Origin: Opitutus sp. GAS368 | GTDB lineage: Bacteria; Verrucomicrobiota; Verrucomicrobiia; Opitutales; Opitutaceae | Direction of reading: 5' to 3' | Assembly: GCA_945871085.1 (NCBI GenBank) | Contig: CAMBVX010000011.1 | Coordinates: forward strand, 1-42,475 | Length of the DNA stretch: 42,475 nt | Part shown: positions 1 to 42,475 of the stretch, in pieces | How the letters are laid out: every line of letters starts with the position of its first letter | Position numbering within the stretch: position 1 is the stretch's first letter | The notes under the pieces: model-generated | Database searches by the model: none | Told to the model about the DNA's origin: nothing | Seen by the model: the letters and a program-made list of their open reading frames with translations, nothing else | Translations under genes and position numbers: made by a program

Positions 1-176
1 AACCACATATCTTCCGCGGTGCGACCGAAGGAAAAGTGACCGCCTTCATGGTAGGCAAAACCGGGCCAGTCGGTGGAACCTTCGCCGTCGGCGACGGGGA
101 GCAGCTTGGTGTCGGATAAATCGCTGACGGCCGTGAGAAGCCCTGCGTCGCAAAGTTCGAGTCCAATCGTAGGCAT
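1..176 (-). CDS. 5' end of an unidentified protein, possibly Hsp70/actin-fold ATPase (partial)
   Basis: The minus strand is open from an ATG at 176 to the window edge, giving about 58 residues that begin MPTIGLELCDAGLLTA. It starts 15 bases after the stop of the MotA/TolQ/ExbB gene on the same strand, so the two are probably co-transcribed. The opening, a short beta strand followed by G-x-x-L/C-D-x-G, resembles the first strand of Hsp70/actin-fold ATPases, and a stretch with G-R-T-A-E follows near residue 50. That resemblance is only suggestive; the diagnostic phosphate-binding loops lie outside the window. Translation start is chosen because it is the only ATG near the upstream stop. Confidence 0.5.
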   Translation of the reverse strand, partial: MPTIGLELCDAGLLTAVSDLSDTKLLPVADGEGSTDWPGFAYHEGGHFSFGRTAEDMW

Positions 177-191
177 AGTAGGAGGGAGGGA

Positions 192-1049
192 TTACGTGAA
201 ACTCCGGGACGCTTCTTCCTTCGTCGGCACTTTCATCACGTCGATCAGTTTGTCGCGGCAGTAAGTCTGCGTCTCGATGATGAACGACTCCTGCTGGGAT
301 TGCACGACGTGCAGGACATACATGAGCACGATACAAAGCATCAGGCCGACGAAGGTGGAGTTGAACGCGAGGCCCAGATTGGCGGTGAGTGCCGAGATGT
401 CGCCCTTGATCGCTTGTTCAGCGAAAGAGAGCGCGTCGCCGATGCCGCGCACCGTGCCGACGAAGCCGATGGCCGGGATGGCCCACGCGATGTAGCGGAC
501 GAGCGAAAGCGAGGAGTCGAGTTGATCCGCCGCGATCTCGGCGCGTTCTTTAACCGCGTTGGACGCGTCTTGGATCGAGGCCGTCGCATGGAAGCGGTGC
601 AGCGCCGCGAGGATACATTCGGGGAGCAGCCGTTCGCGCCAGCGCGGTTCTCGGCTCATGGCGGTGCGCAGTTCTTTGTAACGATCAAAGGCGTCTTCCG
701 GAATAATACGTTCGCCGGGTTGCACGCGGACAAAGTCCTGTTTCAAGAGCTTACGTTCGCGGCTCACTTGAAAAAGTTTATAGGAGAGCACGATGAGGCC
801 CCAGGTGCAAAACGTGACCTCCCACATCGGCTCGGGGTCTTTGATAATGAGAAAAATGGATCGCTCTTCGGCGGTTTGGGAGCCCGGCTTACCTTGATCT
901 GCCTTCACCTGACGTTCGATCATGAGCTCTTTCGACCGAGGCGTGACGACGTAGTGGTAAAACATATTTACCCCTAAGATGGCGACGAGGAGGCCCACAT
1001 TGGGCACCAAGAATTCGAGTGAAAGAATACCCTTGTTTCGAGAAATCAT
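192..1049 (-). CDS. MotA/TolQ/ExbB proton channel family protein
   Basis: An inner-membrane protein of about 285 residues. A first hydrophobic segment lies near residues 9-28, a second near 78-95, and two long ones near 180-205 and 235-260, the last pair carrying the P-x-x-G-F-x-G-T-V-x-G and L-x-x-A-F-N-S-T-F-x-G blocks typical of the MotA/TolQ/ExbB channel fold. Family members form the proton channel that energises TonB/ExbD or TolR type partners; the partner is not visible here. I prefer the ATG at 1049, preceded by AGGA, to a TTG at 1082 because the shorter form begins right at the membrane segment. The next gene follows after 15 bases on the same strand. It could energise TonB receptors such as those downstream, but no ExbD or TonB gene is adjacent. 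Confidence 0.85.
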   Translation of the reverse strand: MISRNKGILSLEFLVPNVGLLVAILGVNMFYHYVVTPRSKELMIERQVKADQGKPGSQTAEERSIFLIIKDPEPMWEVTFCTWGLIVLSYKLFQVSRERKLLKQDFVRVQPGERIIPEDAFDRYKELRTAMSREPRWRERLLPECILAALHRFHATASIQDASNAVKERAEIAADQLDSSLSLVRYIAWAIPAIGFVGTVRGIGDALSFAEQAIKGDISALTANLGLAFNSTFVGLMLCIVLMYVLHVVQSQQESFIIETQTYCRDKLIDVMKVPTKEEASRSFT

Positions 1050-1250
1050 GATCCTAGAAGTTTCCCAGCTTGATGAGCGCAACGTGTAATACGGAAATCC
1101 AGCCCCTGCGCGGTTGCAGCACGGCTACCCGGCAAGCGGTGCGCCGGTGGGGGTGTCTGACGGAATCGCATACTCGGTTGAATAAAAAAACGAACACGTA
1201 TTGGTTAGCGCGAGTCTATAAGTAAGCAAACGCGTCTTTTCTTTTTTCCC

Positions 1251-1937
1251 ATGGAAATTGTCTCTGCACCCCGCCCCGTTCTGAAATTAATTGTCTGCTG
1301 CAGCACTGCGCTGGCGGTGTTGAGTTGGAGCGGCTGCTCATCCGTGGCTCCTTCGCGCACGGCGACGGGGGCCGGCACCGGAGCGGTCGTGGGTGGCCTC
1401 GGTGGAGCGGTCGTCGGTAATAACAGCGGTCTCGGGACGGGCGCTGGGGCTGCGATCGGCGTCGGCGCGGGTGCTCTGATCGGCGGGATCGTCGGCATGG
1501 TCCAGGATGCGAAGGACCGCAAGGAACAGGACCGTCTCGCGCAGGAGCGCGCGTATCAGCAGGAGCTGGCCAAGAAGCGCAGTGTGGAGGCTCGCATGAA
1601 AGCCGAGAGCGACGAGGAGTTGGCGATCGCTCAGGGTTTTCGCATTTCTGATATCGAGCTGACCGATGCCCAAAAGAAAAAAGAAAATGCTGACGAGCGC
1701 CTGAAGCGATTGCGCGACGAACGCGCGGGAGCTTTGGCAAAGAAGAAGGCGCTCGACGACGCGCACGACAAGACCCTCCAGACCGAAGCGGAAATTGCTC
1801 GTTTGGAGGAAGAGTTGGCGCGCCTCAAGGGTGACGCGCCAATCACGAAGCCGACGACTTCGGACAACAAGGCCGCTCCGGCGCCGGGACTACCAGGCAA
1901 CTCCCCGGCCGGTCCCACCATTAAACCTGGTTCATAG
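1251..1937 (+). CDS. Glycine-zipper lipoprotein with coiled-coil tail
   Basis: A 228-residue exported protein. A signal peptide ends in a lipobox-like L-S-W-S-G-C near residues 24-29, so it should be a lipoprotein. Residues about 38-83 are a Gly/Ala-rich repeat (G-x-G-x-G-A-V-V-G-G) of the glycine-zipper type seen in 17-kDa antigen and YmgG-like proteins, which inserts in or packs against membranes. Residues about 85-190 are charged and heptad-like, rich in Lys, Glu and Arg, probably a coiled coil. The C-terminus is Pro/Gly rich. It is followed by another lipoprotein gene on the same strand after 73 bases. Molecular role unknown. Confidence 0.8.
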   Translation: MEIVSAPRPVLKLIVCCSTALAVLSWSGCSSVAPSRTATGAGTGAVVGGLGGAVVGNNSGLGTGAGAAIGVGAGALIGGIVGMVQDAKDRKEQDRLAQERAYQQELAKKRSVEARMKAESDEELAIAQGFRISDIELTDAQKKKENADERLKRLRDERAGALAKKKALDDAHDKTLQTEAEIARLEEELARLKGDAPITKPTTSDNKAAPAPGLPGNSPAGPTIKPGS

Positions 1938-2010
1938 TCCGGTCGTGACCATCCAGAGCTGAAACTCAGGGTCGCTCTCTAAACTAACCGGCAACGAAGT
2001 CTCGCGCGCA

Positions 2011-2799
2011 ATGAATCCGATCGCCCGCCCGAGGATCTTGGCGCCGCTGGTGAGCTTCGTGACAATGATGGTTGGCGCGGGGTGCCATGGCACGACCTAC
2101 GCCGTAAAGGTGGATGCTTCCGCCAAATCGGATGCTGCGGGGCCCAGCGGAGAGGCGTCATCCTACAAGATAACGAGCAAGAATCCCGTCCTCGGTGAAG
2201 AGAACCTGCGCTACAAAGAGGCGGCCGAATATGTGAAAACCGCGCTGTCGGGAAAGGGCTTGTTCGAAGCCCCCAACACCGAGGCGGCGGACCTGATTGT
2301 CGAGTTGGAATATGGGCTCGATGCGCCGCGCACGAAGATTGATACGGTCAGCGTCCCGCGTTATGCGCAGATCGGCGGCGGAGTTCGTTACGAGCAAGTT
2401 CCGGTGGTAGATGCGCGCGGCAACACGAGTTTGCGGACCGTGGCCGTTTACCAGACGCCGCGCACGGAACTCGTCGGATTTGAAGAAATGCCGCAACGCG
2501 TCACCGTCTACGAAAAATATCTCCGGATCACCGCCCGTGAAAACAAGCCCGGGGTCGAGGGTCGACCGCCGTCGGAAATTTGGCGGGTGCAAACGAGCAC
2601 GGAGGACGAGAGCAAGGATCTACGGAAATATTTACCGATTATCGCGTCAGCGGCGGCGGATAATATTGGGAGAGATACCGGGAAACCTACCGTGATTAAG
2701 GTCAAAGATCCTTCCCAAGCCGTAGACTTCATCCGCAAGGGAATGTCTGACTCCAAGGCGGACACGAATAAAACAACGATCCAGCCGCCCAAGATCTAA
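2011..2799 (+). CDS. Putative outer-membrane lipoprotein of unknown function
   Basis: A 262-residue protein. Its N-terminus has an Arg-containing n-region, a hydrophobic stretch and a lipobox-like V-G-A-G-C at residues 21-25, so processing by signal peptidase II is likely. The mature part has a conserved-looking pattern of nucleus-forming segments (Y-x-E-A-A-E-Y-V-K-T-A-L, then A-D-L-I-V-E-L-E-Y-G) that resembles DUF4136-like small envelope lipoproteins, but I cannot name the family with confidence. It follows the glycine-zipper lipoprotein and may share its transcript. An alternating hydrophobic pattern suggests a beta-rich fold. Confidence 0.7.
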   Translation: MNPIARPRILAPLVSFVTMMVGAGCHGTTYAVKVDASAKSDAAGPSGEASSYKITSKNPVLGEENLRYKEAAEYVKTALSGKGLFEAPNTEAADLIVELEYGLDAPRTKIDTVSVPRYAQIGGGVRYEQVPVVDARGNTSLRTVAVYQTPRTELVGFEEMPQRVTVYEKYLRITARENKPGVEGRPPSEIWRVQTSTEDESKDLRKYLPIIASAAADNIGRDTGKPTVIKVKDPSQAVDFIRKGMSDSKADTNKTTIQPPKI

Positions 2800-3140
2800 C
2801 GCGCCCCGCCGGCGCTCGTAGACCCCAGGCCTCGGTTGTGTGCCCGTCATTCAGAGCCGATGGTGCCGGTGGAAATGAAAGAGCCGACGCGATCAATAAA
2901 TGGCGACCACTCAGAAGCCTCATCGGGCTGTATCAGGAAGCCGGATCTGGTTGATCAGAGACTCAGGATCGTAGCGAATCGCAGACTCAAGACGGGTCAG
3001 AACCGCACGGTCGCCGTAAGGTCCCATTGCGGGGGCACCCCATAGATCGGCGCGAGCTGTGCGTGAAGGAAATTGGTGGCAACCAACAACGGCGCCGCGC
3101 GGAGGCAATAGTGTGAGATTCGAGTTTTCATCGGCTGGTG
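2800..3140. other. Intergenic stretch without a recognisable gene
   Basis: No reading frame here has a recognisable product. A minus-strand frame of about 60 codons (2920-3108) is open but matches nothing I know and could be the remnant of a gene. The stretch separates a plus-strand lipoprotein gene from the convergent uxuA, and ends at a strong symmetric hairpin. Confidence 0.4.
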
Positions 3141-3174
3141 AAAGGCAGCGAAGCTGTGCGGTTCGCTGCCTTTT
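3141..3174. terminator. Bidirectional intrinsic terminator between convergent genes
   Basis: A perfect 12-base inverted repeat, AAAGGCAGCGAA at 3141-3152 and TTCGCTGCCTTT at 3162-3173, with a 9-base loop. It has a T run on the plus side and, on the minus strand, a T run from the leading A bases. It lies between the lipoprotein gene ending at 2799 (plus) and uxuA ending at 3204 (minus), so it can stop transcription from both sides. Confidence 0.8.
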
Positions 3175-3203
3175 GCAACCGAAGTGGTCTCAAGATTCTG
3201 CGC

Positions 3204-4403
3204 TCAAGCAGACATCATCGTCGAAAGTCCGAGTTGCAGACCGCGGAGTTCGGCGAGACCACGCAGTCGGCCGATGAGCGAGTAGCCGGGACAGGTGGGC
3301 GCGGGGCGTTTGAAGTCGTCGAGCATCATGTGGCCGTGGTCGGGGCGGAAGGCGACGCGCCAGTCGCGGCAGCCGGCGCGGAGGCGGGCGGCTTGTTCCT
3401 CGAGGATAGCGCGGACGACGGCGGACATGTCCACGCTGCCTTCGAGGTGATTGGCCTCATAGAAGGTACCGTCGGGTTCGCGTTGCACGGAGCGCAAATG
3501 GACCGCGTTGATGCGCGGGCCGAGACGGCGCACGATGCCGGCGAGGTCGTTGTCGGAGCGAACGCTGAGCGAGCCCGTGCAGTAGCAGAGGCCGTTGGCG
3601 GGCGAGTCCACCATGGCGAGAACGGCACGGAGATGAGCTTCGGTAGACACGATACGCGGGAGGCCGAGGACAGGGAAGGGCGGATCGTCGGGGTGGATCG
3701 CCAAGCGCACGCCGGCGGCTGCGGCCACGGGGACGATTTCGGCGAGGAAGAGACGCAGGTGTTCGGTCAGGCGCGTCGCGTCGATGTCCGCGTGAAGGGC
3801 GAGCATACCACGGAAATCGTCGAGCGAAAGGTTGAGGCGCACGCCGGGGAAGAGGTCGAGCGTTTGGCGGATGAAGGCGGCGCGACCGATATCGTCGAGG
3901 GAGTTCCAGTAGACGGCAGCCGCGGCCTGTTGCGCGGCTGTGAAGTCGTTGGCCGCACCGGGCCGGGCGAGGCCAAAGAGATCGAAGGCAGCAACTTTTT
4001 TCGGATCGTAGAGCAGAGCCTCGGTGCCGTCGGGCAGGCGGTGGGCGAGATCGGTGCGCACCCAGTCGAGGACGGGCATGAAGTTGTAGACGACGACCTC
4101 GATGCCGGCGGCACCGAGGCGTTGCAGCGTGACTTTGTAATTCTCGATGTGGCGCGCGAAGTCGCCCGTGCGGGTCTTGATCGCTTCGGAGACCGGCACC
4201 GATTCGACGACGCGCCAAGTCAACCCGGCCGCGGCGATGGTGTCGCGGTGCTGTGCGATGAGTTCGGCGGGCCAGACTTCGCCGTAAGGAATTTCGTGGA
4301 GCGCACTGAAGACCGCGGTCGCGCCGGTCTGGCGAATCTCGGCGAGCGACACGGTGTCGTTCGGGCCGAACCAGCGCATCGAATCTTCCATCAGGTTTTT
4401 CAT
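3204..4403 (-). CDS. uxuA: Mannonate dehydratase
   Basis: A 399-residue cytoplasmic enzyme that dehydrates D-mannonate to 2-keto-3-deoxy-D-gluconate in hexuronate breakdown (EC 4.2.1.8). The N-terminal R-W-F-G-P-N-D-x-V-S-L block, the Y-N-F-M-P-V-L-D-W segment, the metal-site H-P-D-D-P-P block, the S-x-x-N-G-L-x-x-C-T-G-S region and the C-terminal R-P-D-H-G-H-x-M-L-D-D block all match E. coli UxuA in order and spacing, and the length is normal. It lies 87 bases downstream of a sulfatase on the same strand, which ties the locus to a uronic-acid-containing glycan. The enzymes before and after it in the pathway (UxuB, KdgK, Eda) are not in the window. Confidence 0.97.
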   Translation of the reverse strand: MKNLMEDSMRWFGPNDTVSLAEIRQTGATAVFSALHEIPYGEVWPAELIAQHRDTIAAAGLTWRVVESVPVSEAIKTRTGDFARHIENYKVTLQRLGAAGIEVVVYNFMPVLDWVRTDLAHRLPDGTEALLYDPKKVAAFDLFGLARPGAANDFTAAQQAAAAVYWNSLDDIGRAAFIRQTLDLFPGVRLNLSLDDFRGMLALHADIDATRLTEHLRLFLAEIVPVAAAAGVRLAIHPDDPPFPVLGLPRIVSTEAHLRAVLAMVDSPANGLCYCTGSLSVRSDNDLAGIVRRLGPRINAVHLRSVQREPDGTFYEANHLEGSVDMSAVVRAILEEQAARLRAGCRDWRVAFRPDHGHMMLDDFKRPAPTCPGYSLIGRLRGLAELRGLQLGLSTMMSA

Positions 4404-4490
4404 CGTGGGTAGGTGATGCGAGCGATCGACGCGGTGGAATGCGAATCGCGAAGGAACATTAGACCGACCGGGCGTTTGCGCTGGGTCGCG

Positions 4491-6122
4491 TCACTGGGGT
4501 TTGTGGGCGGCCCGACCTGCGGCCGCGTCGCGTTCGGCGTCGGTCAACGTGCGATTAAACGTCGCGCCGAAACCCACGGTTTGTCGGTATGGGTAGCTCT
4601 GCCACGGATCGCGGCCATCCATGCGCGGGTCACCGGTCTTGACGAGGTAGGAGCGGAGCTGTTGCCAGAGAGATTCTCGGGTGGCGCGATGGGCGGGATC
4701 GGCAGCGAGGTTGTGGATCTGATGCGGATCGACGCGCACATCGTAGAGTTCCTCGAGGGGGCGTTTGCCGTAGGCGAGCGCGAATTGCGCGGGGAAGCGC
4801 CGCTGGTTGGCCGGGTCTTCCATGAAGTCTTTGATCGGCGCACCGTCGACGTCACCGTGGAATGTTTTGTTGGAGGAAACGAATTCCGGTCCGCCGGTCG
4901 GCCAACGGTCGGGCGCAAAATTTCGGATGTAGAGAAAGTCCGCGGTGCGGACGGCGCGCATCGGGTAGCCGCCTCCGTCAGGGCGGCACCACGTGTGGCG
5001 CTCCAGCGCGGTATAGGCGCAGTCGCGCGTGGGTTCGCCGCGACCCGCGTTGCGCGAAATGAGCAAGGGCAGGAAGCTCCGGCCGGTGATTAATGTCGGC
5101 ACGGCTGCGCCCGCGGCTTCGAGGAAGGTCGGGGCGAAATCGACGTGACTCACAAAATCATCGATGACGCGTCCGGCGGGAATGCGGCCGGGCCAGCGCA
5201 CGGCGAGGGGCATGCGCACGCCAGGATCGTAAAGCGTGGTCTTCGCGCGGGGAAACGGCATGCCGTTGTCGCTGGTGACGACGATGAGCGTGTTGTCGAG
5301 TTCGCCGACGGCTTCGAGTTTCGCAAGGATCTTGGCGAGTTGCGTATCGAACCAGTCGATCTCTTGGGCGTAGTCGAGCAGGTCGCTGCGGACTTCCGCG
5401 GTGTCGGGCCAATAGGGCGGGACGGTGACGTCGGCGAGGCGTTTGCCGGCTTTGAGCGCAGAGCCCTTTTCGAACACGCGATGCGGCTCGGTGGCACCGA
5501 ACCAAAAGAAGAACGGCGAGCCAGCGGGGCGGTCGCGAAGGAACGCATTAAAATTTTCCGCGTAGTCGCGCGCGTCGATGGCAGGGTGGGGCGGCGGCGC
5601 GAACAGTTTGTCGTTGTATTCGCGGCCGATGGGACGGGTTGTCAGGCCGCCGGCCTGCCAGTCGCCGGGACCCCAACCCTTGCCCGTAAAGCCCGTGTGG
5701 TAACCGGCGGCTTGGAGGAGATGGGGGAACACTGGGAATTCTTTGGGCAACGTGCCGTAGAGCACGCCTGCTTCGCCGATCTGCCAGATGTGTCGGCCGG
5801 TGAGCACGGCGCTGCGCGACGGCGTGCACGAAGGGCTGGCGCAAAACGCATGGGTAAACCGCACGCCCTCGCGCGCGATGCGATCAAAGGCGGGCGTGTG
5901 CACCGTGCGTTCACCGCTGATACTCGTGTCGCGCCACGACTGATCGTCGGTGATGACGAAAAGGATGTTCGGTGGGCGCTTGGCGGTCGCTGACGCTTCG
6001 GTCGCTAACGCGGCGTGAACCGCTGGGGTCAGCTGGCCCGCGCAAAGGAGCAGCAGTGTGATGAGGGGAATTCGTGGAGCGCGCGGCGTGCACGGTGGTA
6101 GTTTGGAAAACAGTGGGGACAT
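4491..6122 (-). CDS. Exported sulfatase (N-sulfoglucosamine sulfohydrolase-like)
   Basis: A 543-residue type I sulfatase. A signal peptide covers about residues 15-38; I chose the ATG at 6122 because the ATG at 6212 would put 30 extra non-signal residues in front. The metal ligands D59-D60 (V-I-T-D-D-Q-S), the formylglycine motif C99-T-P-S-R103 followed by L-T-G-R, a K in F-T-G-K-G-W near 148 and the D285-N286 pair (T-S-D-N-G-M-P-F-P-R-A-K) are all present, so it should be active after Cys is converted to formylglycine. The D-N-G-x-x-F-P-R-x-K-x-x-L-Y-D-P-G segment is typical of the sulfamidase-like branch, but the substrate could be an O-sulfate. It is the first gene of a minus-strand pair with uxuA and diverges from a TonB receptor. 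Confidence 0.93.
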   Translation of the reverse strand: MSPLFSKLPPCTPRAPRIPLITLLLLCAGQLTPAVHAALATEASATAKRPPNILFVITDDQSWRDTSISGERTVHTPAFDRIAREGVRFTHAFCASPSCTPSRSAVLTGRHIWQIGEAGVLYGTLPKEFPVFPHLLQAAGYHTGFTGKGWGPGDWQAGGLTTRPIGREYNDKLFAPPPHPAIDARDYAENFNAFLRDRPAGSPFFFWFGATEPHRVFEKGSALKAGKRLADVTVPPYWPDTAEVRSDLLDYAQEIDWFDTQLAKILAKLEAVGELDNTLIVVTSDNGMPFPRAKTTLYDPGVRMPLAVRWPGRIPAGRVIDDFVSHVDFAPTFLEAAGAAVPTLITGRSFLPLLISRNAGRGEPTRDCAYTALERHTWCRPDGGGYPMRAVRTADFLYIRNFAPDRWPTGGPEFVSSNKTFHGDVDGAPIKDFMEDPANQRRFPAQFALAYGKRPLEELYDVRVDPHQIHNLAADPAHRATRESLWQQLRSYLVKTGDPRMDGRDPWQSYPYRQTVGFGATFNRTLTDAERDAAAGRAAHKPQ

Positions 6123-6221
6123 GGCAGGGAAGGGGTGAGTGGGGGAAGCAGAAGCTCGACCGAGTCTGAGACCAAGTTGGCATCGACTGGAACAAATATG
6201 TCTTTGGACCATTGAGTTTTT

Positions 6222-6231
6222 CGATGCATCG
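6222..6231. promoter_or_regulatory. Palindrome CGATGCATCG in the divergent sulfatase/TonB-receptor interval
   Basis: A perfect 10-base palindrome lies between the two divergent starts at 6122 and 6324. It is placed as expected for a shared operator, but nothing else in the window supports a specific regulator, and a 10-base palindrome can occur by chance. Confidence 0.2.
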
Positions 6232-6323
6232 GCTCACGTTTGAAGGCGTTGCGCAGCCGACCCTTTTCGTCTTTCGACGGAGACTGGCCAGCGATTCGCC
6301 CGCACGCCTCACCCATTGTTATC

Positions 6324-9086
6324 ATGAACCCCCCATCGCGCTTGAATCCCCTCACGTCCGCCATTCGATCGGCAGTTTCCGTAAGCGCCCTCGTCGCGGT
6401 GCCCTTTCTCGCAGCCCAAGCGGCACCGGCTGCTTCGGCCAAGCCTACCGTCGAAGAAAAGGAAGCGGTGATGCTGTCGGCGTTCGTCGTATCAACCGAA
6501 CTGGATTCGGGCTGGTCCGCGAACGACACGTTGTCCGCTACGCGCACCAAACAGGCGATCAAAGATGTGCCGGTGAATATCGACGCGATCACGGCCGATT
6601 TCATGGAGGATCTCGGACTGTTCAACGCCGACGAAGTCGCCAACTACGTCGCCAACGCGTTCGCACCGCCGACGCTGGAAAATGACAATCAGAGCGGAGC
6701 GATCGCGTTTCGCGGACTCAGCGGATCGACCGCGACACGCAATTACTTCCGGTGGTATGTCCCAAGCGACACCTACAACGTCGAGCGCATCGATTTCGGC
6801 AAAGGCGCGAACTCGCTTATTTTCGGAGACGTCGAGCCGGGCGGGCAGGCGTCGGTCTTCACGAAGCGCGCGATCATGCGAAATTTCGGCACGCTCCTAT
6901 CCCACTACAACAGCGACGGCGCCTACCGCTTCCAACTCGACGTCAACCGCCGCGTCGCCCGCAACCTCGCGTTCCGCTTCAACGCCGTGCGCCGCCAAGA
7001 GCGCACGTTTCAGGACGCCTCCACGTTTCAGCTCGCGGGCGAAACGCTCACGGCGACGTGGCATCCGCTCAAAGAAACCCTGATCCGCGTCGAATATGAA
7101 CGCGGCAATTTCGAAAACGTGCGCGGCTTCGGCGGTGTGACCATTCGCGAACAGTCGGCCCGGTCGCGGGCTTACACCAGCGACCGTCTGCACTACACCT
7201 CGGACGGCGAGTGGATCAACCGGGCGGCGCTCCCCGCAGCGGACCGCTCCAACGGTCCGGCCGGCGGCTCGCCATCGCTCATCGAGGGGAACTCGTTCGA
7301 TGTCACGATGCGCAATGCGGCCGGTGCGGTGGTCGGCACCAAACGCTTCGATGGTTACCCGAAGCACTACAATCTCCGCGGCGCGTTCGACCGGCAGAAC
7401 CGTCCGTTCGACACGGTCTCCGTGACGGTGGAGCAACGCGTCGGCCCGGTAGGGCTGGAGCTCGCCTACAATCACCAGACGCAGACGGCGATTCGGAACG
7501 ATAATTTTTTCGCCAGCACGATCAGTGTCGACGTCAACGGCCGGCCCTACACTGAAACCGAGTTGGACGAGAAACGCTTCGGCAACACGGTCGACTCGTT
7601 CCGCGGCGCCGCCGTCTACAAATTCGATAAATGGAAGTGGATGCAGCAGCTCTTCGTGGGCAGCGCCGAATACCGCGAAGATCAGGTGCTCAACTACCGC
7701 TTCAACACCTACAATACCTACAACGTCGACCGTGGCGGCACGCTCAACACGAATTCCGACCGCGTCCGCCTCCGCCTCTTCCTCGACGATCCGCGCTTCT
7801 ACTCGCGCGCGCTGTTCGACGCGATGAAGCCGGCGAATCTGCCAAACACCCCGACCATCACCCTGAAATCCCTCGCGTCGTTTCCCTCCGGCACGGGCTC
7901 GACCGACGGCACTCAGTGGCGGCAAGCCTCCGCCGTCTCGCTCTCGGCCAGCGGTCGTTATTTTGGCGGTCGCGTGCTGTCGCTCGTCGGTGCCCGGCAC
8001 GACTGGAACCGGAATTACGAATACAACGGCACGCGCACATTTGGAAAATATAACGAAGAGGTCGCCCCGCCCAACCGGGGCGACGCGCTGCCGGGCGAAT
8101 ACGTTCAGAACAAACAATTGCGACTGGAGAACACCAGTATGACGGGCGGGCTCACCGTTGTGCTGACGAAGGGACTCAATTTCTACGGGGTCTACTCCGA
8201 GTCCTTCCGCTTTCAGGGCGTGCGCACCTTCGACCGCGAGCGTTTTCCGCCGATCACCGGCGTCAATAAAGAGGTCGGGCTCAAGGGCAGTTTTTGGGAG
8301 GACCGCGGCAGCGTTAACCTTGGGGTGTTCAATATCGACCGGCAAAACGTCGCCCTGAGTTGGAACTCCATCGTTGATTTCACGACCGCCGAAATCGAGG
8401 ATCTCATGAATGCCAACGATGTCCGCCCCGGCGATCCGCGTTACAAATACGGCGAGGAGGGCACGGCCAGCGCCGCGCGCTATTACAGCTCCACCGAAAA
8501 TTCCCGCGGGGCCGACGTGACGCTCAACCTCCGCCCGGTGCGCGGGCTCCAGGTCCGCCTGACACTCGCGCGCACCCAAGTGACTGGGCAGCCCAACCTC
8601 GACTCGTTCCGCGGCTACTACACGGCTGCGGTCGCGCGGGGCAACGAGAGCCCGGCGCTGCTCAACGAAGCGAAGACGCTGCTCGACTCGCTCGACATCG
8701 ACCAAAAACCCACCGGAGCCCGCGCCTCGCCGTGGTCGGCGAGTTGGGTGGTCGACTATGCGTTTCAGCGCGATGGATGGGCCCCGCTGCGTGGGGTGCG
8801 CGTGGGACTCAACGGCAGCTGGCGCGATGACTACTTGTTTGGCATTTCCAACGGCCAATCCCTTGGTGGCGGTGCGACGCACCTCGTACACGGCTATGTG
8901 ATGCGCGACCAGAAAATTTGGCGGCAACAAGTCCGCGCCCGCCTCGGCTTCCGCAATCTCACCGACCTCGAAAACGGGAAGCTGCGAAAGACCAGTTTCA
9001 CGACGCTCGCCAACGCCGCCAACGTCTACCGCTATAGCTACGTCGTCCCGCTCCAAGTCGACGCAAGCCTGACTGTGCGGTTCTGA
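6324..9086 (+). CDS. TonB-dependent outer-membrane receptor 1
   Basis: A 920-residue receptor. A signal peptide ends near residue 35 after A-A-Q-A-A. An M-L-S-A-F-V-V-S segment comes next, comparable to the 'ELSPF.V' block of other receptors here. The plug domain follows, with K-D-V-P-V-N-I-D-A-I, I-A-F-R-G-L-S-G and V-E-R-I-D-F-G-K-G-A-N-S-L-I-F-G, then a 22-strand-type barrel that ends in R-F. The likely role is uptake of oligosaccharides released outside the cell, powered through TonB. The ATG at 6324 is preferred over a TTG at 6240 because it fits the signal peptide. It stands alone, divergent from the sulfatase/uxuA pair and convergent with the LacI regulator. No SusD-like lipoprotein is next to it, as is usual in Verrucomicrobiota. 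Confidence 0.93.
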   Translation: MNPPSRLNPLTSAIRSAVSVSALVAVPFLAAQAAPAASAKPTVEEKEAVMLSAFVVSTELDSGWSANDTLSATRTKQAIKDVPVNIDAITADFMEDLGLFNADEVANYVANAFAPPTLENDNQSGAIAFRGLSGSTATRNYFRWYVPSDTYNVERIDFGKGANSLIFGDVEPGGQASVFTKRAIMRNFGTLLSHYNSDGAYRFQLDVNRRVARNLAFRFNAVRRQERTFQDASTFQLAGETLTATWHPLKETLIRVEYERGNFENVRGFGGVTIREQSARSRAYTSDRLHYTSDGEWINRAALPAADRSNGPAGGSPSLIEGNSFDVTMRNAAGAVVGTKRFDGYPKHYNLRGAFDRQNRPFDTVSVTVEQRVGPVGLELAYNHQTQTAIRNDNFFASTISVDVNGRPYTETELDEKRFGNTVDSFRGAAVYKFDKWKWMQQLFVGSAEYREDQVLNYRFNTYNTYNVDRGGTLNTNSDRVRLRLFLDDPRFYSRALFDAMKPANLPNTPTITLKSLASFPSGTGSTDGTQWRQASAVSLSASGRYFGGRVLSLVGARHDWNRNYEYNGTRTFGKYNEEVAPPNRGDALPGEYVQNKQLRLENTSMTGGLTVVLTKGLNFYGVYSESFRFQGVRTFDRERFPPITGVNKEVGLKGSFWEDRGSVNLGVFNIDRQNVALSWNSIVDFTTAEIEDLMNANDVRPGDPRYKYGEEGTASAARYYSSTENSRGADVTLNLRPVRGLQVRLTLARTQVTGQPNLDSFRGYYTAAVARGNESPALLNEAKTLLDSLDIDQKPTGARASPWSASWVVDYAFQRDGWAPLRGVRVGLNGSWRDDYLFGISNGQSLGGGATHLVHGYVMRDQKIWRQQVRARLGFRNLTDLENGKLRKTSFTTLANAANVYRYSYVVPLQVDASLTVRF

Positions 9087-9133
9087 CGGCGCCGGGCGCA
9101 GGACGGTCGGTGCCGGGATGAGGCCGACCCGAC

Positions 9134-10216
9134 TCAGACGAGACCGCGCCTTTTTCTTCCCGCGCCCGGTGCGCTCAGGCCGTCGATCCACATTCCGCGC
9201 ACGAGGAGCAGACGCGGGGAGGCGGCCTCGCCGGTGTTCCAATCGTGTAACTTTGCGATAAGCAGATCGACGGCTTCTTCGCCGACTTGGTGTTCGTTCT
9301 GCTTAATGCCGGCGATGGTCCCGGTGGCTTCATGCACGGAGAGTGAGACGAGGCCGACGGCGACGGGCGCGCGGGACATTTCAGCGGGCGTGCGGTGGGA
9401 AAATATCACGGCGTCGAGCCGATGACGGAGAATCCACGGATTGAGGAGCAGGGGAATTTGCTCTCGGGTTTCCGGCATGAGCGCCGGGCTGCGGTCGCGG
9501 GCGGAAACGTGTTGTTGGGCGACGAGGAAACCGGACCACCAACGGTGCTCTAGTCGATGGCTGATGTTGGCGGCGAGGGCCAGGCCGATGCGGCGGTAGC
9601 CGAGGGCGAGGCAGTGTTCGAAGGCGAGTTGCGCTGCAAAAAAATGATCGTCGGCCACGCGGTCGATGGAGGGGGTCTTTACACTCGTGCCGAGTCCGAC
9701 GACGGCAAAGTTCGTCACGTTGAAACTCAGGGTGGTCTGATTGCCGGGAAGCGGTGCGGCCAGAACTCCGTGGATGCCCCGCGCGTGCAGCAGCGCCGCC
9801 AATCGTTCGGGCCGCATGGCGGGATCGGCGAGGGAGAATTCTTCGAGGCTGAAGCCGCGTTTAAGGGCCCGCTCACTGGCGGCGGCATGGAAACGGCGAT
9901 GCGTTGCGACCTTGCGCCACGAGTCCGGCGCGACGTGGGACGTCAAGAAGGCCAACGAGGCCTTCGCGATGGAGGTCGCGTTGCCGGTGCGGCGGACACT
10001 CATCAACGCGGCGACGAGCGGGTTTTTCCGATAGCCCAGCTCCTCGGCGGCGGCACGCACGCGCTCGCGGGTGGCCCCGGGGATGCTGGGATGTCCTGCG
10101 AGGGCCAAGGAGACGGCCGAACGCGAGATCCCGGCGCGGGCGGCGACTTCACGCATTGAGACACGTTCCGCGGGATGGGCCGGAGGGGAAGATTGGGCGG
10201 AAGGTTTCGCGGACAT
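9134..10216 (-). CDS. LacI-family transcriptional regulator
   Basis: A 360-residue regulator. The helix-turn-helix with hinge lies near residues 19-67 (M-R-E-V-A-A-R-A-G-I-S-R-S-A-V-S-L-A-L) and includes the family's A-A-E-E-L-G-Y hinge helix. The rest is a periplasmic-binding-protein-like effector domain. I chose the ATG at 10216; a longer frame from a TTG at 10270 would read through the poly-C tract and give a poly-proline head. It is divergent from the sulfatase/TonB/PL6 block, so it is the most likely repressor or sensor of that block, responding to an unknown sugar. This is a prediction from gene order. Confidence 0.9.
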   Translation of the reverse strand: MSAKPSAQSSPPAHPAERVSMREVAARAGISRSAVSLALAGHPSIPGATRERVRAAAEELGYRKNPLVAALMSVRRTGNATSIAKASLAFLTSHVAPDSWRKVATHRRFHAAASERALKRGFSLEEFSLADPAMRPERLAALLHARGIHGVLAAPLPGNQTTLSFNVTNFAVVGLGTSVKTPSIDRVADDHFFAAQLAFEHCLALGYRRIGLALAANISHRLEHRWWSGFLVAQQHVSARDRSPALMPETREQIPLLLNPWILRHRLDAVIFSHRTPAEMSRAPVAVGLVSLSVHEATGTIAGIKQNEHQVGEEAVDLLIAKLHDWNTGEAASPRLLLVRGMWIDGLSAPGAGRKRRGLV

Positions 10217-10238
10217 TCGGGGAGGGGAGGGAGGAAAT

Positions 10239-10254
10239 GGGGGGGGGGGGGGGG
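10239..10254. repeat. Homopolymer of 16 G (16 C on the minus strand)
   Basis: Sixteen consecutive G bases lie 22 bases upstream of the lacI-family start codon, in its predicted leader or promoter. Runs this long are prone to slippage. It could change promoter spacing or, if translation begins upstream at the TTG at 10270, shift the frame. It could also be a sequencing length error. Confidence 0.9.
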
Positions 10255-10286
10255 ACGGACTGGCCCACACGTGCGGGCGTTAATGA

Positions 10287-10306
10287 TGTAAACAAAATCG
10301 GTAAAC
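10287..10306. promoter_or_regulatory. Repeated GTAAAC half-sites in the regulator/sulfatase interval
   Basis: GTAAAC occurs twice in the same orientation (10288-10293 and 10301-10306), 13 bases apart, between the divergent LacI regulator and sulfatase genes. LacI-family operators are usually palindromes with T-G-x-A-A-C type half-sites, so these are plausible but not typical. Without a second example I treat them as candidates only. Confidence 0.25.
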
Positions 10307-10478
10307 TCAGCGGTTGGAGGGTGATCTTACTCGCGGAAGGGTGGGCGGGCGGAGAGCAGGGCGGATTCACTCAACAATGCCAGTTGAGGTGCCTTTGCTT
10401 CTTTTGGCCACCCGAATTTGCTCCTGCGTTGGACGCTCTACGGCTGACGCACAGATCGGTCCGACTTACCTCATTCCC

Positions 10479-11804
10479 ATGAAAACCTCTCAAATCTGTC
10501 TGGGTGTCGCCTCCTTACTGGCTTTCGCCGCATCCGCCTTCGCTGCGACCGTGCCAACGAAACCGAATATCGTCTTCATCCTCGCCGACGATCTCGGCAT
10601 CGGGAACGTCGGCTGTTATGGCGCCGACCAGACGGTCAAGACGCCGAACATCGATGCGCTGGCACGCGGTGGCACGCGCTACACCAACGCCTACACGGTT
10701 CCTCTCTGCGGTCCATCGCGCGCCGCCATTCTCACTGGCCGCTACGGCTTCCGCACTGGCGCCAGCAATCAGGACGCCACCGGCGAAATGAAGTCGTCCG
10801 TCGAGACCTTCCTGCCGAAAATCCTCCAGCCCGCTGGCTACGCCACCTCGATGATCGGCAAATGGGGCCAGCTCCCGCTCGGGCCGGCAGAGTTTGGCTT
10901 CGACGACCATCTGAAATTTCAGGGCAGCGGCACTTACTGGAACACCCAGGACAAGGGGAAACAATACCTCGTGAACGGAAAATCCGTTTCCCTCCCCGAC
11001 AAGGTCTATCTGCCCGACGTCATGCACCGCCACGCCGTGGACTTCATGACGCGCAATCGTGAAAAACCGTTCTACCTCTACTACTCCCTTTCGCATATTC
11101 ACGGGGAAATTCTGCCGACGCCCGACAGCGTGCCCGACAGCAAGGACCACTACGCCGACAACATCGCCTACATGGACAAACTCGTCGGCCAGCTCGTCGC
11201 CGAGCTCGACCGCCTGAAGCTCCGCGAAAATACCCTGGTCGTCTTTTTCGGCGATAACGGCACGGGCGGTGGCTACGCGGATCGCTCTACGGTGAATGGG
11301 CGTCGTCTGTCCGGGTCCAAGGGCGACATGCTCGAGGGTGGCGCGCTCGTCCCGATGATCGTGAACTGGCCGGGCAAGACTCCCGCCGGAAAAATCTCCG
11401 CCGACATGACGGACTCGACGGATTTCTTTGCGACCTTCGCCGAACTCGCCGGCGCAACCCTTCCCGCCAAGACCGTCATCGACGGACGCAGCATGGCCGC
11501 GCAGTTCCGCGGCGAAAAAGGCCAGCCGCGCGACTGGGCCTTCATCCAACTCGCGCGCAGTTGGTATGTCCGAACGGCCGGCTGGAAACTCAACCAATCC
11601 GGCGAGCTCTTCGACATGAGCGAGGCGCCGTCGGGCGAGAAACTCGTCGCTCCCGGCACCGAAAGCCCCGCCGGCCGCGCCGCGCGTCAACGCCTCTCCG
11701 CCGCCCTTGCGCAACTGAATCCCGCGGGCGGCATCCCCGACACCGGCGATCCCTCCGGTCGTCACGCCTCGAACGTAAACAAGAAAGAGAAAAAGAAGAA
11801 ATAA
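10479..11804 (+). CDS. Exported sulfatase (arylsulfatase-like)
   Basis: A 441-residue sulfatase with a signal peptide ending near residue 22. Metal ligands are D37-D38 (L-A-D-D-L-G), the formylglycine motif is C77-G-P-S-R81 with I-L-T-G-R after it, and G-K-W-G near 127-130 and F-F-G-D259-N260-G complete the active site. G-K-W-G replaces the usual G-K-W-H, so the His of that block is missing. The last residues are lysine-rich (N-K-K-E-K-K-K-K). The ATG at 10479 is chosen for the signal peptide. It opens a plus-strand run (NTF2-like, TonB receptor, PL6 lyase, second sulfatase) and is divergent from a LacI-type regulator. Confidence 0.93.
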   Translation: MKTSQICLGVASLLAFAASAFAATVPTKPNIVFILADDLGIGNVGCYGADQTVKTPNIDALARGGTRYTNAYTVPLCGPSRAAILTGRYGFRTGASNQDATGEMKSSVETFLPKILQPAGYATSMIGKWGQLPLGPAEFGFDDHLKFQGSGTYWNTQDKGKQYLVNGKSVSLPDKVYLPDVMHRHAVDFMTRNREKPFYLYYSLSHIHGEILPTPDSVPDSKDHYADNIAYMDKLVGQLVAELDRLKLRENTLVVFFGDNGTGGGYADRSTVNGRRLSGSKGDMLEGGALVPMIVNWPGKTPAGKISADMTDSTDFFATFAELAGATLPAKTVIDGRSMAAQFRGEKGQPRDWAFIQLARSWYVRTAGWKLNQSGELFDMSEAPSGEKLVAPGTESPAGRAARQRLSAALAQLNPAGGIPDTGDPSGRHASNVNKKEKKKK

Positions 11805-11844
11805 CCCGAGGTTTCACTTCACCGGTTTCCACCAAACGTATCGC

Positions 11845-12312
11845 ATGTCGCTGAAACTCGTTTTGCGCCGCCTCATTGGGCTGGTCTGTGTTCTGACCGT
11901 CACGGCCTCGACGGCAGCTGACGGCGTTGTCGCCGCCGTGCGTGCGGCCGATGATGAGCGGGTCGCGGCTACGATCGCAGGCGATCACGCACGTCTTGCC
12001 GCGATTTACTCCGACGATCTCCGCTACGTCCACTCAAGCGGGAAAATCGACAACAAGACCGAGCATGCCGACGGTCTCGCGAAACGTGCGTCGGTCTACG
12101 AGCGATTTGACTACCAGACCCGGGAATTCCGGCTGGCCGCCCCGGGCGTGATGTTGATGTCGGGCCGGGTGGTCATCCATTCGACGAACGCCAAAGGTAA
12201 GAATCAAAACGACGTCAACTTCCTCGCCGTGTGGCGGGAAGAGCAGGGACGGTGGAAGCTGCTCGCGTGGCAAGCGGCCAAGAACCTTCCCCCGGTGCCA
12301 GCCAATCGCTAA
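11845..12312 (+). CDS. Exported NTF2-like (DUF4440/SnoaL-type) protein
   Basis: A 155-residue protein with an N-terminal signal peptide (cleavage near residue 25). The mature part has the helix and curved-sheet pattern of NTF2-like proteins: R-A-A-D-D-E-R-V-A-A-T, L-A-A-I-Y-S-D-D-L-R-Y-V-H-S-S-G, then a final F-L-A-V-W-R-E-E-Q-G-R-W-K-L-L-A-W-Q-A strand pair. No catalytic set is obvious. It sits 40 bases after the sulfatase and about 70 bases before the TonB receptor, on the same strand, so co-expression is likely. It may bind a small sugar or hold an accessory role; its function is unknown. Confidence 0.8.
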   Translation: MSLKLVLRRLIGLVCVLTVTASTAADGVVAAVRAADDERVAATIAGDHARLAAIYSDDLRYVHSSGKIDNKTEHADGLAKRASVYERFDYQTREFRLAAPGVMLMSGRVVIHSTNAKGKNQNDVNFLAVWREEQGRWKLLAWQAAKNLPPVPANR

Positions 12313-12383
12313 CCTTTCGCGCTATCGCCGACGCTCATTCTCGCCAGTCCCCCGGACCCAAACTCTTCCATACATACCAACCA

Positions 12384-14792
12384 ATGAAATCCCTCCGATT
12401 CTTTAGATTCGTGCAGCGCGCGTTTATTCCGTTCATCGTCATGATTCCTAGGCTAGCCGCGCAAGCCGCGGGACAGCCACCGTCCAAACCGGAAGTGGTT
12501 GAACTTTCACCGTTCGAAGTGACGGCGAGCCCGAACCGTGGATATACCGCTTCCGAAACGATGTCGGGCAGCCGCGTGAAGACGCTGATCGCCGATCTGC
12601 CATACGCAGTGAATGTGATGACGAGTGAATTTCTGGAGGACTTCGGCCTGCTGGAACTCAACGACAATCTGACTCACGTCAGCGGCTTTACCGGCTTAGA
12701 TATCGGCGGGAATTTCTTCCTGCGTGGCTTCGCCGCTTCCTATCAATTGCGTGACGGATTTTTTCGTTTGGGACGTTATGGTTCGAGCAACATCGATCGC
12801 ATCGAAATCATCAAGGGCTCCAGCGCCGCCATCTATGGGCGAACGTCTCCCGGAGGCATGATCAACATGATCTCCAAGCAGCCAAAGGGGGAAGCCAGCC
12901 AAAAGCTCGCATTTAACTACGGGGACTACGGCACGCAGCGTGTCACCCTCGAGGCCACCGGCCCGCTGGTTTCCAGCAAACTCGGCAAGACCAACTACAT
13001 TATTACCGGCAGCCACTTCCAGCGCGAGTTCGATATGGATTACGCGCGGAACCGTAACCAGGAATATTACACGGCCGTGAGCCACGCCTTTCCTGATGGC
13101 TCGAAGCTTTTTCTCTCCGGAGAGTACTTCTTCCAGGTGCGCCATGCCCCGTTGTCCGCCGCTCCGTTGATCGTCGATCAAAAGGGCACGGCTTCGACGG
13201 CGGACGACGGTGCGGTCGGCTACGCCACGAACTTGGCCAACTACAACCCCAACGGACCGAACAGTGAGCTCAACCGCGGCAGCGACTCGTTTACGGCCTA
13301 TTACGACAAGCCCATCAGTTCGGTGTTCAACTTCCGCGTATCCGGTAACTATTACCGCGGGCGTCGCTGGGACTACAATATCAACAACGGCTGGGCCACC
13401 ATTAACATTAACCCCGCCGGCGCAGCCGCGCCTTCGTCCCTGCGGGGCGCCACGCCCCAGCGCGCCCGCATTTTCCAAGACGGCGGAGGCACCCAAGCCG
13501 ACCTCTTGGCCCACTACTTTACGAACGACCGCAAGCTCGAGCATCGCACGCTGCTCACGTTTGATTTCAATGATTTCTACAGTTGGAATCCGCAGCAGCC
13601 CTACGGTGGTGCAGCAGACCTGGCGGCTTGGAACGCCACGCTCCGTCGCGTCACACTCGATGCAAATTACAATCCCGTGAGCCCGATCGCCTATTTCCCG
13701 AAATGGTATTGGGACGCGCCCACTACGCCGTTCACGCGGAGTAATAAATTTCACACCCGGGTCTTCGGCAGTCTCCTCCGTCAGCAGACCTCGTTTTTGG
13801 AGGGGCGGTTACTCGCCTACACTGGCGCACGCTACGATCGGGTGCGGCACCAGCACCGCGACCGCACCACGGCTGCGACGTCCTTCACTCCGTTCATCCC
13901 GGGCTACAAGGTCGGCGATTTGATCGATAAAGAGGTTTCGGCTTTCAAACCCAACGTCGGCGTTAACTACAAGATTCTCGGTGATTTTCGCCTCTTCGCC
14001 AACTATAGCGAAAGTTTTTTCATGGACCAGGGCGACACGCCGCTCGCGATTGCCAATCCGACCTACAAGCCGGAAATTGCGGACGGTTGGGACTACGGAT
14101 TCAAGGGCTCCCTCTTAGGCGGCCGCCTCAGTTACACGTTGAGCGGCTTCTATATCAATCGCCACAACGCTTCAGTGCAGGATTTGATCGAATCTCCGGC
14201 CGGTTCGGGCTCCTTCGTCGAAGAGTCTCGGCGGGACGGCGATCAGTTGGTCCGGGGCTATGAGGTTGATGCGAGTTGGAGCCTGTCGGATGATTTTTCT
14301 GCGATGGTCAGCTACGGTTCGGTTCATTCGATTTACACCAACTACGGGGCGGCGAATCCGTTGGTCATTGGCCGGCCGGTTCAGTTCGTCGCCCCCTACA
14401 ATGGCAGTGCGAGTGTTAAATTCACGCCCGGCCGCAGTGGCCTGAAGGGGTTTTCCGCCAATTTCGGCGTCACCTTCGTGGGCGCCACACCGCTCGCTCC
14501 CCCGGAAGCGGGCGATGTCTATGCGACGAGTTCCAGAGGCGTGCGCACCTTGGTGAGTTCGACCGGACAATGGAAACTCAAGTCCCCCGCCTACTCGATT
14601 TGGAGCCTCGGATTGCGCTACGCGCTGAAGAGCACGGGGAATTTCAGCCACAGCCTCTCGGCGAATGTGAATAATATCTTCGACGAGAAATATCTCCGCG
14701 CCGGCTCGGGCGGATCCAATTCCCGGTTCGTCGGTGAGAAACGCGCCGTCTACTTCACCTACACGCTGGGCCATAAGGGCGCGAAATTCTAA
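12384..14792 (+). CDS. TonB-dependent outer-membrane receptor 2
   Basis: An 802-residue receptor with a signal peptide and the V-V-E-L-S-P-F-E-V-T-A block at its mature N-terminus, which is common in Opitutaceae receptors. The plug domain carries S-G-S-R-V-K-T, V-N-V-M-T-S-E-F-L and the I-D-R-I-E-I-I-K-G-S-S-A-A-I-Y-G-R-T-S-P-G-G segment close to the siderophore-receptor subfamily. The barrel ends in K-F. It lies between the NTF2-like gene and the PL6 lyase in one plus-strand run, so oligosaccharide uptake is more likely than iron uptake, although the sequence type allows either. The start is the ATG at 12384, giving the signal peptide. Confidence 0.93.
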   Translation: MKSLRFFRFVQRAFIPFIVMIPRLAAQAAGQPPSKPEVVELSPFEVTASPNRGYTASETMSGSRVKTLIADLPYAVNVMTSEFLEDFGLLELNDNLTHVSGFTGLDIGGNFFLRGFAASYQLRDGFFRLGRYGSSNIDRIEIIKGSSAAIYGRTSPGGMINMISKQPKGEASQKLAFNYGDYGTQRVTLEATGPLVSSKLGKTNYIITGSHFQREFDMDYARNRNQEYYTAVSHAFPDGSKLFLSGEYFFQVRHAPLSAAPLIVDQKGTASTADDGAVGYATNLANYNPNGPNSELNRGSDSFTAYYDKPISSVFNFRVSGNYYRGRRWDYNINNGWATININPAGAAAPSSLRGATPQRARIFQDGGGTQADLLAHYFTNDRKLEHRTLLTFDFNDFYSWNPQQPYGGAADLAAWNATLRRVTLDANYNPVSPIAYFPKWYWDAPTTPFTRSNKFHTRVFGSLLRQQTSFLEGRLLAYTGARYDRVRHQHRDRTTAATSFTPFIPGYKVGDLIDKEVSAFKPNVGVNYKILGDFRLFANYSESFFMDQGDTPLAIANPTYKPEIADGWDYGFKGSLLGGRLSYTLSGFYINRHNASVQDLIESPAGSGSFVEESRRDGDQLVRGYEVDASWSLSDDFSAMVSYGSVHSIYTNYGAANPLVIGRPVQFVAPYNGSASVKFTPGRSGLKGFSANFGVTFVGATPLAPPEAGDVYATSSRGVRTLVSSTGQWKLKSPAYSIWSLGLRYALKSTGNFSHSLSANVNNIFDEKYLRAGSGGSNSRFVGEKRAVYFTYTLGHKGAKF

Positions 14793-14881
14793 GGGTCGTG
14801 CGGCGAACCCACCTCAGTGGCCGGAGCCATGCGCTCCGTGTGCGCACCGTCACGCTGTTTCTGCAGTTTGAAAACCTCTCC

Positions 14882-16393
14882 ATGAAATTACTCCACTCGT
14901 TTGCGATGGGCGCCCGCCTGCTTGCTGGGTTCGCCCTCACTCTGGGGAGCGTGGCGGCGCGGGACATTTTCGTGGAAGGTCCCGCGCAGCTCGCGAGTTC
15001 GCTCAAGGCGGCGCGAGCGGGCGATACCGTGACACTCAAGAATGGTGACTGGAAGGATGCCAAGTTCGTCGTCAATCAGGGTGGCAGCGCTGGGAAACCG
15101 ATCGAGATCCGTGCGGAAACTCCGGGTGGCGTGAAGCTCAGCGGCTCGTCGGCGTTGGAGGTCAATGCGCCCTACGTGACGATTGACGGCTTCTTGTTTC
15201 AAGGCGGTGCGACGACGCAGAGTTCGGTGATTCACTTCAAGTCGCATCATGGGATCGTCCGCAACACGGCGATCATCGACTACAATCCGCCCTCCTTCGA
15301 AACCGAATGCTACTGGGTGTTCTTTGCCGGCGACGACAACCTCGTCGAGCAGTGCTACTTGAAGGGGAAGAATAACCACCATCCGCTGATCGGTAATGCC
15401 ATCGACGGCAGCCGGCGCAACACGGTCCGCCGTTCGTATTTCAAAAATATCCCCTATGTCGCGAACTCCAACGGCCGCGAAATCATCCGGGTCTGGGGCT
15501 CCGGAAAACTTGAGGAGCGTGACGACGACGGAGCCTACTTCACGATCGAGGGGAACCTCTTCGACCGCGCCGACGGAGAGGGGACCGAAACGATTTCCCT
15601 GAAGTCGAATCACAACGTTGTGCGGAACAACACCGTCATCGCCACGCGCGGCGGCATCAATATCCGGCGCGGAAATTTCAACACGGTGAAGGACAATATT
15701 GTGCGCGGACAGGGCGTCGACGGCGCGCACGGCCTACGGATGTCAGGACGCGAGAATGTGGTGCAGGGAAATTTCATCTCCGGCTGCGACTACGGCATTC
15801 GGGTGGCGTGCGGGGAGTACATCACTGAGGCGCTGACGCCGAGCTACACGCCCGACGTAAAACCGAACAGCAAACGCACGGCGCAGGTGCGCATCCCCAC
15901 CTATCCGCAGGTGCGCAAGCTCACGCTCGCCGACAACGTGCTCGTTGGAATCTCGGGTCCCGATTTGGAAATCGGGTCGTCCTACAAAGGACATTGGCCG
16001 GAGTCCCAGCAGGTGCTCCTGCCCGAGGAGTGCCTGATCAAAAACAATCGCTTCGTGCGCCCACAGGACGGTGCGTCGGTGTTGGTGACGGTGGCCGAGC
16101 GGACGCCGCCCTTGGATCGATTCGTGTTTAAGCCGAATGTCTACAGCGGAAACGTGCTCGTCGGAACCGGCAGCGTCGCCGCGGCTGCCCGCGAAGGATT
16201 TGCGACGCAGACGTGGCCCGTCGGCTGGACGGAAGTGCAGGAGAGCGCGGCCCTCAAGCCGCTCACGGCCGAAGACGTCGGTCCCGCGTGGATTGTCGCT
16301 CTCCGCAAAGCAGGTGGTCTGACCGTCGAGGACATTTCATCTGCGAGACCTGCGGTTACGCCTGAACCCAAGAAGAAAAAGAAGAACCGCTAG
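14882..16393 (+). CDS. Polysaccharide lyase family 6 enzyme (chondroitinase B/alginate lyase fold)
   Basis: A 503-residue exported right-handed beta-helix enzyme. A signal peptide covers about residues 1-26. The repeat pattern of beta-helix coils runs to about residue 430. The PL6 marks are the Y-L-K-G-K-N-N-H-H-P-L-I-G block (159-171), the T-E236-T-I-S-L-K241-S-N-H-N block and the N-I-R262-R263-G-N segment. K241 and R262 or R263 correspond to the catalytic Lys and Arg of chondroitinase B, and E236 to one calcium-binding Glu; the position of the second Glu is a Gly. PL6 members cleave alginate or dermatan/chondroitin B chains by beta-elimination. The C-terminus is P-K-K-K-K-K-N-R. It lies between a TonB receptor and a sulfatase on the same strand, which favours a sulfated uronate polymer over plain alginate. 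Confidence 0.92.
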   Translation: MKLLHSFAMGARLLAGFALTLGSVAARDIFVEGPAQLASSLKAARAGDTVTLKNGDWKDAKFVVNQGGSAGKPIEIRAETPGGVKLSGSSALEVNAPYVTIDGFLFQGGATTQSSVIHFKSHHGIVRNTAIIDYNPPSFETECYWVFFAGDDNLVEQCYLKGKNNHHPLIGNAIDGSRRNTVRRSYFKNIPYVANSNGREIIRVWGSGKLEERDDDGAYFTIEGNLFDRADGEGTETISLKSNHNVVRNNTVIATRGGINIRRGNFNTVKDNIVRGQGVDGAHGLRMSGRENVVQGNFISGCDYGIRVACGEYITEALTPSYTPDVKPNSKRTAQVRIPTYPQVRKLTLADNVLVGISGPDLEIGSSYKGHWPESQQVLLPEECLIKNNRFVRPQDGASVLVTVAERTPPLDRFVFKPNVYSGNVLVGTGSVAAAAREGFATQTWPVGWTEVQESAALKPLTAEDVGPAWIVALRKAGGLTVEDISSARPAVTPEPKKKKKNR

Positions 16394-16469
16394 AGAACAG
16401 GCCGCATCTGTTGAAAACCCATTTTCGTTACTCCTCTGTCGCCGCGCTCTGCCGCAAACTTCCACCACC

Positions 16470-18047
16470 ATGAAAACGCTCCTCCGTTTTATCCTCTGCT
16501 TGTCTGCCGTCGGGTTGGCCCACGCCGCCGACTCGGCGCCCTCGCGTCCCAATATCCTCTTCATCGCCGTCGATGATCTACGTCCTGAATTCGGCGCGTA
16601 TGGGGCGAGCTATATCAAGAGCCCGAATCTTGATCGCATCGCCAAGGCGGGCATCACGTTCAACCGCTCCTATTGCCAGCAGGCGGTCTGCTCGCCCACG
16701 CGCTCCAGCCTCCTCACCGGCACGCGCCCCGATACCACCAAGGTTTGGGACCTCGTCACGCATTTCCGCGACGCGCTCCCGGACGTCGTCACCCTCCCGC
16801 AACTTTTCAAAAACAACGGGTACTTCGTCCAGGGTATGGGCAAAATTTATCATGGCAGCCTCGACGACCCGCAATCTTGGTCGGTGCCGTGGGGCACGCC
16901 GAAGGCCGAGACCTACGCGCTACCGGAAAATGTGAAGCTCAACGCGCGTCGCTACGGCGTCGACCCCGATGGCGACAACGCCCCCGCCGCGAAGGGCAAA
17001 GGAAAAGGCAAAGATGCGAAAACAGCGAAAGCCGCCAAGGGCGAACTCCCCACGGTTCCGGATTCCATGCCTGCCGCGAAGAACATCCGCGGCCCCGCCT
17101 TCGAGGGCGCCGATGTGCCCGATAATTTTTTCCAGGACGGCAAAGTCGCCGAACTCGCAGTTTCGACGCTGCAAGCCATCAGTAAGGAAAAGGAGCCCTT
17201 CTTCCTCGCGGTGGGCTTCGTGAAACCTCACCTCCCGTTCATCTCGCCGAAGAAATACTGGGATCTCTACGACCCGACCAAGATCGAGCTCGCGCCGAAT
17301 AAATTCCGGCCCAAAGGCGCGCCCGACTACGCGATTCAACCCGGCGGCGAACTACGCAATTATTTCGGTATTCCCGAAGGCTCGGTGCCCGACGATCTCG
17401 CCCGTAAGCTCAAGCACGGCTACTACGCTGCGATCAGTTACATGGACGCCCAAGTCGGCAAAGTCCTCGACGAACTTGACCGTCTCGACCTCCGGAAAAA
17501 CACCATCGTGATCCTCTGGGGCGACCACGGTTGGAAGCTCGGCGAGCACGATGCGTGGTGCAAACACAGCAACTCCGAGAACGACACCAACACGGCGCTG
17601 CTCCTCTCCATTCCCGGCATGAAAAACGCGGGCACGAAGAGCAACTCCATCGTCGAATTCGTCGACATTTATCCAACGCTCGCCGACCTCGCCGGCCTGC
17701 CGCTGCCGAAGCACCTCGAAGGTGTGAGCTTCAAGCCCGTGCTCGATGATCCGCAGCGCCCGTGGAAATCCGCGGCGTTCAGCCAGTATCCCCGTAACTC
17801 CGGCAAGACTGGCGTCGGTCAACTCATGGGCTACGCGATGCGCACGGAGCGCTACCGTTTCGTGGTGTGGGTGGCTCGCACCGATCACTCGAAGATCGAT
17901 GCGATCGAGCTCTACGATCACAATTTAGATCCGCAGGAAAATACCAATATCGCGAAAGCGCCGGGCAATAATGAACTGGTCGACCGGCTCCTCACCCAAT
18001 GGCGCAAGGGTTGGCAAGGCGCGAAGCCGGCGATGGCCCAACGGTAG
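16470..18047 (+). CDS. Exported sulfatase (iduronate-2-sulfatase-like)
   Basis: A 525-residue sulfatase with a signal peptide ending near residue 20. Metal ligands are D35-D36 (A-V-D-D-L-R-P), the formylglycine motif is C74-S-P-T-R78 followed by L-L-T-G, and the active site continues with G-M-G-K-I-Y-H-G near 122-129, V-K-P-H-L-P-F near 251-257 and W-G-D352-H353-G-W-K-L-G-E-H. This set is typical of the iduronate-2-sulfatase branch, which removes 2-O-sulfate from uronates. A lysine-rich insertion (K-G-K-G-K-G-K) lies near residues 173-191 and is unusual. It is the last gene of the plus-strand run that includes the PL6 lyase. Confidence 0.93.
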   Translation: MKTLLRFILCLSAVGLAHAADSAPSRPNILFIAVDDLRPEFGAYGASYIKSPNLDRIAKAGITFNRSYCQQAVCSPTRSSLLTGTRPDTTKVWDLVTHFRDALPDVVTLPQLFKNNGYFVQGMGKIYHGSLDDPQSWSVPWGTPKAETYALPENVKLNARRYGVDPDGDNAPAAKGKGKGKDAKTAKAAKGELPTVPDSMPAAKNIRGPAFEGADVPDNFFQDGKVAELAVSTLQAISKEKEPFFLAVGFVKPHLPFISPKKYWDLYDPTKIELAPNKFRPKGAPDYAIQPGGELRNYFGIPEGSVPDDLARKLKHGYYAAISYMDAQVGKVLDELDRLDLRKNTIVILWGDHGWKLGEHDAWCKHSNSENDTNTALLLSIPGMKNAGTKSNSIVEFVDIYPTLADLAGLPLPKHLEGVSFKPVLDDPQRPWKSAAFSQYPRNSGKTGVGQLMGYAMRTERYRFVVWVARTDHSKIDAIELYDHNLDPQENTNIAKAPGNNELVDRLLTQWRKGWQGAKPAMAQR

Positions 18048-18706
18048 TTGGGGGCTGCTAAGCGCCGGCATTATGCGTGCCGAGCCCATTACCCATTGTC
18101 ACTCACCCATGCCTTTCTGCTGGGGCTGCTGACTCTGGCGTCTGCTGAAATCGGGCACCGGTTGAAACCGTGTAGCGTCGGCAAGCGTGCGAGAGGCGAG
18201 CCTATCTTCTCGGCCGGTGGTCGCGGCGAAAAAAGCGCAGGTGACGCAGCTGCGGCGAGCCGCGGCGGTGGGAGCCGAAGCTACGCGGGGAGACCCGGCG
18301 GATCGTGGTCGGGTGCGGCCGGATTTTTCGACTGCGGTAGTTCCACGCTCGCCAAGCGGAGGGACCGCCCGCACGCCTTGGCGCGCAGCGCCGCTGGGCA
18401 ACCGACGTGGCAGATCGTAATAATTGAGGTTGAGCGCCGTCACCGTCGGAGGGATCCCTTGGACCCGCGCCACCGCGACCGCCATCTGCCACCGTTCACT
18501 GGGGATGCGCTGCCTTCGCGGCCCGGCGGCGCTCGACCCGTCTGGGAAACGCCGGGTGCGCATTGGCCGGGTCCGCCGAAGCGGAAGGTTGCACCGCTGT
18601 CATCGAGTTTGTCGTGGTCATCACCACCCATCGCAGCACGACCCCGTCGCCGGGTTGCGCACGCTTGCCCAAGCTGCACCGTAGCACCGAGCGGCGCGAA
18701 GGGTGG
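18048..18706. other. 660-base gene-free stretch, possible dispersed repeat
   Basis: No reading frame here looks like a known protein. Several long frames exist on both strands because the region is very GC-rich, and their translations are low-complexity, rich in Arg, Ala, Ser and Pro. The segment from about 18160 to 18440 has an unusual texture, with many short GC-rich words repeated in slightly altered form, and may be an interspersed repeat or a decayed gene. Confidence 0.4.
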
Positions 18707-19342
18707 TCAACTGGAGCGCAAGCGGCGGACCGGGATGACGAGTTGGCGACGGCGAGCGAAGGCGAGGGCGATGGGCGTGGCCGTGAGCACGGCACCGGCG
18801 ATCGCCGGCCAAGGATGCCGATCAAGGAGAAATCCGAGCACGACGAGCGTGGGTGCAACGAGGACGAAGAAAAGCGAGAGGGCGCGCAACTTGGCGGCGC
18901 AGACGAGGCCGAGGAACAGGGCCGGGATGGCCACGACCAGAGGCACGAGCACCAACAGCGTCCCGGCGACGAAGGGAATCGGAGCGAGGGATTTTCCGGG
19001 GTAGTGAAAAACGAAAGCGATCAGAATGACGCAGATAGTGGCGAGCGTCAGCGGGAGGACGAAGCGGGCCCAGGCGGCGTGCGTCGCGTAGAGCGGGGAA
19101 ACGGTGGCGAGTTGGTCGATGGTCAGCAACACGCCGATCGAACCGAGCAAGCCCCGGGCGAGGTCGATCCAATGACCGGAGAAACGGAGCACCTGCTTGA
19201 GCATCACCCAGCGACTGCCGTTCCGACGTTCGATCTCGAGTTGGTGAAGATCGCGGTAGCTGCGCTTCCGGCTATAGAATGCGGGCAGCGGCACCAAGAG
19301 TGCGAGCGCGGAGCCGATGAGAATCAACCAAGGGAGTGTCAT
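18707..19342 (-). CDS. Multi-pass membrane protein of unknown function
   Basis: A 211-residue protein with about five or six hydrophobic segments (near residues 3-20, 64-76, 93-115, 122-148, 157-175 and 180-198), separated by short Arg-rich loops. The first loop is basic and long (S-R-K-R-S-Y-R-D-L-H). No family motif is recognised. It lies 170 bases downstream of the esterase on the same strand and could be co-transcribed, but the sequence gives no link to polysaccharide use. Confidence 0.65.
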   Translation of the reverse strand: MTLPWLILIGSALALLVPLPAFYSRKRSYRDLHQLEIERRNGSRWVMLKQVLRFSGHWIDLARGLLGSIGVLLTIDQLATVSPLYATHAAWARFVLPLTLATICVILIAFVFHYPGKSLAPIPFVAGTLLVLVPLVVAIPALFLGLVCAAKLRALSLFFVLVAPTLVVLGFLLDRHPWPAIAGAVLTATPIALAFARRRQLVIPVRRLRSS

Positions 19343-19512
19343 TGCGTGGGCTGGGAGATAAGGGCGACGCAGAGCGCGAGGTCCGAATCGTGTAATGCGA
19401 GCTGCGGCGTGGTTTTCACGGAAAACTTTTAGCGATCAGAAAAAATGGGACGTTGAGGGGACGATGCCGTGGGTGATTCGCGGGAGGTGACGCACGCCGG
19501 ACCCTGTGAACG

Positions 19513-20457
19513 CTACCGCGTAGTACGGCGGAAAGACTCGGCGTGGTAGTCGAACCACGTCGTGCGATACATCGTCACGAGTTTATCATGCTCGTGGGCG
19601 AGACCTTCGACCTCGAGGTAGGTGTGGTCGAGGCCGGCGGCGAGGAGGGCGGCGTGGAAATCGCGGACGGTCGGAAGGTGACCCTCGTCGCGAGTGCCAC
19701 ACGTGACGGCGATGCGGAGGCCGGATTTGAGGGCGGCGGCGTTTTGCTTGATCAACGCGTAGACGTCGTTGGCGACGAAGTTGGCGCGATCGGAGCCGAG
19801 GTAGTCATTGGGGTAGGCGGTGGGCTTCGTCGGATCGTAGAGGTCGAGCAGGTGCATCACGTTTCCGGCTTGATTGTGGAGCGAGCAAAAGAGTTCGGGA
19901 TATTTGAGGGCGAGGCGAGTGGCACCACGACCGCCCATGGAAAAACCTTCGATAGCGCGACCATCACGGCGGGCGATTGTGCGGTAGAGGGTGTCGATGT
20001 GCGGCAGAAGTTCGCGGATGATCAGCGTTTCGGCGGGATATTTTCCGTCGGCAGAATCTTTGTAGAATGTGTTTTTCCCACCGTTGGGGAGAACCATCAT
20101 CATGGCGGGCCAGCGACCGGCGACGATGCCGTCGTGGAGTGCTTTCACGGCGGTGAAACTGTGGAGTTCATTGCCGCCGGCTCCGTGGAGATTGTAGATC
20201 ACCGGGTAGCGGCGGGTGGGCTCGGTTTCGTAGCCGGGAGGAAGATAGACGCAGTAGCCGACGTCGCGCGCGAACGCTTGGGAGAAAAACGTGTGATGAG
20301 TGACGCGGGTGGGGAGTTGTCCGGGTATTGGTGGATTGACCCAGACGGTCTTGGCGTTGAGGGCGGCGATATCCTTGGGCACGCCGTGGTCAGCGGCGGT
20401 GAGGAGCGGCGAGAGGCCCCCGAAAAAAAGGAGCACAAGCGAGAGCGGGGGATGCAT
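19513..20457 (-). CDS. Exported esterase of the alpha/beta-hydrolase superfamily (esterase D/CE1-like)
   Basis: A 314-residue exported enzyme with a signal peptide ending near residue 21 (A-A-D-H). The R-Y-P-V-I-Y-N-L-H-G-A-G-G oxyanion block, the nucleophile elbow G-F-S-M-G-G and a C-terminal region containing L-A-H-E-H-D, where the catalytic His is expected, fit the esterase D/feruloyl-acetyl esterase group. The likely role is removing acetyl or other acyl groups from the polysaccharide in the periplasm or outside the cell. It follows two sulfatases on the same strand with an 83-base gap. I use the ATG at 20457; the longer frame overlaps the upstream sulfatase gene and lacks a signal peptide at its start. 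Confidence 0.85.
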   Translation of the reverse strand: MHPPLSLVLLFFGGLSPLLTAADHGVPKDIAALNAKTVWVNPPIPGQLPTRVTHHTFFSQAFARDVGYCVYLPPGYETEPTRRYPVIYNLHGAGGNELHSFTAVKALHDGIVAGRWPAMMMVLPNGGKNTFYKDSADGKYPAETLIIRELLPHIDTLYRTIARRDGRAIEGFSMGGRGATRLALKYPELFCSLHNQAGNVMHLLDLYDPTKPTAYPNDYLGSDRANFVANDVYALIKQNAAALKSGLRIAVTCGTRDEGHLPTVRDFHAALLAAGLDHTYLEVEGLAHEHDKLVTMYRTTWFDYHAESFRRTTR

Positions 20458-20540
20458 GGGGGAAATCGTGCGGGGAAAGTGGCGGGTCAACCTGCACATG
20501 GCGCGCCAAGACGTCGATCGTGGGGAGCGGCTGAGGGCGA

Positions 20541-22058
20541 TCACGGGAAACTTTTCTGCGGACCGGCGAAGTCGGGGCGCACCCGGCCATCGAGGGCGAT
20601 GAGGGGCTGGGGGGCAGCGACGCGGCCGAGGGCACGGACGCCGGGACCGATGCCGTCACGGCCGAGGTCGGGGTGCGAGCCGTCGGCGATCGCGGTGAGG
20701 CGAGCGACGATCGCGGGATTCTCTGCGGCAACGTTGGAGGCCTCGCCGATATCGGAGCCGAGGTGGTAGAGTTCGTTTTTCGCGAGATGGAGTTTCCAGG
20801 GACCGGAGCGGACGGCCTCGAGGAGCAGGCCACGGTGATAAAGGAAGACGTCGCGGGGGGGAGTAGCGGGAGCACCGACGAGAATCGGCCAGAGGTCGAC
20901 GCCGTCGATCTTGCGGTCGGTGGCGAGGGGAGCGCGGGCGAGCTTTGCGAACGTGGGGAGCACATCCATCATCGTGGTGATCGCAGCGGTCGAGGAGGCG
21001 GCGGGGATTTTCCCGGGCCACCAAGCGAGCGCGGGGACGCGGATGCCGCCTTCGAGGGTCGAGCCCTTGCTGCCGCGGAGGGGGGTGTTGGTGGCGCCTT
21101 GCTGGGTGGGGCCGCCGTTGTCGGAGACGAAGAGGACAAGTGTGTTGCGATCGAGCTTTTGCTCGCGGAGCGCGTCGAGGATTTGGCCGACGCTCCAATC
21201 GACCTCTTGCACCCAGTCACCGAGCTGACCGTGGGGGGAAGAGCCGCGGAATTTCTCGGACGGATAGAGGGGAAAATGGACGGCGTTGTGAGCGAGGTAG
21301 ACGAAGAAGGGGCGGTCTTTCGCATGGGCGTCGCGGATGAACGAGACGGTTTTCTCAGTGTAGCGGCGAACGAGCGGAACCTGATCTTCGGCGCGAATGC
21401 GGCCGATGACGGTTTCATTTTCGATCAAAGCGAGCGGCGGCTGCACCCCGCCGCGAATGCCGATGCCATCGTCCTCGACCGGGGCGGCAGATTTTTTGGG
21501 TACCGGATTCGTCGCTTTAGACGCTTTGGCCGCATTGGGTTGTTTGCCGAAATTGCTTTTGGCGCCGTCGACGGCCGGGCCCATGTCGTTGGAGTAGGGC
21601 AGACCGAAATAGTAGTCGAAGCCCTGGCGGCGCGGAAGGAATTCGGGCTGATCGCCGAGGTGCCATTTGCCGATAGCGGCGGTCGCGTACCCGGCGGCGC
21701 GAAGGACGTCGGCGATCGTGTGTTCGTCGGGATGGAGGCCGATGGCGGCGTTGGGAAATAGGACGTGGGGGATGGGGAGGGCGCGCTTGGGATACGAGCC
21801 GGTCATCAGCGCGGCGCGCGACGGTGAACACACGGGCGCGGCGTAGTGACTCGTGAGCTTGCGGCCTTCGGCGGCCATGCGGTCGAGGGCCGGGGTGCGG
21901 TTGGTGGAACCAAAGGGGCCAATCTCTTGGTAGCCGAGATCGTCAATGTTGATGAGGACGAAATTGGGGCGGGTGGTGTTGGCAGCGGATGCGGCGGTCA
22001 CGACGAGCGGCAGGAAAACCGCGGAGAGCAGGGCGAAGGCGAGAGAGGATTTTTTCAT
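20541..22058 (-). CDS. Exported sulfatase (arylsulfatase A-like)
   Basis: A 505-residue sulfatase with a signal peptide ending near residue 26. Metal ligands D39-D40 (N-I-D-D-L-G), the formylglycine motif C77-S-P-S-R81 with L-M-T-G, the G-K131-W-H133-L-G block, the L-A-H-N-A-V-H block and V-S-D313-N314-G-G are intact. An insertion near residues 165-195 is rich in Lys and Ala. The type resembles arylsulfatase A and N-acetylgalactosamine-6-sulfatase relatives; which ester it cuts is not visible. It lies downstream of another sulfatase and just before the esterase, forming one minus-strand run. Confidence 0.93.
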   Translation of the reverse strand: MKKSSLAFALLSAVFLPLVVTAASAANTTRPNFVLINIDDLGYQEIGPFGSTNRTPALDRMAAEGRKLTSHYAAPVCSPSRAALMTGSYPKRALPIPHVLFPNAAIGLHPDEHTIADVLRAAGYATAAIGKWHLGDQPEFLPRRQGFDYYFGLPYSNDMGPAVDGAKSNFGKQPNAAKASKATNPVPKKSAAPVEDDGIGIRGGVQPPLALIENETVIGRIRAEDQVPLVRRYTEKTVSFIRDAHAKDRPFFVYLAHNAVHFPLYPSEKFRGSSPHGQLGDWVQEVDWSVGQILDALREQKLDRNTLVLFVSDNGGPTQQGATNTPLRGSKGSTLEGGIRVPALAWWPGKIPAASSTAAITTMMDVLPTFAKLARAPLATDRKIDGVDLWPILVGAPATPPRDVFLYHRGLLLEAVRSGPWKLHLAKNELYHLGSDIGEASNVAAENPAIVARLTAIADGSHPDLGRDGIGPGVRALGRVAAPQPLIALDGRVRPDFAGPQKSFP

Positions 22059-22256
22059 GGAGAGGAAATTAAAAGTCAGGAGAGGTGGAACCGCTCATCT
22101 CCCCTAATTTTCCGGAGGTGAAGGGTGCGTCTGAGGGGTGCGGGTCTCGCCGCATCGGCGAGGCGCGGGGCAAGTGCGGTGGCGCGGGAACTGTTTTTTG
22201 CTGAGCGAAGATTCGCGGTTCGCTGGTTCGGTTTGGTGAGGGTAGTTCGGGACGGT

Positions 22257-23741
22257 TCAGAGTTTAGTTTTTCCGTTTTTCCCGGCCTTGCCGGCTTTCG
22301 TGCCGGTGCCATCGCGGTCGAGGAGATCGGGGAGCGGGAGGTAATCAAAATCGACAATCATTTTTTCCGCGAGGGTGGTGCGGAGCTCGCGTTCGATCGT
22401 GTGCAGGGCGGCTTGGCCGCTGAGGTTGTTGAGTTCGGACGGATCGGCTTCGAGGTCGTAGAGTTCGTAGACTGGGCGCGGGGTGGTGAAGTAGGTGGTG
22501 CGGAGGCCGGCGGAGAGTTTGCCCTGCTCGTTGGCGGTGGTCATCTGCGTCCAGCCGGCACCTCCGGAGGAGTCGACCGGAGAATACGGCACCCACGGAG
22601 TGCAGTTGTAGATGAATTTGTAGCGGTCACTGCGGGCGCTGCGCGAAAAATCGTTGGCGGAGCTACGCATCTGGAGGGTGACGGGAGCGGTGCCGTGAGG
22701 TCCGCGTTCGCTGAACACGTGTTTACGGGGGACATAGGTTTTGCCTGTGAGGAGGGGGAGGAAGTTATGGCCGCTCATCTTCGGCCCGGGGGCGAGGCCG
22801 GCGGCGGCGAGGAGCGTGGGGGCGATGTCTTCACCACTGAGCAGCGCGCGGGAATCACCGCCGGGCTTGACGACGCCGGGCCAGCGGATGACGAGGGGGA
22901 CGTTGCAGCCGGGATCGTAGAGGGAGCCCTTGCCGTGAGGGAGCGCGGCGCCGTTATCGCCGGCGAAGACGACGATTGTGTTGCGGGCAAGTCCACGCTC
23001 GGCGAGCAAGTCGAGGACGGCCTTCATGCTGCGATCGACGCGGTTAACTTCGCCGCAGTAGTCGGCGAGTTGTTCGCGCAGGCCGGGTAAATCGGGCCAG
23101 TGGGGAGGAAGTTTGAGAGTGGCCGGATCGGGGCGGTCCGAGGCTGGGGGCGTCCACGGGTGATGCGGATCGCTGAAATTGAGCCAGAGGCAGAACGGTT
23201 TGTCGGCGGGTTTTTGAGCGAGAAATTCGCGCATCTGTTCGATGGCGACGGTGTCTGAGCCGGTGCGCAAGTAGTCCACCCGTTGCGCAAACGATTTCAG
23301 GCCGTGCTCGGCGAGGATGCGAGCACTGGTCGGGCCGTTGGCGGGGTTGGACCCATCGAGGTGGTAGGCGCGACCGCAGATCCCGGTGTAGTAACCGGCT
23401 TTTTCGCGGAGGATTTCGGGGAAGGTGATTTCGTCACGTGGGAGCGGCGAGGAGAACCGCGTCATGCGGGCGCCAACGGCGGAGCGGCCGGTGAGGTAAC
23501 CGGCGCGGGATGGCACGCACTGGGGCGCGACAGTGAACAGGCGGTGGAACTTCATGCCCTCGGCGGCGAGTTGATCGAGGGCGGGCGTGCGGACGTTGGG
23601 ATCGCCATAGCAGCTGAGAAACGGGTAGCTGTGGTCGTCCGACAGCACGAAGAGAATGTTGGGCTTCGACGACGTGGCCGCGGTGAGCAGGCCGGCGGTG
23701 AACGCGAAAAGCAGGGTGATGAGTGGGGCGGGGAGGCTCAT
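22257..23741 (-). CDS. Exported sulfatase (N-sulfoglucosamine sulfohydrolase-like)
   Basis: A 494-residue sulfatase with a signal peptide ending near residue 22. Metal ligands are D35-D36 (L-S-D-D-H-S), the formylglycine motif is C75-V-P-S-R79, and F-S-D-P-H-H-P-W (189-196) and F-A-G-D262-N263-G-A-A-L-P-H-G-K are present. In the segment that normally reads G-K-x-H it has G-R124-A-Y-H127, so Arg replaces the usual sulfate-binding Lys. The C-terminus is a lysine-rich tail (G-K-A-G-K-N-G-K-T-K-L). The ATG at 23741 is chosen for the signal peptide. It is the first gene of the minus-strand run with a second sulfatase and an esterase, 198 bases upstream of the former. Confidence 0.92.
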   Translation of the reverse strand: MSLPAPLITLLFAFTAGLLTAATSSKPNILFVLSDDHSYPFLSCYGDPNVRTPALDQLAAEGMKFHRLFTVAPQCVPSRAGYLTGRSAVGARMTRFSSPLPRDEITFPEILREKAGYYTGICGRAYHLDGSNPANGPTSARILAEHGLKSFAQRVDYLRTGSDTVAIEQMREFLAQKPADKPFCLWLNFSDPHHPWTPPASDRPDPATLKLPPHWPDLPGLREQLADYCGEVNRVDRSMKAVLDLLAERGLARNTIVVFAGDNGAALPHGKGSLYDPGCNVPLVIRWPGVVKPGGDSRALLSGEDIAPTLLAAAGLAPGPKMSGHNFLPLLTGKTYVPRKHVFSERGPHGTAPVTLQMRSSANDFSRSARSDRYKFIYNCTPWVPYSPVDSSGGAGWTQMTTANEQGKLSAGLRTTYFTTPRPVYELYDLEADPSELNNLSGQAALHTIERELRTTLAEKMIVDFDYLPLPDLLDRDGTGTKAGKAGKNGKTKL

Positions 23742-24247
23742 GGTGAGGGGGTGGTGAATTAACGTCGCCGGACGGCGCTGGGTGCAATCAATCTTCGGTG
23801 AGCGGTCACTTGTTTCAGTCGGTAGATTTTCCGCAAAACAACGGGACCACGGCTCAGCGCACTCCGGTCGATCGAGCCGTGCCAAAAAAACGGGCAAACA
23901 ACCTCCCTTTCAGGTGCGTAATTTGCTGGTCACGGGAAAACTGGCGGAGGAGAGGCGATTTCAACGCGAACTAAACTGGCGCTGGTAAGTGATTTTCAGA
24001 GGAGAATCCCGCGAGAATTGCCGCGGTTTTGCCGCCTCCGTTGCAATGCTCGGCGAAAGGACACGGGCGGTTCATGGTCTGGTTGAGGATGGACTCGCGC
24101 CATTTCGGCCACTCGCCTGAAAGTCGCTGAAAGACAGATTCGCGGGCGAGTGATTTGGCCTGCACGAACAACAGCCCCGGATGAACAGCCCGGGATGAAT
24201 GGACATAGCTTGGACCGTCGCTTCACCAATACGGCTTTTTGCCCGTT
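23742..24247. other. Intergenic stretch, start of an island-like segment
   Basis: About 500 bases with no convincing gene. The 66-codon minus-strand frame at 23971-24171 has no recognised product. The stretch contains an imperfect tandem 14-base repeat (24173-24186 and 24187-24200) and the left copy of a 23-base direct repeat. Confidence 0.4.
24202..24224 (+). repeat. Left copy of a 23-base direct repeat flanking the Fic gene
   Basis: GACATAGCTTGG followed by ACCGTCGCTTC at 24202-24224 matches 25507-25529 at 20 of 23 positions in the same orientation. The two copies bracket the Fic gene and its operator array, about 1.3 kb apart. They could be attachment-like or duplication remnants of an insertion. 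Confidence 0.6.
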
Positions 24248-24346
24248 GCGGAGAATAGTGCCCTTATTCTCCGCATGAAAAGCGGAGATTATCCCTTGCT
24301 GCGCGAAGAATGCCGGACAAGTTCACCGCATAAACTGCGGAGATTA
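24248..24346. promoter_or_regulatory. Operator array of GCGGAGAwTA half-sites upstream of the Fic gene
   Basis: Forward copies lie at 24248-24257 (GCGGAGAATA), 24282-24291 and 24337-24346 (GCGGAGATTA). Reverse copies lie at 24265-24274 (perfect, TATTCTCCGC) and, degenerate, at about 24320-24329. Neighbouring copies are 17 bases apart in three of four steps, so they form overlapping inverted pairs. The last forward copy ends one base before the Fic start codon and includes its GGAG Shine-Dalgarno site. Binding of the wHTH of the Fic protein itself is the natural guess. Confidence 0.75.
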
Positions 24347-24347
24347 A

Positions 24348-25442
24348 ATGTATATCCACGAACGAAAGGACTGGCCGGACTTCACTTGGGACCACGCCGC
24401 CATCACTCCGCTGTTGAGTGACGTGAGGCATACGCAGGGGCGCTTGCTTGGGAAGATGGAAGGTTTGGGCTTCCATCTGCGCGAGGAGGCGACCTTGGCC
24501 ACGCTCACGCAGGACGTGATCAAGACGAGCGAGATTGAAGGGCAGACGCTGGATATCCAGCAGGTCCGTTACTCGATCGCGCGGCGCATGGGCATCGAGA
24601 TCGCGGCCCTTCCGCAGATGGATCGCAGCGTCGAGGGTATCGTTGAAGTGATGCTGGACGCCACTCGCCACCATCAGAAGCTGCTCGATCAGGATCGGCT
24701 GTTCGGCTGGCATGCGGCACTGTTCCCGACCGGGCGCAGCGGCATGCGGAAAATTATCGTGGGCGGCTGGCGCACCGATACATCAGGGCCAATGCAGGTT
24801 GTTTCCGGTGCCTTCGGACGGGAAAAGGTTCATTACGAGGCCCCGCCTCATGACAGGCTCAACGCAGAAATGACCCGGTTTTTGGCGTGGCTGAACGCCG
24901 GCCCTGCAACCGATCCGGTCCTGACCTCTGCGCTCGCACATTTCTGGTTCGTGACGATCCATCCATTCGACGACGGCAACGGCCGCATCGCCCGCGCCAT
25001 CGCCGACATGATCCTCGCGCGCTCTGAAAACAGCGCGCAGCGTTTCTACAGCATGTCCGCGCAAATCCAGCGTGAACGAAACGCCTATTACGACATTCTC
25101 GAGGCCAGTCAGCGTGGCGACCTGAATATCACCGCTTGGCTTGAATGGTATTTTGCCTGCCTCAGGCATGCGATAAATTCATCCCATGAAATTCTCGACG
25201 CCGTTTTGACGAAGGCAAATTTCTGGAAGCTCCACGAGGGGGAGACGTTCAGCGACCGTCAGCGCAATCTGATCAACCGGCTTTTGGACGGTTTCGACGG
25301 CAAGCTGACTTCCTCAAAATGGGCGAATATCGCCAAATGCTCCCCGGATACCGCGCTGCGCGACATCACCGACTTGATGGAGCGGAACATTCTGGCCAAG
25401 GATGACGCTGGCGGACGCAGCACCAGCTATCGCCTGAAATAA
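24348..25442 (+). CDS. Fic family protein with DUF4172 N-terminus and C-terminal wHTH (SoFic-like)
   Basis: A 364-residue cytoplasmic protein. The Fic motif H205-P-F-D-D-G-N-G-R213 is complete, so nucleotide transfer (AMPylation) to a protein hydroxyl is expected. The N-terminal inhibitory helix T60-S-E-I-E64-G65 fits the class II Fic type, which is self-inhibited and needs no separate antitoxin. The C-terminal 65 residues look like a winged helix-turn-helix (D-R-Q-R-N-L-I-N-R-L-L-D-G then S-K-W-A-N-I-A-K-C-S-P-D-T-A-L-R-D-I). The overall architecture is that of Shewanella SoFic. It is the only start in the cluster with a clear GGAG site, and a repeat array sits directly upstream. It has no visible tie to polysaccharide use and appears inserted. 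Confidence 0.93.
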   Translation: MYIHERKDWPDFTWDHAAITPLLSDVRHTQGRLLGKMEGLGFHLREEATLATLTQDVIKTSEIEGQTLDIQQVRYSIARRMGIEIAALPQMDRSVEGIVEVMLDATRHHQKLLDQDRLFGWHAALFPTGRSGMRKIIVGGWRTDTSGPMQVVSGAFGREKVHYEAPPHDRLNAEMTRFLAWLNAGPATDPVLTSALAHFWFVTIHPFDDGNGRIARAIADMILARSENSAQRFYSMSAQIQRERNAYYDILEASQRGDLNITAWLEWYFACLRHAINSSHEILDAVLTKANFWKLHEGETFSDRQRNLINRLLDGFDGKLTSSKWANIAKCSPDTALRDITDLMERNILAKDDAGGRSTSYRLK

Positions 25443-25506
25443 AACCGCAGCCCAATCAATGATCGGCGTTCTTGCGCACGGGTGTGCTACACCGCTGGAT
25501 CGACGT

Positions 25507-25529
25507 GACATAGCTTGGGCAGTCGCATC
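25507..25529 (+). repeat. Right copy of the 23-base direct repeat flanking the Fic gene
   Basis: GACATAGCTTGG followed by GCAGTCGCATC matches the left copy at 24202-24224 except at three positions. It lies 65 bases after the Fic stop codon. Confidence 0.6.
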
Positions 25530-25916
25530 CCTATTGAGTTGGATGCGGATTCATCGCGGATGAAAGAGGCCGTAGGGTTCCCTGCGGCTGACAAGGACAA
25601 GTGCTACGAGGCGGGAAAGGCATTGGGGTATTCAGAGGACGTGGGCGAGGTTGGCTCCGTGTGGCGGAGGATTAGTAGCCGAGAAGCCGCCCAGTGAGGA
25701 TTTCCCCAATAGGCCGCGCGATTGGCATGTGGCCCCCGCCTCGCTATAGTTGGCTCGTAGGTTCGGCCCAATGTTCCCGAAAGCGTGGTATTTGGGACGC
25801 GCCGAAGTGGCGCGGATCGCCGCTAGAACTTCTGGTCGAATGCTGAGTCTCCTCGGAAACATGATGGCGAGGGCTGCCTCGGCTCCTCGCTTGGTGGCGT
25901 GTCACCCTTTCTGACT

Positions 25917-25939
25917 ACACGACGCCGACGGCGTAGTGT
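25917..25939. promoter_or_regulatory. Imperfect palindrome upstream of TonB receptor 3
   Basis: ACAC-G-ACGCC and GGCGT-A-GTGT form ten stem positions with one mismatch around a GAC loop. A TATAAA at 25942-25947 follows directly and could be a -10 element, although no good -35 is placed before it. It may be an operator or an RNA hairpin. Confidence 0.3.
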
Positions 25940-26062
25940 GATATAAACTGCTAGCATTCTTCTGTCGCGAATCGCACCCGTCCGATCCATTGTTTCACGC
26001 ATCGCGTCGGGCAGAACGGTCTATCGAACCAACCCAATCCACCCTCCCCAGTGAAACCTGTG

Positions 26063-28963
26063 ATGAAATCTGTGATTCTCCCGTTGTCTGCTTTGGCCGT
26101 GTTGGCCAGTCCGAGCTTTGGGCAGCGGGCCCTCCCGCCGGCACCTGCGACCGACGCCCCCGTCGAACTCTCGCCCTTCCTCGTCGATGCCAGCAAGGAC
26201 GTCGGCTACCAAGGCGGTAACACGACCTCCGGCAGCCGACTCAACACCAGCCTGAAGGACACCGCGGCCACCGTGCAGGTGTTCACGCCGGAGTTTCTCC
26301 AAGACCTCGGCGCCAACAGTCTCGCCGAGGTCCTGGCATACGGGACCTCGGTCCAGCCCGACCTCACCGACACCTCGCCCGATTTCGGTGGCTCCCCGAA
26401 TGGCCGCCCTGATTCCGGGCGGCAGGACTTCGTCTTCAAGTCCCGCGGCCTCGACACCTCCCGCATGGTGGATTTCTTCAACACCAACATTCCGATCGAC
26501 ACGTACAACACCGGCCGACTCGAGCAATCCAGCGGGCCCAACGCCGTGCTCTTTGGCATCGGCGCGGCCGGCGGCTCCATCAATGCCAGCACCAAGCGCG
26601 CGTTGGCCGAGCGCAACATCTACACTCTCCGCAGTCAGGTAGGATCCTGGGACACTTGGCGGCTCGAAACCGACGTCAACCAGGTCCTCCGACCGAATGT
26701 GCTCGCCCTGCGCGTGATGGGAGTGACCGAGAGCGCGGAGACCTGGCGCACCTGGGAGTACTCAAAACAAAAGCGCCTCACCGCCGCGGTCACGGTGCGC
26801 CCCTGGACACAGACGGGCATCCACCTCGGCTACGAGACCGGCCGTGCGGATCGCAGCATCTCCCAGCAATGGAATGCCGAGGATCAACTGAAACTCTGGC
26901 TCACCAGCGGCCGCCCACTGCGGAGCGGCCTTTGGACGGCTGCCAACCTGGCGACCGACCAGCCGCTCGGCGTCACCACGATGGGTACCGGAAGCCTGAA
27001 TACATTCATCGAGAGCGACGGCTCGTACGCCAACTTCCGCAACCTGCGGCAGAGCACCTACGCCAATCTCAGCCTGCCCGCCACCCAGCGTCCGACCGAC
27101 GCCACGCTTCTGCCCACCTCGCTCATGCCCTACCGCGTGAGCTGGATGGGGCCCGGCGCCTTTTTCCGGACTGATTTCAATGCCCGCAGCCTTACGGTCA
27201 CCCAGCAGGTGGCCCGGGGGGTCAATCTCGAGGCGGCCTATCGCCGGGAGCACACCGCCATCGACCTCCGCCGCGCCTTCGTCGGGGTGCTGCGCGGCGA
27301 TCCCAACAGCCAGACCGTCAACGCGGCCGGTGCACTCGTCGCGAACCCCAACGCCGGCCGCCTCTACCTCGAGGACAATTGGGGCCGCGCCGAAACCACC
27401 TACGACACCGAATCGATGCGCCTCAGCCTCAACTACGAGGCCCAACTGGGAAGATGGGGGCGCCATCTGCTCGGCGCGATGTGGCAGCGGTATCAGCAGG
27501 ATACCTATACGATGGATTTTTTTGAAATCCTCGTCGATGCCAGCAACCGCCCCATCGGCACGGCGACCAATCCCGCCGGGACGGACAGCCGGCTCTACCG
27601 CCGACGCTACGTCACCGAAGGCGACTATCGGAGCTATTACAACGGCGACGCGAGGATCCCTTTCAACGCCACCATCAACGGCGTGGCCTATCACTCCGCC
27701 TACGTGCACGGAAACACCAACCAGATGACCCTGGGCACGGAGAAGACCGACACGATGATGGCCACGCTGCAAAGTTCCTTCTTCCGTGATCGCGTGGTCA
27801 CGACCTTCGGCTGGCGGCGGGATCAAGCCAGCACCCGCCGCAACGGGATCGGGGTGCTGGCCGCAACGGATCCGCGCGTCACCCGTGGGGAGCGCCTTGC
27901 TTTCGAGCAGGATTTCACGAACGACGTCTCCGTGTACGACAAGAACAAGCCGCCGACCTACTCGGCGGGAGTGGTCTGGCACGCGTTGCCCTGGCTTTCG
28001 GCTTCGTACAATCGTTCCACTAGCGTCAGCACGCCGGGCCTGCGCGAGACCATCTTTCCCGATGGCGAGCTGCGCCCACCATCCTCCGGATCGGGGGAGG
28101 ATTACGCGCTGATGTTCAGCCTCCTCGACGGGAAGACCTTCTTGCGCATCAACCGCTACCGGACCGAGGATGTCCGAGGCTCCGGCGCCAATATTCAAAA
28201 TCTCGTGGTGGCGCCACGGAATCGAATCAACAACGCGCTGCTGCTCGCCACTGTAATCACCCAGGCCGAGTACGATGCCCGCAACATCAACGCCCGGGCG
28301 GCGCTGGCCGACAAGGTGTCAACCGGCTGGGAGGCGAATCTCACCACCAACCTGACCAAGGGCTGGGCGCTCCAGGGCAGTTACTCCTACACCGACTACA
28401 AGGTCACAAACTGGTTTGATGAGTTCGCGCCCTGGTTTGAGGAGACTCAGGTGTTTTGGAAGGCGAGGCTCGCCGCCACCGGCAAGACCACGGCCGACGT
28501 GCGCACCGCCACCGCCGCTGCACTCGGCACGGTCCAGGACGAGATCAACGGCATGCTGACGGCCGTGCAGGAACAGCGCGAAATCTTCGAGCTGAACTAT
28601 GGCATGCGTCCACACAAGGCCAGCGTCTTCACCCGGTATTCGTTTTCCGAAGGCAGGCTGAAGGGCGCCTTTGTTGGCGGCGGTCTGCGCTACCAAAGCA
28701 AAAACGTTCTCCAAAAAAACTTTTCAACCGGTGCGATCTTGGAGGGAGGGGAAGTGTTCGCCACTGACGCCCTCATTGGCTACACGACCGGGGTGTCCGT
28801 CGGTTCCCGCCGGATCCAGTGCCGATTTCAACTCAACGTGCGCAACGTGCTCGACGAGACGAAGCCGATCGTCGGACGCTACAACTCGGACTTTTCCGGT
28901 GTCCGGCGCGTCATCCTGCTGGAACCGCGCTCCTTCCGATTCACGACCACCTTTGAGTTCTGA
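26063..28963 (+). CDS. TonB-dependent outer-membrane receptor 3
   Basis: A 966-residue receptor. A signal peptide ends after F-G-Q near residue 21, and P-V-E-L-S-P-F-L-V-D-A comes next. The plug domain carries S-G-S-R-L-N-T, V-Q-V-F-T-P-E-F-L and Y-N-T-G-R-L-E-Q-S-S-G-P-N-A-V-L-F-G-I-G; the barrel ends in E-F. It is the first gene of a plus-strand block with a beta-helix enzyme, an acetylesterase and a sulfatase, so it probably imports the sugar they release. I chose the ATG at 26063; a GTG at 26051 adds four residues without changing the signal peptide. Its closest relative in the window by N-terminal block is receptor 2. Confidence 0.93.
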   Translation: MKSVILPLSALAVLASPSFGQRALPPAPATDAPVELSPFLVDASKDVGYQGGNTTSGSRLNTSLKDTAATVQVFTPEFLQDLGANSLAEVLAYGTSVQPDLTDTSPDFGGSPNGRPDSGRQDFVFKSRGLDTSRMVDFFNTNIPIDTYNTGRLEQSSGPNAVLFGIGAAGGSINASTKRALAERNIYTLRSQVGSWDTWRLETDVNQVLRPNVLALRVMGVTESAETWRTWEYSKQKRLTAAVTVRPWTQTGIHLGYETGRADRSISQQWNAEDQLKLWLTSGRPLRSGLWTAANLATDQPLGVTTMGTGSLNTFIESDGSYANFRNLRQSTYANLSLPATQRPTDATLLPTSLMPYRVSWMGPGAFFRTDFNARSLTVTQQVARGVNLEAAYRREHTAIDLRRAFVGVLRGDPNSQTVNAAGALVANPNAGRLYLEDNWGRAETTYDTESMRLSLNYEAQLGRWGRHLLGAMWQRYQQDTYTMDFFEILVDASNRPIGTATNPAGTDSRLYRRRYVTEGDYRSYYNGDARIPFNATINGVAYHSAYVHGNTNQMTLGTEKTDTMMATLQSSFFRDRVVTTFGWRRDQASTRRNGIGVLAATDPRVTRGERLAFEQDFTNDVSVYDKNKPPTYSAGVVWHALPWLSASYNRSTSVSTPGLRETIFPDGELRPPSSGSGEDYALMFSLLDGKTFLRINRYRTEDVRGSGANIQNLVVAPRNRINNALLLATVITQAEYDARNINARAALADKVSTGWEANLTTNLTKGWALQGSYSYTDYKVTNWFDEFAPWFEETQVFWKARLAATGKTTADVRTATAAALGTVQDEINGMLTAVQEQREIFELNYGMRPHKASVFTRYSFSEGRLKGAFVGGGLRYQSKNVLQKNFSTGAILEGGEVFATDALIGYTTGVSVGSRRIQCRFQLNVRNVLDETKPIVGRYNSDFSGVRRVILLEPRSFRFTTTFEF

Positions 28964-28976
28964 GTCCTCACCCGCA

Positions 28977-31037
28977 GTGGCACCCTCCCGTCTTCGATTC
29001 CGCTTCTTGCTTCGCCTGAGGCCCGCCGTCGCGCTCGCGCTCCTGCTGGCGGGTGCCACCGCGTCTGCCGCCACCGTACCCGCCGCCCCGCAGGGTCTCG
29101 AACCGGAGCCCGGAGCCGTGCTTTCCGTCTCGATTCCTCATCTCGCCTGGAGCCAGGTTTTCGCGCCGCAGGCCGACGCCATGCCGGAGTATCGGGTGCA
29201 GATCGCGCATGATGCCGAGTTCACGCGCATGGCCGACGAGGACCGGATAGCTGGCGTGATTACCCGCTACGTCCCGGATCGCGAGCTACCGCCCGGTGAT
29301 TACTGGTGGCGCGTCGCGGGCTGCTCTGCGCAGGGTGAAAGCGGACCCTGGTCAGCCGCGCGTCGTTTCATCGTGCAGCCGCCGGAGCGGATCTTCACCG
29401 TGCCGGTCGGCGCCACCCACCGGCAGATTCTCGATCTGCTCGGGCAGGCTGCCGCCGCGGCGCCTGCGACGCTGCGCTTTTTGGCCGCGACTTATCGCGT
29501 CGCACTCGAGGGAGAATCGCTTTTCCCCTGCCGGCGATTCCACGATCTCGTCATCGATGGCAACGGCGCCACCGTGGTGATTACCACGCGCCCCAAACCG
29601 TCCTACCTCGCCCGCCTCGAGGGGTGTCAACGTATCCAGATTAAGAATTTCACGTTCGACTGCGATCCGCCGCCCGAGACCGCCGCGCGGGTGTTGGTCA
29701 TCGACCGTGCCGCTGGCAGCGCCGAGGTCGAGGTGTTGCCCGGATTCCCGCTCTACGAAGAACTCGACCGCGCCGGCTTCGAAGACAAGGCGCAGCGCGG
29801 CGCTGGTGCCCTGCTGCGAAACCCTGCGACGCGCGGGCCCAAGGAGGGCGCGCCAGTGCTGCTCCCCGCCGAGGTGAAGGAGAAGCTGGCCGGTCGTCGG
29901 TACCGCATCGCGCCGTTCGAGGCGGCCCAGTTGGCGGAGTTCGCCGTGGGCGATATTTTCGTCCGCGCCGCCGGTCGCTCGGGCAATGGGTTCCAAATCG
30001 GTGATTCGGACCAGGTGGTGCTGAACGGACTCACCCTGTATGCGACGCCGGGAATCGGCTTCCAAAGCGACCACACGAATCGTCTCAGCATCATCGGTTG
30101 CCGGCTGCTGCGCCGGCCGGAACGCTTTCAGTCAGTGCCGAATGGCGGGCACAACCACCACAACGCGCGCATCGGCCCCTGGGTCGAGGGCTGCACCTTC
30201 GAGGCGGTGGGCGACGACACCCTCCACGTCAACGCCACCGTCATCTATCTCCGCGCCAAACTCGCGGCCAACTGCGTGCGCCTCGACCGCGACGACGTGC
30301 AGCCGGGCGATCGCCTGCAGTTCTGGGACATGGCGCACGCCCGCCTGGTGAGCGAACGGCGCGTCACCGCGTCGCGCGCCGTAGGTCGGGACACGGAGGT
30401 CACCCTCGATGGCGATGTCGGTGCCGTCGAGCCCAGCCGCCGCAGCGGACTGAAGACGACCGAGGGCACGCAGGTGTACAACGTCGACGCCATGTGCAAC
30501 CAATTCGTCTGGCGGCACAACGTCGCCCGCGATGGCCTGCGCAACGGGCTCGTGCTAAAAGGCACCGGCGGCCTGGTGGAGGACAACCGATTCAGCGATC
30601 TGGGCGGCAGTGGGATCCACATTGGAAACACTCCGTTTGAAGGCCTGGCGGCAGCCGACTATGTAATCCGTCGTAATGTGATCGAAAACTGCGGCCTGCT
30701 CTCGCCGCGCAAACCGCCGCCCAGCCTCCACGTCACCTTCCTCCGCAGTGAGGGTGCCACGCCGCTGCACCGCAACCTGCTAATCGCGGACAACGTATTC
30801 CGCGACAACACCGAGCGCCCGATCGAAATCCAGGCCGCGCGGGGCGTAGTGGTCACGGGTAACCGCTTCGAGAATAGTGCGCGATTGGTTTTTCGCCGGC
30901 CGGTCAAGGCGGCGATCCAGTTAAGCAACGTCCACGGGGCCGTCGTGCGCGACAACGTCACCACCGATTCGCGCCTGTCGGGTTTGCCACTGTTGTCCGC
31001 CGCGGCTGACTGCACGGACGTGCGCACCGCGCACTAG
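28977..31037 (+). CDS. Exported right-handed beta-helix protein, possible GH110-like alpha-galactosidase
   Basis: A 686-residue exported protein. The frame runs on upstream into the TonB receptor gene, so I take the GTG at 28977, which gives a signal peptide (residues 1-32) starting 13 bases after that gene. Residues about 35-135 look like a small beta domain of the fibronectin III type (D-Y-W-W-R-V, S-G-P-W-S). Residues about 140-680 follow a beta-helix pattern with N-x-F and N-G-L-T motifs. The block C-T-F-E-A-V-G-D413-D414-T-L-H-V-N-A resembles the G-x-x-D-D-x-x-N-V-H-G segment of family 110 alpha-galactosidases. If so, it would remove alpha-1,3-linked galactose; a lyase or another glycosidase is also possible. 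It is followed 16 bases later by an acetylesterase. Confidence 0.75.
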   Translation: MAPSRLRFRFLLRLRPAVALALLLAGATASAATVPAAPQGLEPEPGAVLSVSIPHLAWSQVFAPQADAMPEYRVQIAHDAEFTRMADEDRIAGVITRYVPDRELPPGDYWWRVAGCSAQGESGPWSAARRFIVQPPERIFTVPVGATHRQILDLLGQAAAAAPATLRFLAATYRVALEGESLFPCRRFHDLVIDGNGATVVITTRPKPSYLARLEGCQRIQIKNFTFDCDPPPETAARVLVIDRAAGSAEVEVLPGFPLYEELDRAGFEDKAQRGAGALLRNPATRGPKEGAPVLLPAEVKEKLAGRRYRIAPFEAAQLAEFAVGDIFVRAAGRSGNGFQIGDSDQVVLNGLTLYATPGIGFQSDHTNRLSIIGCRLLRRPERFQSVPNGGHNHHNARIGPWVEGCTFEAVGDDTLHVNATVIYLRAKLAANCVRLDRDDVQPGDRLQFWDMAHARLVSERRVTASRAVGRDTEVTLDGDVGAVEPSRRSGLKTTEGTQVYNVDAMCNQFVWRHNVARDGLRNGLVLKGTGGLVEDNRFSDLGGSGIHIGNTPFEGLAAADYVIRRNVIENCGLLSPRKPPPSLHVTFLRSEGATPLHRNLLIADNVFRDNTERPIEIQAARGVVVTGNRFENSARLVFRRPVKAAIQLSNVHGAVVRDNVTTDSRLSGLPLLSAAADCTDVRTAH

Positions 31038-31053
31038 GCGAAAATTCCCCATC

Positions 31054-31950
31054 ATGCCGATCCGCCCTTTTCTCCTGACTCTCTTCATCTCTTCCGCGGC
31101 TATCCTCGGCGCGCAGGCACCCTCACCGCAGGCCAAGGCCAAAACCGGCCGAATCGTAACCCCTGCGCCCAGCCATCCGCCGCTTCGGTCCGTGGACATT
31201 ACGAAGCTGCCCGAGGGCGCCGAGCAGCTCGATCTCTACTTGCTGATGGGTCAGTCGAACATGAAGGGCCGCGGCATCATGCCCGACGAGCCGAAGCAGG
31301 ATCCTCGCATTGTAATGATGCACCTCAAAGACGATAAGTGGTATCTCGCGCGTCACCCGCTTCATCTCGTCGGCGCAGAAAAGACCTTTGCCGGTCACGA
31401 CAACGCCGGCGTCGGCCCCGGGCTCGCCTTTGCGGAGGCGCTGGTGGCGCAGAACGCCAAGGTCGCCCTTGGACTCATCCCTTGTGCGGTCGGAGGCTCG
31501 TCGATCAACCTCTGGCAAAAAGGCGCGAAGCTCTACGTCGAAGCCCTGCGTCGTGCCAAGCTGGCGCAGCAAACGACGCCGCCGGTCGAGGCCCGCCTTC
31601 GCGGCGTGCTTTGGTTGCAAGGCGAAGCGAACGCGAACACCGCTGGTCTCACGGTCCACGAAGCCAAACTTCTCCAGCTCGTCGACGATCTTCGCGCGGA
31701 TCTCGCCCAACCGGATCTCCCGTTCATCGCCTGCACCATCGGAGAGATGGGCGACGTATCAAAGCTCGGCGACCAAGGCGCGATGAACCAATTGCTCCTC
31801 TCTTTGCCTGCGAAGCGCGCCCACACCGCGTGCGTCGATGCCCGAGATTTGAAGACACACATTGGTGACAGCGTTCACTTCGACACTCCTGCGCAGAACG
31901 AGATCGGCAGACGTTTCGCCGTGAAGCTGAACGAGCTGCGGGCGAAATAG
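31054..31950 (+). CDS. Exported SGNH-type sialate O-acetylesterase family (SASA) protein
   Basis: A 298-residue exported enzyme with a signal peptide ending near residue 21. The SGNH marks are G-Q-S68-N-M (block I, nucleophile Ser), G-G-S-S-I near 147, L-W-L-Q-G-E-A-N near 186-193 and D272-x-x-H275 (S-V-H-F-D), with the E-I-G-R-R-F-A tail common in this family. It would remove O-acetyl groups from carbohydrate; members act on sialic acid, xylan or other acetylated glycans. It starts 16 bases after the beta-helix gene and lies 30 bases before a sulfatase start, so the block is probably one transcript. Confidence 0.9.
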   Translation: MPIRPFLLTLFISSAAILGAQAPSPQAKAKTGRIVTPAPSHPPLRSVDITKLPEGAEQLDLYLLMGQSNMKGRGIMPDEPKQDPRIVMMHLKDDKWYLARHPLHLVGAEKTFAGHDNAGVGPGLAFAEALVAQNAKVALGLIPCAVGGSSINLWQKGAKLYVEALRRAKLAQQTTPPVEARLRGVLWLQGEANANTAGLTVHEAKLLQLVDDLRADLAQPDLPFIACTIGEMGDVSKLGDQGAMNQLLLSLPAKRAHTACVDARDLKTHIGDSVHFDTPAQNEIGRRFAVKLNELRAK

Positions 31951-31980
31951 TACGCGGTGCACACAATCGCTGCCCCTACA

Positions 31981-33321
31981 ATGAAACACGTCTTCGCACT
32001 CTTTTTCGCCGTGCTGCTGACGCCGCTGGCCGCTCTCCAGGCCGCCGAGGAGCCAGCAAAGAAACCCAACATCCTCATTTTGCTCGCCGACGACCTTGGC
32101 TGGGCCGATGTCGGCTTCAACGGCAGCAAGGAGATCCCGACGCCGCACCTGGATTCGCTGGCGCGGAACGGCGTGCGTTGCAGCGCTGGCTACGTGACGG
32201 CGCCGCAGTGCTCGCCGACGCGCGCGGGCCTGCTCACGGGGCGCTACCAGCAGCGGTTCGGTCACGACAACAACAACTACAACCTGGCCTGCTTCCACAC
32301 GGGTCAGCGGATCTTCCCCGAGCACCTCAAGGCGGCGGGCTACACGACTGGCATGGTGGGCAAATGGCACCTGGGCATGGCGGCCTCGGATCACCCGCAC
32401 CAGCATGGGTTCGATGAATTCTACGGCTTCCAGGGCGGCGGGCACGCCTACCTCCAGGAGCGCTGGCAGGATAAGGAGAATTCCGTCCTGAGCGGGACAC
32501 AGGCCCGCCCGCTCGACGGCAGCCGTTTTCTCACGACAACCTTCGGCCGCGAGGCGGCGGCCTTCGTGCGCCGCCACCCTGATCGTCCGTGGTTCTTGTA
32601 TACCGCTTTCAACGCGCCGCACATGCCCATGACGATGCCGCCCGGTTACGAGGACAAAGTGAGGCACATCGAAAATCCCAACCGCGCGCGCTGTGTCGCC
32701 ATGATGATGAACCTCGACGATGCCGTCGGCGAGATCCTCGCCGCGCTCCGCGCCACAGGGCAGGAGGAGCGCACGTTGATCGTCTTCCTCAGCGACAACG
32801 GGGGCACCGGCACGCCTGGAAATTTCATCAAGAACGCCTCGCTCAACGTACCCTTTCGTGGCGTTAAGGGCGATGTCTACGAAGGCGGAATTCGCGAGCC
32901 GTTTGTCGTTCAGTGGAAGGATCGGCTGCCGGCCGGCCGGAGCTACGACGCGCCGGTCATCTCCCTCGATCTGCTGCCGACCGCTCTGGCGGCAGCCGGC
33001 GCGACCCCACTGCCCGGCGTGCCGCTCGAAGGCGTGAACCTCCTGCCTTACTTGCGCGGCGAACGGGCCGAGCCGCCGCACTCCGTGCTCGCTTGGCGCT
33101 GGCAAAATAAATGCGCCGTGCGGCAGGGCGACTGGAAGTGGATCCAAAACAAAGGCGACCCTGCCGAGCTCTACGATCTCGCGTCCGATCCATCAGAATG
33201 GGTCAACCTCGCCGCCCGCGAGCCCGGGCGGATGCAGGAACTCGCCACGTTATTCGCAAAATGGAATGCACTGAATCCGCCGCTTGATCCCGCGCACCGG
33301 GCGAAAGAGGGCCCGGAGTGA
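31981..33321 (+). CDS. Exported sulfatase (arylsulfatase-like)
   Basis: A 446-residue sulfatase with a signal peptide ending near residue 22. D37-D38 (L-A-D-D-L-G-W), C77-S-P-T-R81 with L-L-T-G-R, G-K128-W-H130-L-G, F-N-A-P-H-M-P-M and F-L-S-D-N-G-G-T are all intact. The type is a compact arylsulfatase close to those of other Planctomycetes-Verrucomicrobia sulfatase clusters. I chose the ATG at 31981 because it fits the signal peptide; a GTG at 31957 adds eight residues. It is the last gene of the block with TonB receptor 3. Confidence 0.93.
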   Translation: MKHVFALFFAVLLTPLAALQAAEEPAKKPNILILLADDLGWADVGFNGSKEIPTPHLDSLARNGVRCSAGYVTAPQCSPTRAGLLTGRYQQRFGHDNNNYNLACFHTGQRIFPEHLKAAGYTTGMVGKWHLGMAASDHPHQHGFDEFYGFQGGGHAYLQERWQDKENSVLSGTQARPLDGSRFLTTTFGREAAAFVRRHPDRPWFLYTAFNAPHMPMTMPPGYEDKVRHIENPNRARCVAMMMNLDDAVGEILAALRATGQEERTLIVFLSDNGGTGTPGNFIKNASLNVPFRGVKGDVYEGGIREPFVVQWKDRLPAGRSYDAPVISLDLLPTALAAAGATPLPGVPLEGVNLLPYLRGERAEPPHSVLAWRWQNKCAVRQGDWKWIQNKGDPAELYDLASDPSEWVNLAAREPGRMQELATLFAKWNALNPPLDPAHRAKEGPE

Positions 33322-33413
33322 GGCTGCCGCTGCGTCGGGCTGGTCGGGCGGGCTTCCCCGGCAGGGCTGATCGTGCACTGCACCCTTGGCGGGGGACGCG
33401 CCCGGCGGTAAAC

Positions 33414-33430
33414 AGGCGGACGCCTTTTTT
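33414..33430 (+). terminator. Weak hairpin with T run ahead of the sensor kinase
   Basis: AGGC-GGAC-GCCT, a 4-base stem with a 4-base loop, is followed by six T bases, just before the GTG start of the sensor kinase and 93 bases after the sulfatase stop. The stem is short, so termination is uncertain. Confidence 0.3.
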
Positions 33431-33436
33431 ATCTGC

Positions 33437-36400
33437 GTGACTCTTACCCGTTACCTCTCGCTTACCATCCTAGCCGCGCTGCTCCTCGCGGAGGGATTCG
33501 CCGCGCCGAAGTTTGTGCTCGAAGGCTGGCAAATGCAGGATGGACTGCCGTCCGACAATATTCGCAGGGTGGTTCAGACCCGCGATGGCTATCTCTGGAT
33601 CGCCACCTTCCACGGGTTGGCCCGTTTTGACGGGGTGGCGTTTAAGGCCTTCCATCTCGCGAACACGCCGGCGCTGCGAAACAACTTGATCAACCGTCTA
33701 TTCGAGGACCGCGATGGCCGGCTCTGGATCGGACACGACACCGGCGAAGTCACGGTATATTCCGGCGGCGAATTCCGCGCGCTTCCACTCGAAGCAACGG
33801 CGCCCAAGGTGGCGGTGGAGCGTTTTGCCCAGGGCGCCGACGGCACGGTCTGGATGTTGTACCGCAACGGCGCGCTCCGGTCGTTTCGACAGGAAACCGC
33901 TGGTCCCGTCATCCCTCCAAGGGGTGCGCAAGTCGCGGACCTCGAAACAGATTCAGCCGGCACCGTGTGGGTGGCCTACGGAGACACGGTCGCGCGGCTC
34001 GGCGACGGCCAGGATCTGTCCTGGGCCGAGGGGTGTCCGCCCCGGGGGTTGGTGCGTCCACGGATCGTGACGGCGCGGCACGGTGGCATCTGGGTATTCG
34101 ATCGCGGTCTCATCCGGCGCTGGCACGAAGGGCGTTGGGTAGAAGAACGCCGCCTGAATGCTCGCCTCGGTCTTGGAAGCCAGCAGTTGCTGGAAACGAG
34201 CACTGGCTTGTTCCTGCTTGGCGGAGTGTCGGTTGAGGGACTCCGCATCGTGGCGGCCGACGGAACCTTGGAGTCTGCCGACGTGGGCACAGACAACCTG
34301 TTGGACTGGGTGCGTTGCCTGACGGAAGACTCCGAGGGCACGATCTGGCTCGGTACCGGCGGGAATGGCTTGCGCCGCCTGCGGCCCCGTCGCGTGGAAA
34401 TGGTAAATCCGCCGGATCAATGGCAGAATCGTCCCGTGCGATCAGTGACCCCCCTGGCCTCTGGCGGCGTGTGGGCCGGGACCGAAGGGGCGGGCGTCTA
34501 TCGCCTGGAGTCGGGTCGGTGGGAGCGGTTAGGGGAGGATCGGCAATTGCGGACCCCGGTGACCCGGGCGGTGTTGGAGGATCGGCGCGGAACGCTCTGG
34601 GTGGTTTCTCCCGGCGCCGGAGGCGTGCTGCAGGCGTTCAATGGCAAGGGCTTTGAGGTGGTCGTGCAAGACCCGGCGCTGAGTCGCCCCACCGCCCTGT
34701 GGGAAAGCCGTCACGGTGAACTCTGGGTCGGCACCGAGGTGGGCCCGGCCCTGGTCCAGGACGCGCAATTGCACTGGCCCGCCTCCGGGGGAAAGGCGGA
34801 ACTCGCCAATACCCGCTGCTTCGCCGAGGGAGCCGAGGGCGCTGTCTGGATCGGCACGCTCGGCAGCGGGTTGGCCCGACTACAGGACGGTGTTGTCGCC
34901 CGCTGGCGACAGTCCGATGGGCTGGCTTCCGACTTCGTGCTCTCACTCCAGGCCGAGCCGGAGGGCAGCGTCTGGGCGGGCACCTACGGGCACGGGCTGA
35001 GCCGAATCCAGGGCGGTCGCTGCGCGACGGTGTCCTCCCGCCACGGCCTGCCCAGCGACGTGATCTTCTCCATCCTCGATGATGAGCAGGGTAGTTTCTG
35101 GATGAGTTCGCCGGCGGGGATTTTTCGGGTGGCGAAAGCGGACCTCCACCGGTGCGCAGAAGGCCAACTCGATCGGGTGCCATGTGTCGTCCTCGACCTG
35201 AGCGACGGTCTGGCGACCCTCGAGATGGCGGGGGATTGCCAACCCGTCAGCTGCCGGACGGCCGACGGGCGGCTCTGGTTTGCCACCGCTAAGGGACTGG
35301 CTCAGGTGAATCCCGCCAGCGTGCAGACCAGTCCCAGGCCCACCCCGGTTGTGATCGAAGGCCTGCGCGCCGATGGCCGCGAGGTGGGCTTCCCCCGAAC
35401 GGGAGCAGCCGCGGACCGAACCCACGGGCCTGCTGCCGCCGCTCCTGTGGCGCTTGGCCCCGGCCTTCGGCACTTGGAAATCGCATACGCCGGTCTAAGT
35501 CTCGTGGCCCATCGACGCGTCCGGTTCCAGTATCGCTTGGATGGGTTGGAGGGGGAATGGAACGACGTCGGCACCCGGCGCACGGCCTATTATCATCACC
35601 TCCCGCCCGGCGACTACGTCTTTCGCGTCCGCGCGTCCAATGACGATGGGGTGTGGAATCCGGCGGGAGCGACGCTCGCCTTTCAGGTCGTGCCCTATTT
35701 TTGGGAAACCGGGTGGTTTGCGGCGCTCATGGTGGTGCTGGGCGCCGTCGGGGTCGCTGGGCTCGCCTACGGGGTCATACGGCGCCGCTATGCGCGGGTC
35801 CTGGTGGAGTTGGAGCAGAGCCAGGCGATCGAGCGGGAACGGGCCCGGATCGCCCGGGACATTCACGATGACTTGGGTGCGGGGCTCACGCAGGTCACGT
35901 TGCTCACGCACACCGCCAAAGGCTTGTTGCAGCACCCCGAAAAGGCGAGGGAGCGACTTGAGGCCATCCAAGCCTCTGCCCACCAGATGACGCGGGCCAT
36001 GGACGAGATCGTCTGGGCGGTGAATCCGCAGAACGATTCCCTGGACAGCCTCGCGGCCTACTTGGGCAAATTCGCGCAGGACTTCCTCCGGAGCGCCAGC
36101 GTGCGTTGCGTGCTGGATTTTCCGCTCGCGCTGCCGCCGTGGCCCCTGACGGCCGAGGTGCGGCACGGCGTGTTTCTGGCGTTCAAGGAGGCCTTGCACA
36201 ACGTGGTCAAACATGCCTCCGCGACGGATGTGCACATCGCGCTCACGGTGGCGACTGACGGCTTCACCCTCGTCGTGGAAGACAACGGCATTGGCCTGAG
36301 GAATGCCCGGCCGCAGTCCATGTCCGTGGAGGGACGGGTCGCCTCCGGCCTGGGACTGGCGGGGATGAGGGAACGTATGCGACAGATCGGCGGCGAACTC

Positions 36401-36502
36401 CGGCTAGCTGACCGTCCAGTCCAGGGTACGACGGTGGAACTGAAAATCAGGACACCACCCGGCGCCAAAAAATCGGCTTTGCCCGGACCAACTCCGCCTT
36501 AA
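33437..36502 (+). CDS. Membrane sensor histidine kinase with periplasmic propeller domain
   Basis: A 1021-residue sensor. A signal peptide starts at the GTG 33437 (TTG at 33386 would add 17 residues). Residues about 25-650 carry repeats of the two-component regulator propeller (R-D-G-Y-L-W-I-A-T, G-L-P-S-D, D-G-R-L-W-I-G-H). A Y_Y_Y domain lies near 660-755 (Y-R-L-D-G-L-E-G-E-W, A-S-N-D-D-G-V-W), a transmembrane segment near 758-781, a HisKA_3 domain with phospho-acceptor H810 in R-D-I-H-D-D-L-G, and the ATPase N, G1 and G2 boxes at about 918, 948 and 971. It is like a hybrid two-component system but without receiver and AraC parts. It probably senses a sugar in the periplasm and phosphorylates the next gene's product; the gap is four bases. 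Confidence 0.93.
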   Translation: MTLTRYLSLTILAALLLAEGFAAPKFVLEGWQMQDGLPSDNIRRVVQTRDGYLWIATFHGLARFDGVAFKAFHLANTPALRNNLINRLFEDRDGRLWIGHDTGEVTVYSGGEFRALPLEATAPKVAVERFAQGADGTVWMLYRNGALRSFRQETAGPVIPPRGAQVADLETDSAGTVWVAYGDTVARLGDGQDLSWAEGCPPRGLVRPRIVTARHGGIWVFDRGLIRRWHEGRWVEERRLNARLGLGSQQLLETSTGLFLLGGVSVEGLRIVAADGTLESADVGTDNLLDWVRCLTEDSEGTIWLGTGGNGLRRLRPRRVEMVNPPDQWQNRPVRSVTPLASGGVWAGTEGAGVYRLESGRWERLGEDRQLRTPVTRAVLEDRRGTLWVVSPGAGGVLQAFNGKGFEVVVQDPALSRPTALWESRHGELWVGTEVGPALVQDAQLHWPASGGKAELANTRCFAEGAEGAVWIGTLGSGLARLQDGVVARWRQSDGLASDFVLSLQAEPEGSVWAGTYGHGLSRIQGGRCATVSSRHGLPSDVIFSILDDEQGSFWMSSPAGIFRVAKADLHRCAEGQLDRVPCVVLDLSDGLATLEMAGDCQPVSCRTADGRLWFATAKGLAQVNPASVQTSPRPTPVVIEGLRADGREVGFPRTGAAADRTHGPAAAAPVALGPGLRHLEIAYAGLSLVAHRRVRFQYRLDGLEGEWNDVGTRRTAYYHHLPPGDYVFRVRASNDDGVWNPAGATLAFQVVPYFWETGWFAALMVVLGAVGVAGLAYGVIRRRYARVLVELEQSQAIERERARIARDIHDDLGAGLTQVTLLTHTAKGLLQHPEKARERLEAIQASAHQMTRAMDEIVWAVNPQNDSLDSLAAYLGKFAQDFLRSASVRCVLDFPLALPPWPLTAEVRHGVFLAFKEALHNVVKHASATDVHIALTVATDGFTLVVEDNGIGLRNARPQSMSVEGRVASGLGLAGMRERMRQIGGELRLADRPVQGTTVELKIRTPPGAKKSALPGPTPP

Positions 36503-36506
36503 GCCT

Positions 36507-37169
36507 ATGAACAACGCATCCGCATCGAGTGAAGTGCCCGCCGTGGTAAGCACGGTCGCCATCGTGGAGGACGACGCCGGCACGCGTCGCCTGCTGGTTG
36601 AGGTCGTGAACCAGATTCCGGACTTCTGTTGTGTCGCCCATTTTGACTGCGCGGAAACCGCGATCGAGAATCTGCCGGGCAAATCACCGGCGATCGTGCT
36701 CATGGACCTCAAGCTGCCCGGTGCCTCGGGTATCGATTGCGTGCGGCAGCTCAAGCCGCGCATGCCGGCCACGCATTTCCTCATGCTCACCACGTACGAG
36801 GAGGCCAACGAGATCTTCGAGGCATTGGCGGCGGGCGCCATCGGCTACCTGCTCAAACGCGATGCGCCGGATAAATTGGTGGCCGCCCTGCACGAGGTGC
36901 GGGAGGGGGGATCTCCCATGTCGAGCATTGTGGCACGCAAGGTCGTACAGTCTTTCAGCCAGCCGCGGGTCGTTCCACCTGAAGTTGCGCAGCTTTCCGA
37001 TCGGGAGCGCCAGGTCCTGGAACTGCTGGCGCGCGGGCAATTCTACAAGGAGATCGCCGACTCGCTCGGCATCGCGAAAAACACCGTCCATTCCTATATC
37101 CGACGGATCTACGAGAAGCTCCATGTCCGCTCCCGCATGGAAGCCGTAGCCAAACTGGGCGGGCGGTAG
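36507..37169 (+). CDS. NarL/FixJ-type response regulator
   Basis: A 220-residue DNA-binding regulator. The receiver domain has the acidic pair E21-D22-D23, phospho-acceptor D67 (V-L-M-D-L-K-L-P-G), T95-T96 and K117. The LuxR-type helix-turn-helix lies near 163-218 (L-S-D-R-E-R-Q-V-L-E-L-L-A-R-G and I-A-K-N-T-V-H-S-Y-I-R-R-I-Y-E-K-L). The start lies four bases after the kinase stop, so the two genes are one transcription unit. It most likely controls the neighbouring sulfatase blocks. Confidence 0.95.
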   Translation: MNNASASSEVPAVVSTVAIVEDDAGTRRLLVEVVNQIPDFCCVAHFDCAETAIENLPGKSPAIVLMDLKLPGASGIDCVRQLKPRMPATHFLMLTTYEEANEIFEALAAGAIGYLLKRDAPDKLVAALHEVREGGSPMSSIVARKVVQSFSQPRVVPPEVAQLSDRERQVLELLARGQFYKEIADSLGIAKNTVHSYIRRIYEKLHVRSRMEAVAKLGGR

Positions 37170-37250
37170 GATTCAGCCGCCTTGCCAGAGGACGCTGAGG
37201 AGAGCACCTCTCCGATATTCGATGGGGTTACTTGCTTCACCAAAGATCCT

Positions 37251-38720
37251 TCATTTTACCGGGAAGCGAAATGGGGAAGCGGGCAGACCGGCACCGTTCA
37301 CCAGATTGCATTCCGGGTCGTTGGCCCAAGCGTAGCGAACCGCCGCTGGCTTGTCCACCGCTGGCGACGAAACCCGGACTGTCGTCCCCTCGATGCGGGC
37401 CTGCGCAGACTGGAAACGCCCATCCTCACCGGCGACAACAAAACCTGTGAGCGCACCCTCCTTGGCCGCGAGACCCGCGGCGTGCGTGAAGGCGAGCACC
37501 ACGGTGCCGCCTTCGATCCTCATCGTGGTGCAGACCGGGCCGGAATACTCCAGCCTTTGCCCATATTCTTTGCCGAGGGCGATGAGCGCCAGGCGACGAC
37601 CAACTTCCTGCTTGTTTTTCGGGTGGATCTGCTTCGGGTCTCCAATGTCAATCGTCACGGCCAGGCCCGATTTGGACAGGGCAGCCGCCGCCAGCATCTG
37701 GCTTTCCCGCAGCACCGACCACAGGCTGACTCTCCACGGATCGGAGGCCGGTGAGTCGCCGCGTCGGCCGAAGTTGGCCAGTTGGACGATGTAGAAGGGA
37801 AACTCCTGATCGAAATCCCGCCGCCAGCCGCTCACCATGACGGGGAGCAGCCGCCGATAGGCCTCCGCCCGGATGGCGTCGTTGGCATTGTTCTCGCCTT
37901 GATACCAGATTGCACCCCGCAGGGCGTAGGGCAGCAGGGGTGCGATCATGCCGTTGTAAAGTGAGGCCGGCGTTCCCTTGTCCGCTTCGCTCTGGGCCCA
38001 TTGATCGCCCGCGTTTCTGGACTTGGCTTTGTTGGGTTCGATGGGTTTGCCGATCAGAGGCTTGAATTCTGCCGAGCTGTTTAAGGCGGTCTCGCTGGTC
38101 CAGGCCTCGGCGGCAGTGCTCCCCACGGATGCCTGGATGAGGCCGATGGGAATATGCAACGTAGCGTGAAGTTCACGACCGAAGAAGTAACCCACGGCAC
38201 TAAACCTCCCAGAGGTCCCGGGCGAACAGACCTGCCAGTCACCGCCGGACTGGGATTGTGGCTTCGCTTTGGCGACTTCCGGCACGACAAAAAAACGTAT
38301 CTGCGGATGGTCGGCTGCGGCGATTTCGGCGTCGCCATTATCCGCATTCTTAACTGGCACATTCATGTTTGACTGGCCCGAGCACAGCCAAACGTCACCG
38401 ACGAGGACATCGCTGATCGTCGAAGTATTACCAGCGGTTTGAGCGTGAGCGACGAGTTCCTGCGGTTCAGGACTGGCCTCCATGGGGTCGAGTTTCGTCA
38501 TCCACCGGCCGTTGGCATCGGCAATTGTGGTCTTCTTTTGACCGCCGAACTGCACGGTGATGTTCTCGCCCGGTTCCGCCCAACCCCACACCGGCACGGG
38601 TTTCTCACGCTGCAGGACGACGTGATCAGAGAAGATTGCTGCAAATTTCACTTCCGTCGCCTGGATCGTAGCCAGCGACGGCAGGAGCAAAGCGACGAGT
38701 ACGGCACGGTGGTGTTTCAT
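37251..38720 (-). CDS. Exported sialate O-acetylesterase-like enzyme
   Basis: A 489-residue exported enzyme with a signal peptide ending near residue 21. The N-terminal F-S-D-H-V-V-L-Q-R and P-V-W-G-W-A-E-P-G-E segments, the nucleophile motif G-Q-S117-N-M, the I-W-Y-Q-G-E-N-N-A block and D-P-K-Q-I-H-P-K-N-K-Q-E-V-G-R-R-L-A near the C-terminus, holding the catalytic Asp/His, match the 9-O-acetyl sialate esterase family. In sulfated glycan clusters such enzymes remove O-acetyl groups from any suitable sugar. It is the last gene of the minus-strand run with two sulfatases; its start lies 16 bases after the sulfatase stop. The gene faces the response regulator tail to tail. Confidence 0.92.
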   Translation of the reverse strand: MKHHRAVLVALLLPSLATIQATEVKFAAIFSDHVVLQREKPVPVWGWAEPGENITVQFGGQKKTTIADANGRWMTKLDPMEASPEPQELVAHAQTAGNTSTISDVLVGDVWLCSGQSNMNVPVKNADNGDAEIAAADHPQIRFFVVPEVAKAKPQSQSGGDWQVCSPGTSGRFSAVGYFFGRELHATLHIPIGLIQASVGSTAAEAWTSETALNSSAEFKPLIGKPIEPNKAKSRNAGDQWAQSEADKGTPASLYNGMIAPLLPYALRGAIWYQGENNANDAIRAEAYRRLLPVMVSGWRRDFDQEFPFYIVQLANFGRRGDSPASDPWRVSLWSVLRESQMLAAAALSKSGLAVTIDIGDPKQIHPKNKQEVGRRLALIALGKEYGQRLEYSGPVCTTMRIEGGTVVLAFTHAAGLAAKEGALTGFVVAGEDGRFQSAQARIEGTTVRVSSPAVDKPAAVRYAWANDPECNLVNGAGLPASPFRFPVK

Positions 38721-38736
38721 GTGTGGCTGGAGCAGG

Positions 38737-40326
38737 TCACGGCTTCCGGACCGAATCAGGCAGCAGTTTCTCCCATTGTTTTCGGCTGTAGTTTTGCGGT
38801 GGTCTTTGCGCGGCAATCCACGCGTCGAATTCCCCGCGTAGCTGCGCGACGATTTCGGGGTGCTGCTGGGAAACGTCCGTGCGTTCGTAAGGATCACCGG
38901 CCATATCGAACAGCACCGGTTCAATCTCATCCCAGCCAATAAGCTTCCATTTTGATGTCAGCACGTACCAACCCGGAGGGAAACGCTCTTTGCGCGGAAG
39001 TGCCATCGTCCTTGTCGTATTCCGAGATTCGTCGAAACGGTTGAACTCCGGCCGCCAGCCCAGGTAGGAATCGGGATAAGGTGACCGAGCGTCGCAGGCC
39101 CAGAAGAGCATGCGCCTTCCGTCGCCGTCGGAGCCGCCCCGAAGAATGGGCAGGAAGCTTCTGCCGTCTAGTTTGTGCTCGGGGCGAATTTCGATGCCCG
39201 CGTAGTCCATGGCTGTCGGCATCACGTCCATGCTTGATACCAAAGCTGCGCTGCTCAGCGCCACGCCGCCAGGCAGGCGCGCAATAAACGGCACGCGCAC
39301 CCCGCCTTCCCACGGTGTCCACTTGCAGCCGCGCAGCGGCCCATTGCCTGGAACAGGGACGCTGGGATTTTGGCCGCCCGCGCGGAATCCATGATGATAT
39401 TCACCCTGGCCCAGGCCATTGTCCGAACCATACAATATCAACGTCTGGTCGAGCTGACCGTTTCTTTTCAGTTCATCGATGATCCGGCCAATGCCCTGGT
39501 CCATCCCATAGAGAGTGGCGAAATGGACGTCGACCACGTCTGAACCGCTTTTGAAATGGTCGATGTAGGTCTGCGGTGGCCGGGGCGTCGGGCCGTGCGG
39601 CTCATTATAAGCAACGTAAAGGAAGAAAGGCCGGTGATCCTTGGCGGCGCGACCAACAAATTCCACCGCCTCGCCGGATATCTGATCTGCCAGCCAGCCA
39701 ACGGCCGGGGCTTTCTCTCGGTTCCGATAGAGGATCTTCGAGTTGTATTTCTCCGTTTGCGCACGATCGAAACCGAAAAAATAATCGAAGCCACGGTCGT
39801 TCGGATGCTGGCCTGGTTTTTCGCTGCCAAGATGCCATTTGCCGACCATCCCGGTCGAGTAGCCCGCGTCCTGAAACCGCCTCACCGGAAACGGCACATC
39901 CCGGGATACTCCCGGCCCGCCTCCCTCAATGACATCGTCATTGGAGTAAACGCCGAAGCCCTGCGGGTAGCGGGCGCTCATCAGCGCCGCTCGCGAGGGC
40001 GAGCAGGTGGGCGCCGCGTGAAAATTGGTGAAGCGCACTCCTTCCTTTGCGATCGCGTCGACCCGGGGCATGCATTTGCGCGCCGCCTCAAAGCAAACTT
40101 CGATTGGCGCCTGGCTTTCTGTGCTCGTCTTGATCGACCGGTATTTCTCAGCCAAGTGCGAGCCGAGGTTGTCAGCCGTCGCGAAATCCATGTAACTGCC
40201 CATTTCGCAGAAGCCCTGATCGTCCGAGAGAATCACCAAGACGTTTTTTCGTGGGACCTCGGTGCCGTGCAGTAGGGAGCCGTAGAACAAGGCCGAGGCC
40301 AGCAGGATCGGTGAAGAGGTTTTCAT
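38737..40326 (-). CDS. Exported sulfatase with an extra N-terminal insertion
   Basis: A 529-residue sulfatase with a signal peptide ending near residue 22. D35-D36 (L-S-D-D-Q-G-F) and C108-S-P-S-R112 are present, and G-K-W-H-L-G, Y-N-E-P-H-G-P and Y-G-S-D-N-G follow. An insertion of about 40 residues (46-87, including S-H-L-A-E-K-Y-R-S-I) separates the metal ligands from the formylglycine motif, and the motif is followed by L-M-S-A-R-Y in place of the usual L-T-G-R-Y. Both differences may affect maturation or specificity. The ATG at 40326 is chosen for the signal peptide. It lies between another sulfatase, 88 bases upstream, and the acetylesterase. Confidence 0.9.
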   Translation of the reverse strand: MKTSSPILLASALFYGSLLHGTEVPRKNVLVILSDDQGFCEMGSYMDFATADNLGSHLAEKYRSIKTSTESQAPIEVCFEAARKCMPRVDAIAKEGVRFTNFHAAPTCSPSRAALMSARYPQGFGVYSNDDVIEGGGPGVSRDVPFPVRRFQDAGYSTGMVGKWHLGSEKPGQHPNDRGFDYFFGFDRAQTEKYNSKILYRNREKAPAVGWLADQISGEAVEFVGRAAKDHRPFFLYVAYNEPHGPTPRPPQTYIDHFKSGSDVVDVHFATLYGMDQGIGRIIDELKRNGQLDQTLILYGSDNGLGQGEYHHGFRAGGQNPSVPVPGNGPLRGCKWTPWEGGVRVPFIARLPGGVALSSAALVSSMDVMPTAMDYAGIEIRPEHKLDGRSFLPILRGGSDGDGRRMLFWACDARSPYPDSYLGWRPEFNRFDESRNTTRTMALPRKERFPPGWYVLTSKWKLIGWDEIEPVLFDMAGDPYERTDVSQQHPEIVAQLRGEFDAWIAAQRPPQNYSRKQWEKLLPDSVRKP

Positions 40327-40414
40327 GCGGGGAATGGGGGACAATGAGACGATGCCGGTAATTGGGCCTTCGGTGGAGCCGGCCCACACGGAGAGGTGGC
40401 GGATTCGTCCCGCG

Positions 40415-41863
40415 CTATTTCCCCTCCCGGGCCCACTGTTTCATCAACACGATGTTCTTCTGGATTTCCGGATTGGGCTTACGGAGGAGGTTGGCGGCCA
40501 TATCGCTGTCGTAGCGGGATTCGGGCTCGGGCGTGCGCCCGTGATCGTTGGTTTGCTCCATCCAGAGATCGAGGCGCGAGCGCAGTTGCCTGAGCGTCGC
40601 GGCCTGCGCCGGATCGGCGGCGAGGTTGCGGATTTCCCATGGGTCCACCGCCAGATCATACAGTTCCTCCGGCGCCCGCGTTGGTGCAAACAGGAGCCGT
40701 TGCACGTCGTCGAGCTGGCCGGCCGCCTCCGCCGCGCGCAAGGCGATCACGCAGGGCTTGTGATCCTTGTAGGCGTTGGGCTGCAGATGGGGGCGAAGCG
40801 GCAGAAAGTTCCTAATGTACTTGAAGCGCTCGGTCCGAACGCTGCGGATGTGATCGACCGTCTCGTCGGCGCGGTCGCGGGCGGAAAAGGCGGCATCGCG
40901 CGGTCGGTAGTCCGATGCCAGGGAGTTGCGCGCTTGCATCTGCGCGGGCATGGAAATGCCGGCGAGCGCCAACGACATCGCCGCCATGTCGATGTGCACG
41001 ATGAGATCCTTGCGCCGCTGCCCGGGCGGGATGCCCGGTCCGCACGCGACAAACGGGATGTGCGTGCCTTCGTCGTAGAGGAACTGCTTGCCGCGTGCGT
41101 GGCTCACACCGTGGTCGGAGATGAAGAAGATCACCGTCTGGTCCAGGAGGCCCTCTTTTTCCAAGCGCGCCACGATCTCGCCGACTTGCCGGTCCGTGAT
41201 TCGCACCGCATCCAGCGTGGCCGCCCAGTCGGCGAGGATCGCAGGTGTCCGGGGATAGTAGGGCGGCAGCGGCAGGTAGTCCGTCGGCGTGGCGTTGCCG
41301 AGATGCGCCCGCGCCGTGGCGAGTTCCGCGGGCAGATCGCGGGTCTTGCCGCCGAGCAGTTGAATCTGGGCGAAGAACGGTTGTCCGGGCTTCCGTCCCG
41401 ACCAGTCCGTCCCATCGTAGAGGGGCGGATTAAGTTCAAAATTGTAGTCCGTCTTCCCCTTGCGTTGGGCAGGATGGTAGCCGCCGTTGCAGGTGTAATA
41501 ACCGGCGTGCTGAAAAAGCCGCGGCACCAGTTCCACCCCGGAGGGAAGGTGGATCTTTTCCTGGCCGACGCCGCTGCGATGGTTCTGGGCGCCGATGCTC
41601 GTCTGGTACATGCCCGTGATGAGCGCGGAGCGTGAAGGAGAGCAGATCGAGCCCGTGACAAAGGCCCGCTCAAAGAGCATTCCGTTGCTCGCCAGCCGAT
41701 CGACGTTCGGCGTCTGGATCACTTGATCGCCGTAGCACCCGAAGTGCGGGGACATATCCTCGGCGATGAGCCAGAGAATGTTTGGTTTTCCGACGCGCTT
41801 TGCCTCCCCCGCGAACAAGGCGGCCGCCGGCGCCACGAGCAGCAAAACGGTGAGTAATTTCAT
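40415..41863 (-). CDS. Exported sulfatase (N-sulfoglucosamine sulfohydrolase-like)
   Basis: A 482-residue sulfatase with a signal peptide ending near residue 19. The first metal block is A-E35-D36-M rather than D-D, the formylglycine motif is C74-S-P-S-R78, and the usual G-K-x-H block is replaced by C-N-G-G-Y-H-P-A-Q-R-K-G-K-T-D-Y-N-F, where a Lys follows later. F-I-S-D-H-G-V-S-H-A-R-G-K is present. This pattern (E-D-M and K-T-D-Y-N-F) is common in the sulfamidase-like branch of this phylum, so I expect an active enzyme. A GAATCAGGG element lies before the ATG. It is the first gene of the minus-strand run. Confidence 0.9.
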   Translation of the reverse strand: MKLLTVLLLVAPAAALFAGEAKRVGKPNILWLIAEDMSPHFGCYGDQVIQTPNVDRLASNGMLFERAFVTGSICSPSRSALITGMYQTSIGAQNHRSGVGQEKIHLPSGVELVPRLFQHAGYYTCNGGYHPAQRKGKTDYNFELNPPLYDGTDWSGRKPGQPFFAQIQLLGGKTRDLPAELATARAHLGNATPTDYLPLPPYYPRTPAILADWAATLDAVRITDRQVGEIVARLEKEGLLDQTVIFFISDHGVSHARGKQFLYDEGTHIPFVACGPGIPPGQRRKDLIVHIDMAAMSLALAGISMPAQMQARNSLASDYRPRDAAFSARDRADETVDHIRSVRTERFKYIRNFLPLRPHLQPNAYKDHKPCVIALRAAEAAGQLDDVQRLLFAPTRAPEELYDLAVDPWEIRNLAADPAQAATLRQLRSRLDLWMEQTNDHGRTPEPESRYDSDMAANLLRKPNPEIQKNIVLMKQWAREGK

Positions 41864-42149
41864 GATCTGGCCCTGATTCTACCAACGTTCATGGAGTTTG
41901 TCTGTAGTCTGTAATGGCTACATTCGACGCCGCCGGGCGAGAGCGGCCGATTGCCAGTAAACACGCGACTGACCGGCTACGCGAAAAGCCAGGCCGGAGC
42001 AGGGGCAAGGAGGCGAAGCCGCAAGCCCAGAGTTGAGCACCAGACGGACTGCGCCGGGCACCCACGAACGCCAGCAACCGTGGGCGAGCACGTGGAGCCG
42101 GAACGAGCGGCGAGCGCCATGTGCGGGGCTGGCAGAAAGGAGCGGAACG
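41864..42149. other. GC-rich segment without a gene, next to a recombinase remnant
   Basis: The segment joins the sulfatase promoter to the recombinase fragment and holds no recognisable gene. Bases about 42059-42084 include a CCCACG/CGTGGG hairpin with a 12-base loop. The open minus frame through it (to 41889) continues the recombinase frame, but its translation is low-complexity and unlike any recombinase, so the original 3' part was probably replaced. Confidence 0.4.
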
Positions 42150-42419
42150 GCCCCATTCGTCGGTGCTGCGCAGCACGCGTTCGAGTTTGAAGATCAGGAC
42201 GATCTTGATTTCGCCGGCTTCGATTTGGCGCATGAGTGCGCGGACGCCAGGACGGTTCATCGAACCGCCCGAGTAGGCCGGGTCGGAGAAGCAGGCGATT
42301 TCAAACCAGCCGTCGTGGGCGTGTTGCGCGATGAAATCGCGACAGACGGCGGCTTGGCTTTCGCAGGAGTCGAAGCGACCGCCAACTTGGTTGGCAGTGG
42401 AGACGCGGAGTAGTGCCGA
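42150..42419 (-). pseudogene. Remnant of a serine recombinase (resolvase N-terminal domain)
   Basis: The minus frame reads R-V-S-T-A-N-Q, then E-S-Q-A-A-V-C-R-D-F-I, then Y-S-G-G-S-M-N-R-P-G-V-R-A-L-M-R-Q-I-E-A-G-E, and I-V-L-I-F-K-L-E-R-V-L-R-S-T-D-E-W. This is the resolvase catalytic domain of serine recombinases, including the catalytic Ser of R-V-S-T and the K-L-E-R-V/L-R/S-R-S block. A stop codon lies directly before the R-V-S-T block (42420-42422) with no start codon between, and after the W the protein loses all similarity. The gene is thus truncated at both ends and probably inactive. Recombinases like this mark former mobile elements. Confidence 0.65.
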
Positions 42420-42475
42420 TTAATTCCCTTTGGCGAGTTGCCGGCGTCCAGCGAAAGGCGGGCCATAACGATGTT

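What the first reader, a model, noticed from the sequence alone, without database searches (positions are those of the whole stretch)
24248..25442. Operator array with 17-base spacing in front of a self-inhibited Fic protein with its own wHTH
Five copies of a GCGGAGAwTA half-site in alternating orientation lie at 24248, 24265, 24282, about 24320 and 24337. The last one overlaps the ribosome-binding site and ends one base before the start codon. The gene encodes a class II Fic enzyme with a C-terminal winged helix. A Fic enzyme controlling its own expression at such an array would couple its dosage to AMPylation.
Basis: partly seen in the sequence, partly recalled or inferred. Interest (0 to 1): 0.65.

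Follow-up and report, generated by a model that had tools for sequence, protein, structure and literature searches.

The report
Conserved operator array before Fic gene
A family of bacterial enzymes that tag other proteins with AMP carries its own DNA-reading domain, and comparison of many species indicates that this domain reads a row of matching sites built into the enzyme's own promoter, which would let the enzyme limit its own production.

Summary
The array is real and conserved far beyond this window. Of 81 related upstream regions from several phyla, 79 hold at least 3 half-sites and 74 at least 4 (2 of 4050 shuffles reach 4). In most relatives the sites bracket a sigma70-like promoter.

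Divergent DUF4172-Fics carry other half-sites that track recognition-helix residues 333-334: Asp334 goes with C at base 3 in 88 of 88 rows, other residues with non-C in 48 of 48. Residue 334 predicts base 3 best of 364 columns. The main rule, written beforehand, held in 38 of 39 and 11 of 11 new loci; a secondary K/R rule partly failed. Six genomes hold two gene types, each with its own site class.

Autorepression follows the published CccR case. The bolder idea, that this operator is the specific DNA that switches AMPylation and deAMPylation, rests on CbFic2 and is untested. New variant of a known kind.

The parts
24247..24257 (+). half-site 1 (TGCGGAGAATA)
   Evidence: 0 mismatches to TGCGGNGAWTA; same slot in relatives
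24265..24275 (-). half-site 2 (TGCGGAGAATA on the minus strand)
   Evidence: 0 mismatches
24281..24291 (+). half-site 3 (AGCGGAGATTA)
   Evidence: 1 mismatch
24296..24301 (+). -35-like TTGCTG between the two triplets
   Evidence: read; a TTG lies in this slot in 39 of 47 well-formed relative arrays
   Evidence: 3 mismatches; the slot matches at 9 or more of 11 in 58 of 66 relatives
24318..24323 (+). -10 slot; TATAAT/CATAAT-like in many relatives, here a poor CAAGTT
   Evidence: position by comparison with relatives; weak in this copy
24320..24330 (-). half-site 5, degenerate (TGCGGTGAACT on the minus strand)
   Evidence: 2 mismatches
24336..24346 (+). half-site 6 (TGCGGAGATTA), covers the likely Shine-Dalgarno sequence, ends 1 nt before ATG
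   Evidence: 0 mismatches
24348..25442 (+). DUF4172-Fic-wHTH protein, 364 aa, class II (TSEIEG at residues 60-65; HPFDDGNGRIAR core)
   Evidence: best solved match 8cil, E 3.1e-91 over residues 2-363, also top Foldseek hit at 39-40% identity
25254..25439 (+). C-terminal wHTH (residues 303-364); recognition helix 333-345 with P333 and D334 at its start
   Evidence: AlphaFold2 model, mean pLDDT 86.1; helices 303-313, 322-329, 333-345, strands 349-351, 361-363; residue 334 best predicts half-site base 3
23932..25452 (+). block shared with copies elsewhere: about 315 nt upstream of the array, array, gene, 10 nt after the stop
   Evidence: of nine records compared, five have a match starting at 23932-23939 and five one ending at 25452; L077 and L081 start later, L080 and L082 end a little earlier, L031 is cut by its contig end, L103 runs on to 25765

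Best explanation
The array is the operator of the Fic gene itself, and the Fic protein's own C-terminal winged helix reads it. Protomers sit on half-sites arranged on a fixed lattice around the promoter: sites 1-3 upstream of the -35, site 4 in the spacer, site 5 over the -10, site 6 over the ribosome-binding site. Occupied sites keep RNA polymerase and ribosomes away, so the enzyme represses its own synthesis. Shown here by comparison: the array, its conservation, its link to DUF4172-fic genes, and co-variation of half-site and recognition helix. Inferred: that the protein binds, that binding represses (from position and from the published CccR case), and that dimers bind through DUF4172 (from CbFic2 and CccR).
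For: Conservation: of 81 upstreams (79 of the 80 relatives fetched, plus the window copy and own-genome copy L034; L103 starts inside the gene), 79 have 3 or more half-sites, 74 have 4 or more, 66 have 5 or more; shuffles give 4 or more in 2 of 4050; the same length inside the genes never exceeds 2. Specificity: in 40 genomes picked because they hold the gene, 25 have the palindrome at up to 1 mismatch, at 33 places, all at a DUF4172-fic gene, none in the reversed-pattern control. Promoter: TTG between sites 3 and 4 in 39 of 47 well-formed arrays, 16-18 bp before the -10 in 36 of the 39 (spacing read one base further on, see full report). Which protein reads it: Asp334 with C3 in 88 of 88 rows, non-Asp with non-C3 in 48 of 48 (136 of 139 non-redundant rows; L188, L262 and L097 without an array left out); residue 334 ranks first of 364 columns for base 3 (nMI 0.76, next 0.50; 134 of 139 rows). 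Out of sample (rule, result): Asp334 to C3 in 38 of 39; non-Asp to A3 in 11 of 11, one of these with no convincing array. Same-genome pairs: in the six genomes found with two gene types, each gene has the site class of its own helix. Precedent: CccR represses its own promoter through its HTH (PMC9755527, passages).
Against: No binding or expression data. On the tree the Asp334/C3 switch happened only 3 times (2 independent pairs on supported branches), so the tree-aware sign test has no power (p 0.5); for residue 333 and base 4 the same test gave about 2 pairs for, 0.4 against and 1.7 without difference. For bases 4, 7 and 8 the best-predicting columns are mostly outside the helix and look like clade markers (G35, L23, G356, W141). 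The K/R rule for bases 6-7 fails for L189 and L195 in the training set and for L347 and L348 out of sample, and gave both predicted letters in only 2 of 4 K cases there. Array absent or poor in L097 (Asp334 type), L145, L188 and L262. 15 of 40 genomes that hold the gene lack a palindrome within 1 mismatch. Four of 14 exact palindromes in 387 genomes have no DUF4172-fic gene nearby. In the window copy the -10 slot and sites 4-5 are decayed.
Confidence: 0.88

Rival explanations
1. The operator is read by some other host or mobile-element repressor, and the Fic gene is just its target.
For: No direct binding shown here; four orphan clusters occur without a DUF4172-fic gene nearby; some plasmid copies have other HTH genes as neighbours.
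Against: Half-site bases track the Fic recognition helix within the family, out of sample, and between paralogues in one genome. In the 18 plasmid regions read, from four phyla, the annotated neighbours differ and none is common to all, so no linked repressor travels with the gene.
Confidence: 0.05
2. The inverted repeats act as RNA: sites 5 and 6 fold into a hairpin that hides the ribosome-binding site, sites 1-3 into a leader hairpin.
For: The 121-nt stretch folds better than shuffles as RNA (z -2.75, 2 of 200 shuffles as good); in divergent pairs the two free positions agree more often than expected (50 of 98 against 36.4; 64 of 98 against 49.1).
Against: At the free base 6 only 58 of 98 divergent pairs could pair even with G-U, and convergent pairs show no real excess at base 6 (32 of 96 against 29.7) and a deficit at base 9 (34 of 96 against 47.5). 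In relatives the -10 overlaps site 5, so the message should begin at or after site 5 and not hold both arms (inference). The short leader alone folds no better than shuffles (z -0.52). No Rfam match at the gathering threshold.
Confidence: 0.04
3. The array is an activator site or a recombination site (for example an attachment or transposon end) rather than a repressor operator.
For: The gene plus array moves as a block; one copy sits directly behind a tRNA-Arg gene; two orphan clusters lie near ORFs that look like transposases (by eye).
Against: In most well-formed arrays site 5 covers the -10 and site 6 lies just before the start codon, which suits repression; in the window block the ends lie about 315 nt upstream of the array and after the stop codon, not at the array; the recognition-helix link points to a DNA-reading Fic, not a recombinase.
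Confidence: 0.05

Closest known systems
CccR of Yersinia pseudotuberculosis (Fic + C-terminal HTH; PMC9755527, passages read)
   Same: Class II Fic enzyme with a DNA-reading C-terminus that represses its own promoter by binding inverted repeats near -35 and -10; repression needs the dimer.
   Different: Two half-sites only, AGATAATCAT-N26-ATGATAATCT, 46-nt footprint; here four to six half-sites with 7-bp gaps in convergent pairs (5 bp in divergent ones) and other half-site sequences. CccR is a T6SS effector; nothing here says that of the window gene.
CbFic2 of Coxiella burnetii (DUF4172-Fic-wHTH; PMC10628234: abstract, passages, and part 1 of sections 15 and 16)
   Same: Same three domains, TSxIEG inhibitory motif, best sequence and structure match (8cil). 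DNA dimerises it and favours deAMPylation.
   Different: Random DNA was used and the parts read name no operator; the authors ask for work on the specific sequence. Its promoter and helix were not looked at here.
SoFic anti-phage Fic (PADLOC model; PMC12249575, passages)
   Same: Fic protein of similar fold (Foldseek hits 3zec, 3zcn, 3eqx); the window protein scores 141 bits over residues 11-361 on PADLOC's SoFic model.
   Different: Far below NCBIfam's SoFic cut-off (45.5 against 550 bits); only residues 174-265 align by phmmer to solved SoFic chains. The passages read mention no operator of SoFic's own.
AbiE and Phd-Doc autoregulation (seen only in search listings)
   Same: Toxin operons that repress themselves at inverted repeats (listing and recall).
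   Different: There a separate antitoxin binds DNA (recalled); here enzyme and DNA reader are one polypeptide.

Membership tests
DUF4172-Fic-wHTH enzymes (CbFic2-like) | DUF4172 domain at the N-terminus | tested here: met
   PF13776 E 1.8e-32, residues 2-83
DUF4172-Fic-wHTH enzymes (CbFic2-like) | Fic core HPFx(D/E)GNGRxxR | tested here: met
   HPFDDGNGRIAR in translation; PF02661 E 5.7e-16
DUF4172-Fic-wHTH enzymes (CbFic2-like) | class II inhibitory motif (S/T)xxxE(G/N) before the Fic core | tested here: met
   T60-S-E-I-E64-G65; I63, E64, G65 invariant in 17 aligned members
DUF4172-Fic-wHTH enzymes (CbFic2-like) | C-terminal winged helix | tested here: met
   three helices and two strands at 303-363 in the model; the Pfam match there is sub-threshold
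DUF4172-Fic-wHTH enzymes (CbFic2-like) | AMPylase/deAMPylase switch on DNA binding | not testable with these tools
   biochemistry needed
Self-repressing Fic-HTH proteins (CccR-like) | inverted half-sites overlapping -35/-10 of the own promoter | tested here: met
   in the window copy the -10 is poor
Self-repressing Fic-HTH proteins (CccR-like) | own HTH reads the half-sites | tested here: inconclusive
   strong co-variation but no binding assay
Self-repressing Fic-HTH proteins (CccR-like) | CccR geometry: two half-sites with N26 spacer | tested here: not met
   gaps of 7 and 5 bp between 11-mers, four to six sites
SoFic (NCBIfam NF046030 equivalog) | score above the curated cut-off | tested here: not met
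   45.5 bits against 550
T6SS or other secreted effector | secretion signal or linked secretion system | not tested
   no search made

The most novel reading that the evidence does not exclude
The promoter array is not only an operator but the specific allosteric DNA ligand of the enzyme: bound protomers are held as dimers in a silent or deAMPylating state, and only copies in excess of the four to six half-sites are free to AMPylate. The gene's own promoter would then act as a built-in DNA antitoxin that sets a copy-number threshold for the toxin, and the DUF4172-Fic family would have evolved many orthogonal enzyme-operator pairs through a two-residue code.
Probability: 0.27. Interest if true: 0.87.

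Novelty: new variant of a known kind. Interest (0 to 1): 0.68.

Why it matters
CbFic2 work showed that DNA switches such an enzyme between adding and removing AMP, but with random DNA, and its authors name work on a specific binding sequence as of special interest (PMC10628234, section 16, part 1). This comparison supplies a predicted sequence, its geometry and the residues that probably read it, for a family found on chromosomes and plasmids of several phyla. It turns an open question (what DNA regulates these enzymes, and does it gate their activity?) into a footprint and an enzyme assay. The residue 333-334 code may also give orthogonal repressor-operator pairs. In the rows listed by six PMC searches I saw no paper describing this array; three of those lists were cut, and the library holds open-access papers only.

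Tried and rejected
Considered and dropped: (1) A wider regulon. Single half-sites are many in the own genome (48 exact, reversed control 1), but the paired word CTCCGC-N7-GCGGAGA at zero mismatches falls at the two near-identical fic copies plus two other places (on C49 and C83; the third copy, C453, has a different letter and is not caught). In 40 relatives' genomes none of 33 palindromes lay away from a fic gene. (2) D339A explaining the odd half-site GAAAA of L058: L246 has the same change and a normal site. (3) RNA hairpin: see rivals. (4) 'R333 means A7' as a general rule: fails where the helix reads TA[FY]REI (L195, L347, L348), which share TGAAGCGATTA-type sites instead. (5) The first array count lost the loci below L100 through a naming slip in my script (57 loci counted); redone.

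Rows dropped before counts: one search left out L188, L262 and L097 (no array) of 139; its 48 non-Asp rows still include L178 and L268, whose blindly found words are not true arrays. One search left out five of 139: L188, L262, L097, L178, L268 (by eye L268 has TGARTCGATTA-type sites). One search left out L188, L262, L178 and L268 from the non-Asp loci. In one search, 10 of 60 loci (L404-L407, L410, L411, L413, L418, L419, L447) are other Fic families (at most 30.3% identity to any training protein) and I did not count them; L345, the one Asp334 miss, shows by eye a TGCGGCTTATT palindrome that the blind search did not choose; L353 has no convincing array.

Helical-phase note: the start-to-start distance of the two convergent pairs is 54-56 bp in 43 of 47 well-formed type-A arrays (34 plus the 20-22 bp). 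Of 48 other loci examined, 33 have two pairs: 25 at 43-45 bp, 7 at 33-35 bp, 1 at 49 bp. These steps differ by about one helical turn, which fits cooperative binding on one face but is not proof.

Full report
OBSERVATION. The window has four exact GCGGAGAWTA copies, all within 24248-24346. This makes two triplets, each +,-,+, with 18 bp between starts in convergent pairs and 16 bp in divergent pairs. The last site contains the likely ribosome-binding site and ends one base before ATG 24348. No other adjacent pair of this geometry at up to 2 mismatches exists in the window.

THE GENE. The 364-aa product has DUF4172 (PF13776) and Fic (PF02661) domains, the class II motif TSEIEG at 60-65 and HPFDDGNGRIAR. 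An AlphaFold2 model from 17 aligned sequences (mean pLDDT 86.1, pTM 0.83) shows a C-terminal winged helix with recognition helix 333-345. The best solved match is 8cil, CbFic2, by sequence (E 3.1e-91 over residues 2-363) and by fold (39-40% identity). PADLOC's SoFic model matches with 141 bits, but NCBIfam's SoFic equivalog is far below its cut-off.

CONSERVATION. Of these, 79 have at least 150 nt upstream (L103 starts inside the gene); with the window copy and the own-genome copy L034 (53% identical) that makes 81. Half-sites with up to 2 mismatches per 166 nt: mean 5.26; at least 3 in 79, at least 4 in 74, at least 5 in 66 of 81. In 4050 dinucleotide shuffles the mean is 0.41, with at least 4 in 2. 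The same length inside the genes gives 0 in 59, 1 in 21 and 2 in 1 of 81. The poorest are L097 (1) and L145 (2). Convergent pairs at 18 bp (116) and divergent pairs at 16 bp (120) lead the 524 opposite-strand pairs; shuffles gave neither (0 and 0 of 155). Many of the 81 are related; 66 remain after removing similar upstreams.

PROMOTER. In 66 non-redundant upstreams fitted to the six-site register, 47 have at least 5 sites matching 9 of 11 or better, and 23 have all six. In 39 of the 47 a TTG lies between sites 3 and 4. The -10 (TATAAT, CATAAT or CATATT in many) overlaps the outer end of site 5. The script's hexamer window was one base early, so its spacings of 15-17 (36 of 39) read as 16-18 bp. 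The window copy keeps TTGCTG but has a poor -10 (CAAGTT), and sites 4 and 5 are decayed.

SPECIFICITY. The palindrome TAWTCNCCGCAN5TGCGGNGAWTA was searched exactly in 387 genomes of the phylum: 14 have it, once each, against none for the reversed pattern. This is a strict pattern: DUF4172 itself is found in 53 of 286 genomes of the class. Ten of the 14 places lie by a DUF4172-fic gene. Four do not (L158, L160, L161, L162), nor do the wider stretches fetched around them. Of these four genomes, two (G499, G439) have no DUF4172 hit and two (G438, G454) have only fic genes of non-Asp334 types, so these clusters may be relics of lost genes or extra targets. In 40 genomes of relatives, chosen because they hold the gene, with 1 mismatch allowed, 25 have the palindrome, at 33 places, none in the reversed control; 15 have none that close. 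The 25 fetched places all lie by a fic gene, seven others are second copies 54-56 bp away in the same arrays, and the last, on another contig of G564, also precedes a fic gene.

WHICH PROTEIN READS IT. More distant DUF4172-fic genes have other repeats with the same convergent-pair geometry. Half-sites were extracted without looking at the protein (the search required a word starting with TG and favoured pairs 17-19 bp apart) for 184 distinct complete proteins. By residues aligned to P333 and D334 of the window protein: Asp334 (132 proteins) goes with TGC-type sites, mostly TGCGGNGAWTA; K333 with A or P334 (18) mostly with TGAGCCGAWTA or close variants (departures L187, L189, L263; L268 not found blind); R333-A334 (17) with TGAGNNATA in 15 (exceptions L195, L271); S, T or P333 with A334 (6) with TGAT in 5 (L270 unclear at base 4); L333-P334 (2) with TGAGGCGAAT in both. 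After 80% redundancy removal 139 rows remain; leaving out three without an array, Asp334 has C3 in 88 of 88 and the others non-C3 in 48 of 48. On a tree built without the wHTH columns both traits change 3 times; the independent pairs on supported branches (2) agree, but that test has no power (p 0.5). Scanning all 364 columns, residue 334 best predicts base 3 (nMI 0.76; next F233 0.50; 134 of 139 rows); for base 5 among non-Asp rows the best is residue 333 (0.28, a weak lead); for bases 4, 7 and 8 other columns lead.

OUT-OF-SAMPLE TEST. The rules were written down before fetching viral-contig loci. After removing proteins at least 90% identical to training or to each other, 60 remained, of which I count 50 as DUF4172 members. 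Rule 1: Asp334 gave C3 in 38 of 39 (miss: L345); non-Asp gave A3 in 11 of 11, but L353 has no convincing array. Rule 2: of four K333 genes with A334, base 7 was G in 4 and both letters CG in 2 (L349, L354); R333 gave A7 in 2 of 4 (misses L347, L348, which match the earlier exception L195). Rule 3: S333-A334 gave T4 in 2 of 2.

SAME-GENOME CONTROL. Among the genomes examined, six hold two genes of different helix type (G213, G392, G535, G438, G612, G787). In all six the two sites differ and each fits the class of its own helix; for L196 (A333-S334) no rule had been stated and its class has only two members. A shared host repressor would not be expected to do this.

DNA OR RNA. At the free base 6, divergent pairs agree in 50 of 98 (36.4 expected) and convergent pairs in 32 of 96 (29.7 expected); at base 9, 64 of 98 (49.1) and 34 of 96 (47.5). 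The mild coupling in divergent pairs may be shared ancestry or a real preference; it is far from a kept stem. With the -10 on site 5 the message should not contain both arms. RNA folding of the 121-nt stretch is better than shuffles (z -2.75), as a palindrome array would be; the short leader is not (z -0.52).

MECHANISM. Best reading: negative autoregulation by the enzyme's own wHTH. Position over -10 and ribosome-binding site argues for repression; CccR is the experimental precedent (DNase I footprint of two inverted 10-bp boxes, binding and repression lost on mutating them; PMC9755527, passages). For CbFic2, DNA of 20 bp or more dimerises the enzyme, and DNA stimulates deAMPylation and stops self-AMPylation, but random DNA was used and the authors point to the specific sequence as future work (PMC10628234, sections 15 and 16, part 1 of each). 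Joining the two gives the bolder reading that operator occupancy also sets the enzyme's state. That step is not tested here.

LITERATURE. Searches for DUF4172 (3 papers), for Fic with winged helix, operator or autoregulation terms and for the half-site words themselves (266 papers hold some word, the 40 listed titles look unrelated) showed no description of this array. Searches listed only part of their hits, and the library lacks most subscription papers, so absence from print is not shown.

VERDICT. A real, conserved, protein-matched operator array; new variant of the self-repressing Fic-HTH kind, with an unusually clean comparative case and a direct test of an open question about DNA-gated AMPylation.

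Noticed in passing
window 23932-25452; L031, L078, L093, L079, L080: The gene with about 315 nt upstream and 10 nt downstream is shared with other copies, including a 96% identical second copy in the same genome (C239, cut at 282 aa by its contig end) whose other surroundings do not match the window; left ends agree at 23932-23939 in five of nine records and right ends at 25452 in five. How the block moves is unknown.
   Followed up: partly
L158, L160, L161, L162 (wider: L281-L284): Orphan half-site clusters of three without a DUF4172-fic gene nearby; two lie next to ORFs that look like small RelE/HigB-type toxins, two near ORFs that look like transposases (labels by eye).
   Followed up: partly
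L101 2335-2411: A tRNA-Arg (CCG) gene ends about 90 nt before the fic start codon, where the operator array begins, as if the block had inserted at the tRNA 3' end.
   Followed up: no
L035 (own genome C176), upstream of the Fic ORF: A Fic protein of another family has a row of GACTCA repeats before its start codon, so operator rows may exist in other Fic families (by eye).
   Followed up: no
L187, L195, L198, L264 and others against types A and C: The distance between the two convergent pairs falls in classes near 34, 44 and 55 bp, about one helical turn apart.
   Followed up: partly
own genome G000: GCGGAGAWTA occurs 48 times against 1 for the reversed word; eight of these belong to the two fic arrays, the rest are unexplained, possibly a codon-usage effect.
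   Followed up: no
window 19513-23897 and 26051-28963: The fic block sits between sulfatase-like genes (minus strand) and a TonB-dependent receptor-like gene, which look like a polysaccharide-use locus (by eye).
   Followed up: no
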